This document shows, piece by piece, positions 1 to 64,000 of a stretch of DNA of 64,000 nucleotides. The notes below the pieces were generated by a model. The model ran no database searches. It saw nothing but the letters and a program-made list of their open reading frames with translations, and was not told where the DNA came from. The position numbers were made by a program, and so were the translations under genes. The DNA comes from Gammaproteobacteria bacterium (GTDB lineage: Bacteria > Pseudomonadota > Gammaproteobacteria > Xanthomonadales > Wenzhouxiangellaceae), in the NCBI GenBank assembly GCA_018819105.1, contig JAHJQV010000033.1:1-64000 (forward strand). Reading direction: 5' to 3'. Position 1 is the stretch's first letter; each line of letters starts with the position of its first letter.

Positions 1-86
1 GCGGCCGATTTCTGATGACAGGTCGATACTGGTGGCGGCTTGTTTCACAATTGGGGCCTGCTTGGATGCTTCATGTGTGACTGTGA

Positions 87-173
87 TGGTGCCCAGGGCC
101 GGACTCGAACCGGCACGGTATCGCTACCGAGGGATTTTAAGTCCCTTGCGTCTACCCATTTCGCCACCTGGGC
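87..173 (-). tRNA. tRNA-Leu (anticodon UAA)
   Basis: Read on the minus strand, the molecule starts GCCCAGGTGGCGAAATGG and ends CCTGGGC-A-CCA, so the 7-bp acceptor stem closes and the CCA tail is encoded (plus-strand 87-89). The anticodon loop reads CTTAAAA, giving anticodon UAA. A long variable arm and the GGTTCGAGTCC T-arm fit a class II leucine tRNA. It lies 109 bases downstream of tRNA-Cys and probably shares its transcript. Confidence 0.95.
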
Positions 174-282
174 GGGGAAATCGTCAAGCATGCAAGTATA
201 GCAAGCCAGTACCGTGGTTGCGGAGCACAGGTGGCAGATCGGGGATGAAATCACGGACAGGGTTGCCGGAACCGGCAGGAAA

Positions 283-356
283 TGGAGGCTAGGCCCGGAG
301 TCGAACCGAGGTACACGGCTTTGCAGGCCGCTGCATAACCACTCTGCCACCTAGCC
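283..356 (-). tRNA. tRNA-Cys (anticodon GCA)
   Basis: On the minus strand the acceptor arms GGCTAGG and CCTAGCC pair, followed by discriminator T and an encoded CCA. The anticodon loop CCTGCAAAG gives GCA (cysteine). The T-arm GGTTCGACTCC is canonical. It is the first gene of a two-tRNA unit with the tRNA-Leu downstream. Confidence 0.95.
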
Positions 357-380
357 ACAGATGCACGATGCAAGCCGGGT

Positions 381-409
381 ATAATAGAACCTAACGGCGC
401 TTAACTCAA
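381..409 (-). promoter_or_regulatory. Sigma-70-type promoter of the tRNA-Cys/tRNA-Leu unit
   Basis: On the minus strand, a -35 hexamer TTGAGT (404-409) is followed by a 17-base spacer and a -10 hexamer TATTAT (381-386), about 25 bases before the mature 5' end of tRNA-Cys. The inverted-repeat element starting at 424 lies immediately upstream of the -35 box. Confidence 0.6.
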
Positions 410-423
410 GCACCATCGAGCGC

Positions 424-694
424 CTAGTGTACCCCGCCGGAAATACTGTGACATTCAGAGCATACCTGAGGCTGCATTACAAGGTGCAATCCGTAGAGAA
501 TGGCAAGCCCTTGACAAGGATTGCAACGCCGTAATGCAGCCTCAGGGGCGCTCCCGCAGGGCGAGCCGGAAAGCACTCATCCGCTGTGTTATGGCTCTTG
601 GCCATGGAATAGCCATGACCTGCGAGCCATGCCTTGCGGCTAAGCGCTTTCCGACTCACTGAACGTTACAGTATTTCCGGCGGGGGTACACTAG
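424..694. mobile_element. MITE-like inverted-repeat element, family A (271 bp)
   Basis: The ends are near-perfect inverted repeats. The left end (424-449) starts CTAGTGTACCCCGCCGGAAA; the right end (668-694) is its reverse complement with one extra C. The similarity continues inward over about ten more bases. Inside is a perfect 16-bp inverted repeat (465-480 with 531-546, CCTGAGGCTGCATTAC) and a further imperfect pair (about 563-576 with 644-656, around CGGAAAGC/GCTTTCCG). There is no transposase gene and no convincing open frame. Both ends are CTAG, and the right CTAG is also the left end of the next element. It is most simply a non-autonomous transposable element, but a structured RNA is not excluded. 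Confidence 0.6.
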
Positions 695-900
695 CCCGCA
701 TGATTCATGAAACCGACTACTGCGATGCCTCCAGGCCCGCATCTGCGGCGTTTCGCTCGGTCACGAATCCTCAACGTACTGTTCAAGTACGCCTGCGGTT
801 CGTTCGGTCGCGAAACACCACAGCTACTGGCCCCCGGATCAAGTCCGGGGCAGGCTCTGGCAGCATCTCGCCACATCGACTCATGAATAATGCGGGCTAG
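691..900 (-). mobile_element. MITE-like element, CTAG-bounded family, copy 1 (210 bp)
   Basis: The terminal inverted repeats CTAGCCCGCATGATTCATGA (691-710) and the complement of CTAGCCCGCATTATTCATGA (881-900) match at 19 of 20 positions. The interior folds back on itself: a CGTACT/AGTACG hairpin sits at the centre, flanked by TTTCGC/GCGAAA arms, and there is a CCCCGGA/TCCGGGG hairpin near 834-850. The sequence is the reverse orientation of the copy at 59028-59237 and has the same length. No transposase is encoded, so movement would need an enzyme supplied from elsewhere. Confidence 0.8.
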
Positions 901-916
901 CAGCCGGATACTGAGC

Positions 917-1954
917 CTACGCGGCGGTGATGAAGTCGATCGGTTCCGACACCTGCAGCGTCAATGTGGTCGGCTTATCCAGCGTCCAGCGCTCGCCATC
1001 GATGTGGATGCTGTCTTCGATCTGCATCTCGATCCTGCGGCTGGCGCGGCTGATGTAACCGCTGGATTCCGGCAGCCAGCGGTTCCAGCCCATGATGATC
1101 GGCACGATGCGCCACCACAGGCCGCGCGCCTGCCCGGCCACCACGCTGATGAGAATGCGGTCATCGGCACCACCGCTGTCGCCCCAGAACGGCCGGATGC
1201 CCAACGGCATGGACTTGTTCATGGTCACCATCACTGCCTGGTGGTGCTCGCCGGCGATGGCCTCGCCGTCGATGCGCAGACTGACCCGACGGCGGTCCAG
1301 CAACGGCCTTCCCGGCAACGTGGTCAACAGGCGCTTGCCCACCCACAGCGGGGTGGCAAAGCTGCGCAGTGGCCCCAGGTACTGCATCTTTTTTTGCAGA
1401 TCCCAGCACGATTCTATGCCGGCGGCCAGACCACCACCGCTGACCAGAAACGCCAGCTGTTCCGGTACGCCGGGCAGATTGATGCGGATCAGGCGACGCT
1501 GCTGAATGTGCTGTGCGCGCTGTTCACAATAGCGCTGGATGATGGTGCGCAGCATCTGGCGCGGATCGCCGGCACCGTTCAGATCTCTGGAGATAACGTT
1601 GGTGCGGCCACCAGGAATCACCGCCAGCGCCGGCATGCCGGTGTCGGCGAAGGCATGCCAGACCTCGGTGATGACGCCCTGCACGGTGCCATCGCCACCA
1701 TCGGCAATGACCAGTCCCACCCCTTCGTGCTTGAGCTGCTGCAACGCCGCACGCATCGACTGGCGGTCACGGACTTCGTGACGTCGCAGCGGCAGCTCGG
1801 CAAACTCGCGCCTGAGCATGGCCTGAATGCCACGCTTGCGGTTCTGGTAGCTACGCGGATTGGTCAGCCAGCCCACCGGCAGCTCGTCCAGCGCCGGGCA
1901 CTGCTGTGCCAGCTCATGCGCTGTGCTCTGGAGGCTTGCTGTGCTTGTGCTCAT
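917..1954 (-). CDS. Diacylglycerol kinase family (YegS-like) lipid kinase
   Basis: A 345-residue cytosolic protein of the diacylglycerol kinase catalytic-domain family, which phosphorylates lipid head groups with ATP. The nucleotide-binding GGDGT motif is at residues 86-90 (VIADGGDGTVQG). The family's second glycine-rich segment (PGGRTNVISRDL) follows, where the usual GTxNDxA is replaced by GRTNVIS. Length is near the usual size of about 300. I start at the ATG at 1954; the frame opens with TTG nine bases earlier. The gene ends 17 bases from copy 1 of the CTAG-bounded element. The exact substrate (diacylglycerol, phosphatidylglycerol or sphingoid base) cannot be read from sequence. Confidence 0.8.
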   Translation of the reverse strand: MSTSTASLQSTAHELAQQCPALDELPVGWLTNPRSYQNRKRGIQAMLRREFAELPLRRHEVRDRQSMRAALQQLKHEGVGLVIADGGDGTVQGVITEVWHAFADTGMPALAVIPGGRTNVISRDLNGAGDPRQMLRTIIQRYCEQRAQHIQQRRLIRINLPGVPEQLAFLVSGGGLAAGIESCWDLQKKMQYLGPLRSFATPLWVGKRLLTTLPGRPLLDRRRVSLRIDGEAIAGEHHQAVMVTMNKSMPLGIRPFWGDSGGADDRILISVVAGQARGLWWRIVPIIMGWNRWLPESSGYISRASRRIEMQIEDSIHIDGERWTLDKPTTLTLQVSEPIDFITAA

Positions 1955-2276
1955 GTGTATCAATCAGGACTGTCCATACCTGGTCTGGTGCAATGCTGTT
2001 CTGCGGTCATGAAACCAATTGACGCCAGTCTGCAGTAGCTTCGCGACCGCAGTCAGTCGACCCGGCCGCAACGACAAAGCTGACAGCCGGCAGATGACAG
2101 ATGCACGCTGCAGGAAAGACTCAGCTGCGCACAGTCCACGCGGTATTCAGTGCTACAATACCGATCCGCGAGACGCGCACGCAGAAAAGGCTGGCACGGT
2201 CAGATGAATGAATCTGCAAGTGGCCAACGCTGTGCCCGACCTGACACCGTTATTTTAGCAAACTCTGCACCACCCT
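1955..2276. other. Intergenic region between divergent genes
   Basis: A 322-base gap between the divergent lipid kinase and ABC exporter genes. Frames run across it but none has a recognisable protein or a good ribosome site. It presumably holds both promoters; I see no strong pair of -35/-10 boxes and no repeat. Confidence 0.4.
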
Positions 2277-4022
2277 ATGCGATTGTTACTGAGCCTGGCC
2301 CGCCAATACCCCTGGCGCACGCTGCTGACCATGCTGTCACTGATTTTGGCCGGAATGGCCGAAAGCATTGGCCTGTCAGCGCTGCTGCAGTTGCCGGGAG
2401 TACCGGAAGATGCCATCAGCGACCCCGGCAATCTGCAGTTGCCGCAGTGGCTGGATGGCTTCATCCATGCCATAGGCCTGGATTCCTCGCTGTCGACCCT
2501 GCTGCTGCTGCTGATCGCCGGCTTCTGGTTCAAGGCCATACTGATTCTGCTCGCCAATCGCCAGGTCGGCTACACCGTGGCCAGAATCGCCACCGATCTG
2601 CGCAGCAACCTGATGCGCGCGCTGCTGCAGGCACGCTGGGTGTATTACCAGACACAATCCACCGGTGGTCTGGCCAACGCCGTGGCCGCCGAGGCAATGC
2701 GCGCCTCGGAAGCCTTTCTGCAGGGTGCCCGCATGGTCAGCATGCTGGTGCAGGGCATTGTCGCCATGCTAGTGGGTTACTCGTTCTCGCCCATGCTCAC
2801 CGGCATCACGCTGGCCGGCGGCATGCTGATTCTGGCGATTCTGAACATTCTGGTGCGCATCACCCGGCGTGCCGGCGAAGACCAGACCATGCTGATGCGC
2901 TCGCTGGTCGGGCGCCTGGCCGATCTGATGTCATCCTTGAAGTCGCTCAAGGCAATGGCGCGCGAGCACCACGGCAGCGAACTGCTGGAGGCGGAAACCG
3001 AGGAACTGAACAAGGCGTTGCAGCGTCAGGTGTTGAGCAAGGAAACACTGCGCGCCATGCAGGATCCGCTGTTTGTCAGCCTGGCGGTGATCGGTATTTA
3101 CGCCGCCATCTACTATCTGGACCAGTCCATCAGCACAATCATGCAGAACGTGATCCTGTTTGCCCTGCTCGCACGCGGCATGGAGCGACTGTACAAGGTG
3201 CAGCAGTTCTATCAGGAACTGGCCGGCAGCGAAAGCGCGTACTTCGCCATCAGCCGCGCGACCGAAGACGCACGCGCACACAAGGAGCCGGTACTCGGCA
3301 GCCAGCAGCCGGTCTTGCGCAAGCTGCTGCAGCTGCGCAATGTCAGCTTTGCCTACGACGACAACAAGCTGCTGGACAACGTTTCTTTGCAGATTCCGGC
3401 CCACAGCATGGTCACTCTGACCGGTCACTCCGGGGCCGGTAAAACCACCGTGATCGATCTCATCTCCGGGCTGATCCGCCCGCAGCAGGGTGATGTGTAC
3501 ATCGACGACACCGCCCTGGCCGAGGTCGACATCACGCACTGGCGGCAGCGCATCGGCTATGTGCCACAGGACACCATACTGCTGCACAACAGCATCGCCT
3601 ACAACGTCGGTCTGGGTGATCAGCAATACAGTCGCGCCGACATCGAGCGCGCGCTGCAGCAGGCCGGTGCGATGGAATTCATCGATGAACTGCCTGATGG
3701 CATGAACACCCTGGTGGGTGAGCGCGGCGGGCGCTTTTCCGGCGGCCAGCGCCAGCGCATCATCATCGCCCGGGCGCTGGTCGGCAAACCGGATCTGCTG
3801 ATTCTGGACGAAGCCACCAGCGCACTGGATGAGCAAAGCGAACAGCGCATCGCCGCGACGCTGCGGCAACTGACCAGCGAGCTGACCATACTTGCCGTCA
3901 GCCACCGGCCGGCGCTGATCGAATGCGCCGACCTGGTCTATCATCTGCAGCAGGGCAAGGCTCAACGCATGCCGCAGGTGAGCAGTACCGGCACTGCCGA
4001 GGGCGACAGCGGCAGCCGCTGA
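2277..4022 (+). CDS. ABC exporter, fused membrane and ATPase domains
   Basis: A 581-residue half-transporter of the type I exporter fold (MsbA/lipid or peptide exporter group), working as a homodimer in the inner membrane. The N-terminal half (about 1-320) has roughly six hydrophobic spans. The ATPase half has Walker A GHSGAGKT (383-390), signature FSGGQ (487-491) and Walker B LLILDE (507-512) followed by the D-loop SALD. All ATPase residues are intact. It stands alone, with the next gene convergent and only 7 bases away. The cargo is unknown; lipids, oligosaccharide-lipids or peptides are all possible. Confidence 0.85.
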   Translation: MRLLLSLARQYPWRTLLTMLSLILAGMAESIGLSALLQLPGVPEDAISDPGNLQLPQWLDGFIHAIGLDSSLSTLLLLLIAGFWFKAILILLANRQVGYTVARIATDLRSNLMRALLQARWVYYQTQSTGGLANAVAAEAMRASEAFLQGARMVSMLVQGIVAMLVGYSFSPMLTGITLAGGMLILAILNILVRITRRAGEDQTMLMRSLVGRLADLMSSLKSLKAMAREHHGSELLEAETEELNKALQRQVLSKETLRAMQDPLFVSLAVIGIYAAIYYLDQSISTIMQNVILFALLARGMERLYKVQQFYQELAGSESAYFAISRATEDARAHKEPVLGSQQPVLRKLLQLRNVSFAYDDNKLLDNVSLQIPAHSMVTLTGHSGAGKTTVIDLISGLIRPQQGDVYIDDTALAEVDITHWRQRIGYVPQDTILLHNSIAYNVGLGDQQYSRADIERALQQAGAMEFIDELPDGMNTLVGERGGRFSGGQRQRIIIARALVGKPDLLILDEATSALDEQSEQRIAATLRQLTSELTILAVSHRPALIECADLVYHLQQGKAQRMPQVSSTGTAEGDSGSR

Positions 4023-4029
4023 TGACGGA

Positions 4030-4917
4030 CTAAAGCGCCAGCACAAAACAGCCCAGTATCAGGCCGCCGCACACCCAGCTCACGCCATCACCGATGGCAA
4101 ACGTCAGTGGATCACGCAGCAGTTCTCCGCGCTGGGCCATGCTCCACAGGCGCGTCAGCCAGTACAACAGGATCGGGCCGATCAGCCACAACCAGGCTGT
4201 TTGCTCGTACAGCAACTCAACCTGCTCGCTGTTGACATACAAGGCCAGCACCAGTATCGCCGCCATTGCTGCCGCGACCCCGAACGCCTGCAGCAGGCTG
4301 GCATCACCGGCAAGATAAGCGCGACCATCCAGGCTTTGCACGCCGGTGGCACACAGCTCGGCATAGCGCTTCAATGTGGCCAGGGAAAAGAACAAAAACA
4401 TGGAAAAGGCAGCCAGCCATGGACTCAGCTGAACGGCAACCACGGCAGCACCGGCAATCAGCCGAATGGTGAACAAAGCCGCCAACAGCATCACATCAAG
4501 CCACATGACCCGCTTCAGCCACAGGCAGTAGCACAAAGCCAGCAAGGCATACAGCAGTGCTGCCAGCAACGCTGAGCGCGGCAGATTCAGCAACAGCAAC
4601 AGCGCCACTGCCAGCAGCAATGGCACCAGCCAGTAAGTGAAGGATCTGGGCAGCACACCACTGGCAAAAGGCCGTTTGCGCTTGAGTGGATGCAGCCGAT
4701 CGCTGTGGTAATCCAGGGCATCATTGAACACATACACGGCACTGGCCAGGGCGTTGAATGCCAACCACAGAATCAGCACCGCGTAGAGATATTCCGGCAC
4801 ATGCCACAGATGGGCTGCCAGCAAAGGGGCAGCAACCAGCAGGTTCTTACTCCATTGCTGTGGCCGCAGCAACAGCAGCACAGCTGGCAAACGCTGCCCG
4901 ATGCCCGCACTGATCAT
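4030..4917 (-). CDS. UbiA-family prenyltransferase, decaprenyl-phosphate phosphoribosyltransferase-like
   Basis: A 295-residue polytopic membrane enzyme. The first aspartate-rich motif NDALDYHSDRLHPLKRKRP (about residues 65-84), together with the early LRPQQWSKN, is typical of the UbiA subgroup that moves a phosphoribosyl group from PRPP to polyprenyl phosphate, rather than of ubiquinone or heme prenyltransferases. About eight hydrophobic segments follow. It is the last gene of a four-gene operon and overlaps the GT-C-like gene by 4 bases (ATGA). The context suggests a lipid-linked sugar made here and used by the upstream membrane glycosyltransferase-like protein; this is inference. Confidence 0.75.
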   Translation of the reverse strand: MISAGIGQRLPAVLLLLRPQQWSKNLLVAAPLLAAHLWHVPEYLYAVLILWLAFNALASAVYVFNDALDYHSDRLHPLKRKRPFASGVLPRSFTYWLVPLLLAVALLLLLNLPRSALLAALLYALLALCYCLWLKRVMWLDVMLLAALFTIRLIAGAAVVAVQLSPWLAAFSMFLFFSLATLKRYAELCATGVQSLDGRAYLAGDASLLQAFGVAAAMAAILVLALYVNSEQVELLYEQTAWLWLIGPILLYWLTRLWSMAQRGELLRDPLTFAIGDGVSWVCGGLILGCFVLAL

Positions 4918-6593
4918 GATCTTGTTGACGGCTCGGGTAGCCGCAACATGTCTATACCATGACAGGGTGGGCTTGCCATCACATCACGCCAGAACGCTTC
5001 CCAATCGACGAGAGATACGGCAGCATCGGGCAATGCCAGCGGCATCAACGCGCCGCTGTACGGATGCATACAAAAAGCGTACTGCGGCCAGCTGCGTTCA
5101 CCTTGCTGCAAGCGCTGGTACCAGCTTTTCATATCGCGATAGAGAAACGGCAGCAACTGCGGCAGAAGTGTCTTCTGCTGCAATGGCGGCATCACCAGTG
5201 CCCCCTGGGCATTGCGCGCCACCAGCGCCATGCCAAGATGATCCGGCACCAGCACCAGCGCCCAATGATCAGGTGGCATGGCCGCTGCCTTGAGCGCCAG
5301 CTCCGTGCGCAGTTTGTCCACCAGAACCGTGGCCTGCGACCAGTCACGTTGCGCCGGGTACTGGCTGCAGGCCAACACCAGCAGCACCACCATCGAGATA
5401 CCGAGATGCAAGGCAGCAGACACTGTGGGACTGCCGAATAAAGGTTTGCCCAGGCCTGCTTTATCGGCATGCGCCATTGGCAGCGCCAGCAACAGCGCCA
5501 GCCAGGCTCCGGCGTTGTACATCAGCCGCGAGCCTTCGCCGGCACTGGAAGCGGTCTGTACATGCGGCAACAAAGCCAGCAGTGCAAGACTCAACCACAG
5601 GGCTGGCAGCAACCATGTCCTGATCCATATCGACTGCTGCGCAGTTCGCAAAAACAGCAGTCGCCACAGCCCGAAGCCTGCAGCAAGGGTCAGCGACAAC
5701 ACAAACAGCCACTGTAGTGCCGGGGCATCACGCCAGCCCGGCAACAGAATTTCCAGCAGCACCGGTACGCGCTGCAGCCAGTGCCAGCCGAAATCATCCG
5801 CCATTGATGTGGATTTGGCATACACCGACAAAGGGTCACCGAATAGGTGCCAGCGCAACGCCAGGTAGGCCAGAACCAGCACAGCAGTGGGCCACAACTC
5901 CAGCCAGGATTGGCGCACTCTGGCTGCCAGCGACGGCGGCGGTGCATCATGCAGCGCGTATCGCCACCAGCTTATGCTTGCCAGCAGCACCGGCAGCACC
6001 AGTGCGGATTCCTTGCTGGCCAGTGCCAGCAGGGTCATCAGCACAGACCAGTGGTAGCGCCCATGACCATGCAGCAGCATGGCCAGCAGCATCCAGCCAA
6101 GCGCCAGCACGTTGTACCTGCCAGCTATCCAGACACTGACTTCCGGTGCCGCCGGACTGATAAAGAACAGCACAACGGCCAACGCTGAAGCCGACTGTCG
6201 CCAGCGCAAACCGCGACTGAGCAGTCCTGCCAGGGCAAACAGCAGCAGCCCATTGCCGGCATGCAACGCCAATTGCATGCTGTGCCAGGCCATGGCATTG
6301 TCAGCAAAAAGCAGGTAATCCAGACACAGTGATGCACTGCTGAGCGGACGATAATAATGACTATGCACCGGCAGCCCGTCCAGCCACAACTGCAGCAGCC
6401 AGGCCAGCAGCGTGCCCTCTTCTGCTCGCGCGTGACAGCCCCGCATCAGACTGAGTGAATCGCTGACCAGCTGTCCATGCAGCGCAGTCCAGTGTGTCAG
6501 TAGCAGATAGCAAAAAGCCAGCAACAACAGGACGATGGCGATGCGTCGATCCAGATCCCGCTGCGCCGGCACGGCATCACTACCCGCATTCAT
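4914..6593 (-). CDS. Polytopic membrane protein, GT-C glycosyltransferase-like
   Basis: A 559-residue protein with about eleven hydrophobic segments over the first 430 residues and a soluble C-terminal domain of about 120 residues. An acidic first loop (LVSDSLSLM, near residue 43) after the first span and a loop with HSHYYRPLSSASL resemble the architecture of GT-C enzymes, which transfer sugars from lipid-phosphate donors on the periplasmic face. No exact family can be named from sequence alone. It overlaps both neighbours by 4 bases, so translation is coupled with the UbiA-like gene downstream and the 87-residue protein upstream. Confidence 0.6.
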   Translation of the reverse strand: MNAGSDAVPAQRDLDRRIAIVLLLLAFCYLLLTHWTALHGQLVSDSLSLMRGCHARAEEGTLLAWLLQLWLDGLPVHSHYYRPLSSASLCLDYLLFADNAMAWHSMQLALHAGNGLLLFALAGLLSRGLRWRQSASALAVVLFFISPAAPEVSVWIAGRYNVLALGWMLLAMLLHGHGRYHWSVLMTLLALASKESALVLPVLLASISWWRYALHDAPPPSLAARVRQSWLELWPTAVLVLAYLALRWHLFGDPLSVYAKSTSMADDFGWHWLQRVPVLLEILLPGWRDAPALQWLFVLSLTLAAGFGLWRLLFLRTAQQSIWIRTWLLPALWLSLALLALLPHVQTASSAGEGSRLMYNAGAWLALLLALPMAHADKAGLGKPLFGSPTVSAALHLGISMVVLLVLACSQYPAQRDWSQATVLVDKLRTELALKAAAMPPDHWALVLVPDHLGMALVARNAQGALVMPPLQQKTLLPQLLPFLYRDMKSWYQRLQQGERSWPQYAFCMHPYSGALMPLALPDAAVSLVDWEAFWRDVMASPPCHGIDMLRLPEPSTRS

Positions 6594-6853
6594 CGGCGAT
6601 CACCCCAGATCAACCTGACCACAAACCCCAGCAGCATGGTCGCATACCCCAACAGCGGTGCCAGCACATAGGGCCAGATGCTGTCATCGCCCTGCATCAG
6701 TCGATGACAGGCTGCCACCACCACCACCGTGAGCAGCAGCAGAGCGAGCTGGGCCAGCACATCTGACCGGCCGTAACGGCGGCGAAACAGGTGCCAGTCG
6801 ATCCACGCCAGTGGCAGATACACCGGCAGCAACAGCAGCAACGAGATGATCAT
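6590..6853 (-). CDS. Small membrane protein of unknown function (87 aa)
   Basis: Three hydrophobic segments fill most of the 87 residues (about 1-16, 33-50 and 61-82), ending in a short basic tail WGDRR. No family is recognised. It starts within the last four bases of trpS (ATGA) and its own stop overlaps the next start in the same way, so it is almost certainly expressed. The position before a GT-C-like protein suggests a small partner subunit in the membrane, which is inference. Confidence 0.7.
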
Positions 6854-7857
6854 TGCAGCGCGCTGATACCCACCGCCGCGCGCAGACGCTGCATGAACGG
6901 GGATGCCACCGCCCGTGCTTTGTGCGCGCCGTGCTGCAGGATCTCCTCGATGGCCTGCGGCTGGCTGATCAATTCACAATAACGCTCGCGTGGCGCGGCC
7001 AGTTCCGCCTCCAGCAGTTCGAACAGCTGCTGTTTGACCTCGCCCCAGGCGATGCCGTCGGCAAAGGCCTGGCGCATCGCCTGACGCTGGCTGGGGCTGG
7101 CAAACGCTGCATAGATGCTGTAGACGTTGGCGCTGTCGGGGTCTTTCGGCTCACCCGGTGTCTGTGAATTGGTGACAATGCGCATGATCTGCTTGCGCAA
7201 GGGTTTGCTGTCCAGCCACAGCGGGATGGTGTTGTCGTAGCTTTTCGACATCTTGCGCCCGTCCAGCCCCGGCAACGTGGCCACATCGTCATCGATGACC
7301 GCCTCCGGCAGCACAAAATGCTCACCATAGTGATGATTGAATCGCTGCGCCATGTCACGAGCCATTTCCAGATGCTGGGCCTGGTCCCGCCCCACCGGCA
7401 CATGGCTGGCATTGAACAGCAGGATGTCGGCACTCATCAGCACCGGGTAATTGAACAGGCCCATGGAGATGCCCTGATCGGGGTCCTCTCCGGCCTCCAC
7501 ATTGGCCTGCACCGCCGCTTTGTAGGCGTGTGACCGGTTCATCAGGCCCTTCGCGCAAACGCAGCTCAGCAACCAGGTCAGCTCGGGTATCTCAGGCACA
7601 TCGGACTGCCGGTAAAACACCACGCGCTCGGGATCCAGCCCCAGCGCCAGCCAGCTGGCGGCAATGGCCAGCGTCGATTCACGCAGGCGTTGCGGCTCAA
7701 AGCATTTCACCAGCGCGTGGTAATCGGCGAGAAAGAAATAGGATTCAGCTGCCGCATCACGGCTGGCGGCGATGGCCGGCTTGATGGCACCGGCGTAATT
7801 GCCCAGATGCGGCGTGCCGGTGGTGGTGATGCCGGTCAGGGTGCGGGTTGTGCTCAT
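6850..7857 (-). CDS. trpS: Tryptophan--tRNA ligase
   Basis: A 335-residue class I aminoacyl-tRNA synthetase that charges tRNA-Trp. The HIGH-type signature is TPHLGN (residues 15-20) and the second signature KMSKS is complete (202-206), with LMSADILLF and [13 protein letters not shown] between them as expected for TrpRS. Length matches the family. It heads an overlapping four-gene operon whose other members encode membrane proteins, an unusual partnership for a synthetase. Start is ATG at 7857. Confidence 0.95.
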
Positions 7858-8198
7858 GGATCAGATTTCGCTTGTGTTGGCATTTGCCCTGGTTGTCAGT
7901 GCCAGGATGAGTCTGCCCAGGTCGCGTGTGTTCAGATCGCGTGTGTCCAGGTCGCGCAAGAAACAGGTCGCATTTGCCCGGGGCAGCAGTGTCATGCGGG
8001 GATTTTAAGCCATGCCGGCGCTGCTGTCTTGACCGTACCGCCTGCACACAACGCATGAGCACAACACCAAGGCTGCGATTCGAGTCAGACACTGACAGTG
8101 GTCGGGGTGTTTTTCGCACAAACGGCAGCGCTGTCTGCCGATACCGGCAGCCTCAGTGCGGGGACAGACTGGTGTTCCATCAGACAAAGGAGCGCACC
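7858..8198. other. Intergenic region between divergent trpS and pilin-like gene
   Basis: This 341-base gap contains degenerate 15-base tandem repeats (7918-7978) in its first part. Apart from the ribosome site of the pilin-like gene near its end, I see no gene and no clear promoter pair. Confidence 0.4.
7918..7978. repeat. Degenerate 15-bp tandem repeats
   Basis: Four head-to-tail units begin CAGGTCGCGTGTGTT, CAGATCGCGTGTGTC, CAGGTCGCGCAAGAAA (one extra base) and CAGGTCGCATTTGCC. They lie in the region between trpS and the pilin-like gene. The repeat does not match the CTAG-bounded element family. Confidence 0.65.
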
Positions 8199-8744
8199 AT
8201 GATCCATGCAACCATACCCGAGAGTCCACAGCGCGGCTTCACCCAGATTGAGTTGATGATTGCTGTGGCCATTGTGGCCATTCTCTCCGCCGTGGCGATG
8301 CCGGCTGTGGGCAGCTTCCTGCAGCGCAACACGCTGCTGGCTGCCAGCAACAGCATGATCACCAGCCTGAATTTCACCCGCAGTCAGGCGGTGACCAGCA
8401 ACCAGCGCATCATCATGTGCGCCAGCAGCAATATCCACATCGATGAGCCATTGTGTGACGGCGGCAATCAATGGCACAACGGCTGGCTGATCTATGTCGA
8501 TGACAACCAGAACAACCAGCGCGACAGCGGTGAACCATTGCTGCGCGTGGACCAACTGCCAGACAACGTTCGTGCCGACAGCGCTGGCCGCCTGCGTTTT
8601 CGCTTCCTCGCCAACGGCACCGCGCTGGGCAACACCGGCACCATCCGCCTGTGCATGGATGGTCTGGATGATCGCAGCTACCGCGTTATCATCGCCAACA
8701 CCGGCCGCATACGCGGTGAACAGGACAGCGTTGGCTGTGCCTGA
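8199..8744 (+). CDS. GspH/FimT-type pseudopilin
   Basis: A 181-residue type IV pilin-like protein. The prepilin peptidase site lies in PQRG|FTQIELMIAVAIVAIL: a glycine before the cut, phenylalanine at +1, glutamate at +5, then a long hydrophobic helix. The C-terminal region has the conserved RLRFRFLANGTA/GTIRLCM pattern of GspH/FimT minor pseudopilins. ATG at 8199 is chosen because a clear AAAGGAG site lies seven bases upstream and the leader starts there. It is a single gene, convergent with lspA, with no other pilus genes nearby. Role: minor subunit at the tip of a type IV pilus or type II secretion pseudopilus. Confidence 0.85.
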   Translation: MIHATIPESPQRGFTQIELMIAVAIVAILSAVAMPAVGSFLQRNTLLAASNSMITSLNFTRSQAVTSNQRIIMCASSNIHIDEPLCDGGNQWHNGWLIYVDDNQNNQRDSGEPLLRVDQLPDNVRADSAGRLRFRFLANGTALGNTGTIRLCMDGLDDRSYRVIIANTGRIRGEQDSVGCA

Positions 8745-8789
8745 ACGCAGACGGCGCAATTTCATTGCCTGATGCTGAGCGTGTGACCG

Positions 8790-9275
8790 TCATTCGTCAG
8801 GATTGCGGCTGCTGAGCAGACTGTCCGCAATCAGTAATACCACACCGACACTGATGGCTGAGTCGGCGAGGTTGAACACCGGCCAGTGCCAGTCGCGGTA
8901 GTGCCAGTCGATGAAATCGATGACATGGCCCAGCCGGATGCGGTCGATGACGTTGCCGATGGCGCCACCGATGACCAGCGCCAGTGCCAGTGCCTGCAGG
9001 CGCAAATGACGCGCCCGCTGCAGCCACACCAGCAGCACGCCGGTGATGACCACGGCCAGCACCACGAACAGCCAGCGCTGCCAGCCACCGGCGTCGTTGA
9101 GAAAGCTGAACGCGGCCCCGGTGTTGTAGGCCAGCGTGAGATTGAACCAACTGCTCAGGCGCAGGCTTTCGTACAGTTCGAAATGCTGCAGCACCAGCCA
9201 TTTGCTGTACTGGTCGAGTACGATCACCAGCACCGCCAGCAACAGCCAGCGGCCATAGGGCCAGGACATCGTCAT
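8790..9275 (-). CDS. lspA: Lipoprotein signal peptidase (signal peptidase II)
   Basis: A 161-residue inner-membrane aspartyl protease that cleaves the signal peptide of diacylglyceryl-prolipoproteins. Conserved blocks are present in order: DQYSKW, NTGAAFSF, GGAIGNVIDR and FNLADS. The last two carry the catalytic aspartates. Four membrane spans are evident. I take the ATG at 9275, which overlaps the ileS stop codon as ATGA. It is the last gene of murJ-ribF-ileS-lspA; the following fkpB-ispH of many relatives is absent here, replaced by a convergent pilin-like gene. Confidence 0.95.
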   Translation of the reverse strand: MTMSWPYGRWLLLAVLVIVLDQYSKWLVLQHFELYESLRLSSWFNLTLAYNTGAAFSFLNDAGGWQRWLFVVLAVVITGVLLVWLQRARHLRLQALALALVIGGAIGNVIDRIRLGHVIDFIDWHYRDWHWPVFNLADSAISVGVVLLIADSLLSSRNPDE

Positions 9276-12145
9276 CCCCACCGGCGCGTTTCGCCGTCGC
9301 CACAGACGTTGCTGTGGCAGCGGCTGCACAACTCCGGGTGATCGGCAATGCTGCCGACGCTGTCGCAGTGGTGCCAGCAGCGCACGCAACGTCTGGCCGT
9401 GCTGGGCTGGATCTGCAGCAACAGCGCGCCAGCATCCAGCTCGACCCGCTCCAGCACGGCGCTTTCATCGGCCGCAGCCAGTTCATGCACGCTGACTCTG
9501 GCAGTGATGAACAGAAAGTGCAGTTCAGCGGCCATTTCCCGCAGCGTTGTCAGCAACTCGCCGTCGGCGTACAGATCGACGCTGTAGGCCAGTGAATTGC
9601 CGATGTTTTGCTCACGGCGCAGTATCTCGATGCGCTTGCGCAAGGGATCACGCAACTGCAGGATGGTGTGCCAGCGATTGCGCTCATGGGCATCAAGGTG
9701 GTGCTCCTGCAGCCCGTCGTACCAGGTCTGCAGCAGCACGGTGCGGCTGCGCTCCCCGCTCATCGCCTGCCAGATCTCCTCAGCGGTAAAGCACAGAATG
9801 GGCGCCATCCAGCGCACCATGGCTTCCAGCATGTGCCACATGGCCGTCTGCGCCGAGCGACGGCCATGGCTGTCGCGCGGCATGGTGTAGAGCCGGTCCT
9901 TGATCACATCCAGGTAAAAGCCGCCCATGTCGACAATGCAGAACTGGTGCATGCGCTGGTAGACGTTGTGGAACTGATAATCATCGTAGGCCTGAATGAT
10001 CTGTTGCTGGGTCTGGCGGGCGCGATCCACTGCCCAGCGATCCAGCGGCAGCAACTGCTGCGCCGGCAGGCGTTGCTGCGCGGAAAAATCGGCCAGATTG
10101 CCGAGCAGGAACCGGCAGGTGTTGCGGATGCGCCGATAGGCATCGCCGATGCGCCCCAGAATTTCGTCAGAGACAGTCATTTCCTGCCGATAATCGGCCC
10201 CGGAAACCCACAGCCGCAGAATGTCGGCCCCCAGCGTGTTCATCACCTGCTGCGGTGCGATCACATTGCCCAGCGATTTGGACATCTTGCGGCCATCGGC
10301 ATCGACCGTGAAGCCGTGGGTGAGCACCTGCCGGTACGGTGCCTCGCCACACATCGCCACTGAATTCAGCAGCGAGGTCTGGAACCAGCCGCGATGCTGA
10401 TCAGAGCCTTCCAGATACAGATCCGCCGGTCGCTGCAGTTCCGGCCGCTGCTGCAACACGGCGAAATGGCTGCTGCCGGAATCGAACCAGACATCGAGGA
10501 TGTCACGCACCGGCTGCCATTGTTCCGGATCCTGTCCCAGCCGACGGACGATGTCGTCGTCAAACCAGGCATCGATGCCTTCTGCTGCCACCAGATCGGC
10601 CACCTGGCGCACCAGCGCCGCGGCGTCAGGATGCAACTCGCCGGTCTGTGTATGGATCAGCAGCGGGATCGGCACCCCCCAGGTGCGCTGTCGCGAGATG
10701 CACCAGTCCGGCCGGTTTTCCACCATGCCATGAATGCGCGCGCGACCCCATTCCGGCACCCACCTGACCTGCTCGATGGCCGCCAGTGCCCGCACGCGCA
10801 GCGTCCGCTCCGGCCCCGGTGTGGAGCTGCCGTCCCTGCCGGGCTGATCCATGGCAATAAACCACTGCGGGGTAACGCGGAACGCGGTCGGTGTCTTGTG
10901 CCGCCAGCAGTGCGGGTAACTGTGTTGAAAATCCGCATGCGCGAGCAGGCTGCCATTGTCGCGCATGGCCTGCACCAGCATGGCATTGGCCTTCCAGATG
11001 TGCTGGCCGCCGACCACACCGGTGTCTTCGCTAAAGACGCCGTTGCCCAATACCGGACAGAGCACATCCAGGCCGTACTGCTGGCCCACGGCAAAGTCTT
11101 CCTGACCATGACCGGGCGCGGTGTGCACGGCACCGGTGCCCTGCTCGGTGGTGACGTGCTCACCGAGAATGACCGCAGCGGCGCGATCATACAGCGGATG
11201 TCTGAGCTGCACATGTTCCAGCGCCTGACCGGTCACGCTACCCAACCGCTGCAGCTGGTGCAGGTCACAACGCTCGACCACCTGCGCCACCAGCGCCTCG
11301 GCCACCACCAGATACAGTGTGCGCTCGCCTGCTGCAGTGGCCTGCTGCGCACTGATCAGCTGATATTCCAGCTGCGGGTGCACTGCCACCGCCTGGTTGG
11401 CCGGGATCGTCCACGGCGTGGTGGTCCAGATCGGCACACCGACCCAGGCGTCATCGCTGGCGCTTGCACCGAACAATCCCAGCAGACCCGCCGCATCGGT
11501 CGCCCGAAACAGCACATCGATCGCCGGCGAGGTCTTGTCCTGATATTCGATCTCCGCTTCGGCCAGCGCCGAGCCGCAGTCAAAGCACCAGTGCACCGGC
11601 TTCACGCCCTGCTGCAGATAGCCGTTGTCGATGATCTGCGCCAGCACCCGCAGCATGTCGGCCTCATAGCTGAAATCACTGCTGGCGTAGCGGCCCTGCC
11701 AGTCGCCCAGAATGCCCAGACGCTGAAAATCGGCGCTCTGGCGTGCAATCTGTTTGCTGGCATATTCACGACAATGCTGGCGGAAGGTGCGCGCATCGAC
11801 CTTCTGGCCGACTTTGCCGATCTTCTTCTCCACCTGCAGTTCAATCGGCAGGCCATGACAGTCCCAGCCCGGCACATACGGCGTGCGAAAGCCGCTGAGC
11901 AACCGCGAGCGCATGACCATGTCCTTGATGATCTTGTTCACCGCGTGACCGATGTGGATGTCGCCGTTGGCATACGGTGGGCCGTCGTGCAGGATGAAGG
12001 CCGGGCGCTGGGCGGTTTCGCGCTGCAGCAGGCCGTACCAGTCCTCGTCATGCCACTGCTTGAGCATCTGCGGCTCGCGCTGGGCCAGGTTGGCTTTCAT
12101 CGGCACAGCGTCGCCGGGCAGGTTGATGGTGTCTTTGTAATCCAT
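9272..12145 (-). CDS. ileS: Isoleucine--tRNA ligase
   Basis: A 957-residue class I synthetase that charges tRNA-Ile and edits valine. HIGH is at residues 64-67 (GDIHIGHAV) and KMSKSLGN is intact near residue 610. The C-terminal zinc knuckle is present as CVRCW and CSRCH, as in bacterial-type IleRS. The N-terminus MDYKDTINLP aligns with the usual bacterial start, so I use ATG at 12145; an in-frame ATG at 12154 would add three residues. It is followed by lspA with a 4-base overlap. Confidence 0.96.
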   Translation of the reverse strand: MDYKDTINLPGDAVPMKANLAQREPQMLKQWHDEDWYGLLQRETAQRPAFILHDGPPYANGDIHIGHAVNKIIKDMVMRSRLLSGFRTPYVPGWDCHGLPIELQVEKKIGKVGQKVDARTFRQHCREYASKQIARQSADFQRLGILGDWQGRYASSDFSYEADMLRVLAQIIDNGYLQQGVKPVHWCFDCGSALAEAEIEYQDKTSPAIDVLFRATDAAGLLGLFGASASDDAWVGVPIWTTTPWTIPANQAVAVHPQLEYQLISAQQATAAGERTLYLVVAEALVAQVVERCDLHQLQRLGSVTGQALEHVQLRHPLYDRAAAVILGEHVTTEQGTGAVHTAPGHGQEDFAVGQQYGLDVLCPVLGNGVFSEDTGVVGGQHIWKANAMLVQAMRDNGSLLAHADFQHSYPHCWRHKTPTAFRVTPQWFIAMDQPGRDGSSTPGPERTLRVRALAAIEQVRWVPEWGRARIHGMVENRPDWCISRQRTWGVPIPLLIHTQTGELHPDAAALVRQVADLVAAEGIDAWFDDDIVRRLGQDPEQWQPVRDILDVWFDSGSSHFAVLQQRPELQRPADLYLEGSDQHRGWFQTSLLNSVAMCGEAPYRQVLTHGFTVDADGRKMSKSLGNVIAPQQVMNTLGADILRLWVSGADYRQEMTVSDEILGRIGDAYRRIRNTCRFLLGNLADFSAQQRLPAQQLLPLDRWAVDRARQTQQQIIQAYDDYQFHNVYQRMHQFCIVDMGGFYLDVIKDRLYTMPRDSHGRRSAQTAMWHMLEAMVRWMAPILCFTAEEIWQAMSGERSRTVLLQTWYDGLQEHHLDAHERNRWHTILQLRDPLRKRIEILRREQNIGNSLAYSVDLYADGELLTTLREMAAELHFLFITARVSVHELAAADESAVLERVELDAGALLLQIQPSTARRCVRCWHHCDSVGSIADHPELCSRCHSNVCGDGETRRWG

Positions 12146-12195
12146 GATTCTCATCTAGTGTAGTGTTGCAGAAGCTGTCAGCAGGCAGCACGCGG

Positions 12196-13191
12196 TCACT
12201 GGTCGATGCGCCAGCGCAATGCTGCTCCGGCCTGTTGCTGCAATACGGCTTTGGCGTTGTCGCTGTCAGCATGCATCTGCGCAAGCATGGCATCGACCGA
12301 TGCGAACGACCATTCATCCCGCAGTTGCTCAATGAAGATGACTTCCGCCTGCACACCATAGCAGTCGCGATCAAAATCAAACAGATGCACTTCCAGCCAG
12401 TGCCCTGGTCTGGCACGCTCGGGCAGATGTTCGCTGACCACTGGCCGATGGCCGATGCTGGCGACGCCGGACAACAGTTCAGATTTCGAACCATTATCGC
12501 AAAGCTGCACGCGCACCGCATAGATTCCTTGTAACAGACAGTGCCAGTTGCTGACATCGATGTTGATGGTCGGGAAACCCAGTTCGCGCCCCAAGCGCTG
12601 CCCGCTCACCACTTCACCGGGAATGCTGTAGGCGCGCCCCAGCAAGTCCGACGCCAGGCGCAGATCGCCCGTGCGCAGTGCCTGGCGCACGCGGCTGCTG
12701 CTGATGCGCTGTGCATGTTCCGGGTTGCGATCATGAACGTCATTCACTGTGGTCACCGCAAAACCATGCTCGACCCCGGCTGTACGCAGCGTGGCCACAT
12801 CACCACTGCGCCGATGACCATAGTGAAAATCGGCACCGACCACCACATGCTCCGGCTGCAGACCATGCCGCAGAAAGCGCTCGACAAACTGTGCTGGCGA
12901 CATGTGTGCCAGTTGCTGATCAAACGGCAGCATCCAGACCACGTCCACACCCGCCTGTTGCAGCCAGGCCACTCGCATGGCATCACTGCCGATGCGTCCG
13001 GGCGCGGCATCCGGGCGCAACACTTCCAGCGGCAGCGGCGCAAACGTGATCACGCCCAGCCTGTCACTGCCGGCCAGTGTCCGAGCCTGCTGCAGCAGGC
13101 GCTGATGGCCCAGATGCACGCCGTCAAAATTGCCGATGGCGACCGCCCGGCAAATTGGCGGTGTGGCCTGTTTGCAATTGTAGTCTGTCAT
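12196..13191 (-). CDS. ribF: Bifunctional riboflavin kinase/FAD synthetase
   Basis: A 331-residue enzyme making FMN and then FAD from riboflavin. The N-terminal adenylyltransferase domain begins with AIGNFDGVHLGHQ (about residues 18-30) and contains the RISSSRVRQAL segment. The C-terminal kinase domain contains the GFPTINID motif. Length and domain order are usual. It sits between murJ and ileS, as in many gammaproteobacteria. Confidence 0.95.
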   Translation of the reverse strand: MTDYNCKQATPPICRAVAIGNFDGVHLGHQRLLQQARTLAGSDRLGVITFAPLPLEVLRPDAAPGRIGSDAMRVAWLQQAGVDVVWMLPFDQQLAHMSPAQFVERFLRHGLQPEHVVVGADFHYGHRRSGDVATLRTAGVEHGFAVTTVNDVHDRNPEHAQRISSSRVRQALRTGDLRLASDLLGRAYSIPGEVVSGQRLGRELGFPTINIDVSNWHCLLQGIYAVRVQLCDNGSKSELLSGVASIGHRPVVSEHLPERARPGHWLEVHLFDFDRDCYGVQAEVIFIEQLRDEWSFASVDAMLAQMHADSDNAKAVLQQQAGAALRWRIDQ

Positions 13192-13269
13192 GCTAAAACC
13201 GGATTGTGCAGGATTTGATCGTCGCTGGAAACTTGCCTGAGTAGACTTTCGGGCACCACCGCTGACGGC

Positions 13270-14952
13270 TCAGCGCCGGGTCTGATTGCTCGGCGCTTCG
13301 GGCCGCTGCGGCGCATCGGGCCGACTCAGCCAGTGCAGCCGCAGTCCACAGGCAAAACCTGCTGCAGCATAAACCACCACACCCGACATAACCAGCAGTA
13401 GCAGCGTAGCAACCCGCTGCCACCAGATCCCCTGCAGCCCGGCCTGACACCAAGGCTGCGCCGCCAACCAGCCGAGCAGCAGTCCCATGACCACGCTCAT
13501 GGCCAGCACCCGCAGCAGAAAAGCGCCCCATCCATCCGGTTTCCGCCACCAGCCTAGCCAGCGCAGACGCTGCCACAACAGACTCATATTGATCCACGCT
13601 GCAGCCGCGCTGGCCAGCGCCAGCCCCAGATGCAGGCCGGGCGTCTGCGCCAGGCGCTGCAACCAGCCGGCATTGCCCACGCTGTCATCGCCAGCGGCAA
13701 AAACCTGCAGCAGCAAAAGCACAAACAGCACATTGAGCAGCATGTTGCTGGCCATGCTGATGATGGCAAAACGTACTGGCGTGGCGGTGTCCTGGCGGGC
13801 ATAAAATCCCGGTGCCAGCACCTTCACCGCAATCACTGCAGGCAGCCCCAGCGTGTAGGCCTGCAGTGCCATGCTGCTCATCGCGGTGTCGCTGGCGGCA
13901 AAACGTCCATACTGGAACAGCGTCTGCAGTACCGGCGTGGCGAGCACCAGCAGTCCGACTGCGGCCGGCACGCTGATCAGCCAGGCCAGCCGCATGGCCC
14001 ACTGCAAGGTGGCGGTGAAGCCGGCATCGTTGGCATGCTCACCAGCCTGCCCGCGCTGACCACCGGCGGCGCTGGCAAGACGCGGCAGAATGACGGTGGA
14101 CAGGGCCACGCCGAACACGCCGACCGGAAACTCGAACAGGCGGTCGGCATAGTACAGCCAGGACACACTGCCGGCCAGCAGCATCGACGCAATGATGGTA
14201 TCCAGCAACAGGTTGACCTGCGCCACCGAAGAGCCAAACAGCGTGGGCAGCATCAGGCGCATGATGCGCCGCACCCCTGCGTGCGCCGGTCGCCAGCGCG
14301 GCCGTGGCAGCAGACCCAGCCGCTGCAGCGTCGGCAACTGGAATGCCAGTTGCAGGAATCCGGCCAGCAGCACCCCCCAGGCCAGCGCCTTGATCGGCAC
14401 CGCCAACGCCGGTGCCAGCAACAGCGCGGCACAGATCAGACTCAGATTCAGCAGCGCCGGCGTCACCGCCGGTATCCAGAACCTGCCCCAGGTGTTGAGA
14501 ATGCCGCCGGACAAGGCCGTCAACGAAATCAGCAGCAGGTAGGGAAATGTCACGCGCAGCATCTCTGTGGCCAGCGCCTGGCGCGGATCGCTGTCTGCGA
14601 AACCGGGCGCGAACAGCTGGATCAGCAACGGCGCGAGCAACACGCCGGCGGCGGTGATCAACAGCAATGCAGCGAGCAGCACACCGGTGATGCTGTCCAG
14701 CAGTTCACGCACTTCGGCGACATCGCCACGCTGACGAGTGGCCGACAGCACCGGCACGAATGCCAGCGCAAAGGAACCTTCGGCAAACAGCCGCCGGAAC
14801 AGGTTGGGAATGCGAAAGGCGACAAAAAAGGCATCGGTGGCCAACCCGGCACCAAACATGCGGGCAATGACGACATCGCGCAGAAAGCCCAACAGGCGCG
14901 ACACCAGCGTGCCGGAAGCACTGCTGCCGATGTTGTGCAACAGGTTTTTCAT
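13270..14952 (-). CDS. murJ: Lipid II flippase MurJ
   Basis: A 560-residue MATE-like (MOP superfamily) inner-membrane protein with about 14 spans that moves lipid II across the membrane for peptidoglycan synthesis. Diagnostic segments are SRLLGFLRDVVIARMFGAG near the N-terminus, FAEGSFALAFVPV, and RQDTATPVRFA in the middle. The frame is open further upstream, but the ATG at 14952 (MKNLLHNIGS) matches the normal start. It heads murJ-ribF-ileS-lspA and is divergent from rpsT. Confidence 0.93.
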   Translation of the reverse strand: MKNLLHNIGSSASGTLVSRLLGFLRDVVIARMFGAGLATDAFFVAFRIPNLFRRLFAEGSFALAFVPVLSATRQRGDVAEVRELLDSITGVLLAALLLITAAGVLLAPLLIQLFAPGFADSDPRQALATEMLRVTFPYLLLISLTALSGGILNTWGRFWIPAVTPALLNLSLICAALLLAPALAVPIKALAWGVLLAGFLQLAFQLPTLQRLGLLPRPRWRPAHAGVRRIMRLMLPTLFGSSVAQVNLLLDTIIASMLLAGSVSWLYYADRLFEFPVGVFGVALSTVILPRLASAAGGQRGQAGEHANDAGFTATLQWAMRLAWLISVPAAVGLLVLATPVLQTLFQYGRFAASDTAMSSMALQAYTLGLPAVIAVKVLAPGFYARQDTATPVRFAIISMASNMLLNVLFVLLLLQVFAAGDDSVGNAGWLQRLAQTPGLHLGLALASAAAAWINMSLLWQRLRWLGWWRKPDGWGAFLLRVLAMSVVMGLLLGWLAAQPWCQAGLQGIWWQRVATLLLLVMSGVVVYAAAGFACGLRLHWLSRPDAPQRPEAPSNQTRR

Positions 14953-15256
14953 CTTCTGTGCTGCGCCCCTTCTACTGCAACTGCGCCGGCGTGACCTGGC
15001 CAGAGCCTGCGTGCCCTCAGCCTTGACCATGGACAACATTGCGCGCGCGGATTGCTGCCCGGGCAACGATACTGGGGCTTGGCCCGCAGCACGCAGCACG
15101 CGCTGCGCAGCGCTCGCAGGCGTGCCCGCACAGGCGTGTAATCAGAGCAGATGAAAGTTAACATCGATGGCATCAGCAGCCGATACAGCGTTGACTGCCC
15201 AGTAAAAAAAGATCATAATATCCGGCTTGTTTCAGATTTACCAATGGAGTCACAAC
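14953..15256. other. Intergenic region between divergent murJ and rpsT
   Basis: A 304-base gap. The rpsT side carries a clear promoter (15191-15219) and ribosome site. The murJ side shows no obvious -35/-10 pair, and the upstream extension of the murJ frame has no protein-like features. Confidence 0.45.
15191..15219 (+). promoter_or_regulatory. Sigma-70-type promoter of rpsT
   Basis: TTGACT (15191-15196), a 17-base spacer with an A-tract, and CATAAT (15214-15219). This leaves a leader of about 30 bases before the GTG start of rpsT. Confidence 0.6.
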
Positions 15257-15520
15257 GTGGCCAATTCCGCCCAAGCCCGCAAACGCGCCAAACAGGCCGA
15301 GAGCCGTCGCAAACTGAACGCCAGTCAGCGTTCTGCCATGCGCACCACGATCAAGAAAGTCCAGACTGCCATTGCCAGCGGCGATCAGGATCAGGCCAGA
15401 CAGGCTTATCTGGCTGCAGTGCCGGCACTGGACAAGGCCGTCAGCAAAGGCCTGATCCACCAGAACAAGGCGGCACGGCACAAATCACGGCTGAACAAGC
15501 ACATTCGCGCTCTGGCCTGA
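15257..15520 (+). CDS. rpsT: Small ribosomal subunit protein bS20
   Basis: An 87-residue basic protein of the small ribosomal subunit. The N-terminus [17 protein letters not shown] and the C-terminal [17 protein letters not shown] are typical of bS20. I choose the GTG at 15257 as the start because GGAG lies seven bases upstream and the protein then matches the family length. Frames opening earlier add residues not seen in the family. A leader with a strong promoter precedes it; a terminator follows at 15661-15696. Confidence 0.95.
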
Positions 15521-15545
15521 TTGTTCTGGGCCAGGGTTCCAAGGT

Positions 15546-15590
15546 CAGATTTTCCAGGGCCAGATTTTCCAGGGCCAGATTTTCCAAGGC
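15546..15590. repeat. Three tandem 15-bp repeats
   Basis: Three contiguous copies of CAGATTTTCCAGGGC (the last reads CAGATTTTCCAAGGC) lie between the rpsT stop and its terminator. A degenerate fourth unit may precede them at 15531-15545. Confidence 0.8.
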
Positions 15591-15660
15591 AATATTGGCA
15601 CATGCTGATTGGCCTGGTGTAGTCCATCCACTGCGACCAGAGCGCATAGCAAGCAGTCCC

Positions 15661-15696
15661 AAAACCGTTGAGCCTGACCGCTCAGCGGTTTTTTTT
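15661..15696 (+). terminator. Rho-independent terminator after rpsT
   Basis: AAAACCGTTGAG pairs with CTCAGCGGTTTT (one mismatch) around an 8-base loop and runs into eight T residues. It is placed 140 bases after the rpsT stop, beyond the tandem repeats. Confidence 0.75.
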
Positions 15697-15751
15697 GCGC
15701 GCAAAGCGCGGTCTGCGCCGGTTGATCAGGTGGTTAAAGCTTTACCAGCCG

Positions 15752-17057
<1,306 letters not shown>

Positions 17058-17146
17058 TCATCCAGGAGCCTGTCGGATTTGACCGATCGTAGCAAAGGTA
17101 CTGCAGAGGACCTGCGTTAAGCCCGACAGGCTACCAGAACGGGCAA

Positions 17147-17182
17147 TAAAAAACCCGGCAAAAAGCTGGTTTTCTGCCGGGT
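17147..17182 (-). terminator. Rho-independent terminator after rpmA
   Basis: On the minus strand, ACCCGGCA and TGCCGGGT pair around a 14-base loop and run into a T-rich tract. It lies between the rpmA stop and obgE, so obgE is probably expressed by read-through or its own promoter. Confidence 0.75.
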
Positions 17183-17208
17183 CGTCGTTGCCTTGGTGCA
17201 GTAAGGCT

Positions 17209-17466
17209 TTAGGCCTTAAGTATAGATACATACTTCCGTTTTGGCAAGCCTTTTTCCAAAAAATTAACTTTGCCGTCGGCCAGCGCATACAGCGTGTGGT
17301 CACGCCCAACGCCAACATTGTCGCCGGCATGGAAGCGGGTGCCACGCTGACGCACGATGATGTTGCCGGCAGCCACATTTTCGCCGCCGTAGCGCTTCAC
17401 ACCAAGGTATTTCGGATTGGAATCGCGACCGTTACGGGTACTGCCGCCTGCTTTTTTATGTGCCAT
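17209..17466 (-). CDS. rpmA: Large ribosomal subunit protein bL27
   Basis: An 85-residue ribosomal protein reaching toward the peptidyl transferase centre. It starts [16 protein letters not shown] and contains the conserved [16 protein letters not shown] and [15 protein letters not shown]. Full length, second gene of rplU-rpmA. Confidence 0.97.
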
Positions 17467-17555
17467 GACTGGTTCCTCGTTTGTTGCTTGTCGGTTGATT
17501 CTGCTGGCTCGACCCGCAAGAACTCTGCCTTGATGGTCGGGTTAAGCGCATCAAC

Positions 17556-17870
17556 TCAGGCACTGATACCGGTGATCTCCAGATCGGTATAGTACTGACG
17601 ATGTCCCTGCGTGCGACGCGAGTGTTTGCGCCGACGAAATTTGATGATTCTGATCTTGTCTGCACGACCATGAGCGACGACTTTCGCCGTCACTTTACCG
17701 CCTTTGACCATCGGGGTACCTACCACAACCTTGTCCTGGTCGTCCCGAACCATCAAAACCTGATCAAGATCAACAGTTTGGCCGGCATCGGCCTGGATTT
17801 TTTCAACTCGCACCACATCGCCTTTGCTGGCTTTGTATTGCTTGCCGCCGGTTTTGAATACCGCGTACAT
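17556..17870 (-). CDS. rplU: Large ribosomal subunit protein bL21
   Basis: A 104-residue 23S rRNA-binding ribosomal protein. It starts MYAVFKTGGKQYKASKGD and has the conserved KFRRRKHSRRTQGHRQ near the C-terminus. GGAG lies six bases before the ATG. It leads rplU-rpmA behind a strong promoter. Confidence 0.97.
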   Translation of the reverse strand: MYAVFKTGGKQYKASKGDVVRVEKIQADAGQTVDLDQVLMVRDDQDKVVVGTPMVKGGKVTAKVVAHGRADKIRIIKFRRRKHSRRTQGHRQYYTDLEITGISA

Positions 17871-17907
17871 GGTTGCTCCGGAAATTTCGCTGAACTAAAG
17901 AGCGAGG

Positions 17908-17936
17908 ATGTTAGCAGAACCGTCGCCTGATTTCAA
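17908..17936 (-). promoter_or_regulatory. Sigma-70-type promoter of rplU-rpmA
   Basis: On the minus strand, TTGAAA (17931-17936), 17 bases, then TAACAT (17908-17913), giving a leader of about 30 bases before rplU. Confidence 0.6.
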
Positions 17937-18008
17937 CGATCGATCGGGGATATTATTTCCTCAGCGACCGCAGCTGCACATTTCAGCGCCGTGTCAGCAC
18001 CGTGGCAT

Positions 18009-18608
18009 TCAGCCACCGAAACTGTCAGCGAAAACCTCCTGTTGCGCAGATCCGCTGCTCTGATCTGCAGCCTGCGAGCTGTCAAAATCACTGCGAAACA
18101 AAACGTCATCGGCCGCGCTGACGGCAGCGATCGGCATGGACTGTGCCGTGCGGTCAGCCAGCATGGCATCATCATTGCTGTGCTGGCGGCTGACACTGGT
18201 CATCAGCATCAGCGCAGACACGGCCAGCAGCACTGATGCCGCCAGCATGGCCGGACGCATGGTCCCCTGTGCAGTGAATACAGCGGTCAGCGACGGCAAC
18301 CAGCCCGGCGCACGGTTGCCGCTGGCTGCTGGTGTGGCCAGCGCGCTGCGCATGTCGAGCGCAGCCTGGCGCATGACACGATAATCGTCGGCACAGGCGC
18401 TACACTCGGTCAGATGCTGCAGCAGGCGCTTGCGTGCTGGCCACCACAGGCGGTTTTCCGCCAGCCGGACCAGGCTGCCGCTGTCGGGGCAAGCTGCTGC
18501 GATGTCACAGCTGTCAGCCTGGTGGCGATGGTCGTTGGCATAAGCTGCCCTGCATGCGGCAAGCTCGTCATGACTGTCGTGGGTCTGCGGATGAGTCGGT
18601 CTGTGCAT
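18009..18608 (-). CDS. Putative anti-sigma factor, single-pass membrane protein
   Basis: A 199-residue protein directly downstream of an ECF-type sigma gene. The cytoplasmic part has the LLQHLTECSACADDYR segment, resembling the HxxxCxxC zinc-binding helix of anti-sigma factors. One hydrophobic span (MLAASVLLAVSALMLM) follows around residues 120-135. The short external tail ends with two similar acidic-aromatic motifs, LFRSDFDSS and VFADSFGG. The start is uncertain: I use ATG at 18608; a TTG at 18629 would add seven residues. Role: holding the upstream sigma factor inactive at the membrane, inferred from position and layout. Confidence 0.6.
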   Translation of the reverse strand: MHRPTHPQTHDSHDELAACRAAYANDHRHQADSCDIAAACPDSGSLVRLAENRLWWPARKRLLQHLTECSACADDYRVMRQAALDMRSALATPAASGNRAPGWLPSLTAVFTAQGTMRPAMLAASVLLAVSALMLMTSVSRQHSNDDAMLADRTAQSMPIAAVSAADDVLFRSDFDSSQAADQSSGSAQQEVFADSFGG

Positions 18609-18671
18609 TCTGATTACCAGGTTGTCCAATCTGCTGCCGCCTGCAACCCAGGTCGGCGCTGTGGAGTTGTC

Positions 18672-19217
18672 TCAATCGTTGTCATCTTGTGCCATCGTCT
18701 GTTTCAGCTCGCGGGCCCCGCGGTAGGCCAGGTTGTGCGCCCGATGCTTGTCACATTGCATCAGCTCGGCGATCTCGGCGGCATTGAAGCCCTGCAGATA
18801 CAGTGCCACAGCGCGCGCCCGGTCAGGCGGCAGTGCCTTGATTGCGGCACGCAGTCTGGCACTGCGCAAACCGGCATCGAGCTGCTGTTCCGGTCCCGGC
18901 AGATCGGCATCCAGACGCTCCAGGATGTCCTCGCTGTCGTCGCCATGCTCGCGCTGCGCATGGGCCAGCGTGCCGCGGTGGCGTCGCAAACAGTCAATGA
19001 TGGCGCTGTTCACGACCCTCATGTAGTAAGACGTATTGAAGCTGGAATTGTTGTCACGCTGACAGGTCTCCCAGACCCGTATGCGCACCTCCTGCAATAG
19101 GTCATCGGCCGCCAGTGCAATGTCTCTGGAACGGTGCCGGGATACCGCCGCCCGCACGGGGCCGGCGATTTTTTGCCACAACTGCTCGAAATCGCGCTGT
19201 TGATCTGCATCGCCCAT
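18672..19217 (-). CDS. RNA polymerase sigma factor, ECF-type
   Basis: A 181-residue sigma factor with only regions 2 and 4. Region 2 covers about residues 10-75 (DDLLQEVRIRVWETC, YYMRVVNSAIIDCLRRHR). Region 4 near the C-terminus reads RAVALYLQGFNAAEIAELM then a helix-turn-helix with AHNLAYRGARELK. It is third in an operon after the S9 peptidase and glutathione transferase genes (24-base gap), with the putative anti-sigma factor 63 bases downstream. Target promoters are unknown. Confidence 0.8.
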   Translation of the reverse strand: MGDADQQRDFEQLWQKIAGPVRAAVSRHRSRDIALAADDLLQEVRIRVWETCQRDNNSSFNTSYYMRVVNSAIIDCLRRHRGTLAHAQREHGDDSEDILERLDADLPGPEQQLDAGLRSARLRAAIKALPPDRARAVALYLQGFNAAEIAELMQCDKHRAHNLAYRGARELKQTMAQDDND

Positions 19218-19241
19218 ACAAGCCGCCCGGCTGGATACAGC

Positions 19242-19913
19242 TCAGGAAAAATCCAGATCCAGCGCACCCACCCTGGCCTCCACGCTTTGCCATGCGGGCC
19301 GCGCCTCACAGCGCTGCAGCCAGTCACTGATGCTGGCATAGCCGCTGAGCAGATCACGCGCCCGGCAGGCCTGCAGCGGAAAACTCAGCATGACATCGGC
19401 GGCACTGAAAGCCTCCCCGGCCAGCCAGTGCTGACGCTGCAGTTCGGCATCGACAAAGGCCAGATGCTTGTGCAACTGCGGATCAATGAAGCTTTGCATG
19501 GCACCGGCACTGATCGCCCTGGCCACCGGTCGCACAAAGAACGGCATCGGCTGCTGCGGCAGTTTGCTGAACACCAGCCGCAGCAGCATCGGCGGCATCA
19601 ACGAGCCTTCGGCATAGTGCAACCAGAAGCTAAACTGGCGTCCGGCAGCACTGTCTGCAGGAGGCCGCAAGTCAGTCGGTGCCGCCAGTGCCAGCAGGTA
19701 TTCGAAAATGGCACCGGTCTCGGCGACGACGATGTCATCGTGCTCGATCACCGGCGACTTGCCCAGCGGATGCACGCGCGCCAGCGACTTTGGTGCCAGC
19801 ATGGTTTTGCGATCGCGCTGATAGTGCTTGACCTCGTAATCAAGCTGCAGCTCTTCCAGCAGCCACAGCACCCGGTGCGAACGCGACTTTTCCAGGTGAT
19901 GGACAATGATCAT
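19242..19913 (-). CDS. Glutathione S-transferase family protein
   Basis: A 223-residue cytosolic protein. The N-terminal thioredoxin-like domain begins MIIVHHLEKSRSHRVLWLLE, with the catalytic serine probably in EKSRSHR. It has the glutathione-binding cis-proline motif HPLGKSPVI and ETGAI (about residues 50-70). The C-terminal helical domain includes AGEAFSAADVMLSFPL with the conserved N-cap aspartate. The start overlaps the stop of the S9 peptidase gene (ATGA). The substrate is not predictable. Confidence 0.88.
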   Translation of the reverse strand: MIIVHHLEKSRSHRVLWLLEELQLDYEVKHYQRDRKTMLAPKSLARVHPLGKSPVIEHDDIVVAETGAIFEYLLALAAPTDLRPPADSAAGRQFSFWLHYAEGSLMPPMLLRLVFSKLPQQPMPFFVRPVARAISAGAMQSFIDPQLHKHLAFVDAELQRQHWLAGEAFSAADVMLSFPLQACRARDLLSGYASISDWLQRCEARPAWQSVEARVGALDLDFS

Positions 19914-22009
19914 GGCCGTGCTCCGGCGCTGTCCGTCACCGCGTCGACGGGGCTACGGTAGCGCTCAAACCAGCTCAGGATCGCCGCCACCTTGGCCACC
20001 AGATTGCTCGGCCGGTTGGCGATGCCATGCGAGGCTCCGGGAATGCGCACCAGCGCCGTCTCCACCCGCGCCAGCTTGAGTGCGGTGTAGTATTGTTCGG
20101 ATTCCGAGATCGGCGTGCGGTAATCGACTTCTCCGGTCAACAGCATGGTCGGTGTTGTCACATTGCCCACCAGCGACAGCGGCGAATAACGCTGGTAGGT
20201 GGCGGGATCTTCCCACGGCAGCTGCTTGAACCAGTAATTGGCGGCAAAAGCCGGCAGATCTGCAGTCAGTAACCAGCTGGTCCAGTTGATCACCGGCTTG
20301 GCCACCACCGCTGCGGCAAAGCGGTCGGTGTTGCCGACGATCCAGGCGCTGAGCACCCCGCCACCGCTGCCGCCGGTGACAAACAATTGCTCGGGATCAA
20401 CGAAACCACGCTGCAGCACCGCGTCCACACCGGACATCAGATCGTCGTAATCATGGCTGGGGTAATTCTTGTCGATGTAATTGCCAAAGGTTTCGCCATA
20501 GCCCGCACTGCCGCGCGGATTCATGTACAGCACCACATAACCGGCTGCTGCAAACAGCTGCAGTTCGGCGCTGAACACATCACCGTAGCTGGCAAACGGG
20601 CCACCGTGAATCTCCAGGATCAGCGGGTACTTACGGTCCGGATCAAACTCCGGCGGGGTGATGATCCAGCCCTGCAGATCAAGGCCATCGTGGGACGACT
20701 GAAAACGGAATTCCTCCACCGCGCCCAGTTGCTTGTAGCGAAACAGGTCGTCATTGACGCGTGTCAGGCGCTTGTCCCTGCCCGCGCTGCCGACCGCCAG
20801 ATCGGCGGGATGGGTGGCATCACCCAGGGTGTAGGCATAGCGCCCGTTGGCTGCCACGGAAAAATCGGCAGCATTGTACGGGCGACCCAGCGACAGCCCG
20901 CCCAGACCACCGGTGACCTGACGGAAGTTGCCCTGCAGATTCAGATGGCCGATGTAGTCATGCCCCTGATCGGTGTACTGGAAATACAGTCCGCGGCTGC
21001 GGCCATCCCACTGAATGTTACCGATGTCGCGTGCGAACTCTGCCGACAGCAGACGCTGTTCACTGCCATCGGCACGCATCAGATACAGCCGGCTGTTCTG
21101 ATAGCCGAGGTAGCGGTCATCAAACCCCAGATAGGCAATCCACTGGCCATCCGGCGACGGCACCGGACTGCGATCGGGACCGGCGCGGTCGGTCAGTGCG
21201 GTGATCTCGCCAGTGCTCATATCCAGCCGGTGGATTTCACTGTTCAGCGGATTGTATTCGGCATCCTCGTGCGCATTGGCGGCAAACAACAGCGCCTGGT
21301 CATCGACACTCCAAACCGCCCCGGCATGATGGTGATCGCCGTCGGTGAGCTGACGCGGCGTGCCGCCGGTGACCGGCAGCACAAACAACTGGCGCTTGCC
21401 CGGCGCCAGGTAGCCGCCGCCATCGCTACGGTAATTCAGATCATCAATATAGACCGGCGGCTTGTTCCACTCGGCACCGTCGGGCTTGGCCGGCATTTTC
21501 AGCACCTTGTCGGGGCTGGCCGGAACGAACATGCTGAAGGCGATCTGCTCATCATCGTGGGACCAGGCGGCATTGCCGGGTGCCTGCGCGGTATTGGTCA
21601 GCTGCATCACCTCGCGCGATGCCAGCCACATGACATGCAATTGCGGCTTGCCGCTGCGGTTGGAACGAAACAGCAGACGGCTGCCATCGTGTGACCAGCG
21701 TGGTGCGCTGTCGCTGAAATTGCCGCTGGTCAAGGGCCGCTGCTGACGGCCCTCGAAATCGCTCAGCCACAGGTTGCTGTGCTGCTGATCGGTCATCACA
21801 TCGCTGAAGTGCCGCACATAGACAACGCGTTCGCCGTCCGGCGAAATCTGCGCATCAGAAATGTATTCCAGATTGAACACATCCAGCATTTCCAGCCGCT
21901 TGGACAGGGCCGGGTTGACGACTTCAGCTGCTGGCGTCGCCGGCATGGCTGCGGCTGTCATCAGCAGTATGAACATCAGCCTGAAGCAAGGAGATGTGAA
22001 GTGGGGCAT
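19910..22009 (-). CDS. S9 family serine peptidase (acylaminoacyl/dipeptidyl peptidase type)
   Basis: A 699-residue exported peptidase. The first 28 residues form a signal peptide ending in TPAAE. A beta-propeller of PD40-type repeats (for example DSAPRWSHDGSRLLFRSNRSG) fills about 50-400. The C-terminal alpha/beta hydrolase domain carries the nucleophile in TGGSGGG, an aspartate in TGEVDYRTP and a histidine in GASHGI, in the right order for a complete triad. First gene of a minus-strand operon with glutathione transferase, sigma and anti-sigma genes. Likely periplasmic peptide degradation. Confidence 0.9.
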   Translation of the reverse strand: MPHFTSPCFRLMFILLMTAAAMPATPAAEVVNPALSKRLEMLDVFNLEYISDAQISPDGERVVYVRHFSDVMTDQQHSNLWLSDFEGRQQRPLTSGNFSDSAPRWSHDGSRLLFRSNRSGKPQLHVMWLASREVMQLTNTAQAPGNAAWSHDDEQIAFSMFVPASPDKVLKMPAKPDGAEWNKPPVYIDDLNYRSDGGGYLAPGKRQLFVLPVTGGTPRQLTDGDHHHAGAVWSVDDQALLFAANAHEDAEYNPLNSEIHRLDMSTGEITALTDRAGPDRSPVPSPDGQWIAYLGFDDRYLGYQNSRLYLMRADGSEQRLLSAEFARDIGNIQWDGRSRGLYFQYTDQGHDYIGHLNLQGNFRQVTGGLGGLSLGRPYNAADFSVAANGRYAYTLGDATHPADLAVGSAGRDKRLTRVNDDLFRYKQLGAVEEFRFQSSHDGLDLQGWIITPPEFDPDRKYPLILEIHGGPFASYGDVFSAELQLFAAAGYVVLYMNPRGSAGYGETFGNYIDKNYPSHDYDDLMSGVDAVLQRGFVDPEQLFVTGGSGGGVLSAWIVGNTDRFAAAVVAKPVINWTSWLLTADLPAFAANYWFKQLPWEDPATYQRYSPLSLVGNVTTPTMLLTGEVDYRTPISESEQYYTALKLARVETALVRIPGASHGIANRPSNLVAKVAAILSWFERYRSPVDAVTDSAGARP

Positions 22010-22156
22010 GGTCGTGTTCCGTGGCAGTGAATCAGACTGCTATGCTAGCGCAGATCATCAGCGACGGCATCCGCCGTCTGCACAGCCGCTGATGCCGCGG
22101 CACGCCTGGTCGACAACAGTGGCATCCGAAGCTGCGGCGCGGCAGAATAGCCAGCC

Positions 22157-23086
22157 ATGAACAGCAAGTCATCTCTGGCCGGCAACAGCTTGCGCATTCC
22201 ACAGTTGCGGCCTCAGCAGCATTGCGACGCACCGAGCGCAGACCCCGCACAACTGCAGGCTTGGCTGCAGCAGCATGCGCGCGTGCTGGTGCTGACCGGT
22301 GCCGGCTGCAGCACCGCTTCCGGCATTCCGGCCTACCGTGATCACAGCGGCAGCTGGCAGCGTCGGGATCCGATCATGTACCAGGACTTCATGCGAGCTG
22401 GCAGCAGCCGCCGGCGCTATTGGGCGCGCTCATTTCTGGGCTGGCCGGTGTTGCAGCAGGCCCGACCCAATGCCGCGCATCACGCCCTGGCCAGGCTGGC
22501 AGCGGACAAACGACTGGGACCACTGATCACGCAGAACGTGGACGGTCTACACCAGTTGGCCGGACATGATCAGGTGATCAACCTGCATGGCAGTCTGTCC
22601 AGCGTGCGCTGCCTGCAGTGCGGCGCGATATCACCACGTCAGCAGCTGCAGCAACGGCTCACAGCGATGAACAACGACTGGCAGGCCCGGCTGCTGGGCA
22701 TCAATCCCGATGGCGATGCGGAACTGGATGTCCGCGCCTACCCCGGTTTCCGGGTTGCCGACTGCATCGACTGTGGCGGCATGCTGAAACCCGATGTCGT
22801 GTTTTTCGGTGAGTCGGTGCCGGCCCAGCGGATTGCTGCGATCAATCAGGCCATCAGCGACTGCGATGCGATACTCAGCATCGGCACGTCGCTGGTGGTT
22901 TGGTCGGGTTATCGCATCGTGCGCGACGTGGTCGCCCAGGGCAAGCCGGCGGTGGCGATCAATCAGGGCCGCACCCGTGCCGATGCGCTGCTGCAGTTCA
23001 AACTGCATGCCGACTGCAGCCAGGTGCTCAGTGCCATCATGCCCGCGTCAGAACAGGCCGGAACCATCAGGCGATCAGCTGGGTAG
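22157..23086 (+). CDS. NAD-dependent protein deacylase, Sir2 family
   Basis: A 309-residue sirtuin that uses NAD+ to remove acyl groups from lysines. GAGCSTASGIPAYRD starts near residue 48, TQNVDGLH follows, and the catalytic histidine lies in NLHGSL. Two CxxC pairs (CLQCG and CIDCG) form the zinc site. The spacing and KPDVVFFGE resemble SIRT4-like class II sirtuins. Its 3' end overlaps that of the convergent ugd gene by 20 bases. Confidence 0.9.
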   Translation: MNSKSSLAGNSLRIPQLRPQQHCDAPSADPAQLQAWLQQHARVLVLTGAGCSTASGIPAYRDHSGSWQRRDPIMYQDFMRAGSSRRRYWARSFLGWPVLQQARPNAAHHALARLAADKRLGPLITQNVDGLHQLAGHDQVINLHGSLSSVRCLQCGAISPRQQLQQRLTAMNNDWQARLLGINPDGDAELDVRAYPGFRVADCIDCGGMLKPDVVFFGESVPAQRIAAINQAISDCDAILSIGTSLVVWSGYRIVRDVVAQGKPAVAINQGRTRADALLQFKLHADCSQVLSAIMPASEQAGTIRRSAG

Positions 23087-24461
23087 GCAAGCCGTCCGGC
23101 TGTGTCCGGGGGGCTGCGCGTCGCGCTGGCAGAGCCCGACCGATGGCGTAGTGCACCAGACCGGCTTCGGCCACTGCAATCGGATCGTAGATGTTGCGGC
23201 CATCGACCAGTACCGGGTGTTTGAGCAGACTCACCATGCGCCGGAAGTCCGGACTCCAGAAGCATTTCCACTCGGTCACCAGCACCACCGCATCGGCATC
23301 TTCCAGCGCCCGGTAAGGATCGCGCAGCAACTGTAGCTGACGGCTGCGCAGCTGCGCCTGATAGGCACTGCGGATCGCCGCCATCGCTTTGGGATCATAA
23401 GCCTGGACTGCAGCGCCCTGCGCCCACAGCGCTTCCATCAGCACCCTGGACGGCGCGGCGCGGATGTCGTCGGTACCGGGTTTGAACGCCAGCCCCCACA
23501 ACGCCACCCGACGTCCGCGCAGATCGCCGTCGAAATGCTCCAGCAACAGACTGAACAGGCGGGTTTTCTGCTGCCGGTTCACCTCCTGAATCGCCTGCAG
23601 CATGCGCGCGTCGACACCGGCATCCTGGGCCACAAACTGCAGCGCGGAAAGGTCCTTGGGAAAACAGGAACCACCGAACCCGGCACCCGCATAGAGAAAC
23701 GGGTAGCCGATGCGCGGATCAGAGCCAATGCCGATGCGCACCTGCTCGATGTCGGCACCAACGGCATCGGCAATGGCTGCCATTTCGTTCATGAAGCTGA
23801 TGCGTGCGGCGAGCATGGCGTTGGCGGCATACTTGCTCAGTTCTGCCGAGGCAATGTCCATCACCAGCAGCTTCTGGTGATTGCGGTTGAATGGCGCATA
23901 CAAGCGACGCAGCAACTGCTCTGCGCGCTGGGTTACCACCCCGATGATGATGCGATCAGGGCGCTGGAAGTCGGTCACCGCAGCCCCTTCCTTGAGAAAC
24001 TCCGGATTGAAGGCAATGTCTGGCAGTGGCGGATTGCCAGCGCTCTCGCGCAAATCGTTGATTCGCGCCAGCAGTGCCTGCGTGGTGCCGCTGGGAACGG
24101 TGGACTTGACCACCAGCAGCGCATCCCGGCGCACCTGGTTGGCAAGGCTGTCGGCAACTGCCGTCACCGCAGCAAGATCACAGCTGCCATCGTCGGCGAC
24201 GGGAGTGCCCACGGCAATGAAAACGATGTCGGCGGTGGCCACCGAACAGGTCATGGAATGGGTGAATTCAATTCTGCCGGCAGCCTGATTGTCCTTGATA
24301 AGTTTTTTCAGACCGGGTTCGTAAATCGGCATCTTGCCTTCCAGCATCCGACGAATACGCTGTTCGTCTGCGTCCATCGCCAGCACGTGGTTGCCCACTT
24401 CCGCCAGACAGGCCGCAGTGGTCAGGCCCACATAACCACAGCCGATGATTGCAATGCGCAT
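23067..24461 (-). CDS. ugd: UDP-glucose 6-dehydrogenase
   Basis: A 464-residue NAD-dependent enzyme oxidising UDP-glucose to UDP-glucuronate for surface polysaccharides. The Rossmann motif is IIGCGYVGLTTAACLAE at the N-terminus. The catalytic cysteine lies in GAGFGGSCFPKDL, and FKPGTDDIRAAPS matches the C-terminal UDP-binding domain. Length is standard. A UDP-mannose/GDP-mannose relative is the main alternative. It is convergent with the sirtuin gene. Confidence 0.88.
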   Translation of the reverse strand: MRIAIIGCGYVGLTTAACLAEVGNHVLAMDADEQRIRRMLEGKMPIYEPGLKKLIKDNQAAGRIEFTHSMTCSVATADIVFIAVGTPVADDGSCDLAAVTAVADSLANQVRRDALLVVKSTVPSGTTQALLARINDLRESAGNPPLPDIAFNPEFLKEGAAVTDFQRPDRIIIGVVTQRAEQLLRRLYAPFNRNHQKLLVMDIASAELSKYAANAMLAARISFMNEMAAIADAVGADIEQVRIGIGSDPRIGYPFLYAGAGFGGSCFPKDLSALQFVAQDAGVDARMLQAIQEVNRQQKTRLFSLLLEHFDGDLRGRRVALWGLAFKPGTDDIRAAPSRVLMEALWAQGAAVQAYDPKAMAAIRSAYQAQLRSRQLQLLRDPYRALEDADAVVLVTEWKCFWSPDFRRMVSLLKHPVLVDGRNIYDPIAVAEAGLVHYAIGRALPARRAAPRTQPDGLPTQLIA

Positions 24462-24558
24462 GCTCTGATTCCGTTACGATGGTATTCTCTTTCACCAAGC
24501 ATATGTCATCATCGTGACAGAAATATGGCAGCACCGGCGGCAACTTGCTGCGGCCGGG

Positions 24559-24578
24559 TCATGAATAATCCGGGTTAA
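24559..24578. repeat. Solo terminal repeat of the CTAG-bounded element family
   Basis: TCATGAATAATCCGGGTTAA matches the family right end TCATGAATAATGCGGGCTAG at 17 of 20 positions. No other part of the element is near it. It stands six bases before the rimB start codon and may affect its leader. Confidence 0.5.
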
Positions 24579-24584
24579 ACAACA

Positions 24585-25028
24585 ATGAAACATCCCACCA
24601 TTATCATCGGTGCCTGTGAGTGGATCGGCCTGCCCGATCTGGGGGTGAACCGCTTGCGTGCCAGAATTGATACCGGCGCCAAGACCTCAGCCCTGCATGT
24701 CAGTGATCTGGAGCCGTTCCGCAAGCGTGGCCAGGACTGGCTGCGGTTTCGTGTTCCGGTGGGTACGCCGCGCCCGAACCGCTATGTTGACTGTGAAGCG
24801 AAAATGGTGAATGTGCGCAAGGTTCGCAACACTTCCGGCGAACTGGAAGAGCGTTTCTGCATCGACACCAGGATAATGATCGGCTTTACCCAGTGGAATG
24901 CCGAGATCACCCTGACATGCCGCAAAAAAATGCGTTATCGTATGCTGCTGGGTCGCACAGCCATGAGCCACCATGCGCTGGTCGATCCAGGCAGTCGCTA
25001 CATTCAGGGCTTTCCCAGCCAACCTTGA
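24585..25028 (+). CDS. rimB: RimB-type putative ATP-dependent zinc protease (retropepsin-like)
   Basis: A 147-residue protein of the family that usually neighbours rimK (formerly DUF785). The retropepsin-like motif [12 protein letters not shown] (about residues 27-38) contains the catalytic aspartate; RMLLGRTAM and DPGSRY follow. In Pseudomonas, RimB works with RimK on glutamate tails of ribosomal protein bS6; here it precedes rimK by 29 bases, so the same role is likely. Confidence 0.85.
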
Positions 25029-25057
25029 CATCACCTGCAGGCCGTCGCACAAGCATC

Positions 25058-25963
25058 ATGAAAATAACCATCCTGTCACGCAGCAAACGCATCTACTCCA
25101 CCGCCCGCTTGCTGGAGGCGGGCATTGCGCGTGGCCACGATGTACAGGTGGTGGACACGCTGCGCTGCTACATGAACATTGTCAGCCATCGCCCGCTGAT
25201 TCATTACAAGGGCGAGGTGGTGGAAAAGCCGGATGCAGTGATTCCGCGCATAGGTGCGTCGGTGACTTTCTATGGCACAGCCGTGTTGCGCCAGTTTGAA
25301 ATGATCGGCACCTTTCCGTTGAATGAGTCGGTCGCCATCAGCCGCTCGCGGGACAAGCTGCGCTCCCTGCAGCTGCTGTCGCGTCGCGGGCTGGGTCTGC
25401 CGGTTACCGGCTTTTGCCGCTCTCCCGACGACATCGATGATCTGATCAAGATGGTGGGCGGTGCCCCGCTGGTGATCAAGTTGCTGGAAGGCACCCAGGG
25501 CATCGGTGTGGTGCTGGCGGAAACGCGCAAGGCTGCAGAAAGCGTGATTGAGGCGTTCATGGGTTTGAACGCCAACATCATGGTGCAGGAATACATCAAG
25601 GAAGCCGGTGGTGCCGACATCCGCTGCTTTGTCGTCGGCGGCAAGGTGGTGGCCGCCATGCGCCGCCAGGCTCAGCCGGGCGAATTTCGCTCCAACCTGC
25701 ATCGCGGCGGCACTGCGGAAGTGGTCAAGATCACGCCGGAAGAGCGCAGCACGGCAGTGCGTGCAGCCAAAGTCATGGGGCTGAACGTGGCAGGGGTCGA
25801 TCTGCTGCGCTCCAACCATGGCCCGGTGGTGATGGAAGTCAATTCCTCACCGGGCCTGGAAGGCATCGAGGCGGTGACCGGCAAGGACATCGCCGGCATG
25901 ATCATCGGTTTTCTGGAAAACCATGCCGCCGAGAAGAAAACCCGCACCAAGGGCAAGGGTTGA
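25058..25963 (+). CDS. rimK: Alpha-L-glutamate ligase RimK
   Basis: A 301-residue ATP-grasp enzyme that adds glutamates to the C-terminus of ribosomal protein bS6. Characteristic segments are [16 protein letters not shown] at the start, [11 protein letters not shown], the ATP-grasp loop [10 protein letters not shown] and the metal site [15 protein letters not shown] start at ATG 25058, which matches the family; the frame is open further upstream. The stop overlaps the TTG start of the next gene. Confidence 0.93.
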
Positions 25964-27636
25964 ACCAGGGCGTTCTGCAACAGGCCATCGCGCAATTAAA
26001 TTCCGGGCATGGCCGCGCCGCTGCAGAGCTGGCACTGGACATGCTGCAGCAACAGCCCGGCAACCTGCAGGCCATGGCCATTGCTGGTGCCGCGCTGGGT
26101 CAAAGCGGTGATTACAACCAGGCGCGCTACTGGCTGCAGCAACTGCTGCAACGCCAGCCCGACAACATCCATGCACTGATCAACCTGGCCCAGGTGTGTG
26201 GTCATCTGCGCCAGCCGGACGCCGCCATCGGCTGTCTGCAACGTGTTTTGCAACTGCAGGCCAACAATCATCGCGCCCGCTTGCAACTCGCCCGCGCCTT
26301 ACAGCAGAACGGCCAACCGGTGCAGGCCCAGGCGCAGCTGCAGCAACTGTTGCAGACAAACCCCGATCACCTCGATGCGCTGGCCATGCAGGCCGAACTG
26401 AATCAGTCCAGAGGACACACCGGGCAGGCCAGGCAGGGTTATCTGCAGGTGCTGCAGCAACAGCCCGGGCACGTTGTCGCCAGCCTTGGGCTGGCAGCGC
26501 TGGAACTGAACGACGGTGCGGCGGCAGACGCCCTGCATCGTCTCGAACAGCTACTGCAGCACAGCCAGCTCAGTGCACGCAACGAGGCCATCGCCAGACA
26601 GCGCATGGGCATGGCGCAGCAGTCATTGGGTGAGTATGCCCTGGCCTTTGCGGCCTTCCAGCACGCCAACAGCCTGTTGCAGAATCTGCCCGAATGCAGC
26701 TTGCCGCGAGACAGCGAATCAACTGTCGCCAGCAGTGTTTATGCAACCGGGTTCATCCGCAGATTGCTCAGTGATGTACAGGTTCTGCCCAACGACCAGA
26801 CCGCTGCCAGGAAGACCGCAGCCAGGACCGCGGCGAGCACACCCACAACAAGCGCCGCCGCCACGCGCATTCCCCTGTTTCTGATGGGTTTTCCCCGTTC
26901 CGGCACCACCCTGCTGGAACAGATGCTGATCGCCCATCCAGACATTGACAGCGTCGAGGAAAACGACAACCTGGCTGATCTGCATGATTTGCTGCTGCAG
27001 GCGAACAAGCCCTTGCAGACGGTCATGGCGCTGCCGCCTGAACAGCTGGAAGAATACCGCCGCAGCTACTGGCAAAGGCTGGATGCAGTGCACGCTCAGA
27101 CTGGCGAAGCGCATGCCCAGGCAGGCGTGGTGATCGACAAGCTGCCCCTGAACAGTGTGTTGCTGCCGGTGATTGCGGTGCTGTTCCCGGAGGCAAAAAT
27201 CCTCTTCGCTGTGCGCGATCCGCGCGCTGTGGTGTTCAGTTGCTGGCAGCAGCTGTTTGATCTGAACGAGGCGATGGTGCACTTTCTCAGCCTGCAGGAC
27301 AGCGTCGCCTATTACGATCTGGTCATGCAACTGGCCAGCGCCAGCCTGGCACGGTTGCCGGTTGACTGTCTGCTGTTGCGCCACGAGACTTTATTGCAAC
27401 AGCCGGAAAAAACCCTGCGTGAGGTGCTGGCATTCATCGATCAGCCCTGGAATGAGCAGGTCCTGGATCACCGTCAGCGCGGTGGCAATCGCTTTATTGA
27501 CACACCCAGCGCGCAGCAGATCAGAAAGCCCCTGAATCAAGCCGGAACGCAGCGCTGGCGGCACTATGCCGAACTGTTACCGGAAGAATTCAAACAGCTG
27601 GATGACTGGGCCCGCCATTGGGGCTATGCCGGATGA
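25960..27636 (+). CDS. TPR-repeat protein with C-terminal sulfotransferase domain
   Basis: A 558-residue two-domain protein. The N-terminal 230 residues are alanine/leucine/glutamine-rich helical repeats of about 34 residues (for example [20 protein letters not shown]), typical of TPR. The C-terminal domain begins with [17 protein letters not shown], the 5'-phosphosulfate-binding loop of PAPS sulfotransferases, and has a second PAPS segment [13 protein letters not shown]. The start is TTG at 25960, overlapping the rimK stop; the first ATG is 81 bases further in. Cytosolic; the sulfate acceptor is unknown. Translational coupling suggests a link with the RimB/RimK system. Confidence 0.82.
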
Positions 27637-27646
27637 CCGGCATGGC

Positions 27647-27713
27647 CTGGTGTACCCCCCGGACTTGATCCGGGGACATTTCGCTGTGGTGTTTCGCGAC
27701 CGTCATGCGGGCT
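27647..27713. mobile_element. Degenerate remnant of inverted-repeat elements
   Basis: CCCCGGACTTGATCCGGGG (27657-27675) followed by GCTGTGGTGTTTCGCGACCG (27683-27702) matches the interior of the element at 59028-59237. The sequence then jumps to the terminal TCATGCGGGCT (27703-27713). Just before the hairpin, CTGGTGTACCCC resembles the left end of family A (CTAGTGTACCCC). It fills the gap between two convergent genes. Confidence 0.6.
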
Positions 27714-27728
27714 GTTTCTGAACGGCTT

Positions 27729-28721
27729 TCAGTAAGCCTGCTCACGCCATGCCAGCGACGCGGTCTCCGCAGCCGGTGCGCGTCCAAGCACGAAGCGATC
27801 CAGCAGCGGGGTGACTTCGGCAAGCACATCCTGTAGCGGCTCCGGCTCCTCAGCGGTCAGCTTTTCTGCCAGCGCGAAGAGCGCTTCGTACAGCTTCTCG
27901 CCTTCGACTTCGGCAGCCAGTTGCACGCTGTCTCGCTCGGCCAGCAGCTGATCCCAATATTCGCGCACGCGCTGCCAAAGCGCTGCCGTCTGCCGCCAGT
28001 AAGCATGCCCGGCGCTGAAATCATGATCCTCGATACGGGTGTATTTGTTGACACCGATTTCATGCGCGATGTAGGGCATGCCGGGGCTGTCGAGATCCAG
28101 CTTGCTGTTGTCCTGTTCGTGCACCCAGCCGTCCGGTGTGATGACGTGACGATTGGTGGCGACCATGACATGGTAGTCATCGCGCTTGGTGTATTCCCGC
28201 CGTGGCAACGGCCGCCAGCTGCGGTTTGAGGTCCAGGCGGCAAAGCTGCCATCATGCTGCCAACGTCCGACCCCGGAGTAACGCGGGCTGTCGTCCACCT
28301 GCCACACGGTCTGGCTCCAGGCAGCTTCGGCGTCCTCGGCTGCGACCGGCAGCTGTACCCAGCGCCGCTCGCCATTGAAGGTGAGCAGTTCCTTTGGCTG
28401 GTACTGCCAGTCCTGACGCCAGTGCTTGACCACAACCGGCTGCTCGTCATCGTCTGACATCACCAGGATATGCTGCAGGGAAATGAAATCGCCGCGATCC
28501 TCAATGACTTCAACGTACTCGGTCGCTTCGGCATGGTATGGCTCGGTCAACTGGTAACCAGGGCGCAGTGCCACCGTCTCACGAAAGTCGAAATCGACAT
28601 GGTATTCGCCGGTCATGGCGAGGATGGCAGCGCGGTCACGGGCCAGACTGCCGGTATCAAAAGCGCTGACGTTGAAGGCCAGCAGGGCAAACATGGGCAA
28701 GCTCAGAAAACAGTGTTTCAT
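27729..28721 (-). CDS. DUF6607 family secreted protein
   Basis: A 330-residue protein with a signal peptide (first 20 residues, ending VSA). I recognise the DUF6607 pattern: GEYHVDFDFRETVALRPGY, HWRQDWQYQP, a tryptophan-rich WTSNRSWRPLPRREYTKR, and TPDGWVHEQDN. Function is not known; members often sit beside heme-uptake genes. Here it is the last gene of a receptor-hemP operon, with a strong GAGGAG ribosome site seven bases upstream of the ATG. A periplasmic role in heme or iron handling is a guess from context. Confidence 0.75.
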   Translation of the reverse strand: MKHCFLSLPMFALLAFNVSAFDTGSLARDRAAILAMTGEYHVDFDFRETVALRPGYQLTEPYHAEATEYVEVIEDRGDFISLQHILVMSDDDEQPVVVKHWRQDWQYQPKELLTFNGERRWVQLPVAAEDAEAAWSQTVWQVDDSPRYSGVGRWQHDGSFAAWTSNRSWRPLPRREYTKRDDYHVMVATNRHVITPDGWVHEQDNSKLDLDSPGMPYIAHEIGVNKYTRIEDHDFSAGHAYWRQTAALWQRVREYWDQLLAERDSVQLAAEVEGEKLYEALFALAEKLTAEEPEPLQDVLAEVTPLLDRFVLGRAPAAETASLAWREQAY

Positions 28722-28775
28722 GGGTTGACTCCTCAGTGGTTATGGCTGTTGTTGATGGGTATTTATGATGAATTG

Positions 28776-29012
28776 TTACTCTTCATGTCCGGTCAGAATC
28801 AGCTTGCCGCGCCGGGTCTGGCGCAGCAGATAGCGCTTGTCGCCATGTCTGATCAGCATGCGTTTGCGTGTGCCCAGCAGCAGGTTGCTGTCGATCTGTG
28901 GCAGACCGGGATTGCTGAAGTCCGCCTAGGACGTGTTCTGAGACACGTTGTGAGACGCGTTGTGGCCGGCATGCCCGGACAAGGAAAGCGTGTTGGATTT
29001 GGCTGTGGTCAT
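28776..29012 (-). pseudogene. hemP: HemP-family heme uptake protein with in-frame amber codon
   Basis: An ATG two bases after the receptor stop opens a 78-codon frame. Codon 29 is TAG (28926-28928). The part after it, IDSNLLLGTRKRMLIRHGDK then RYLLRQTRRGKLILTG, is a complete HemP core. The part before it is a low-complexity leader with three 12-base repeats (H-N-x-S). Without read-through the core would need reinitiation, with the only ATG after the stop deep inside the core (27 residues left). It could be a recent nonsense mutation, a sequencing error or suppressed translation. Confidence 0.7.
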
Positions 29013-29014
29013 GA

Positions 29015-31234
29015 TCAGAATCCTGCAAAGGTTCGGGCCAGGGACAGGCGAAAGCTGCGTCCTGGCTGATTGATGCCGTTGGGGTGGATGCGAAAGTTTT
29101 TGTCCAGCAGATTGTCGACATTGAAACGCATTTCAAAGCCGCGCAACAGGCCGCTGGTCGGGGTCCAGCTGGTGAACAGGTCCAGCTTGCCGTAACCCGC
29201 CGTGACGATGGCATCGTCGGGTACGTTGTCGCGGTCTGAGGCCACGATCCACTCACCGCCCAGGGTCAGGCGGCGATCCAGCAGCCGCACACCGGCACGC
29301 AGGCTGGCCTGATCCGGTGGCGTGCTGGCCAGGCGATCGTCACCATTACGCTGTCTGGCATCCAGCAGCGACAGACTGAGTGCCGCGAACATGCGGCCGC
29401 TGTCATATCGCATTTCGGTTTCGATGCCGCGAAAACGGGCGTCGATGTTGCGGTTGGAGGTAATGCCGGGAAACACCAGCGTCTGGGTGAACGGGTCAAA
29501 TGCCGGCTCGCCGCTGATGAACACTACAAATTGATCGACAAAATCGTCCACATCGCTGTGGAAAGCGGTGAATTCTATGCTGAATTCATCGCTACGGGTG
29601 AACAGACCCTGGTAGCGGTAACGTGCGCCCAGTTGCACCTGCTCGGCCGACTCAGGCTGCAGATCAGGTGTGGGCACGAACTCATTGACCACCACCTGCC
29701 CCGGTGCCAGCGGCACCACGAAGTGCACCCCATCGGCAAACAGCTCGGTCAGGCTGGGGGCACGAAAAGCCTGTGCGTACTCGCTCCAGAAGTACCAGTT
29801 GCGACTGGCTTCGAAACCCAGAGCCACTTTCGGAGTCACTTTGTTGTCATTGCGGTTGGCGGTGAAATTGTCAGCCTTGTAATCGAAGCTGTCGTAGCGC
29901 AGCCCCGGGATCAGGCTGAGTTTGCTGGTCAACTGCAGCTCGGCCTGCAGGTAGGCGGCACGGTAATCCACGCTGGCATCGGGAAACTGCAGCCGCGCGT
30001 CACCATCTCGGGTGCCGCGCTGCTTGTCCTGATAGAACTCCACGCCCCAGGTCAACGCCACTGGCGCGTAAAGCCCCAGGTCAAAGCGTGTGGTGTTGAA
30101 CAGCTCGATGCCTTCGGTGACGAAGTCGGAACTGTCAAAACGGTTGTCGGCGAGCCGGAACTCATTGACATCGATTTCATTGCGATAGGCCACCGCCTGC
30201 AGATCCAGCCAGTCGTTATCCGCTGGGTTCCACTGATAACGCAAGCGATGGTTGCGACGTTCGGTGTCGCGATCCACCAGGTTGGTGGCGGTGGCAGCTT
30301 CGTTGGCGTTGGGCGGATTCAGTCCCTCGTTGTCAAACAGCTCAAAAGCATACTCCAGGCGCTGATCAGTACCTGGCTGCCAGCCCAGCTTGATGAATCC
30401 GTTGGTCAACTCATCCTGACTGGCAAGAATCGGATTGTTGTCGCCATCCTGCAGATCCTCGCCGACATCGCGGTAAACGAAGCTGCCGATGAAATCGAGT
30501 TCGCCATATTGCGCAAACAGCGTATTGAAGCTGCCGAATTCCTCACCATTGCTCTGGTAGGCCAGCTTGAACCGGGCACCGAAGCCGTCCTGGTCGGCGG
30601 TGAAGTCGCGACCGCTTTTGGTCTGGATGTCGAACACCCCGCCCAGTGCCCCACTGCCGTAAGCCGCCGATGCCGCACCGCGCTGCACTTCGATGGATTT
30701 GAGCAGATCCGGATCCAGCAGAAAGCGTCCGCGATGCGCCTGATTGAAGCTTTGTCGGGTACCGTCGATGCGGATCACCACCTGCTCGTCCTGAAAGCCG
30801 CGAATCGCCGGCTCCTCGGCAATGCGTCTGGGGCCACCCTGGACGACGATGCCGGGCAGCGTTTCGAACAGATCGTTGTAGCCGTAGGGCTGAATTTCGT
30901 CGATGTCGGCCGCATCCAGTCTGGAGACCGCCGCCGGGGTGGTGAACAGTTCACGTTCGGTGCGGGTGGCGACCACGGTCATGGTGTCCAGTCGCACCTG
31001 TTGCAGACCTGAAAGCGTTGGCGTACGTTGTTCGACCTGTGCTGGTGCCTGCTCATCGCTGTCCGCGCCAGTCTCCGCCTGCGGATTTGTCATCGGATTT
31101 GCCTGTGTCACTGCCTGCGTCTGGGCCGTCAGCACCTTGTGCAACGACGAACCCTCTGTTGCGCAAACAGCACCAGTGCACAGCAGCAGGCCGACCAGCA
31201 GCATGGCCTGACGCTGCCGCGTGAGTCCTGCCAT
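29015..31234 (-). CDS. TonB-dependent receptor, heme/hemoglobin type
   Basis: A 739-residue outer-membrane beta-barrel receptor. The chosen ATG at 31234 gives a good signal peptide (MLLVGLLLCTGAVCA). The plug domain shows RLDTMTVVATRTERELF and YNDLFETLPGIVVQGG, then RGFQDEQVVIRIDGTRQSFN and YGSGALGGVFDIQTKS. The barrel ends in RSFRLSLARTFAGF with a terminal Phe. The plug resembles hemoglobin/transferrin/lactoferrin receptors, and hemP directly downstream supports heme as ligand. The frame opens at 31384, but those extra residues are not a signal peptide. Expression is probably Fur-controlled from 31808-31836. Confidence 0.85.
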   Translation of the reverse strand: MAGLTRQRQAMLLVGLLLCTGAVCATEGSSLHKVLTAQTQAVTQANPMTNPQAETGADSDEQAPAQVEQRTPTLSGLQQVRLDTMTVVATRTERELFTTPAAVSRLDAADIDEIQPYGYNDLFETLPGIVVQGGPRRIAEEPAIRGFQDEQVVIRIDGTRQSFNQAHRGRFLLDPDLLKSIEVQRGAASAAYGSGALGGVFDIQTKSGRDFTADQDGFGARFKLAYQSNGEEFGSFNTLFAQYGELDFIGSFVYRDVGEDLQDGDNNPILASQDELTNGFIKLGWQPGTDQRLEYAFELFDNEGLNPPNANEAATATNLVDRDTERRNHRLRYQWNPADNDWLDLQAVAYRNEIDVNEFRLADNRFDSSDFVTEGIELFNTTRFDLGLYAPVALTWGVEFYQDKQRGTRDGDARLQFPDASVDYRAAYLQAELQLTSKLSLIPGLRYDSFDYKADNFTANRNDNKVTPKVALGFEASRNWYFWSEYAQAFRAPSLTELFADGVHFVVPLAPGQVVVNEFVPTPDLQPESAEQVQLGARYRYQGLFTRSDEFSIEFTAFHSDVDDFVDQFVVFISGEPAFDPFTQTLVFPGITSNRNIDARFRGIETEMRYDSGRMFAALSLSLLDARQRNGDDRLASTPPDQASLRAGVRLLDRRLTLGGEWIVASDRDNVPDDAIVTAGYGKLDLFTSWTPTSGLLRGFEMRFNVDNLLDKNFRIHPNGINQPGRSFRLSLARTFAGF

Positions 31235-31395
31235 GTCTTGTCGACACGGCTGCTCGTGCCGGGGCAAGCCGTTCCCGGCGCCTGCGCCGGTATGAAAATG
31301 GACTGGCCTGTGGCCTGCAGGTTGCATCCATGGGCAAAGATGTACAACGGTCTTGGTGCATGACATACCAATGGTTCCTTTCATCCAACAGGTTA

Positions 31396-31736
31396 AAGGA
31401 ACCTCTGTATAACTCTGCGCGCAGCGCGTTTTGCTCGGAAAAGCCGCAGATTGTGTGCGGCGGCCCGAGTGACAGTAGCCTTAGCTACGGCCTCGGGGTG
31501 CCGTGCGCGAGCTGCGGTTTTTCCGGCGAAACCCTTTCGGGACGGACCCCGGATCAAGTCTGGGGCAGGCTCTTTACGGAGTTTCCGTCTCTTCCAGGTG
31601 CGCTCATATGGCCAACAAATTTAACCGCGGCCAAACCACAATTGCCCGAGTCAGGTCTGAACGTCTCGCTAAGCATTTCCCGAACTCCGATCCGGGGACA
31701 CCGTCGCGCACGTGCAGAGCTATACAGAGGTTCCTT
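31396..31736. mobile_element. MITE-like inverted-repeat element, family G (341 bp)
   Basis: The 23-base ends match in inverted orientation at 22 positions: AAGGAACCTCTGTATAACTC at the left (31396) and the complementary GAGCTATACAGAGGTTCCTT at the right (ending 31736). Inside, CGGAAAAGCCGCAG (31436-31449) pairs with CTGCGGTTTTTCCG (31512-31525), and CCCCGGATCAAGTCTGGGG lies near 31543-31561, akin to the hairpin of the CTAG-bounded family. There is no transposase. A further GGTTCCTT copy at 31373-31380 could pair with the left end. Confidence 0.7.
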
Positions 31737-31807
31737 ACATAAACCTGCCTGGCTGACGGGGCTACCGTTGGCTTGGCAGAACGTGGCGTTTGCTCAATCG
31801 TGCGGAC

Positions 31808-31836
31808 ATCTTAATACGGATGAGAATGATTATCAA
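31808..31836 (-). promoter_or_regulatory. Promoter of the heme receptor operon
   Basis: On the minus strand, TTGATA (31831-31836), 17 bases, TAAGAT (31808-31813). It points at the receptor gene whose ATG is about 570 bases downstream, with the family G element in between. A terminator of the upstream receptor gene lies just behind it. Confidence 0.6.
31821..31835. promoter_or_regulatory. Fur-box-like operator
   Basis: TGAGAATGATTATCA matches the 7-1-7 Fur pattern TGATAATnATTATCA at 13 of 14 defined positions and covers the -35 box and spacer of the promoter at 31808-31836. This predicts repression by Fur with iron. Confidence 0.75.
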
Positions 31837-31898
31837 GTGTATTTGAAAAAAGCGAGCAGTCCTGTCTCTGGCGAGGAAATATAAGTCAGTGATTGCCA

Positions 31899-31926
31899 AT
31901 AAAAAAGGCAGCCCGCAGGCTGCCTG
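31899..31926 (-). terminator. Rho-independent terminator after the second TonB receptor gene
   Basis: On the minus strand AGGCAGCC-TGCG-GGCTGCCT is followed by TTTTTTATT. It lies about 50 bases after the stop of the receptor gene at 31977-34460. Confidence 0.85.
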
Positions 31927-31976
31927 GTAAAGATAAAAGTGGGCAATCGCGCCGTCAGACACGACTGCGCATTGCC

Positions 31977-34460
31977 TCAGAAGTTGAAAAAGCGTCGTGC
32001 GGTCAGCCCAAACGTGCGTGCCTGGGCAACCAGAAAGCCGACCCGGGCCAATCGTCCGCGTTCCTGATCCAGTGCCAGTTTGGCGTTTTCATCCCAGATG
32101 TTGTTGGCAAACAGGGCGAACTCCCAGGCCGTGTTGCGAATGCCGGCACGGGCATTGCCCAACTGATAGGCGGGCAACTTGGGATCGAACTCAAACGTGG
32201 CCTGATCGACATTGCCGATGTTGTTGGGCAGACCGGTGGCGATATCGACCACACCGAAGCCTTCGGCCTGATCACCGATCTGGGTGAAGCGGGAGCCAAC
32301 ATGCTGCACACTGGTGTTGACGAAGCCTTCCCAGCCGTTGCCGATGCTCCAGTTGAAATTGGCGGCGGCATTCAGTTCAAAGCGAGGCGTGGTGGGCAAC
32401 CGGTTGCCACGCTCGATGGCCTCGACCACGGACTCGCTGCCATCGGCGCCGACCGAAGTGATGGTGGAACGCAGCTCGGCATCCACCACGGTACCGGCCA
32501 GGCTCAGGTTGATGTTGCGGGTTGGCTGCAGGGCAAATTCGAAATCCACCCCCCGCACCCGCGAATTGGGCACATTGAAGATGATGCGCGACGAACAGGT
32601 GCCGGCGGTCAGGGTCGCCTGCAGGTCGTCGATGTCCATCCAGTAGGCTGCCACGTTAAAGCTGCCACGACCGCCGAAAAAGGTCGATTTGGCACCCACC
32701 TCATAGTTCCACAGTTCCTCGTCGTCAAACGATGGCCGTCCGCCGAAGGTCTCCAGATCCTGCGGTGTGCACAGCGGCGCGTTCAGCGGATCATTGATGC
32801 CGCCGAGACGAAAACCCTTGGACACCTGGGCGTTCAGGTTCAGCGTCTCGGTGGCGGCAAAGTTGACCATGAAGCGCGGCGAGAAGCCGTCCGAACTGGT
32901 TTCGCCGGGCTGGGCAATGGTCTGGTCGGCAAAAATGCCGTCGAAATTCAGCTCACGGGTTTCATCGAAATCGAAATAGCGTCCGCCGGCGGTGATGTCG
33001 AGCCGATCGGTGAGCGCATAGGTCAATTCGGCAAACAGCGCAATCTGTTCAAAATCATAGGGAATGCGCGAGAAAAACAGCACATCGCGAGGATTCAGCA
33101 CACCCTCGGTGGGAATGCCGGACAAATCCTCGAATCCGCGCACCAGCAGATCCTGCGAGTAATCGCGCTGGATGTCGCTGTAGAAGGCACCACCAACCCA
33201 GCGCAAGCGCGCTTCCGGATCACTGGCAAGACGGATTTCCTGGGTGAACACTTCGATGTCGGTGGCATCGATCAGCGGTGCATCCAGGGTGAAAATCTCC
33301 TCGCCCAGACCAATTGAGCCGCCGGTGATGCTGCCGGTCAGCGCGGTGGCATCACGCACCTGGACAATTTCACGGTCGGTGTAGGAACTGATCGAGGTCA
33401 GCGTAACGTTGTTGTCGAACTGGTATTCGACATTCAGATCGAGCAGCAGAAACTCGTCGTCAAACTCTTCCTGCAACTGGGTGAACTGCTCACGCTCGCC
33501 AAGGAACACCCGCGGCCGCGTGGTGGTGAATGGGTTGGCGAGAATGTTGAACGCGTCCTGCCGGTTGAAGCCGTCGGCTGTGACCTGCTGGAACACCAGA
33601 CGCGGAGTGACGACAAGACCTTCGCTCGGCTCAATGCGGAAGGCGGCACGGGCACCATAGCGTTCGCCATCGTTGACGTCCTGATTGATGCTGCCATCGG
33701 GCTGGATGGCATCGATAAAACCACCGCGACGGGTGAAATACGGCGTCATGCGAAAAGCAGCCTTGTCGCCAATGGGCACATTGAGTATGCCCTTGAAGCT
33801 ACCGCCAAGATCGTCATCGCCGGCCAGGTTGCCTTCCACTGCCACCTCGCCCTCGCGCAGCCCCAACTGCGGCTGGGTGGTGATGTAGCGCACGGTTCCC
33901 GAGAGTGAACCGGACCCGAACAGGGTGCCCTGCGGGCCGCGCAGGACTTCCACCCGGTCAATGTCGATCAGTTCCAGATCGGGGGTAAACAGCGACAAGG
34001 AGATCACCGACTCATCCAGATAGATGCCTACCTGCTCCTTGACGCCGGGCTGATCACGTACGATCTGGCCAGCCGAAACACCACGCATGGTCACCTGGCT
34101 CTGGCCCGGACCGAGGTCCTGAATGGAGAATCCGGCGACATTGCGGGCAATGTCCTCGATGTTGTTGGCACCCAGACGAATCAGTTCCTCACCGGTTTTC
34201 GCCGCCACCGAAAAGGGAATGTCCTGAATGTCGTCGCTGCGTTTCTGCGAGGTCACCATGACCCGCTCCAGCGCCACCGATTCATCCTCCTGCTGTGCTG
34301 CCTGAGCTTCGCTGTCGTCCGTTTCGGACTGCTGCGCCATGACAGGCTGCAGCAGCAATATCGCCAGCAGCAACAACAGCCCGTAACGAAGTACGCTGTC
34401 TGCAGTCTGTGCGCGGCCGGACCGGCATATGAAAACCCTGTTGTCAGTGACGTTGTTCAT
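31977..34460 (-). CDS. TonB-dependent receptor
   Basis: An 827-residue outer-membrane receptor. The signal peptide spans about residues 25-42 (LLLLLAILLLQPVMAQ) after a basic N-terminal stretch. The plug has ALERVMVTSQKRSDDIQDIP (a TonB-box-like region), VAGFSIQDLGPGQSQVTMRG and VEVLRGPQGTLFGSGSLSG. The barrel ends in GLTARRFFNF with a terminal Phe. GAGGA precedes the ATG. The plug is of the broad FecA/CirA-like class often used for xenosiderophores, vitamins or plant sugars; the ligand is not predictable. It is a single-gene unit with its own promoter and terminator, upstream of the heme operon. Confidence 0.88.
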   Translation of the reverse strand: MNNVTDNRVFICRSGRAQTADSVLRYGLLLLLAILLLQPVMAQQSETDDSEAQAAQQEDESVALERVMVTSQKRSDDIQDIPFSVAAKTGEELIRLGANNIEDIARNVAGFSIQDLGPGQSQVTMRGVSAGQIVRDQPGVKEQVGIYLDESVISLSLFTPDLELIDIDRVEVLRGPQGTLFGSGSLSGTVRYITTQPQLGLREGEVAVEGNLAGDDDLGGSFKGILNVPIGDKAAFRMTPYFTRRGGFIDAIQPDGSINQDVNDGERYGARAAFRIEPSEGLVVTPRLVFQQVTADGFNRQDAFNILANPFTTTRPRVFLGEREQFTQLQEEFDDEFLLLDLNVEYQFDNNVTLTSISSYTDREIVQVRDATALTGSITGGSIGLGEEIFTLDAPLIDATDIEVFTQEIRLASDPEARLRWVGGAFYSDIQRDYSQDLLVRGFEDLSGIPTEGVLNPRDVLFFSRIPYDFEQIALFAELTYALTDRLDITAGGRYFDFDETRELNFDGIFADQTIAQPGETSSDGFSPRFMVNFAATETLNLNAQVSKGFRLGGINDPLNAPLCTPQDLETFGGRPSFDDEELWNYEVGAKSTFFGGRGSFNVAAYWMDIDDLQATLTAGTCSSRIIFNVPNSRVRGVDFEFALQPTRNINLSLAGTVVDAELRSTITSVGADGSESVVEAIERGNRLPTTPRFELNAAANFNWSIGNGWEGFVNTSVQHVGSRFTQIGDQAEGFGVVDIATGLPNNIGNVDQATFEFDPKLPAYQLGNARAGIRNTAWEFALFANNIWDENAKLALDQERGRLARVGFLVAQARTFGLTARRFFNF

Positions 34461-34552
34461 GTTTTTGTCCTCAGTTCATGCAACCCGTTATAGCCATCCT
34501 TTGCCTGCGGGCAACCGCAGCATGTCACCGCCTGAGGCGATGCAATCAGGAT

Positions 34553-34581
34553 TATTTAACAGAATCTGAACGTTTTGGCAA
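34553..34581 (-). promoter_or_regulatory. Probable promoter of the second TonB receptor gene
   Basis: On the minus strand TTGCCA (34576-34581), 17 bases, TAAATA (34553-34558), in an unusually A+T-rich stretch. It gives a leader of about 85 bases. Confidence 0.45.
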
Positions 34582-34602
34582 CAAAAACTTTATCAGCGTT
34601 TG

Positions 34603-35919
34603 TCAAGACCTTGCCGATGAATCACTGGAAAAACGCGACAGCGCGTAGTGGGCAGGCAGCGGCTGTTCTTGCAACAGGGCCTGTGCCACCAGCTCGCCCA
34701 GCGCTGGCGCATGCTTGAATGCATGGCCGTTGCCAGCGCCGAGCAGGACCACGTTGCCGGCCTGTGGGTGTCGATCGACGATGAAGTCGCCATCGGGGGT
34801 ATTGCTGTACTGACACACTCTCGATTCCAGCAATGGGGCCTGATCCAGGCCGGGAAAACGCTGTGCCAGATAGGTCTGCGCCCTGGCCAGCCCTGCCTCG
34901 CTCAGGCGGCGATCATCATGTTCGGCATCGAACACGCCACCACGGCTGTCATCGGCCAGTTTGAAGCCGCGCCGCTCACTACCGGGGATGCCATACCAGA
35001 TCCGCTCGCCAAAATCTGCCCAGACCGGCAAGCTGGTCTGGTCATGCAGCCCATCGCCGGCGGGGGTGCCGAAATACATCACTTCCTGACGGCTGATGCT
35101 GAGGCGGTGCTGCAGCACATCAGGAAACAACTGCCGCAGCCATGGCCCACAGGCAAACACGATCTGATCAAACTGCGTATTGGCCTGCCCGTCGATCTGC
35201 ACTGCCTGCATTGCGCCGTCACGAATCAGACCTGGCAAGACGCGTGCCCGCTGCGTCTGGCCGCCGGCTCGCCGGAACGCTTCGACCACCGCAGCGCAGG
35301 CACGGCGCGCCAGCAGATAGCCCGATTCAGGTTCCAGCACTGCCTGGACGATTCCGGCATGGTTGATCTGCGGATAGCGTTGCGCCAGTTGCGCTGTGCT
35401 GAGCAGTTCATGTGTCACCCCGACCTGTTGCAGATTGGCGATGGCCTGACGCAGAAAGTCCATGCCCTGGCTTTGTGCCATGAACAGCACACCGGTCTGC
35501 TGCAGCAGGGGTTGCTGCCAGTCGCGTGCAGCCTGCTGCCACAGTTGCAAAGACCTTGCTGCCAGTTGGACATGGTGCAGGGTGGTATAGGCATGGCGGA
35601 TGACCCGCGTTTCACCACCAGAGGAGGAGCGCGGATGCCCTGGATCCCAGGCCTCGAACAGGCTCACCTCGGCACCCTGTCGCTGCAGCTGCAGGGCGGT
35701 CCAGCCGCCCAGTGCACCAGCACCGATCACGGCGATCCGTGGTCTCGTGCGCTGACGATTCAGGCCTGTGCGGGCAGGACCAGAATCCGGGTTGCGGGCG
35801 GCATCCGCATGCCTGTCGTCTAATGCAGGCTTGCTGCTCGGCGAGGCGGCACCCAGGCGCGGCAGGGAAGCCAGCCACGGCAGTGACAACAGCCTGTGCA
35901 GCAGCTGTCGGCGTTTCAC
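34603..35919 (-). CDS. Tat-exported FAD-dependent oxidoreductase, monomeric sarcosine oxidase-like
   Basis: A 438-residue flavoenzyme. The N-terminus MKRRQLLHRLLSLPWLASLP is a twin-arginine-type signal. The FAD Rossmann motif is AVIGAGALGGWTALQL (about residues 63-78), and SSSGGETRVIRHAY follows as in monomeric sarcosine/N-methyltryptophan oxidases. CQYSNTPDGDFIVDRHP contains the cysteine position used for covalent FAD in that group. The start is GTG, overlapping the purK stop by 4 bases. Likely oxidises a secondary or N-methyl amine; the substrate is unknown. Family members are normally cytosolic, so the export signal is unusual. Confidence 0.75.
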   Translation of the reverse strand: MKRRQLLHRLLSLPWLASLPRLGAASPSSKPALDDRHADAARNPDSGPARTGLNRQRTRPRIAVIGAGALGGWTALQLQRQGAEVSLFEAWDPGHPRSSSGGETRVIRHAYTTLHHVQLAARSLQLWQQAARDWQQPLLQQTGVLFMAQSQGMDFLRQAIANLQQVGVTHELLSTAQLAQRYPQINHAGIVQAVLEPESGYLLARRACAAVVEAFRRAGGQTQRARVLPGLIRDGAMQAVQIDGQANTQFDQIVFACGPWLRQLFPDVLQHRLSISRQEVMYFGTPAGDGLHDQTSLPVWADFGERIWYGIPGSERRGFKLADDSRGGVFDAEHDDRRLSEAGLARAQTYLAQRFPGLDQAPLLESRVCQYSNTPDGDFIVDRHPQAGNVVLLGAGNGHAFKHAPALGELVAQALLQEQPLPAHYALSRFSSDSSARS

Positions 35920-37043
35920 CGCATTGATGCCGGTAGCGACGGCATGGCCTCACCGTCTGCCAGCGATTCCAGCAGCGCCAGTCGCTCACTGAACTGCGCC
36001 CGATCAGCGCCGCAAAGCGTGGCATGGCCGACCTTGCGCCCGGCGCGCGGCTGTTTGCCATAATCGTGCCAGTGCAGTCCCGGCACCTGCAACCAGCGCC
36101 GGACCTCGGGCAAGTCGCCAATGAAATTGATCATCAATGCCTCGGCACTGACCGTGACCGGCCCCAGCGGCAGGTCGGTCACCGCACGCAGGTGGTTCTC
36201 GAACTGGCAGCAGTCTGCAGCGTCAATGCTCCAGTGACCGGAATTGTGCACCCTGGGGGCAATTTCGTTGGCCAGCAGCCGGCCATCGCTGACAAACAGC
36301 TCCAGCGTGAGGACACCGACGTAGTTAAACTGTTCTGCAATCTGCTGCAGCCAGCGTTCCGCCTGCCGCTGCAGGCCGGCGTCTGCTGCCGCCAGACCGA
36401 TGCGTGATGCGCGCAGGATGCCCTGCTCATGATGGTTGCGCGACAGTGGATAGCAGCGCATCTCACCGGCACGACTGCGCACGCCGATGATGGAGCACTC
36501 GAACTGGTAATCGATGAAAGCTTCCAGGATGAGATCATGATCGCCCAGCTGCTGCCAGGCGCGCTCCAGATCCTCCTGTCCTCGCAGCACCGCCTGGCCC
36601 TTGCCGTCGTAGCCCAGGCGGCGGGTTTTCAGCACCGCCGGATAGCCGGACTGATCGATCGCCGCGAGCAGATCGGTGCGGGAATTGACCGCGAAGAAAT
36701 CCCCCACGGCAATGCCCAGTTCACGAAACAGGCGTTTTTCCAGCAGCCGGTCCTGGGCCACATGCAGCACCTCAACGCCGGGAGCCAGCCGCTCGCCTGC
36801 CTGCAGCGAAGACAGTGCGGCAGCCGGCACGTTTTCAAAGTCATAGGTGAGCACATCCACAGATTGCAGCAGTTGCTGCAAGGCAGTTTCATCGTCGTAA
36901 TCGGCGACGATCTGCGGTGCCAGCTGTCCGGCACCGGCGTCTGCCTTGGGGTCCAGCACGGTGCAGCGGATGCCCAGCTCAGCTGCCTTCAGCACCAGCA
37001 TGCGTGCCAGCTGGCCGCCGCCGATGATGCCCAGCGCGGTCAT
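35916..37043 (-). CDS. purK: 5-(carboxyamino)imidazole ribonucleotide synthase
   Basis: A 375-residue ATP-grasp enzyme of purine synthesis that carboxylates AIR to N5-CAIR with bicarbonate. LGIIGGGQLARMLVLKAAEL opens the protein, and KTRRLGYDGKGQ and NEIAPRVHNSGHWSIDA are conserved PurK blocks. It follows purE by 39 bases and overlaps the oxidoreductase start. Confidence 0.95.
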   Translation of the reverse strand: MTALGIIGGGQLARMLVLKAAELGIRCTVLDPKADAGAGQLAPQIVADYDDETALQQLLQSVDVLTYDFENVPAAALSSLQAGERLAPGVEVLHVAQDRLLEKRLFRELGIAVGDFFAVNSRTDLLAAIDQSGYPAVLKTRRLGYDGKGQAVLRGQEDLERAWQQLGDHDLILEAFIDYQFECSIIGVRSRAGEMRCYPLSRNHHEQGILRASRIGLAAADAGLQRQAERWLQQIAEQFNYVGVLTLELFVSDGRLLANEIAPRVHNSGHWSIDAADCCQFENHLRAVTDLPLGPVTVSAEALMINFIGDLPEVRRWLQVPGLHWHDYGKQPRAGRKVGHATLCGADRAQFSERLALLESLADGEAMPSLPASMR

Positions 37044-37082
37044 TGCCAGCGGCTGATCAATGCCGGCACCGGAAGCGCGGCA

Positions 37083-37604
37083 TCAGCCGTGGTCACGCGG
37101 ATCCCCCCAGTTGCTGATGCGCGCCGTCTGCTGTTCGCGATAGGCATCCAGTCGCGCCGCCAGCGCTGCATCCTTGAGGGCAAGAATCGACACCGCCTGC
37201 AGGCCGGCATTGCTGGCACCGCCAGCGCCGATGGACATGGTAGCCACCGGCACACCGGCCGGCATCTGCACGATCGACAGCAGCGAGTCCAGACCCTTGA
37301 GGGCGCGGCTTTTGACCGGCACGCCGAGTACCGGCAAGCGTGTCATGGCCGCCACCATGCCGGGCAGATGGGCCGCCCCGCCGGCACCGGCAATGATCAC
37401 CTGCAGACCGCGTTCGGCGGCAGTGCGGGCATATTCGGCCATCAGCTCCGGCGTGCGGTGGGCTGAAACCACCCGCACTTCATGCGCCACGGCAAACTGC
37501 TCCAGCATGCTGACGGCGTTTTGCATGGTCTCCCAGTCGGATTGCGAGCCCATGATGACGCCGACCTGCGGCGTGTCTGGCATGGCATGGCTTGGCATTG
37601 GCAT
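37083..37604 (-). CDS. purE: N5-carboxyaminoimidazole ribonucleotide mutase
   Basis: A 173-residue enzyme converting N5-CAIR to CAIR in purine synthesis. [13 protein letters not shown] and SAHRTPELM form the nucleotide site; [14 protein letters not shown] and GVPVKS follow as in class I PurE. The start may be ATG 37604 or ATG 37583; neither has a strong ribosome site. Cotranscribed with purK. Confidence 0.93.
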
Positions 37605-37630
37605 CGGTCTGCGGCACAGGATCAGCGGAC

Positions 37631-37636
37631 ATTATA
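37631..37636 (-). promoter_or_regulatory. Candidate -10 box of purE-purK
   Basis: A perfect TATAAT on the minus strand 27 bases before the purE ATG at 37604. The matching -35 (CTTTCG at 17 bases) is weak. Confidence 0.35.
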
Positions 37637-37670
37637 AGCCGCCACACGGCAAACGAAAGCCGTGATCCTT

Positions 37671-37676
37671 TATAAT
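37671..37676 (+). promoter_or_regulatory. Candidate -10 box of the Trm112-like gene
   Basis: A perfect TATAAT 29 bases before the ATG at 37706. The -35 region (GGCAAA) is poor. It is divergent from the purE box. Confidence 0.35.
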
Positions 37677-37705
37677 GCCAGCCAACCCCCAGCCAAAGCA
37701 AAGCC

Positions 37706-37978
37706 ATGACCATCAACGATCAACTATTGTCCCTGCTGTGCGATCCGGTGAGCCACGTTCCGCTGACCATGATCCGCAAGAAACAGCTGCAACTGGTCAA
37801 CCGCCAGATCGACGCCGGCCAGGTGGAAACGGTGGATGGCATTGACGTCACCGAACCGCTGGAAGATGCGCTGATCACCCAGGACAACAAGGTCATTTAT
37901 CCAATCCGCGACGGCATTCCGGTGCTGCTGTATGAACAGGGCATCGGCACCACACAGTTTGATTCATTTCCCAGCTGA
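37706..37978 (+). CDS. Trm112-family protein
   Basis: A 90-residue protein of the Trm112/UPF0434 family. LLSLLCDPVSHVPL at the N-terminus and NKVIYPIRDGIPVLLYEQG at the C-terminus are the conserved blocks. Between them is an insert of about 30 residues; the usual second CxxC-type cysteines of the YcaR group are missing, leaving a single cysteine. Eukaryotic Trm112 activates methyltransferases; the bacterial role is not settled. It precedes nadC by 17 bases. Confidence 0.8.
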   Translation: MTINDQLLSLLCDPVSHVPLTMIRKKQLQLVNRQIDAGQVETVDGIDVTEPLEDALITQDNKVIYPIRDGIPVLLYEQGIGTTQFDSFPS

Positions 37979-37995
37979 GCCGCGACCTTGACCCG

Positions 37996-38883
37996 GTGTG
38001 CCGCAGCAATCCCAGGCTGGCGGAGGTGAGCCCGCAGGCGCCGGCAGACGGCGACATTCGCCGCCAGGTGCAGGCTGCGCTGACCGAAGACATCGGCAGT
38101 GGCGACCTGTCGGCCGAGTTGCTGCCGGCCGGGTTGAACCTGCATGCCAGGGTGATCTGCCGCGAAGCCGGCGTGCTGTGCGGCCAGCGCTGGTTCGAGC
38201 TGGCATTTGCCCTGCTCGATAAAGATGTACAAATAAGCTGGCAGCATCAGGATGGCGACCCGCTGATGCCGGATGATGTCGTCTGCACACTGCACGGCAA
38301 TGCCAGATCAATGTTAACTTCTGAACGTACTGCATTGAATTTTCTGCAATGTTTGTCAGGTACCGCGACGCAGGCTCAAAGCTATGCCAAAGCGGTTGCC
38401 GATCTGGACGTGCTGCTGCTGGACACCCGCAAAACCCTGCCCGGCTTGCGCGCGGCGCAGAAATACGCGGTGACTTGCGGCGGCTGCAGCAACCATCGCA
38501 TGGGCCTGTTTGATGCCATCATGCTGAAAGAAAATCACCTCGCTGGCGACAGCATCGCGCATCTGGTCAACCGCGCGCGGGCCAGCCATCCCGACGTCCC
38601 GGTGATTGTCGAAGTGGAAAACCTGCAGCAGCTGGAACAGGCCTGCCAGGCGGCAGCCGATCGCGCCCTGCTGGATAATTTCAGCCTGGACGACATGCGC
38701 ACGGCAGCCAGCCGGTATGGCAACCGAATTCGTCTGGAAGCTTCCGGGAATGTGGATCTCGCCAGCCTGCGCGACATTGCCGAGACCGGTGTGCACTGTA
38801 TCTCCATCGGCGCCATGACCAAACACGTGCAGGCTCTGGACTTCAGCCTGCGCCACACCAGCACGACCAGCAGTAGAACCTGA
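37996..38883 (+). CDS. nadC: Nicotinate-nucleotide pyrophosphorylase (quinolinate phosphoribosyltransferase)
   Basis: A 295-residue enzyme making nicotinate mononucleotide from quinolinate and PRPP. ALTEDIGSGDLSAEL, LDTRKTLPGLRAAQKYAV, GGCSNHRMGLFDAIMLKENH and LEASGNVDL are the standard NadC blocks. The start is uncertain: GTG at 37996 gives a usual length, and another in-frame GTG lies about 30 bases further in. Probably in an operon with the Trm112-like gene. Confidence 0.93.
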   Translation: MCRSNPRLAEVSPQAPADGDIRRQVQAALTEDIGSGDLSAELLPAGLNLHARVICREAGVLCGQRWFELAFALLDKDVQISWQHQDGDPLMPDDVVCTLHGNARSMLTSERTALNFLQCLSGTATQAQSYAKAVADLDVLLLDTRKTLPGLRAAQKYAVTCGGCSNHRMGLFDAIMLKENHLAGDSIAHLVNRARASHPDVPVIVEVENLQQLEQACQAAADRALLDNFSLDDMRTAASRYGNRIRLEASGNVDLASLRDIAETGVHCISIGAMTKHVQALDFSLRHTSTTSSRT

Positions 38884-39299
38884 CCGCAGACGGAACCACC
38901 CGCTGCCCTATCCTTGCAAAGACCAGCCGGAGCATGCCCCAGGTGCCGCTGCGCTTGCGCAGCCCACTTGCATGCATGTCCTGCGCATGCCTTGTGCCGG
39001 GCAGAATCAGGCAGCAACGTTGCGATCTGAGCCGCAACGGGACATATGTCCGATGGCCTCCGGCATCGGGATCCGCATAATCAACGCATGCCAACTGCGC
39101 GGGCCGATGACAGGTCGCTCTCGCAGCCAAATGAATGCACACAGAGGTCAAGCAGCATGCACGTCGCCGCGCCATCCGGCACCCGCTCCGACAGATACCA
39201 CGGCAGCCACGTATTGCCAACCGTCATCATGGCCGACCCGCCATCGACCGGGTTCGGTGTTGACCTGCCTGATTATGCATCAGACCGCCGGATGCAGGC
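38884..39299. other. Intergenic region before the metal efflux operon
   Basis: 416 bases without a convincing gene. One 85-codon frame (39046-39303) is open but has proline/arginine/serine-rich composition unlike a real protein and overlaps the next start. No clear promoter or metal-sensor operator stands out. Confidence 0.4.
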
Positions 39300-40613
39300 A
39301 TGATGCACAGACTGCACTGGCTGGTTCTGCTGGGCTGCGCACTGACCAGCAGCGTTACGGCGGCACAAGCATTGCAGGCCAGCCAGCTGGATCTGCGCCT
39401 GCCTGCCGAGCTTCCCGCGCCCACGCATGTACATACCGGAGAGCCACTGCCCAGCAGCGACACTCTGACACTGCTGGGCGCGCTGGATGCCGCCCAATCC
39501 AGCCATCCTGACAGTCTGCTGCAGGCCGGTCGTGAACTTGCGGATGCTGAACTGACCCGCGGCGCCACGCGCCTGCTGGCGGCACCTGCGACCCTGTCCC
39601 TGCGCTACGAGAATGACACCGTCGGCAGCAATGTCGGCCTGCAGGAATGGGGCTCGACCATTGACTTCTCATTGTTCATGCCCGCTGAGCGCCAGGCGCG
39701 CAAAATCAGCGCCGAGCAACAGCAGCTGCTCACTGCTGCGCTGGCGGCAGCCTCCAGATTGCAGATTGCCGGGGAATTGCGCAACACCCTCTGGGACATC
39801 AGGGCCGCTGCCGTAGAAGTGGACATGGCACAGCTTGCCCTGGCCGCTGCCAGGCGCATGCAACAGACCGTGCAGAAAAGCGTTGCCGCAGGTGCCAGCG
39901 CTGCCGCAGAGTTGCCATTGCTGGCAGCGATCAGCCAGCAGCGTGAGGCCGACCTGCACAATGCACAGGTTGAGCTTGCCCACAGCCAGCGGCGCTATCT
40001 GGTACTGACCGGACTGGATGTGCTGCCAACAACAATTGCCGAACCACTGCTGCCACTCACCACCGAACAGGATGTCCTGCAGCAGCACCCCCTGTTGCAG
40101 CTGGTGGCGCAACAGCGGGAAGTGGCCGCGGCCGGACTGCAGCTGGCCGACCGCAGCTGGCAGCAAAAGCCCAGCATCGGTGTAGGCATGCGCGGCGAGC
40201 GCGGACGCAGTGATCAGCAGTACGTTGAAGTGGCCGGGCTGTTCGTCAGCATCCCGCTGGACTTTGGCGGTTACAACAGCACACAGAAAAGCCAGGCCCG
40301 GATCAGTCTGGCGCAAGCCGAGCGCGATCAGCAACAGGCCCTGCGACAGCTACAACTGAATCTGCACGATGCTGAATTGAATCAGCTCAGTGCCCAGCGT
40401 TCCAGCGAACTCGCCAGGCATCGTGCCGAGCTGGCGCAGCGCGCTCATGCGCTGGCGACACGCGCTTATGAACTCGGCGAAATCGGTCTGACCGCACTGC
40501 TGCGGGCCGCCGATGAACAGCGTCAGGCGGCGCTGGAGCTGGCGCTGCAGGAAGTCAGGCTACAGCGCAGCATCGCCATGCTGAATCAGGCCGCAGGACA
40601 TCTACCACAATGA
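39300..40613 (+). CDS. TolC/CzcC-type outer-membrane efflux protein
   Basis: A 437-residue outer-membrane channel subunit. The first 22 residues form a signal peptide (LLGCALTSSVTAAQA). Two long alanine/glutamine-rich helical repeats follow (about 60-230 and 260-437), matching the duplicated outer-membrane efflux domain. No lipobox cysteine is seen at the cleavage site. First gene of a tripartite RND efflux operon, overlapping the adaptor gene by 4 bases. Confidence 0.85.
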   Translation: MMHRLHWLVLLGCALTSSVTAAQALQASQLDLRLPAELPAPTHVHTGEPLPSSDTLTLLGALDAAQSSHPDSLLQAGRELADAELTRGATRLLAAPATLSLRYENDTVGSNVGLQEWGSTIDFSLFMPAERQARKISAEQQQLLTAALAAASRLQIAGELRNTLWDIRAAAVEVDMAQLALAAARRMQQTVQKSVAAGASAAAELPLLAAISQQREADLHNAQVELAHSQRRYLVLTGLDVLPTTIAEPLLPLTTEQDVLQQHPLLQLVAQQREVAAAGLQLADRSWQQKPSIGVGMRGERGRSDQQYVEVAGLFVSIPLDFGGYNSTQKSQARISLAQAERDQQQALRQLQLNLHDAELNQLSAQRSSELARHRAELAQRAHALATRAYELGEIGLTALLRAADEQRQAALELALQEVRLQRSIAMLNQAAGHLPQ

Positions 40614-41809
40614 ACCAGACCACCAGGAACCCCCACCATCAGTGCCTGCCTGCGCATCCGGACTGCGCGCGGCAAGCACTGCGCATTACCGCCCAACCAC
40701 CACGGCTGTGGCCAGTGCCATGGCATTGGCTGTGGCTTGTGCTGCTGACGGCAGCCACGGCAGGCGCCGCCGAACTGGCACCACAGCTGCCACTGAGCAC
40801 CGCACAGCGCGACAATCTCGGGCTGCAGTTTGCCTCACCTGAAGCCACGAGCATGGCCTATTCCGCCTATTATCCGGCGCGCGTCACCGTGCCCAACAGT
40901 CAGCGCGTGACGCTTGCGGCTCCGCTTGCCGGCGTGATCACAAGCCTGTCGCACAGCCCCGGTGCCAGCGTTTCGCAGGGACAGCTGCTGGTGCTGATGC
41001 ACAGTCCGGAGCTGACCCGTTTGCAGCAGGACTGGTTGAGTGCCGAGGCCGAACGGCAGCTCGCCACAACGGCACATGAGCGTGACCGGCAACTGCTGGC
41101 GGAAGGCATCATCCCGGCACAGCGTGTGCAAGCCAGCCAGCGCGATCTGCGCACCGCCCAGGCTGCCGCCCAGCGCGCATGGTCTGCGCTGCGCATGGCC
41201 GGCATGGCGCCTGCTGCAATAAAGCAACTGCAGGCAGATCAGCAACTGGATGGCGAACTGCGACTGCCAGCCCCGCTGTCGGGCACAGTGCTGACTCAGC
41301 ATGTCGATACCGGCGCCAGAGTCAGCCAGGGCGATGCGATTTACACCCTGCTGGCCAGCGATCAGTTGCTGCTGGAAATCCATGCGGCCAGCAGCGAATG
41401 CGCACAGTTCAGTCCAGGTCAGCCGGTCAGCCTGCAAGACAGCCAGGCCAGCGCATCACTGATCGAGGTCAGTTGCGTTGTGCATGAAGCGGATCAGGGC
41501 ATTCTGCTGCGCGCCCGCATTGATGAAGGTGCCGCCTCGCTGCGGCCGGGCCAGATGGTACGCGCCAGCATCGGCAGTGCCATCAGCGAGCCCACCTGGA
41601 GCGTGCCGCCGGGTGCCGTGGTGCGGCTGCAGAATCAGACCTTCGTGTTCGTCGATCAGACCACGCATATTGAACTGCTGGCAGTCAGCATCAAGCATGC
41701 CGCGCCGGATCGCCTGCACGTTGCCGGTGCGCTTGACGCCAGCAGCCGCATTGTCGTGGTCGGCACTGCTGCGCTGAAAGGTCTGTGGACCGGCATCGGT
41801 GCTGAATGA
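40610..41809 (+). CDS. RND efflux periplasmic adaptor (CzcB/CusB type)
   Basis: A 399-residue membrane-fusion protein linking the inner-membrane pump to the outer-membrane channel. It has an N-terminal anchor (WLVLLTAATAGA, about residues 43-56), a lipoyl-type half (PLAGVITSLSHSPGASVSQG), a coiled-coil hairpin (about 120-200), the second lipoyl half (PAPLSGTVLTQHVDTGARVS), and a beta-barrel with SVPPGAVV. The stretch before the anchor holds HHQCLPAHPDC, a His/Cys-rich sequence that could bind metal. Start ATG overlaps the preceding stop. Confidence 0.85.
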   Translation: MNQTTRNPHHQCLPAHPDCARQALRITAQPPRLWPVPWHWLWLVLLTAATAGAAELAPQLPLSTAQRDNLGLQFASPEATSMAYSAYYPARVTVPNSQRVTLAAPLAGVITSLSHSPGASVSQGQLLVLMHSPELTRLQQDWLSAEAERQLATTAHERDRQLLAEGIIPAQRVQASQRDLRTAQAAAQRAWSALRMAGMAPAAIKQLQADQQLDGELRLPAPLSGTVLTQHVDTGARVSQGDAIYTLLASDQLLLEIHAASSECAQFSPGQPVSLQDSQASASLIEVSCVVHEADQGILLRARIDEGAASLRPGQMVRASIGSAISEPTWSVPPGAVVRLQNQTFVFVDQTTHIELLAVSIKHAAPDRLHVAGALDASSRIVVVGTAALKGLWTGIGAE

Positions 41810-41839
41810 TGACCCCACAAGCTGTTGCCCGTCGCCATC

Positions 41840-44800
41840 ATGCTTGATCGCCTGATCGAATTTTCCCTGCGCCAGCGCATTCTCGTGCTGCTGCTGGTGG
41901 TGCTGATCATCGCACTGGGCTGGCGGGCCTGGAACAACACCCCGATTGATGCCTTTCCGGACATTTCCACCACCCAGGTCAAGGTGATCATCAAGGCACC
42001 GGGGATGACACCCGAAGAGGTCGAAGCGCGCATCACCAATCCGGTGGAGGTGGAAATGCTGGGTCTGCCCAAGCTGACCATCATGCGCTCGACCACCAAA
42101 TATGCGCTCACCGACATCACCCTGGATTTTAACGACAGCACCGACATCTACTGGGCCCGCAACCAGGTGAATGAACGTTTGAGTAACCTGTGGAGCGAGC
42201 TACCCGAAGGTATCAGCGGCGGCGTCGCACCGCTCACCACTCCGCTGGGTGAAATGTTCATGTTCACCATCGAGGGCGGAGACCTCACCCTGATGCAGCG
42301 TCGGGAGCTGCTGGACTGGGTCATCCGCCCGGCCTTGCGCAGCGTATCCGGCGTGGCCGATGTCAATGCCCTGGGCGGGCATGTGCGCAGCTACACCATC
42401 ACGCCCAGAACCGAGCGCATGCAGGCGCTTGGCATCGGCATCGATGAGCTGCTCCAGGCCATTCGCAGCAACAATCGCAACGATGGTGCCGGACGGCTGC
42501 ATGCCGGTGAAGAAACCCTGCTGGTGCGTACTCTGGGCAGCGTCACCGACCTGCAGGATCTGGGCAACATCGTGGTGCGTGCCGACACCCGCCAACCGGT
42601 GCGGGTCAATGACATCGCTACCCTGAGCTTTGCCGGCCTGACCCGCTATGGCGGCGTCACCCGCGATGGTCGTGCCGAAGCGGTGGAGGGGCTGGTGCTG
42701 GGCCTGCGTGGGGCCAACGCCCGCGCCGTGGTGGCGGGCGTTAAACAAAAGCTCGCAGAAATTTCTGACAGTCTGCCGGAAGCGGTGTCGGTACGGGTGT
42801 TTTACGACCGCAGCAGGCTGGTCGATACTGCAGTGGCCACCGTCAGCGATGCCCTGCTGCAGGCGATCGCGCTGGTCATTGTGCTGCTGCTGGTGTTCCT
42901 CGCCGACTGGCGATCAACGCTGGTGGTGGCCACGGTGCTGCCGCTGGCGGCGCTGATGACCTTCATCGGCATGCAATGGACCGGGCTGTCGGCCAATCTG
43001 ATGTCGCTGGGTGGTCTTGCCATTGCCATCGGCCTGCTCGTGGATGGCGCCATCGTGGTGGTGGAAAACATTGCTGCACGCCTGCGCGAACAGGGCAGCG
43101 CGCAACTGCCCAGATTGCATGTCATTTATCGCGCCAGCAGCGAGGTGGCGGTGCCGGTCACGGCCGGGGTTGCCATCATCGTGATCGTGTTCCTGCCCTT
43201 GCTGAGCCTGCAGGGGCTGGAAGGCAAGCTGTTTGCACCGGTCGCGCAAACCCTGATCTATGCGCTGGTCAGCGCATGGATACTGGCGATGATGCTGATG
43301 CCGGTGCTGTCATCGCTGCTGCTGCGGCGCAAGCAGAACCACAGCGAGACCGCCATGATGCAGTGGCTGGCGCAACGTTATCGGACCGTGCTGCAGCGCA
43401 GCATGCAGAGTCACCGGCAACTGTTGCTAGCCGCTGCAGTGATGATGCTGCTCACCGTGCTGCTGTTTGTGCTGATCGGCAAAACCTTCATGCCCACCAT
43501 GGACGAGGGCGACATCATCGTGCAACTGGAAAAAGTGCCCACGATCACCCTGGAGCAGTCACTGAAACTGGACATGCGGGTGCAGCGTGCGCTGCTGCAA
43601 GCGGTGGATGAAATCGAGGGCATCGTGGCCAGAGCCGGTTCCGATGAGATCGGTCTGGACCCGATGGGGCTGAATGAAACCGACAGCTTTCTGGTACTCA
43701 AACCGCGCCGGGAATGGCAGGCTGCCAGCAAAGCCGAGCTGATCAACAAAATCCGCGCCGTGCTGGACGGATTCCCTGGCATCGGCCATACCTTCACCCA
43801 GCCGATTCAGATGCGCGTCGATGAAATGCTCACCGGCGTACGTGGTGACCTCGCCATCAAGATCTTCGGTCCCGACCAGGACACACTCAATCGGCTGGCC
43901 GAACAGGCGGTGCAGGCTCTGCAGGACATACCGGGGGCGGCGGAGGTCTACACTCCCGCCAACGATGGGGCGCAGTATCTGCAGTTCAATGTTGACCGTC
44001 TCGCTGCCGGGCGTATGGGCGTGAGCGCCGATGAGATCAGTGCGCTACTCAAAAGCCAGCTTGAGGGGCTGCAGGCGGGGATCGTCTACGAGGGCAACAA
44101 ACGCATTCCGGTACAGATTCGTTCCGGAGACGATGTGCGCGGCTCGGCACTGGCCCTGAAGAACATCCAGGTGACCGGCCATGCCGGTCAATGGCTGAGT
44201 CTGAACCAGCTGGTCTCCAGCACTCAGGTTGAAGGCCCGGTGTCCATCATCCGCGAGCATGGCACCAGACGTTCGGTGATCATTGCCAACGTCAGCGAGC
44301 GTGATCTGGTCGGCTTTGTCGATGAGGCCCGGGCCAGACTGGACGATGTGCTGCAACTGCCGGCCGGCTATTTCATTGAATATGGCGGTGAGTTCGAAAA
44401 CCAGCAGCGTGCGGCACAGCGACTGCTGCTGGTGGTGCCGGTGGCGCTGGGACTGGTGTTTCTAATCCTGTTCACCGTGTTTCGCAGCGTCAGCCAGGCT
44501 GTGCTGATCATCTCCAACGTGCCACTGGCGCTGTTCGGCGGCATCCTGGCGCTGTATGTCTCCGGCCACTTTCTGTCGGTACCGGCCTCGGTAGGCTTTG
44601 TTGCGCTGATGGGCATTGCCGTGATGAACGGCATTGTGCTGGTCAGTCACTTCAACGAATTGCGGGCACTGGGCATGCCACTGGAGCGGCTCGTCATCGA
44701 GGGCGCACAAAGACGCCTGAAACCGGTGCTGATGACCGCCAGCATCACTGCCTTCGGTCTGCTGCCGCTGATGCTGGCCTCAGGCCCGGGCTCGGAAATC

Positions 44801-44899
44801 CAGAAACCACTGGCCATCGTGGTGATCGGCGGCGTGGTCAGCAGCACCCTGCTCACGCTGCTTATTCTGCCGGTCATGTTTGCCCGCCACCAGCGCTGA
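41840..44899 (+). CDS. Heavy-metal RND efflux pump (CzcA/CusA family)
   Basis: A 1019-residue inner-membrane proton/metal antiporter with the RND topology: one N-terminal span, a large periplasmic loop, a central block of spans near 330-530, a second loop, and a final block. MRSTTKYALTDITLDFND near residue 85 is HME-RND-like. In TM4 the motif is AIGLLVDGAIVVVEN: the DGA...VEN is kept, but the DFG found before it in CzcA-type pumps is AIG. Metal choice therefore cannot be assigned. The ATG at 41840 is chosen; the frame opens with a TTG 15 bases earlier. Followed at 7 bases by a DUF3240 gene. Confidence 0.88.
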   Translation: MLDRLIEFSLRQRILVLLLVVLIIALGWRAWNNTPIDAFPDISTTQVKVIIKAPGMTPEEVEARITNPVEVEMLGLPKLTIMRSTTKYALTDITLDFNDSTDIYWARNQVNERLSNLWSELPEGISGGVAPLTTPLGEMFMFTIEGGDLTLMQRRELLDWVIRPALRSVSGVADVNALGGHVRSYTITPRTERMQALGIGIDELLQAIRSNNRNDGAGRLHAGEETLLVRTLGSVTDLQDLGNIVVRADTRQPVRVNDIATLSFAGLTRYGGVTRDGRAEAVEGLVLGLRGANARAVVAGVKQKLAEISDSLPEAVSVRVFYDRSRLVDTAVATVSDALLQAIALVIVLLLVFLADWRSTLVVATVLPLAALMTFIGMQWTGLSANLMSLGGLAIAIGLLVDGAIVVVENIAARLREQGSAQLPRLHVIYRASSEVAVPVTAGVAIIVIVFLPLLSLQGLEGKLFAPVAQTLIYALVSAWILAMMLMPVLSSLLLRRKQNHSETAMMQWLAQRYRTVLQRSMQSHRQLLLAAAVMMLLTVLLFVLIGKTFMPTMDEGDIIVQLEKVPTITLEQSLKLDMRVQRALLQAVDEIEGIVARAGSDEIGLDPMGLNETDSFLVLKPRREWQAASKAELINKIRAVLDGFPGIGHTFTQPIQMRVDEMLTGVRGDLAIKIFGPDQDTLNRLAEQAVQALQDIPGAAEVYTPANDGAQYLQFNVDRLAAGRMGVSADEISALLKSQLEGLQAGIVYEGNKRIPVQIRSGDDVRGSALALKNIQVTGHAGQWLSLNQLVSSTQVEGPVSIIREHGTRRSVIIANVSERDLVGFVDEARARLDDVLQLPAGYFIEYGGEFENQQRAAQRLLLVVPVALGLVFLILFTVFRSVSQAVLIISNVPLALFGGILALYVSGHFLSVPASVGFVALMGIAVMNGIVLVSHFNELRALGMPLERLVIEGAQRRLKPVLMTASITAFGLLPLMLASGPGSEIQKPLAIVVIGGVVSSTLLTLLILPVMFARHQR

Positions 44900-44906
44900 G
44901 GTGTCC

Positions 44907-45251
44907 ATGAAAAACTGCGAACAGGTACTGCTGACGCTGGTGATTCCGCCAGCATTGCGTCATCAGATCATTGATGTGCTGCTGCAACTTGAACAGCAGG
45001 GTTTTCTGTCCATGCCAGTCGCCGGGCACAGCAGTGACCATCAGCATCTGAGTCTGACCGAACAGATTGCCGGTCGCCAGCAGCGCCTGATGCTGCAGAC
45101 CCATGGCACTGCAGCTCAGCTGCAGCAACTGCTTGCGATTCTGGCCGAGCAGTTCGCCGATGCCGGCATCCACCACTGGATGAGCCCACTGCTGCAGGCG
45201 GGGCCGTTGCAGCCAGCACATTCCACCGCGCAGAGTGACGAAACAAGCTGA
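44907..45251 (+). CDS. DUF3240 family protein
   Basis: A 114-residue soluble protein. It starts MKNCEQVLLTLVIPPALRHQ and contains GFLSMPVAGHSSDHQHLSLTEQIAGR, the conserved DUF3240 core. Members are small ferredoxin-like (PII-like) proteins often encoded last in heavy-metal RND operons, as here; the biochemical role is not established. GAGG precedes the ATG at 44907. Confidence 0.75.
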   Translation: MKNCEQVLLTLVIPPALRHQIIDVLLQLEQQGFLSMPVAGHSSDHQHLSLTEQIAGRQQRLMLQTHGTAAQLQQLLAILAEQFADAGIHHWMSPLLQAGPLQPAHSTAQSDETS

Positions 45252-45253
45252 AT

Positions 45254-46036
45254 TCAGTCGCGGTTTTTGTCCACCACGCGACCGGGCTTGAACACGGTCT
45301 GGTGCTGCTGCGCACCTTCGCCGTGGGCATAGGCCCTGTTCCACAGTCCGCGCGTATCGGCGCGGTCATCGAGATTGGCTTTGGCCTGCGCCTGCTGATG
45401 CTGTTGCGCATTCTGCTTGCGTCGTTCCGCCCATAGACGAAACTGGCTGACCAGCTCCGGGTCGTCCTCGAATTCGGCGATTTCAACCACCGTTTCTTCA
45501 AGCAAACCAAGTGGATAGGGAAATATTCTCGCAATCGGCTCACCAGCCTCGAAACGCACGCTGTGGTGGCGTCGGGTGATGCGCCAGTTCATCGTGAACG
45601 GATATGGCAGCCAGTCGGTACGGATGAAGCCATCCAGTGGCACGATGCCGGTCTTGTCACAGTTGGCCGGTCCGCACACCACCAGCCCGTAGCCCGGTTC
45701 GGTGCGAAACAAAAACGGCAGTTCCCACGTCACCACGCCACTGCCAAAGTGCGTGCGCGGTCGCCAGCGGTGGCCGTCCTCCAGCCACACCTGGACGTCT
45801 TCCTGCGCCGTCATGCCACCCCAGCGAAATTCGCAGGTGACCGGGTTCAGGTATTCCCAGCCCATGGTGTTGGCGGCGGTCAGCGGAATGCAGCGATAAG
45901 CATACTGGCCGGCGGTGGCATCCATCCACTGCCGTGTCGGCCGTGCCGGACGCAGCAGCGCCGCGCTGTCTTCCGGGGCTCCGGGCAGGCGGTAAGCCTT
46001 GATGCTGTGCCCGCTTCGGGTGTTCGCTTCAGTCAT
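45254..46036 (-). CDS. DUF6065 family protein
   Basis: A 260-residue protein. [20 protein letters not shown] followed by [16 protein letters not shown], and later [16 protein letters not shown] and FPYPL, is the DUF6065 pattern as I recognise it; function is unknown. It has no signal peptide or membrane span. The ATG at 46036 lies inside the end of gyrA (8-base overlap, GATGACTGA), so it is translationally coupled to gyrA. It takes the place that serC often has downstream of gyrA. Its 3' end is 3 bases from the convergent DUF3240 stop. Confidence 0.7.
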
Positions 46037-48578
46037 CGTCCTCAACGGCCTGCACCTGCGCCAGACCGACCAGCTGCTCATTCTCGTCCAGACGGATGAC
46101 GCGCACACCCTGGGTGTTGCGACCCAGCACCGAGATTTCTGCCGCCGGTGTGCGCACCAGTGTGCCGCTGTTGCTGATCAGCATGACATCGTCGTCATCA
46201 CCGGCCAGAATGGCCCCGACCAGGTCGCCGTTGCGGGCGCTGGTCTGAATGGCGATCACGCCCTGTCCACCACGCCCGTGCAGCGGAAATTCGCTGATCG
46301 GTGTACGCTTGCCATAGCCGTTGGCAGTCGCCAGCATCACCGAGGCATCGACCTCGGCGGCAACGATCTGCATGGACATGACCTGCTGATCCGGCTGCAG
46401 TCGCATGCCGCGCACGCCACGTGCAGTGCGGCCCATGGAGCGCACGGCACGCTCGTTGAAGCGCACGCATTTGCCGGAGTTGGCGAACAACATGATGTCC
46501 ATGCTGCCACCGGTCAGCGCCACGTTGACCAGGCGATCATCGTCATCCAGCGAGATTGCCCAGATGCCGTTCGCGCGCGGGCGGGAATAATCCGACAGCG
46601 GGGTTTTCTTCACCGTGCCATTGGCGGTGGCGAATACCACAAACTGGTCGTCGGGAAAATCCCTGACCGGCAGCACGGCGTTGACCTGTTCGTCCTGATC
46701 AAGCGGCAGCAGATTGACAAAGGGCTTGCCGCGACTGGCGTGGCTGGCGTTGGGCAGCTCATACACCTTGATCCAGTAGACCTTGCCAGCGCTGGTAAAA
46801 CACAACAGCGTGTCATGCGTGTTGGTGACCCACAGCCGTTCGATAAAGTCCTCGTCTTTCATGCGCGTGGCAGAGCGGCCACGGCCACCACGATGCTGCG
46901 CCTGGTAACGATCCAGGCTCTGCATCTTGGCGTAGCCGGCATGCGACAGCGTGACCACGACATCCTCCTCCGCGATCATGTCCTCCATGCTCAGATTCAG
47001 ATGCTGATCAAGAATCACGGTGCGGCGATCATCGCCAAACTGATCCCGCACTTCGATCAGCTCATCCCTGATCACGCCGGTCATGACATCCGGTTCTGCC
47101 AGGACTTTCAACAGGTAACGGATGTTTTCAATAATTTCTTTATATTCATTGGTGAGCTTTTCCTGCTCCAGCCCGGTCAGCTTCTGCAGGCGCAGATCCA
47201 GAATCGCCTGCGCCTGAATGGCAGACAGCTGATAGCCGTCCTGGTGCAGACCGAACTCGGCCGTGAGCCCTTCCGGGCGTGAATCGCTGGCCCCCTCGCC
47301 GCCCAACAGTGCCGCCACCATGCCGGCATCCCAGCGTCGCTGCTGCAACTGCTCACGGGCTTCCGCCGGACTCGCCGCCGCCTTGATCAGGGCGATGATT
47401 TCATCCACATTGGCCAGCGCCACGGTGAGCCCTTCGAGGATGTGCGCACGATCACGCGCCTTGCGCAATTCATACAGGGTGCGACGGGTGACCACATCGC
47501 GGCGATGCTTGAGGAAAGCCTGAAGAATTTCCTTCAGGTTGAGCAGGCGCGGCCGGCCATCCACCAGCGCCACCATGTTGATGCCGAATACGGTTTGCAA
47601 CTGGGTCATGCTGTAGAGTTTGTTCAGCGTCACCTCCGGCACTTCACCGCGCTTGAGCTCGATCACCATGCGCATGCCGTCCTTGTCGGATTCGTCGCGC
47701 AGGCCGTCGCTGGCAATGCTTTCGATTTTCTTTTCCCGCACCAGATCAGCGATCTTGATCAGCAGATTGGCCTTGTTCACCTGATACGGCAATTCGGTAA
47801 CAATGATGCTCTGCCGACCGCTGTCGGTTTCCTCAATGTGCGAGGTGGCGCGCACATGGATGCGTCCACGGCCGGTCGCATACGCTTCACGAATACCACT
47901 CGCGCCATTGATGATGCCGGCGGTAGGGAAATCCGGTCCCGGCAGGTATTCCATCAGGCCGGGGATGTCCAGTGCAGGATCGGCCAGCAGGGCCAGCGTG
48001 GCGTTGATCACTTCGGTGAGGTTGTGCGGTGCCATGTTGGTGGCCATACCTACGGCAATGCCGGCCGAGCCGTTCACCAGCAGGTTGGGCACCCGCGTCG
48101 GCAGCACCACCGGCTCGGTTTCGGTTTCGTCGTAGTTCTCGATAAAATCGACGGTTTCCTTGTCGATGTCCTCCAACAGCTTGTGCGCCAGACGCGCCAT
48201 GCGTATTTCGGTGTAACGCATGGCTGCCGGCGAGTCGCCGTCGACCGAACCGAAGTTGCCTTGGCCGTCAATCAGCATGTAGCGCATGGAAAAATCCTGC
48301 GCCATACGCACGATGGTGTCGTACACCGCCGTGTCGCCATGCGGATGGTATTTACCGATCACATCACCGACCACACGGGCCGATTTCTTGTATGCCTTGT
48401 TCCAGTCGTTGCCCAACTCCTGCATGGCATACAGCACGCGGCGATGTACCGGCTTGAGACCGTCCCGGACATCCGGCAGCGCCCGCCCCACGATCACACT
48501 CATGGCGTAATCGAGGTAGGATTGCTTCATCTCGTCTTCGAGATTGACAGAAAGAATTTCGCGGGCGATTTCAGCCAT
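46029..48578 (-). CDS. gyrA: DNA gyrase subunit A
   Basis: An 849-residue type IIA topoisomerase subunit that cuts and rejoins DNA. The active-site tyrosine lies in [10 protein letters not shown]. The quinolone-determining region reads [17 protein letters not shown], with Thr in place of E. coli Ser83. The C-terminal beta-pinwheel contains the GyrA box QHRGGRG. The start ATG at 48578 matches the family N-terminus ([12 protein letters not shown]); ATG 48599 is an alternative. The mtnA gene is upstream in the same direction. Confidence 0.97.
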
Positions 48579-48661
48579 CTGTGAGCACCGTATTGGCATC
48601 CGCGACAGGCTCCTGAATGTTGTAATCAGGATGCCGCAGCGTCTGTGGTCATAAACGTGAA

Positions 48662-48670
48662 ATTATAGCA
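48662..48670 (-). promoter_or_regulatory. Extended -10 promoter of gyrA
   Basis: On the minus strand TGCTATAAT is a perfect extended -10 motif, with TGCCGT 17 bases upstream of TATAAT as a weak -35. It lies about 85 bases before the gyrA start. Confidence 0.5.
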
Positions 48671-48862
48671 CGAATCCTAACCTGACGGCAGCCCGAGCCA
48701 GACCTGAAAACGAGCTGCCCGGGTCAGATATTATCCCTGCAGATCAGAAACTTGGATCAACATTTGCCGTCGCCGACAACACCCGGATGCAGGCCGATCA
48801 GGCCTGCGGCCGAGACGCTGGTCAGCACCCGAAGGAGAGCCCACCGTCGGCCAACTGCCAGC

Positions 48863-49984
48863 TCATGCAGACTGCTGCTGCATTGCCAGCAATTTCTGGC
48901 GATCCGGTGCCGCGATGACACCACGCTCGGTGACCAGGTAATCCACCAGCGCAGCGGGGGTGACATCGAACACCGGATTCCATGCCATGCTGCCGGCACG
49001 CGCCACCCGCTGCCCCTGAAACGCCAGCACCTCGTCGCTGTCGCGCAGCTCAATCTCGATTTCGGCACCACTGGCGGTATTCACATCCACCGTCGACCAC
49101 GGCACCACAACCATGGTTTTGACGCCATGATGACGCGCCACCAGCATGGCCTGATAGGTGCCGATCTTGTTTGCCACATCGCCATTGGCGGCAACCCGGT
49201 CGGCACCGACAATCAGCCAGTCGACCTGCTTCGAGGCCATCAGCCAGGCAGCCGCAGCATCGATGATGACCTGGCACGGCACCCCAAGGCGATGCAATTC
49301 CCATTCAGTGAGCCGACTGCCCTGCAGCCAGGGCCGGGTCTCGTCGGCATACACCTGACGCAGTTTGCCCTGTGCATGCGCCTGCACTATCACCCCGATC
49401 GCTGTGCCCACCCCGGCGGTGGCCAGCGCACCGGTGTTGCAATGGGTCAATACCGTGCTGTCGGTGTCCAGCAGGGCGCTGCCCAGCTCGGCCAGACGCT
49501 GGTTGGCGGCGAGATCGTCCTGCTGGATCTGCACGGCACGCTGCGCCAGCGCGCTGAGCAGTGCCTCAACATCAACACCGGCCTGGATCTGATCGCCAAT
49601 GCCGGCGGCGTCCAGCACCTGCTGCATGCTGGCAATGGCCCAGCGCAGATTCACCGCCGTCGGACGCGCTTGCAGCAGGCGCTGGCAATCCGCCCGCCAG
49701 TGCACTGGCCAATCCTGGTCTGTGCCAGCCGCCCGCTTTCTGGTCGCCCGCTTTCTGGCTGCCAGCACGCAGGCATAGGCGGCGGTGATGCCAATCGCCG
49801 GTGCGCCGCGCACCACCAGCGACTGGATGGCGGCAATCGCCTGCTGTAGATCGGTGATGTCCAGCCACACTTCTGCGTGTGGCAAGCGCCGCTGATCCAG
49901 CAGTTGCAGGTGCGTGCCGCACCAGCGCACTGCTGTAAAAACATCCAGCGTTGGTGTGGTATGAGCATTGCTGCCTGCTTGCAT
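48863..49984 (-). CDS. mtnA: S-methyl-5-thioribose-1-phosphate isomerase
   Basis: A 373-residue enzyme of the methionine salvage pathway converting methylthioribose 1-phosphate to methylthioribulose 1-phosphate. SLVVRGAPAIGITAAYA, the catalytic cysteine in THCNTGALAT and the aspartate in GADRVAANGDVANKIGT are all present. A duplicated 15-base stretch (49731-49760) doubles a short ARKRATRKRA-type segment near residue 80. It lies upstream of gyrA, as in Pseudomonas. Confidence 0.94.
   Translation of the reverse strand: MQAGSNAHTTPTLDVFTAVRWCGTHLQLLDQRRLPHAEVWLDITDLQQAIAAIQSLVVRGAPAIGITAAYACVLAARKRATRKRAAGTDQDWPVHWRADCQRLLQARPTAVNLRWAIASMQQVLDAAGIGDQIQAGVDVEALLSALAQRAVQIQQDDLAANQRLAELGSALLDTDSTVLTHCNTGALATAGVGTAIGVIVQAHAQGKLRQVYADETRPWLQGSRLTEWELHRLGVPCQVIIDAAAAWLMASKQVDWLIVGADRVAANGDVANKIGTYQAMLVARHHGVKTMVVVPWSTVDVNTASGAEIEIELRDSDEVLAFQGQRVARAGSMAWNPVFDVTPAALVDYLVTERGVIAAPDRQKLLAMQQQSA
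49731..49760. repeat. Two tandem 15-bp repeats inside mtnA
   Basis: GCCCGCTTTCTGGTC is followed directly by GCCCGCTTTCTGGCT, an in-frame duplication that adds five residues without breaking the gene. Confidence 0.8.
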
Positions 49985-50197
49985 CGGGTTTCTCTTGATA
50001 TCTCTACTAGGGGATCTGCTATATGACAGCCAGGGCAGTCATTCTATCAATGTCAGTGCAGCGGATTGTTCGTCAGCCGCAGCAATGCTGGCGATCCGTG
50101 TTGATGTCCACTAAAATGATTCGCCGGCATGAGCCGTGGCAGGAACCTCTGCCAGGCTCTGCACTCCATGACCCATAACCACGTACAGATTTTCGCT

Positions 50198-50881
50198 ATG
50201 AACCACATCATCACGCTCATCCGGTCGCGCCAGGCGCGTCCTCTTCTGCTTGCTGCAATTTTACTGGCAACGTTTGGCAACAGCCCGGCCCAGACCCAGA
50301 CCCAGACACAGACCGGCAATGAGGCCGCAGCAGCTGCGGCCAGCACGCTGCCCGAGGTCACCGCCACCAGACCGCAAGTCATCATACACACCAGCATGGG
50401 CGACATCCGCCTGCAGCTGTTCGCCGATCGCGCCCCGGCCACGGTGCGCAATTTCCTGCAGTATGCGCGCGACGATTTTTACAGCGGCACCATTTTTCAT
50501 CGAGTCATCAGCGGCTTCATGATCCAGGGCGGCGGCTTCACCGTCGATCTCGAACGCAAGCGCACCAATGAGCCGATCCTCAACGAAGCCGACAACGGTC
50601 TGAAGAACACCCGCGGGACCGTGGCCATGGCGCGCACCAACAACCCGAATTCTGCCACCAGTCAGTTTTTCATCAATCATGTGACCAATCGGGCACTGGA
50701 TCACCGCAACAAGAATTCTGCCGCCGACTGGGGTTATACAGTCTTTGGCGAAGTGATCCAGGGCATGGAGGTGGTGGATGCCATTGCCATGGTCGACACC
50801 GCACCGCAACCACCGCTGCCCCGCGACGTGCCGGTGGAGCCGGTGGTGATCAACAGCGTGGAAGTCATCACCGCAGACTGA
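50198..50881 (+). CDS. Peptidylprolyl isomerase, cyclophilin type, exported
   Basis: A 227-residue cyclophilin. A signal peptide covers residues 1-32 (PLLLAAILLATFGNSPAQ), followed by a (QT)4 and alanine-rich linker. The catalytic domain has VIIHTSMGDIRLQLFADRAP, FHRVISGFMIQGGGF and SATSQFFINH, as in E. coli PpiA/PpiB. The ATG at 50198 is chosen because the signal peptide begins there. It acts on proline bonds of proteins in the periplasm. It is followed 9 bases later by lpxH. Confidence 0.9.
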   Translation: MNHIITLIRSRQARPLLLAAILLATFGNSPAQTQTQTQTGNEAAAAAASTLPEVTATRPQVIIHTSMGDIRLQLFADRAPATVRNFLQYARDDFYSGTIFHRVISGFMIQGGGFTVDLERKRTNEPILNEADNGLKNTRGTVAMARTNNPNSATSQFFINHVTNRALDHRNKNSAADWGYTVFGEVIQGMEVVDAIAMVDTAPQPPLPRDVPVEPVVINSVEVITAD

Positions 50882-50890
50882 GCACAGCCG

Positions 50891-51646
50891 TTGAGCGGTC
50901 ACGCCAGCACGCTGCGCCGTGCCGACAATGCCCTGCTGTTGTCGGATGTGCACCTGAGTGCGGCGCGACCTGACATCAGCGAGCGTTTTCTGCACTGTCT
51001 GCACCAGCAGCTGCGGGGCGTCGATCAGCTGTTCATCCTTGGCGATCTGTTCGAGTTGTGGATCGGCGACGACGCGGCCGATGCGCTGGCTGATGAGCTC
51101 GGCAGCAGCCTGGCTGCGATCGCTGCCACCGGGGTGCAGATCCACTTTATGCACGGCAATCGTGATTTTCTGCTGGGCACACAGTATGCCGCTAAGGCCG
51201 GCATGCAACTGCTGCCTGATCCCAGCATCGTGGTATCCGGTCAGCGGCGGATACTGCTGGCGCATGGTGATGCGTGGTGTACCGACGACCTGCCCTATCA
51301 GGCACTGCGCAGACAGGTGCGAGATCCTGCCTGGCAGCGTGAGTTCCTGGCGCTGTCACCAGCGCAGCGGCTGGCCATGGCACAGCAGGCGCGTGATGCC
51401 AGTCGCAACCACACCAGCCAGGCCAGTGAGGACATCATGGATGTGAACCCGGATCAGGTGGTGCACGCGTTTGCGCAGCATCAGGTCGATTGCATCATTC
51501 ATGGCCACACCCACCGACCGGCCGATCATCGGCATGCGGAAGGGCTGCGCCACGTACTGGGTGACTGGTATCAGCACAGCAGCTGGTTGCGCTTGCGCGC
51601 TGGCGAGTTAAGCCGGCACGGCAGGGTACTGACAAGCGCCGGATAA
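50891..51646 (+). CDS. lpxH: UDP-2,3-diacylglucosamine diphosphatase
   Basis: A 251-residue metallophosphoesterase of lipid A synthesis that cleaves UDP-2,3-diacylglucosamine to lipid X. The metal ligands are in SDVHL, LGDLFELWIGDD, HGNRDF, LAHGDAWC and HGHTHRP, all as in LpxH. The start is TTG at 50891; the DxH motif is so close to the N-terminus that no later start is possible. It is cotranscribed with the cyclophilin gene. Confidence 0.93.
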   Translation: MSGHASTLRRADNALLLSDVHLSAARPDISERFLHCLHQQLRGVDQLFILGDLFELWIGDDAADALADELGSSLAAIAATGVQIHFMHGNRDFLLGTQYAAKAGMQLLPDPSIVVSGQRRILLAHGDAWCTDDLPYQALRRQVRDPAWQREFLALSPAQRLAMAQQARDASRNHTSQASEDIMDVNPDQVVHAFAQHQVDCIIHGHTHRPADHRHAEGLRHVLGDWYQHSSWLRLRAGELSRHGRVLTSAG

Positions 51647-51663
51647 GCTGCCCTGATCAGCGC

Positions 51664-53070
51664 TCAGCCGGCGGCGGCGGTTTCCCTGATCACCAGCGCC
51701 AGTTGCTCGGCCAGCTCACCGGCACGATCCTGGCGATCATGCTCGACCATGACCCGGATCACCGGCTCGGTCCCGGAAGGCCGCAATACCAGTCGTCCAT
51801 GGCCATCGAGTTCGGCGGTGATGGCGGTGACCGCATCAATAATTGGGCGCGCGGCACTGAGCACATCCCAGCGCTGCAGTGACAATGGCACGTTGATCAG
51901 CACCTGCGGCATCAGTTGCAGTCCGTTCAACGCATCGGCCAGACATCGCTCGCTGTCGGCCAGTGCTGCCAGCACCTGCAGTGCGGCAATGATGCCATCG
52001 CCAAACGGTGTCTTGTCCAGACACAGGATGTGTCCGGCGGTTTCTCCGCCAAGCTGCCAGCCCAGCGCCTCCAGGCGTTGCTGCACGTAGCGGTCGCCGA
52101 CGCGTTCGCGCACGAATGCGACGCGGCGCTGCTTGAGCACCCTGGCCAGCGCCTCATTGCTCATCAGGGTACCCACCACACCGCGCTGTTCGTCCAGCAT
52201 GCCGCGCTGCTGATAATGACAGGCAAGCACGTAGAGCATGCCGTCGCCGTCCACCAGTCGCCCCAGATGATCGACCATCTGCACCCGATCGGCATCGCCG
52301 TCAAAAGCGATGCCCAGATCGGCCGAGTGCTGCAATACTGCCTGCTGCAGGCTGCTGATGGCGGTGGAGCCACAGTCACGATTGATGTTGCTGCCATCCG
52401 GACGATTGTGAATCGCAATCACGTTTGCGCCGAGTTCGCGGAACACCGCCGGGGCCGCCTGATACGCCGCACCGTTGGCACAATCGACCACCATGGTGAT
52501 GCCATCCAGGCTGCGACCGCCGGGAAACGTGGACTTGCAGAATTCCACATAGCGTCCCACCGCATCGTCGATGCGACGGGCCTTGCCGATGGCATCGTCG
52601 GCCGACATGGGCAGATAATCCTGCGCCTGCAGCTGCATCAGCATGGTGCTGATGGCCTGCTGTTGCGCATCGCTGAGTTTTTCACCACGCCGGCCGAACA
52701 GCTTGATGCCATTGTCGTGATAGGGATTGTGCGAGGCGGAGATGACCAGTCCGGCGCAGGCGTTCAGTGTGCGCGTCAGATAGGCAGTGGCCGGGGTTGG
52801 CAGGGGACCGAGCATGGCGATGTCGGCACCGGCAGCGGCGAGGCCGGCTTCCAGCGCCGACTCGAACATGTAGCCGGAGCGTCGCGTGTCCTTGCCGATG
52901 ACCACTTCCGGGTGCTGGGCGTCGCGCATCACCTTGCCCACCGCATAACCCAGTCGCAGCACAAAATCAGGGGTGATCGGCGGTGTGCCTACACGGCCGC
53001 GGATGCCGTCGGTGCCGAAAAAGGCAATGTCCTGATGGTCGCTGGCTGTGGATGGGCTGTTTGCTGTCAT
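51664..53070 (-). CDS. glmM: Phosphoglucosamine mutase
   Basis: A 468-residue enzyme converting glucosamine 6-phosphate to glucosamine 1-phosphate for cell-wall and lipid A precursors. FFGTDGIRGRVG opens the protein, the phosphoserine is in GLVISASHNPYHDNG, the metal loop is FDGDADRVQ, and RPSGTEPVIRVM ends it. ATG at 53070 is the conserved start; the frame opens further upstream. Last gene of rlmE-ftsH-folP-glmM, the order seen in E. coli. Confidence 0.96.
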   Translation of the reverse strand: MTANSPSTASDHQDIAFFGTDGIRGRVGTPPITPDFVLRLGYAVGKVMRDAQHPEVVIGKDTRRSGYMFESALEAGLAAAGADIAMLGPLPTPATAYLTRTLNACAGLVISASHNPYHDNGIKLFGRRGEKLSDAQQQAISTMLMQLQAQDYLPMSADDAIGKARRIDDAVGRYVEFCKSTFPGGRSLDGITMVVDCANGAAYQAAPAVFRELGANVIAIHNRPDGSNINRDCGSTAISSLQQAVLQHSADLGIAFDGDADRVQMVDHLGRLVDGDGMLYVLACHYQQRGMLDEQRGVVGTLMSNEALARVLKQRRVAFVRERVGDRYVQQRLEALGWQLGGETAGHILCLDKTPFGDGIIAALQVLAALADSERCLADALNGLQLMPQVLINVPLSLQRWDVLSAARPIIDAVTAITAELDGHGRLVLRPSGTEPVIRVMVEHDRQDRAGELAEQLALVIRETAAAG

Positions 53071-53147
53071 GGTGTGTCTGTGGTCTGCTGCTGTGGCTCT
53101 GTGCCGCCTGGCACAGCCGTCCGGGAGCGATCGGCAGACGCCCACAC

Positions 53148-54062
53148 TCAGTGAGCGTTGTCGTGATCGCGGTCAGGCTGACGCAGCGCCGTGAGCACTG
53201 CCAGCGCGTCGCGCATGGGCGTCACATCATGCGTTCTGATGATGCTGGCACCATGCATCACCGCCACGCTCGCCGCCACCGTGCCCGCCACAATGCGCTG
53301 CGGCGGTGCAATGGCTGCGCTGGCGCTGCTGGCGGATGTCCCGCTGTAGGCTGCGAGCAGGCCGGCCAGCATGGATTTGCGCGAGATGCCCACCAGCATC
53401 GGCAGCTCACCCGACTGGCGGCGTGCCAGTTCATGCTGCAGCTGCGGCAGCTGTGCAAGTAGCCGGGTATTATGCGCCAAAGTCTTGCCGAATCCAAATC
53501 CGGGATCCACCACCAGACGTTTGCGGGCCACGCCCTGCTGCATGCAGGCCTGCACCCGTGCGGCCAGGAATTCCGCGACTTCATTGATCACATCGCTGTA
53601 GACAGGTGCCTGTTGCATGCTGCGCGGCTGACCCTGCATGTGCATCAGGCAGATGCCGCAGCCGCTGTCAGCGGCGGTCTGCAGCATGCCGGTTTCGCGC
53701 AGGGCGCGCACATCATTGATGATGTCGATGTGCTCCCGGGCAGCAGCCAGCACAACAGCTTTGCTCGTGTCCAGGCTGATGAATGCAGCGGGGAAAGCAC
53801 TGCGCAAGGCTGCCAGCACCGGCAGCACGCGATCGATTTCCTCCTCTGCGCTGACCTCGGCTGCGCCGGGCCGGGTTGACTCGCCGCCGACATCGATGAT
53901 GTGCGCACCCTGCTCCAGCATCGTCCCGGCATGGTCAACCGCCTGCTGCAACTGCAGCCAGCGGCCGCCGTCGGAAAAGGAGTCGGGGGTAACATTGAGC
54001 ACCCCCATGATGCGCGGCTGGCTCAGATCGAGCCAGCGCTCACGACATTGCCAGCGGCTCAC
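53148..54062 (-). CDS. folP: Dihydropteroate synthase
   Basis: A 304-residue folate enzyme condensing pterin pyrophosphate with p-aminobenzoate, the target of sulfonamides. RIMGVLNVTPDSFSDGG, DVGGESTRPGA, INDVRAL and LVDPGFGFGKT are the standard DHPS blocks. Starts are uncertain: GTG at 54062 gives the family N-terminus; ATG at 54185 would run into ftsH. It follows ftsH. Confidence 0.93.
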   Translation of the reverse strand: MSRWQCRERWLDLSQPRIMGVLNVTPDSFSDGGRWLQLQQAVDHAGTMLEQGAHIIDVGGESTRPGAAEVSAEEEIDRVLPVLAALRSAFPAAFISLDTSKAVVLAAAREHIDIINDVRALRETGMLQTAADSGCGICLMHMQGQPRSMQQAPVYSDVINEVAEFLAARVQACMQQGVARKRLVVDPGFGFGKTLAHNTRLLAQLPQLQHELARRQSGELPMLVGISRKSMLAGLLAAYSGTSASSASAAIAPPQRIVAGTVAASVAVMHGASIIRTHDVTPMRDALAVLTALRQPDRDHDNAH

Positions 54063-54117
54063 CAGCCAGCCACCATGGCCATCCTGTGCACGGCTTGCTT
54101 CGCAGCGCGTAGCGGGC

Positions 54118-56052
54118 TCAGGTGGCTTGCGGGCTCTCGTCCAGTCCGCTGACCTTGCCGGTGGATGACTTCTTGCCGCCGCCACGCTTTCCAGGTGGCT
54201 CTGCCGGCGGCTGATCGTTCCAGTCTGCCGGCGGATCCACCGGCTCTCTGGCCATCAGCTGGGCGATCTGCTTGCTGTCGATGGTTTCATACTTCAGCAA
54301 TGCCTCGGTCATGCTGTGCAGGATGTCCATGTTGTCTTCGAGAATTTTCTTCGCCCGCGCATAGGATTCATCAATCAGACGCCGCACTTCCTTGTCGATC
54401 TGTCGCGCGGTCTCATCCGACACACTCTTGTGCTGGGTCACCGAACGACCGAGAAACACCTCGTCCTCGTCCTCACTGTAGGACAGCGGCCCCATGGAAT
54501 CAGACAGCCCCCATTTGGTCACCATGTTGCGGGCGATCTTGGTGGCCCGTTCGATGTCGTTGCTGGCACCGGTGGTGACCTGGTCGCTGCCAAAAATCAG
54601 TTCTTCGGCGATGCGCCCCCCGAACAGACTGCACAGCTGGCTCTGCAGATGCCGCTTGCTGTGACTGTACTTGTCTTCTTCCGGCAGGAACATGGTCACG
54701 CCCAGCGCACGGCCACGCGGAATGATGCTGACCTTGTACACCGGATCGTGTTCCGGCATCAGCCGGCCGACGATGGCATGGCCTGATTCGTGGTAGGCGG
54801 TGAGCTTTTTCTCCTTCTCGGACATCACCATGGAGCGCCGCTCGGCACCCATCATGATCTTGTCCTTGGCGCGTTCAAAATGCTCCATGGTCACCTTGCG
54901 ACGGTTGCCGCGGGCGGCAAATAGCGCTGCCTCATTGACCAGATTGGCCAGATCGGCACCGGAAAATCCAGGCGTTCCACGGGCAATATCACGCGGCTTG
55001 ACATCGTCATCCAGCGGCACCTTGCGCATGTGCACCTTGAGGATCTGTTCACGACCGCGCAGATCCGGCAGCGGGACCACCACCTGGCGGTCAAAACGCC
55101 CCGGTCGCAGCAGCGCCGGATCAAGCACGTCCGGACGGTTGGTGGCCGCGATCACGATCACACCCTCTCCGCCTTCAAAGCCATCCATTTCCACCAGCAG
55201 CTGATTCAATGTCTGCTCGCGTTCATCGTGACCACCACCAAGACCGGCACCACGATGGCGACCGACGGCATCGATTTCGTCGATGAAAATGATGCATGGA
55301 GCATGCTTTTTCGCCTGCTCGAACATGTCGCGCACGCGCGATGCACCGACGCCGACGAACATTTCCACGAAGTCAGAACCGGAGATGGAGAAAAACGGCA
55401 CCTTGGCCTCGCCGGCGATGGCCTTGGCCAGCAGCGTCTTACCGGTACCGGGCGGGCCCACCATGAGCAGACCGCGCGGAATGTGCCCACCCAGATTGGT
55501 GAACTTGCCCGGTTCACGCAGAAACTCGACCAGTTCCTGCACCTCGTCCTTGGCCTCTTCGGCACCGGCCACGTCGGCGAAGGTCACGTTGACCTGGTCC
55601 TCGCCCTGCATCAGCTTGGCCCGGCTTTTGCCGAAGGACATCGCCCCACGACCGCCACCACCTTGCATCTGGCGCATGAAATACACCCACAGGCCAATCA
55701 GCAGCAGCACCGGGAAAGCACCGAGGAACAATTCCAGCAGCACCGAACGGCTTTCCGGCTCGGAGCCGTGGATTTCCACGTCATGATCCAGCAGATCCTT
55801 GATCAGGCCGTCGTCCTGCACGCCGAACGTCAGAAACGGCGTGCCGTCCTGCAGCGTGCCGGTGATTTTCTTGCCGGTGTTGGTTTCCTGAATGTCCACA
55901 TCCTGCACCCGGCCGCTCTTGACCTGCTCCAGAAATGCGGAATAACTCAGCTCCTGCTGTTGTCTGGTGTCCTGAGTGTAGTGCTGAAACACTGACATCA
56001 GTACCACCGCGATAAATACCCACAGGATGAGATTCTTGACCATGTCGTTCAA
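54118..56052 (-). CDS. ftsH: ATP-dependent zinc metalloprotease FtsH
   Basis: A 644-residue membrane AAA+ protease that degrades membrane proteins and regulators such as LpxC. Two N-terminal spans flank a periplasmic domain. Walker A is GPPGTGKT, the second region of homology is present, and the zinc site is HESGH. I start at TTG 56052, seven bases after GAGGA; the ATG at 56043 (MVKNLILW) has no well-spaced site. Both starts may be used. Confidence 0.96.
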
Positions 56053-56146
56053 AACGTATTCCTCATTTCGTCGTTGTCAGTCAGGCTGATCATGCAGCCG
56101 CAGCCCTGGCCGTGGCCAGGCAGCAGGCAGGTAAATCTGTCGTCGT

Positions 56147-56767
56147 TCATTGCAGCAACCCGGTCGCCACCATGTATTGTTCGCGACTGCGGTCACGAGA
56201 AGATTCGGGCTTGTGCATGCGCACCTGGGCAAATTCACTGCGCGCCTGCTGCAGCAGGGCATCAAAGCCTTCGCCCTGAAACACTTTGCACACCCAGTGA
56301 CCACCAGGTGTCAGCTGCTCACGGGCAAAATCCAGTGCCAGTTCAGCCAGGTACATCGCCTGGGTCTGATCGACACTGCGCACACCACTGATATTGGGCG
56401 CCATGTCGGATAAGACAACATCCACAGCGCGACCCTTCAAAGCAGCCTGCAGCGCCTGCAGCACATCTGACTCGCGAAAATCACCCTGGATGAAGGTCAC
56501 TTCCGGCAGTGGCTCCATGGCCAGCAGATCGAGTGCAATCACCCGTCCGCTGCGGCCCACCACAGTGCTGGCATACTGGCTCCAGCTGCCCGGTGCGGCA
56601 CCCAGATCCACCACCAGCTGACCCGGTCGCAGCAGGCGCAGTCGCTGATCCAGCTGCTGCAGTTTGAACGCCGCACGCGAGCGCCAGCCCTGTGCCCGTG
56701 CCTGCTGCACCCAGTGATCATCGAAATGTTCCTGCAGCCAGGCGCGGCTGCTTTTACTTCGTGCCAT
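56147..56767 (-). CDS. rlmE: 23S rRNA 2'-O-ribose methyltransferase (Um2552)
   Basis: A 206-residue SAM-dependent enzyme that methylates U2552 of 23S r[31 protein letters not shown] (SAM site), DMAPNISG and CKVFQGEG supply the K-D-K-E tetrad typical of RlmE/FtsJ. ATG at 56767 starts [15 protein letters not shown] as in the family. Upstream of ftsH, as usual, and divergent from yhbY. Confidence 0.95.
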
Positions 56768-56859
56768 AATGAGCATCTTTACGCCAGCTGTCGGCAACCC
56801 GGCTGACAACAACCGATTGACGACCAGCTTGTTTCAGTTCTCATCATAGCATCGAATCC

Positions 56860-57159
56860 ATGCCAAAACGTCTCACCAATGAACAAATCAGGCAGCTGCG
56901 CGGCCGCTGTCATGCCCTGCAGCCGGTGGTCATGATTGCCGGCGATGGTCTCACCGACAACATCCGCAACGCCATCAGCGAAGCCCTGCTGGCGCATGAA
57001 CTGATCAAGATCCGCATCCGCGCCGATCGAGCACAGCGTGACGAAATTGCCGCACGCATTCTGGAGGACACCGGGGCCGAGGCGGTCATGCGCATTGGTC
57101 AGGTGCTGTGCATTTACCAGCGCCACCCGACCCGGCCGGTTTTGCTCCAGCCGGCCTGA
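56860..57159 (+). CDS. yhbY: CRM-domain RNA-binding protein YhbY
   Basis: A 99-residue protein associated with pre-50S ribosomes. It starts MPKRLTNEQIRQLRGRCHAL and has GLTDNIRNAISEALLAHELIK and the GQVLCIYQRH end typical of the CRM domain; the canonical GxxG loop reads AGDGLTD. Divergent from rlmE, as in E. coli. Confidence 0.92.
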   Translation: MPKRLTNEQIRQLRGRCHALQPVVMIAGDGLTDNIRNAISEALLAHELIKIRIRADRAQRDEIAARILEDTGAEAVMRIGQVLCIYQRHPTRPVLLQPA

Positions 57160-57200
57160 TTGGTTACCATGCCCTCGAACCATCGACAGGATCTGCGCGC

Positions 57201-57584
57201 ATGCAACTGAATCTGCATCAGAACCGTCACCGCAACGCCATCACCGCCTGCGACCGCCACGGCATCGCTGTGGATCAGCAGGTCTATGCACACAGCCTGA
57301 TCATCGGCCCGGAAGCGCTGCACCGCGACTGGCCGGTCAGCGCACTGGAACAGATCACTCTGGCTTCGTTGCAACCGGTGCTCGATGCCCGGCCGGAGAT
57401 TCTGCTCATCGGCACCGGTGCCCGCCAGCAACTGCCGGATGTGCAGCTGCTGCAGGCGCTGCTAGAGCATGGTGTGGTGGCCGAATTCATGCACACCGCA
57501 GCCGCCTGCAGAACCTTCAACGTGCTGCTGGACGAGCAGCGCGAAGTGATGGCGGCACTTATCTGGCAGGCAGATATTGCATAG
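57201..57584 (+). CDS. Mth938-like domain protein
   Basis: A 127-residue soluble protein. SLIIGPEALHRDW, EILLIGTGARQQLPD and EFMHTAAACRTFNVLLDEQR form the Mth938/NDUFAF3 (DUF498) pattern. In eukaryotes the relatives help assemble complex I; the bacterial role is unknown. ATG at 57201 gives the family N-terminus. It follows yhbY by 41 bases, and its 3' end overlaps nlpD by 26 bases in opposite orientation. Confidence 0.8.
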   Translation: MQLNLHQNRHRNAITACDRHGIAVDQQVYAHSLIIGPEALHRDWPVSALEQITLASLQPVLDARPEILLIGTGARQQLPDVQLLQALLEHGVVAEFMHTAAACRTFNVLLDEQREVMAALIWQADIA

Positions 57585-58416
57585 GATCCTGCGGCACACC
57601 GTCGCGCCGGATCTGCACATACACCTCATCCTCGCCCCGAGGTGACTGACCCAGCTCGGCGATCTGCTGACCGGCCTTGACCCTGTCCCCCTCGGCCACC
57701 AGACGCCGTCGATTGTGCGCATAGGCGCTGAGCAGGCTGTCATTGTGTTTGATGATGATGAGTCCGGCATAGCCGACGAAACCGGCACCACTGTAAACCA
57801 CCTCGCCATCGGCAGCGGCCACCACCGGCTGACCAGCCATGCCGGCGATGTCAATGCCCTGCCGGTCGGTGTTGCCGGCGACAAAGCCACGGTTCAGACG
57901 ACCACCAGCCACCGGCCAGACCCAGCGTAGATTGGCCGCCACGCGCTCGGATGCGGTGGCGGCTTTACGCTCTGGCTGTGGCTGCACCGCCGGCCGGGAT
58001 TGCTGTCTGGCAGGTGCGGCAGGCGGTGCATCGCGGCGCGCGTCAGCAGTTCCAGTTGCCGGCGCGGAACTGCCGGCGACAGGTGGCCTGTTGGCGGCAG
58101 CCGCTGGCGCTTGGGGTGATGTCGTGCGGGCACGCTGCTGCTGCTGCGGTGGCCGCAACCAAAGTACCTGATCGGGATAGATGGTGTATGGCGGACCAAT
58201 CGCATTCCAGGCTGCCAGGGTGCGATGATCCATGTTGTAGCGAAAAGCTATCGAGTACAGCGTGTCGCCGCGCCTGACCAGATGCACTTCCGGCGCTCCG
58301 GCGGCAATGCGCGCTGACCCACGGGCACCGCTGCTGCGATCCAGCACCGGTGCCGGCGGTCCACTGGCGCAGGCGGTCAGCAGCAACGCCAGCAGCCACA
58401 GCGGCCACTGTCGCAT
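57559..58416 (-). CDS. nlpD: NlpD-like lipoprotein with LysM and degenerate M23 domain
   Basis: A 285-residue protein. A lipoprotein signal peptide ends in LLTACAS (Cys near residue 16). LysM HLVRRGDTLYSIAFRYN binds peptidoglycan. A proline/alanine/glutamine-rich linker leads to the C-terminal LytM domain (GIDIAGMAGQPVVAAADG, IIIKHNDSLLSAYAHN). The final strand reads VYVQIR where NlpD has LHFEIR, so the last histidine is missing and the domain is probably inactive as a hydrolase, acting as an amidase activator like E. coli NlpD. Starts one base into the yqaA stop (TGATG). No rpoS follows. Confidence 0.88.
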   Translation of the reverse strand: MRQWPLWLLALLLTACASGPPAPVLDRSSGARGSARIAAGAPEVHLVRRGDTLYSIAFRYNMDHRTLAAWNAIGPPYTIYPDQVLWLRPPQQQQRARTTSPQAPAAAANRPPVAGSSAPATGTADARRDAPPAAPARQQSRPAVQPQPERKAATASERVAANLRWVWPVAGGRLNRGFVAGNTDRQGIDIAGMAGQPVVAAADGEVVYSGAGFVGYAGLIIIKHNDSLLSAYAHNRRRLVAEGDRVKAGQQIAELGQSPRGEDEVYVQIRRDGVPQDPMQYLPAR

Positions 58417-59000
58417 CAGTGTACGACGACGAACCACAGCACCAACAACGCCAGCAGCGCGAGCAGGATTATGGTGATGCGCCCCAGCCAGGGACGCAGA
58501 TTGGCGGCCAGCTCCGGCCCACCCAGCGCCAGCAGGGCCATGAGCAGATAAAAGCGACCGCCGCGACCGATCAGACTGGCCAGCACAAACACCGGCAGGT
58601 TCAGCGCCGCCAGGCCTGCGGTCACGGCGAATATCTTGTAGGGAATCGGCAGAAAGCCGACCGCTATGATGATCCACAAATCCCACTCCCGGTACAGGCT
58701 CACCGCCTGGCTATAGCCTGCCGACCACGACGACTGCAACAGCCAGCGCTGCAGCGGCTGACCGCCGAAATAGCCCAGCGCATAGCCAAGCACCGCTCCG
58801 GCCACACTGCAGAGAGTGCACAGCAGCGCCAGCCGCCAGATCCGCTCCGGTCTGGCCAGCCCCATCGGAATCAGCATCACATCCGGTGGCACCGGAAACA
58901 CGATGGCTTCAGTGAAGCTGACCGCACACATATAGCGCAGCGCGTGGCGGGAGTCGGCCAGCACCAGCACCCGGTCATAAATGCGCTGCAGCAGCATCAT
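58416..59000 (-). CDS. yqaA: YqaA family membrane protein (DedA-like)
   Basis: A 194-residue inner-membrane protein with five or six spans. EAIVFPVPPDVMLIPMGLAR and FGGQPLQRWL are conserved in YqaA/VTT-domain proteins; FLPIPYKIFAVTAGLAALNL is the second family block. Probable lipid-handling role by analogy with DedA. It lies between pcm and nlpD, separated from pcm by a mobile element. Confidence 0.85.
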   Translation of the reverse strand: MMLLQRIYDRVLVLADSRHALRYMCAVSFTEAIVFPVPPDVMLIPMGLARPERIWRLALLCTLCSVAGAVLGYALGYFGGQPLQRWLLQSSWSAGYSQAVSLYREWDLWIIIAVGFLPIPYKIFAVTAGLAALNLPVFVLASLIGRGGRFYLLMALLALGGPELAANLRPWLGRITIILLALLALLVLWFVVVH

Positions 59001-59027
59001 CCTACTCAGCCCGCCGACATCATGGCG

Positions 59028-59237
59028 CTAGCCCGCATTATTCATGAGGCGACGTGGCGAGATGCTGCCAGAGCCTGCCCCGGACTTGATCCGGGGGCCA
59101 GTAGCTGTGGTGTTTCGCGACCGAACGAACCGCAAGCGTACTTGAACAGTACGTTGAGGATTCGTGACCGAGCGAAACGCCGCAGATGCGGGCCTGGAGG
59201 CATCGCAGTAGTCGGTTTCATGAATCATGCGGGCCAG
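59028..59237 (+). mobile_element. MITE-like element, CTAG-bounded family, copy 3 (210 bp)
   Basis: The left end is CTAGCCCGCATTATTCATGA (59028-59047); the right end (59218-59237) is the inverted repeat with CCAG instead of CTAG. The interior carries CCCCGGACTTGATCCGGGG, the GTTTCGC/GCGAAAC arms and a CGTACT hairpin. It is the inverse of copy 1 and nearly identical to it. It lies between yqaA and pcm. Confidence 0.8.
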
Positions 59238-59310
59238 TGTGCGCCACCGGCAGCGCGGGCAGCGCTGGCGGCGGCAGATGACAGCAGACCGGGACGTGCC
59301 ACATGCACAC

Positions 59311-59994
59311 TCAGGCCAGACCAGGCAGCAATGGTACAAAGCTGACATCTTCCAGTTGCTGGCGTTCAAATCCGTCTTCGCTGCGGGTAATCACCAGCAA
59401 TTCCTGCACGCTGGCCTGATCCAGCCGGCGCAGCGCATTCACTGGTGCAATCAGGCGGGCACCGACAGCCAGCTGCTGCAGCAAAGCCTCGGGCACTTCC
59501 GGGCAGGCTGCGGTCACCATGATGCCGTCAAACGGTGCCTGGCTGAGCCAGCCGTTCTGACCATCGGCGTAGCGGGTAAACACATTGTGCAGACCAAGAC
59601 TGTGAAACCGTCGCCGCGCCTGACGCAGCAGCGGCTCGATGCGCTCGACGGTGAACACCCGCTGACACAGCAGCGACAGCACCGCCGCCTGATAACCGGA
59701 GCCGGTACCGATTTCCAGCACCTTGTCCAGCCGGTCGGCGGCACCCAGCAGTGCCTCGCTCATGCGTGCGACGATGTAGGGCTGGGAGATGGTCTGGCCC
59801 AGACCGATCGGCAGCGAGGTGTTTTCATAGGCGTGACTGGACATGGCCTCGTCGATGAACAGGTGGCGCGGCGTGGCCGCGATCGCCTCCAGCACCGCCG
59901 CATGCCGGATGCCCTGCTCGCGCAGGCGGCTGACCAGACGGTCGCGGCTGCTTTGCGAGGTCATGCCAACACCATGTCCGTGCTTGTGCTTCAT
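59311..59994 (-). CDS. pcm: Protein-L-isoaspartate O-methyltransferase
   Basis: A 227-residue repair enzyme that methylates isoaspartate residues with [37 protein letters not shown] (SAM site) and RLIAPV are the standard Pcm blocks. The start is ATG 59994 or ATG 59964. It follows surE by 23 bases. Confidence 0.94.
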
Positions 59995-60017
59995 CGCCTT
60001 ACCGGGTTATCGCTGAC

Positions 60018-60785
60018 TCAGACACTGAGTTTACCCACCCACTGTGCGACCTGTTCCAGCGCCTGGTAGCGGGTCAGATCGACATGAATCGGCGTGATGG
60101 AAACCTTGCCGCGTCTGATGGCGTGAAAATCGGTACCCGGACCGGCATCCTGCTCCTCACCCGGCGGGCCGATCCAGTACAGCGTGCGGCCGCGCGGGTC
60201 AGTCAGTGGAATGATCTTCTCGGCGCGGTGACGATGCCCCAGCCGGGTGACCTCGAAACCGCTGATCTCAGCCCAGGGCAGATCGGGCACATTGACATTG
60301 AGGATGGTGTCGGCTGGCAGCGGGTCATCACACAAGCGCCGCATCAGCACCGCTGCAGCGTGCGCCGCACTGGCGTAGTTGGGCTCACCGGGACGCCGGC
60401 ACAGCGACACCGCCATTGCCGGCAGGCCCAGAAACCGGCCCTCCATCGCCGCCGCCACGGTGCCTGAGTAGATCACATCATCACCCAGATTGGCTTCCGC
60501 ATTGATGCCGGAGATGACCATGTCCGGCTCGTCATCCAGCATGCCGGTGATGGCCAGATGGACACAGTCGGTCGGGGTGCCCCCCACCGCATACTCATTG
60601 TCGCTGCGGCGGGAGAAACGAATCGGCCTTTCCAGTGTCAACGAATTGCTGGCACCGCTGTGATCACGCGTCGGTGCCACCACGGTGATGCGGGCATGCT
60701 GGCTGATTTCTTGGGCAAGAATGCGAATGCCGGGCGCATCAATGCCGTCATCATTGCTGATGAGAATGTGCAGGTTGTCTTGCAA
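60018..60785 (-). CDS. surE: 5'/3'-nucleotidase SurE
   Basis: A 255-residue metal-dependent nucleotidase. [15 protein letters not shown] carries the metal-binding aspartates, SGASNSL the serine ligand, [20 protein letters not shown] the core motif. I choose the TTG at 60785: AGAGGA stands six bases before it, while the ATG at 60806 has no ribosome site. First gene of surE-pcm. Confidence 0.94.
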
Positions 60786-60866
60786 TGGAAATCCTCTTTG
60801 CTGCATGGATGGGGGTGACCCGGGAACGTGTCATAATACTTGAATAACCCGGACTGATCAGCAGAC

Positions 60867-61388
60867 ATGAGCAAATCAGATCGAGAACTTTTCCTGCAGG
60901 CACTGGGCGAGGTGCGCATACTCAAGCACGACCGCATTGAGGATCGACCGCCTCCGCCGCCGCCCACCCCCAGACAGACCCGCCTGGACGAGGCCAGAGT
61001 GCTTGGCGAACTGTTGCTGCATGATGCCGAGTGCCTGGATGTGCAAACCGGCGAAGAACTGTCCTGGCTGCGCGCCGGACTGCCGCAGAAGATTCTGCGC
61101 CAGCTCAGGCGCGGGCAGTTCGCCGTCGCCGATGAACTCGACCTGCACCACCTGCGCGAATCCACCGCGCGCCAGTGTGTACTGGATTTTATCGCCACCT
61201 GCGTCAGTGACCAGCAACGCTGCGTGCGCATCATTCACGGCAAGGGCCAGCGCTCGCGGCATGGGCCGGTGTTGAAAAACATGACCGCACACCTGTTGCC
61301 GAGAATCCCTGCGGTGCAGGCGTTCTGCTCCGCCCGCCAGGTAGACGGCGGTACCGGCGCGGTCTACGTGCTGTTGCACCAGCGATGA
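60867..61388 (+). CDS. Smr domain protein (YdaL-like endonuclease)
   Basis: A 173-residue protein. The N-terminal half is charged with a run of prolines (about residues 28-33). The C-terminal Smr domain begins ELDLHHLRESTAR and has IIHGKGQRS and GGTGAVYVLL, the conserved LDLHG, HGxG and GGxGxxxVxL patterns (here LDLHH). Such proteins nick nucleic acid or RNA. It overlaps the following DUF3301 gene by 4 bases. Confidence 0.85.
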   Translation: MSKSDRELFLQALGEVRILKHDRIEDRPPPPPPTPRQTRLDEARVLGELLLHDAECLDVQTGEELSWLRAGLPQKILRQLRRGQFAVADELDLHHLRESTARQCVLDFIATCVSDQQRCVRIIHGKGQRSRHGPVLKNMTAHLLPRIPAVQAFCSARQVDGGTGAVYVLLHQR

Positions 61389-61759
61389 ACTTCGCCTGGC
61401 TGCTGCCCATCTTGCTGCTGCTGTGGAGCATCTGGCGGCTGCTGCATCAGCGCGACCTGGCATTGCTGCATGTGCGCCGCTGGTGTGCGCGAGAACGGTT
61501 GCAACTGCTGGACGACAATGTCAGCTTCATGGGCTGGCGACGCTGGCCGATGGACAATGATGCGGGTGCCACCACGCGTACTCCACTGCAACGTTTTCGT
61601 CTGGTGCAGCAGTTTCGCTTTGAGGTCAGCGGTGATGGCCGCGAGCGCCGCGCCGGTCGACTGCTGATGCATGCCGCGACCGTGCTGCGACTGCAGGTCG
61701 AAACCGCCGACGGTCATCAGCTGATCGAGCCAGCTCCAGCCGAGCGGCAGCCGGGGTGA
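61385..61759 (+). CDS. DUF3301 family protein
   Basis: A 124-residue protein with one N-terminal span (LLPILLLLWSIWRLL) and a cytoplasmic domain. The core is RWCARERLQLLDDNVSF and QQFRFEVSGDGRERRAGRL, matching DUF3301. Function unknown. Translationally coupled to the Smr gene. Confidence 0.78.
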   Translation: MNFAWLLPILLLLWSIWRLLHQRDLALLHVRRWCARERLQLLDDNVSFMGWRRWPMDNDAGATTRTPLQRFRLVQQFRFEVSGDGRERRAGRLLMHAATVLRLQVETADGHQLIEPAPAERQPG

Positions 61760-61816
61760 GCGCAGATGATTGGAGTTCTATAGTATGAAACACTACACAA
61801 GTGTTATCAGGGCGCT

Positions 61817-62236
61817 TTATTTGACCAGCTGCAGGTGCGAGCGGTCGCGGTTTTTGCCATCCGGTTCATCGTCATCCGGTTCGGCAGCAGTGGCCGCCTG
61901 CTGCATGTCCTCGGCGAACATCATGCCCTGACCGTTTTCCTGGGCATAGATCGCCAGTATGGTTGCCATCGGCACCAGCACCTGCATGGCCTGACCGGAG
62001 AACCTGGCAGAGCAGCTCAGACTGTCGCTGCTCATGTCCAGTTGCTGCACCGCAGTCGGGCTGATGTTCAGCACCAGCTTGCCATTGCGCACCGCGTGGG
62101 CGGGAATCTGCACCCCGGCCAACTCGGCGTTGACCAGAATGTGCGGGGTCAGTCCATTGTCGACAATCCACTCATACAAGGCCCGCAACAGATACGGACG
62201 GTTGGATGTCATGCTGATGTGGGTATCTTTAGACAT
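61817..62236 (-). CDS. sspB: ClpXP protease specificity-enhancing factor SspB
   Basis: A 139-residue adaptor that delivers ssrA-tagged proteins to ClpXP. RPYLLRALYEWIVDNGLTPH and GQAMQVLVPMATILAIYAQENG are the core. The C-terminal tail HLQLVK resembles the ClpX-binding XB motif (HLRVVK in E. coli). Start ATG 62236; ATG 62212 is possible. Downstream of sspA, as usual. Confidence 0.93.
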   Translation of the reverse strand: MSKDTHISMTSNRPYLLRALYEWIVDNGLTPHILVNAELAGVQIPAHAVRNGKLVLNISPTAVQQLDMSSDSLSCSARFSGQAMQVLVPMATILAIYAQENGQGMMFAEDMQQAATAAEPDDDEPDGKNRDRSHLQLVK

Positions 62237-62327
62237 GGCCAGATTGTAACAGGGTCAACGGTGCCGGGGTCAAGTCGCAGCCGTGTGCAAACCGGCCGCT
62301 CGCGCGGCCAGTCGGCGGCTGCGCCTG

Positions 62328-62942
62328 TCAGGCCGCAAGCAGGGTCTTTTCGGCGCTGGTCAGGCTCTTGCGAAACGCCTTGCGGTTGAACATGCGCTGG
62401 GCATAGTCGTTCAGATGTCTGGCCTGCTTGGTGTATTCAACCCCCAGCGAAGGCAACCGCCACAGAAACGGCACCAGCATGCAGTCAACCAGGCTCAAGT
62501 CTTCGTTGAGCAGGTACTTGGCCATGCCGAAAAGTTCATCGGAGGCGATAATGGCTTCCTGCAGATCCTTGGTCAGCTTGTTCACACCTTTGGTGTTGCG
62601 CCGCTGTTTGGCCATGCGCAGGTCATCGGCAAGGCTGAACCAGTCGCGCTCGATGCGATAATGCACCAGCCGCAGGCGTGCCCTGGAAATCGGATCGATC
62701 GGCATCAGTGGCGGATGCGGGTAACGCTCATCGACGTAATTGAAGATGACGTTGTAACCGTACAGCAGGATGTCACGATCCACCAGCGTCGGGGTGTCGC
62801 CGTAGGGGGTAAGCTGGGCCAGATCCTCCTGTGCCTTGGGATTGTCATCCACCTCGATGATGGTGACGTTAATGCCTTTTTCGGCAAGCAGGTACCTGAC
62901 CTGATGACATTTCAAACAGTCAGACGCGGTGTATAGCTGCAT
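62328..62942 (-). CDS. sspA: Stringent starvation protein A
   Basis: A 204-residue glutathione transferase-like protein that binds RNA polymerase and supports stress transcription. The N-terminal domain includes CHQVRYLLAEKGI and TPTLVDRDILLYGYNVIFNY; YPHPPLMP is the characteristic SspA segment. I use ATG 62942 because GGA lies seven bases before it; ATG 62966 would add eight residues. Neighbours petC upstream and sspB downstream are canonical. Confidence 0.93.
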   Translation of the reverse strand: MQLYTASDCLKCHQVRYLLAEKGINVTIIEVDDNPKAQEDLAQLTPYGDTPTLVDRDILLYGYNVIFNYVDERYPHPPLMPIDPISRARLRLVHYRIERDWFSLADDLRMAKQRRNTKGVNKLTKDLQEAIIASDELFGMAKYLLNEDLSLVDCMLVPFLWRLPSLGVEYTKQARHLNDYAQRMFNRKAFRKSLTSAEKTLLAA

Positions 62943-63052
62943 AATGCTTTCCATTCCTTCAAACATTGCTACCAGACGCCTCCTGTCCAGCTCTCTGTCG
63001 AATCATTGTTGTTTTCATACGCAAAATTGCCAGTCATGACGGCACCTGGGAG

Positions 63053-63850
63053 TCAGTGAACATCCCGCCAGTATTCTTTTTTCAGCACCCACGCCAGCAC
63101 CGAAAACAGCACCAGAAACAGGATCGCCCAGGGACCGATCGCAGCACGCTTCAGCTGTGCCGGTTCGCTCAGATAGACCATGAATGTAACCAGATCCTTC
63201 ACCGTCTGACGATATTCCTCGGGAGACTGCAGGCCTGCTTCAACCAGTTCGAACGAGTCGGTGATGTCGGCGTGGCCGTGATCGCCGCCGTCATCGGCAC
63301 TGTCGTGCGCATCGGCCTGCTCCTGAATGCCCTGCAGTTCCCACATGGCATGCGGCATGGCCGCGTTCGGAAACACCAGATTGTTCCAGCCACTGGCGGT
63401 GGTGTCATCGGGATAGAACGCCAGCATGTAGGTGTACAGCCAGTCGGCTCCGCGTGATCTGGCGCTCAGTGAAAGATTCGGCGGCACCGCACCGAACAGC
63501 TCCTGCGCATCTTCCGGCGTGATGGCTGATTTCAGTGCATCGGCCATCTCGCGTCCCGGTGGCAGCAAGCGCGTCTCGACCTGATCTTCAGCATAACCCA
63601 GATCGCTGGCAATGCGCTTGTAGCGCATGTAGTCGGCACCATGGCAGCCCAGGCAGTAGTCGTTGAAGGTGCGCACACCGCGCTGCAGCGCCGCCTTGTC
63701 CTTGACGTTGATGTCCACGCTGAGCAGGTCGCTGCCACCAGCGGCCAGTGCCGCCCCGCTGCCCAGACCAAGACCGGCCAGCAGCAGCAGGCCGAGCAGA
63801 CGGTTGGCGGTGGCCCGGCGCAGATCGTTGCTGTGATGTTGTTTGTTCAT
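63053..63850 (-). CDS. petC: Cytochrome c1 of the bc1 complex
   Basis: A 265-residue heme c protein passing electrons from the Rieske centre to cytochrome c. A signal peptide covers about 1-37. The heme site CLGCH follows DY; the axial methionine is probably in NAAMPHAM. A C-terminal anchor (ILFLVLFSVLAWVL) precedes YWRDVH. An insert rich in His and Asp (AHDSADDGGDHGHAD) sits after the methionine region. ATG at 63850 is chosen. It follows petB by 10 bases. Confidence 0.95.
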   Translation of the reverse strand: MNKQHHSNDLRRATANRLLGLLLLAGLGLGSGAALAAGGSDLLSVDINVKDKAALQRGVRTFNDYCLGCHGADYMRYKRIASDLGYAEDQVETRLLPPGREMADALKSAITPEDAQELFGAVPPNLSLSARSRGADWLYTYMLAFYPDDTTASGWNNLVFPNAAMPHAMWELQGIQEQADAHDSADDGGDHGHADITDSFELVEAGLQSPEEYRQTVKDLVTFMVYLSEPAQLKRAAIGPWAILFLVLFSVLAWVLKKEYWRDVH

Positions 63851-63860
63851 GGCAAATCCA

Positions 63861-64000
63861 TCAATGGCTTGTAGTGACACGTTCCGGCACCGGCTTGGTT
63901 TTTTCCAGCCTGGGAATGAACAGCAGACTGACGAAATAGCCGAAGTAGACAATGGTCCAGATCTGCGATTCCAGCAGCTGCGCGGGGGTGCCCTCACCCA
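63861..64000 (-). CDS. petB: Cytochrome b of the bc1 complex, C-terminal end (partial)
   Basis: Only the last 46 codons are in the window. The translation SQIWTIVYFGYFVSLLFIPR is a last membrane helix, ending in the family's EKTKPVPERVT. The gene runs beyond the window edge. Confidence 0.9.
   Translation of the reverse strand, partial: GEGTPAQLLESQIWTIVYFGYFVSLLFIPRLEKTKPVPERVTTSH

Follow-up and report, generated by a model that had tools for sequence, protein, structure and literature searches.

In the window, the 64,000-nucleotide stretch of DNA that was analysed, the hemP gene is interrupted by an in-frame amber codon, and we consider it probable that a recent nonsense mutation, located in the variable leader, has turned the gene into a young pseudogene or near-null allele. 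Ribosomes leaving the receptor gene would start at the ATG at 29012 and reach the TAG after 28 codons, where they would terminate. Little or no HemP would then be made, with leaky read-through perhaps leaving traces, and we infer that none of it is useful. The switching off of hemP by mutation is an ordinary event, and the loss of hemP with retention of the receptor is plausible. The locus would be a clean small case in which a regulatory gene of an uptake operon is lost while the receptor and DUF6607 genes on either side of it remain open.

The interrupted hemP frame

hemP is encoded on the minus strand, a point missing from the preliminary description, and the translation of 28776-29012 reads 28 codons, TAG, 49 codons and TAA. 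The frame opens with an ATG (29012-29010) placed two bases 3′ of the receptor TGA (29017-29015). The coordinates previously given for hemP, including this start and the TAG at codon 29 (28928-28926), proved correct (Table 1). Three-frame translations of the locus contained no ATG, GTG or TTG between the TAG and the HemP core, and a gene finder limited to these three start codons could not call the core whole. A frameshift into the core was also considered and rejected, as the same translations show no HemP sequence in the two other frames around the TAG.

Table 1. Features of the hemP locus and its surroundings in the window
Feature	Position	Strand	Basis or remark
hemP interrupted by TAG	28776..29012	-	ATG 29012 to TAA 28778-28776; translation and PF10636 match after the TAG
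28-codon leader 5′ of the stop, variable among relatives	28929..29012	-	Translation, leader comparison
Three 12-base tandem units, last abutting the TAG	28929..28964	-	Sequence reading; Tandem Repeats Finder
In-frame TAG, codon 29	28926..28928	-	Translation
HemP core, 14 of 15 columns conserved at >=80% kept; C-terminal Lys replaced by Gly-His-Glu-Glu	28779..28895	-	PF10636, alignment
TonB-dependent heme/hemoglobin receptor, open	29015..31384	-	TIGR01785 450 bits; 54-59% identity to four family receptors
DUF6607 gene 3′ of hemP, open, ribosome site -8.7 kcal/mol (strong)	27729..28721	-	PF20311 260 bits
341-bp mobile-type repeat, 26-nt terminal inverted repeats	31396..31736	.	Between promoter-like site and receptor
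Sigma-70-like promoter match (TTGATA-17-TAAGAT) that overlaps with a Fur-box-like stretch	31808..31836	-	Fur match 13 of 19

The part of the frame that follows the TAG matches the Pfam hemP profile PF10636 with 48.3 bits (E 8.8e-13), passing the curated cut-off of 25, and it is the sole match to this profile at E <= 1 in the genome. The core His and Tyr, which PMC9241770 describes as heme-binding, are retained (H17, Y22), and the codon usage of the core is gene-like, with a score of 0.70 where gene segments average 0.44. Judged by the profile match, these two residues and the neighbouring genes, the gene is hemP by descent. The NCBI equivalog model NF007559 stays below its threshold, at 42.7 of 77 bits. 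We filed the gene as a hemP remnant because it lacks both an uninterrupted frame headed by a start codon and a full KLILxK motif.

The leader ends in the tandem repeats that had been noted beside the stop, and we recovered all three units: together they make up the 36 bases (28964-28929) directly before the TAG, and Tandem Repeats Finder reports 28935-28964 with a period of 12 and 2.5 copies. The codon score of the leader is -0.19 over its 28 codons, or -0.5 when the TAG is included and the gene set differs slightly. Leaders score below cores in all 11 family relatives, whose starts were picked by hand (leader scores -0.48 to 0.19). We found no case for a leader that is never translated, a low leader score being typical of these relatives as well. 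A scan of coding strength around stops was not specific: the window holds 459 stops with open flanks, among which the hemP TAG ranks 139th by its weaker flank.

Tandem 12-mers beside a lesion are a place where assembly can slip, and the stop is known from one genome of the species, a draft assembly of 68 contigs. It is nevertheless rather unlikely that the stop is an error of sequencing or assembly and that the organism's real hemP is free of it. Slippage in full 12-base steps would leave the reading frame unchanged and would not alone create a TAG, the same error would leave the departure at the C-terminus unexplained, and the neighbouring receptor and DUF6607 genes are open over their length.

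Comparison with other hemP loci

HemP matches were found in 12 of 43 genomes in a family search, this genome included, and in 252 of 398 genomes in an order-wide search. We gathered 77 other hemP loci, consisting of 11 from the family, the 30 best-scoring of the order search, 30 further picks from that search with weak scores chosen by eye (one for its short frame) and 6 named loci. A script resolved 76 of these, including 29 of the weak-score picks, and did not resolve L112. L094, L095 and L096 were excluded from the count, being on the same contigs as L008, L009 and L006.

Each of the 76 resolved relatives, which are not a random draw, has an open leader with an ATG, GTG or TTG at least 10 codons 5′ of the core, and none has a lesion in this leader, whereas the hemP of the window does. 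The shortest open leader among them is 22 codons long (L102) vs 10 codons left after the TAG in the window, and the smallest open frame among the order-search matches listed is 58 residues vs 49 here. Leader sequences are strongly divergent between the species shown, yet they are open. A comparison of hemP in relatives had been proposed as a check in the preliminary description, and its outcome is that none of the 76 shares the stop; we favour the pseudogene reading in part because the leader is open and a usual start codon is present in every one of them.

Family HemP cores are 43 to 69% identical to that of the window. The single other genome of the genus, which is 88% complete, has no hemP match, and its best receptor match, at 28% identity, is not a close one. 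A scan of genome contigs with the window's own sequence found no relative.

The core itself had been called intact and undamaged, which is true of 14 of its 15 conserved columns and fails at its end, where the final Lys is lost and three extra residues follow. PMC9241770 describes a conserved C-terminal KLILXK motif in HemP; the window reads KLILTGHEE, with a tail three residues longer. The last residue of the motif is Lys in 75 and Arg in one of the 76 resolved relatives and is Gly only here, which is a further reason for the pseudogene reading. The loss of this Lys is a second departure and, on the alignment, favours relaxed constraint, though two relatives (L003 and L097) also have short tails beyond the Lys. 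The core has the lowest profile score of the 12 in the family search (47.5 bits). We give this no weight because five of the 30 weak-score loci score lower (43.1 to 47.0 bits) and their frames, 61 to 79 residues long, are open.

Several of these observations count against a pseudogene. The 14 kept columns and the gene-like codon usage are also expected of a gene in use, and the tails in L003 and L097, together with the modest ribosome site at ATG 29012, lessen the weight of the case. We simulated neutral drift on 35 core codons and scored the survival of the 14 retained conserved columns. The share of runs that keep all 14 is 57% at 0.02 substitutions per site, 25% at 0.05, 6% at 0.1 and 2% at 0.15; since the lost column was excluded, this bound is somewhat tight. 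A long-dead hemP is unlikely because simulated drift rarely spares all 14 columns, and if hemP is dead, the simulation suggests that little time has passed since, measured against the divergence within the family. The earlier argument that the core of a long-dead gene would have decayed holds as a bound and only as that, drift of about 0.1 substitutions per site usually hitting a column. The nonsense mutation would then be a recent one.

The genes around hemP are shared with other loci. The order receptor match, hemP and DUF6607 was observed in six of them, namely L132 to L136 of the family and L097 of Haliea alexandrii (respectively L005, L009, L012, L003, L008 and L097 in the leader comparison). 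The hemP leaders of all six are open with usual start codons, and on L136 only the receptor end is present. L101 has a receptor and hemP, and no DUF6607 match was found there. The receptor of the window matches four relatives with E 1e-230 to 1e-259, and its true start is probably inside the ORF, near 31234, where the translation offers a signal-peptide-like start. The Haliea alexandrii locus, with a receptor 54% and a core 63% identical, is as close as the window's own family. On these identities, horizontal transfer of the operon involving Haliea alexandrii is possible. DUF6607 is a family of unknown function, and a literature search on it found no paper; a search on Wenzhouxiangellaceae and heme found nothing on the subject, judged by titles.

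Recoding capacity and translation starts

The pseudogene reading also depends on how the TAG is decoded. The genome encodes RF1 (prfA, 536 bits vs a cut-off of 423), and this release factor has therefore not been lost. A search for suppressor tRNAs, proposed earlier as a check, returned none with a CTA anticodon among the 37 tRNA genes found in the genome, a set for which ARAGORN gave all 37 anticodons and which looks incomplete. No PylS match exceeds the cut-off (30 bits vs 178), and PylS matches below the cut-off also occur in 12 of 14 control genomes. TAG terminates 4 of the 28 window ORFs taken as genes. On these four grounds genome-wide recoding of TAG was rejected, and they are also reasons why we favour a pseudogene. 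Separately, none of the 37 tRNA genes was called as isoleucine, although Ile2 could be one of the three with a CAT anticodon. This makes it probable that some tRNA genes are missing, and suggests that regions are absent from the assembly, perhaps rRNA operons.

Ordinary low-level read-through of the hemP TAG is possible. That it reaches a functional level and supplies a low dose of full-length HemP is unlikely, even though the frame is kept on both sides of the TAG, most of the core is conserved and a regulator such as HemP may suffice in small amounts. PMC7918605 reports in-frame stops as widespread in bacterial genes, many of them with dN/dS below 1, which speaks for read-through, but the same source finds that such stops tend to last only a short evolutionary time. 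The presence of RF1, together with the results for CTA tRNAs and PylS, also speaks against it, as does the lack of a stop at this place in all 76 resolved relatives. A variant of this explanation casts the amber codon as a dosage brake: read-through would keep a heme-sensing regulator, harmful or unneeded at its normal dose, at a very low level, and the main product would be a His/Asn-rich leader peptide of 28 residues. We hold this to be very doubtful. If the TAG is read through, the locus would offer a rare test of stop codons setting the dose of a regulator.

Ribosome-site energies were calculated with a presumed 16S tail sequence. The site of ATG 29012 (GCAGGAT) is modest at -4.1 kcal/mol, and 34% of background positions reach -4. 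Another explanation is translation of the core by reinitiation downstream of the TAG or from a non-AUG codon such as CTG 28904, three codons 5′ of the core; the product would be a leaderless HemP of about 42 residues. By itself the core forms an open frame with gene-like codon usage, and a Shine-Dalgarno-like TAGGCGGA lies on the TAG itself with -5.7 kcal/mol. However, -5 or better is also reached at 24% of background positions, and this stretch points to an AAT, which is no start codon, 7 nt downstream, with CTG 28904 at 16 nt. The energy of CTG 28904 (-3.2 kcal/mol) equals the background mean (-3.2), and ATG 28859 inside the core (-2.4 kcal/mol) would delete roughly the N-terminal third of the domain. 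Moreover, in all 76 resolved relatives a usual start is available 10 or more codons 5′ of the core. Apart from the open frame, internal initiation has no support, and we regard it as quite improbable. Of the three options first raised for this stop, namely read-through, reinitiation at a non-ATG codon and a very recent mutation, the relatives favour the last; there is no convincing internal start and no support for recoding.

The upstream region and known systems

The 5′ leader of the receptor operon contains a 341-bp element whose 26-nt ends are 92% complementary. Elsewhere in the genome this element has one near full-length copy (82% identical) and several partial copies (21 rows including the window's own). 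Some 30 bases of the element also occur alone in 8 of the 21 rows, for example at 829-858 and 59070-59099 of the window. The Fur-like stretch upstream of the element lies 849 nt 5′ of the receptor landmark codon here vs 234 in L097 and 270 in L134. Scores of 13 or more are reached at ten sites in the window, which makes the Fur-like box weak on its own. The best Fur-box matches in L132, L133, L135 and L101 (9 to 12 of 19) are not convincing. The HmuP-responsive GCCAGC repeat was not found on the minus strand of 31385-31976, which has two GCCAG. PMC9241770 describes the HmuP-responsive element as absent in gammaproteobacteria.

The position of a mobile-type element with inverted ends and copies elsewhere, between the promoter-like site and the receptor, raises the alternative that its insertion set the whole heme-uptake operon decaying, with the hemP stop as one lesion among others. 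The other genome of the genus, which has neither a hemP match nor a close receptor, would fit such a course, but that genome is only 88% complete. The promoter-like match is still there, and the receptor, with the E values given above, and DUF6607 are open and well conserved. We consider decay of the whole operon most improbable, and the young pseudogene, confined to hemP, remains the preferred reading. A literature search on hemP with a premature stop or as a pseudogene returned nothing relevant, judged by titles or abstract openings.

Three known systems can be set beside the locus. The first is the HemP/HmuP/ChuP family (PF10636), whose members are small regulators of heme uptake, with the solved relatives 4ynx ("YdiE"), 2loj and 2jra. 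The window core matches the family profile, keeps the core His and Tyr and adjoins a TonB-dependent heme receptor; it differs in the stop in the leader, the altered KLILxK end with its tail of three additional residues and a score that does not reach NF007559. The second is the class of nonsense-bearing bacterial genes reported in PMC7918605. As in these, the hemP of the window has a single in-frame stop with the frame and most of the downstream sequence kept, but here the stop is found in one genome only and is common to none of the 76 relatives. The third comprises the operons of Wenzhouxiangella limi (L095), the other family loci and Haliea alexandrii (L097), which share their gene order with that of the window. 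In L132 to L135 and L097 the receptor is 50-59% identical to the window's over its length, and in the family loci and L097 DUF6607 is 40-46% identical. The hemP leaders of the Wenzhouxiangella limi, family and Haliea alexandrii loci are open, unlike that of the window.
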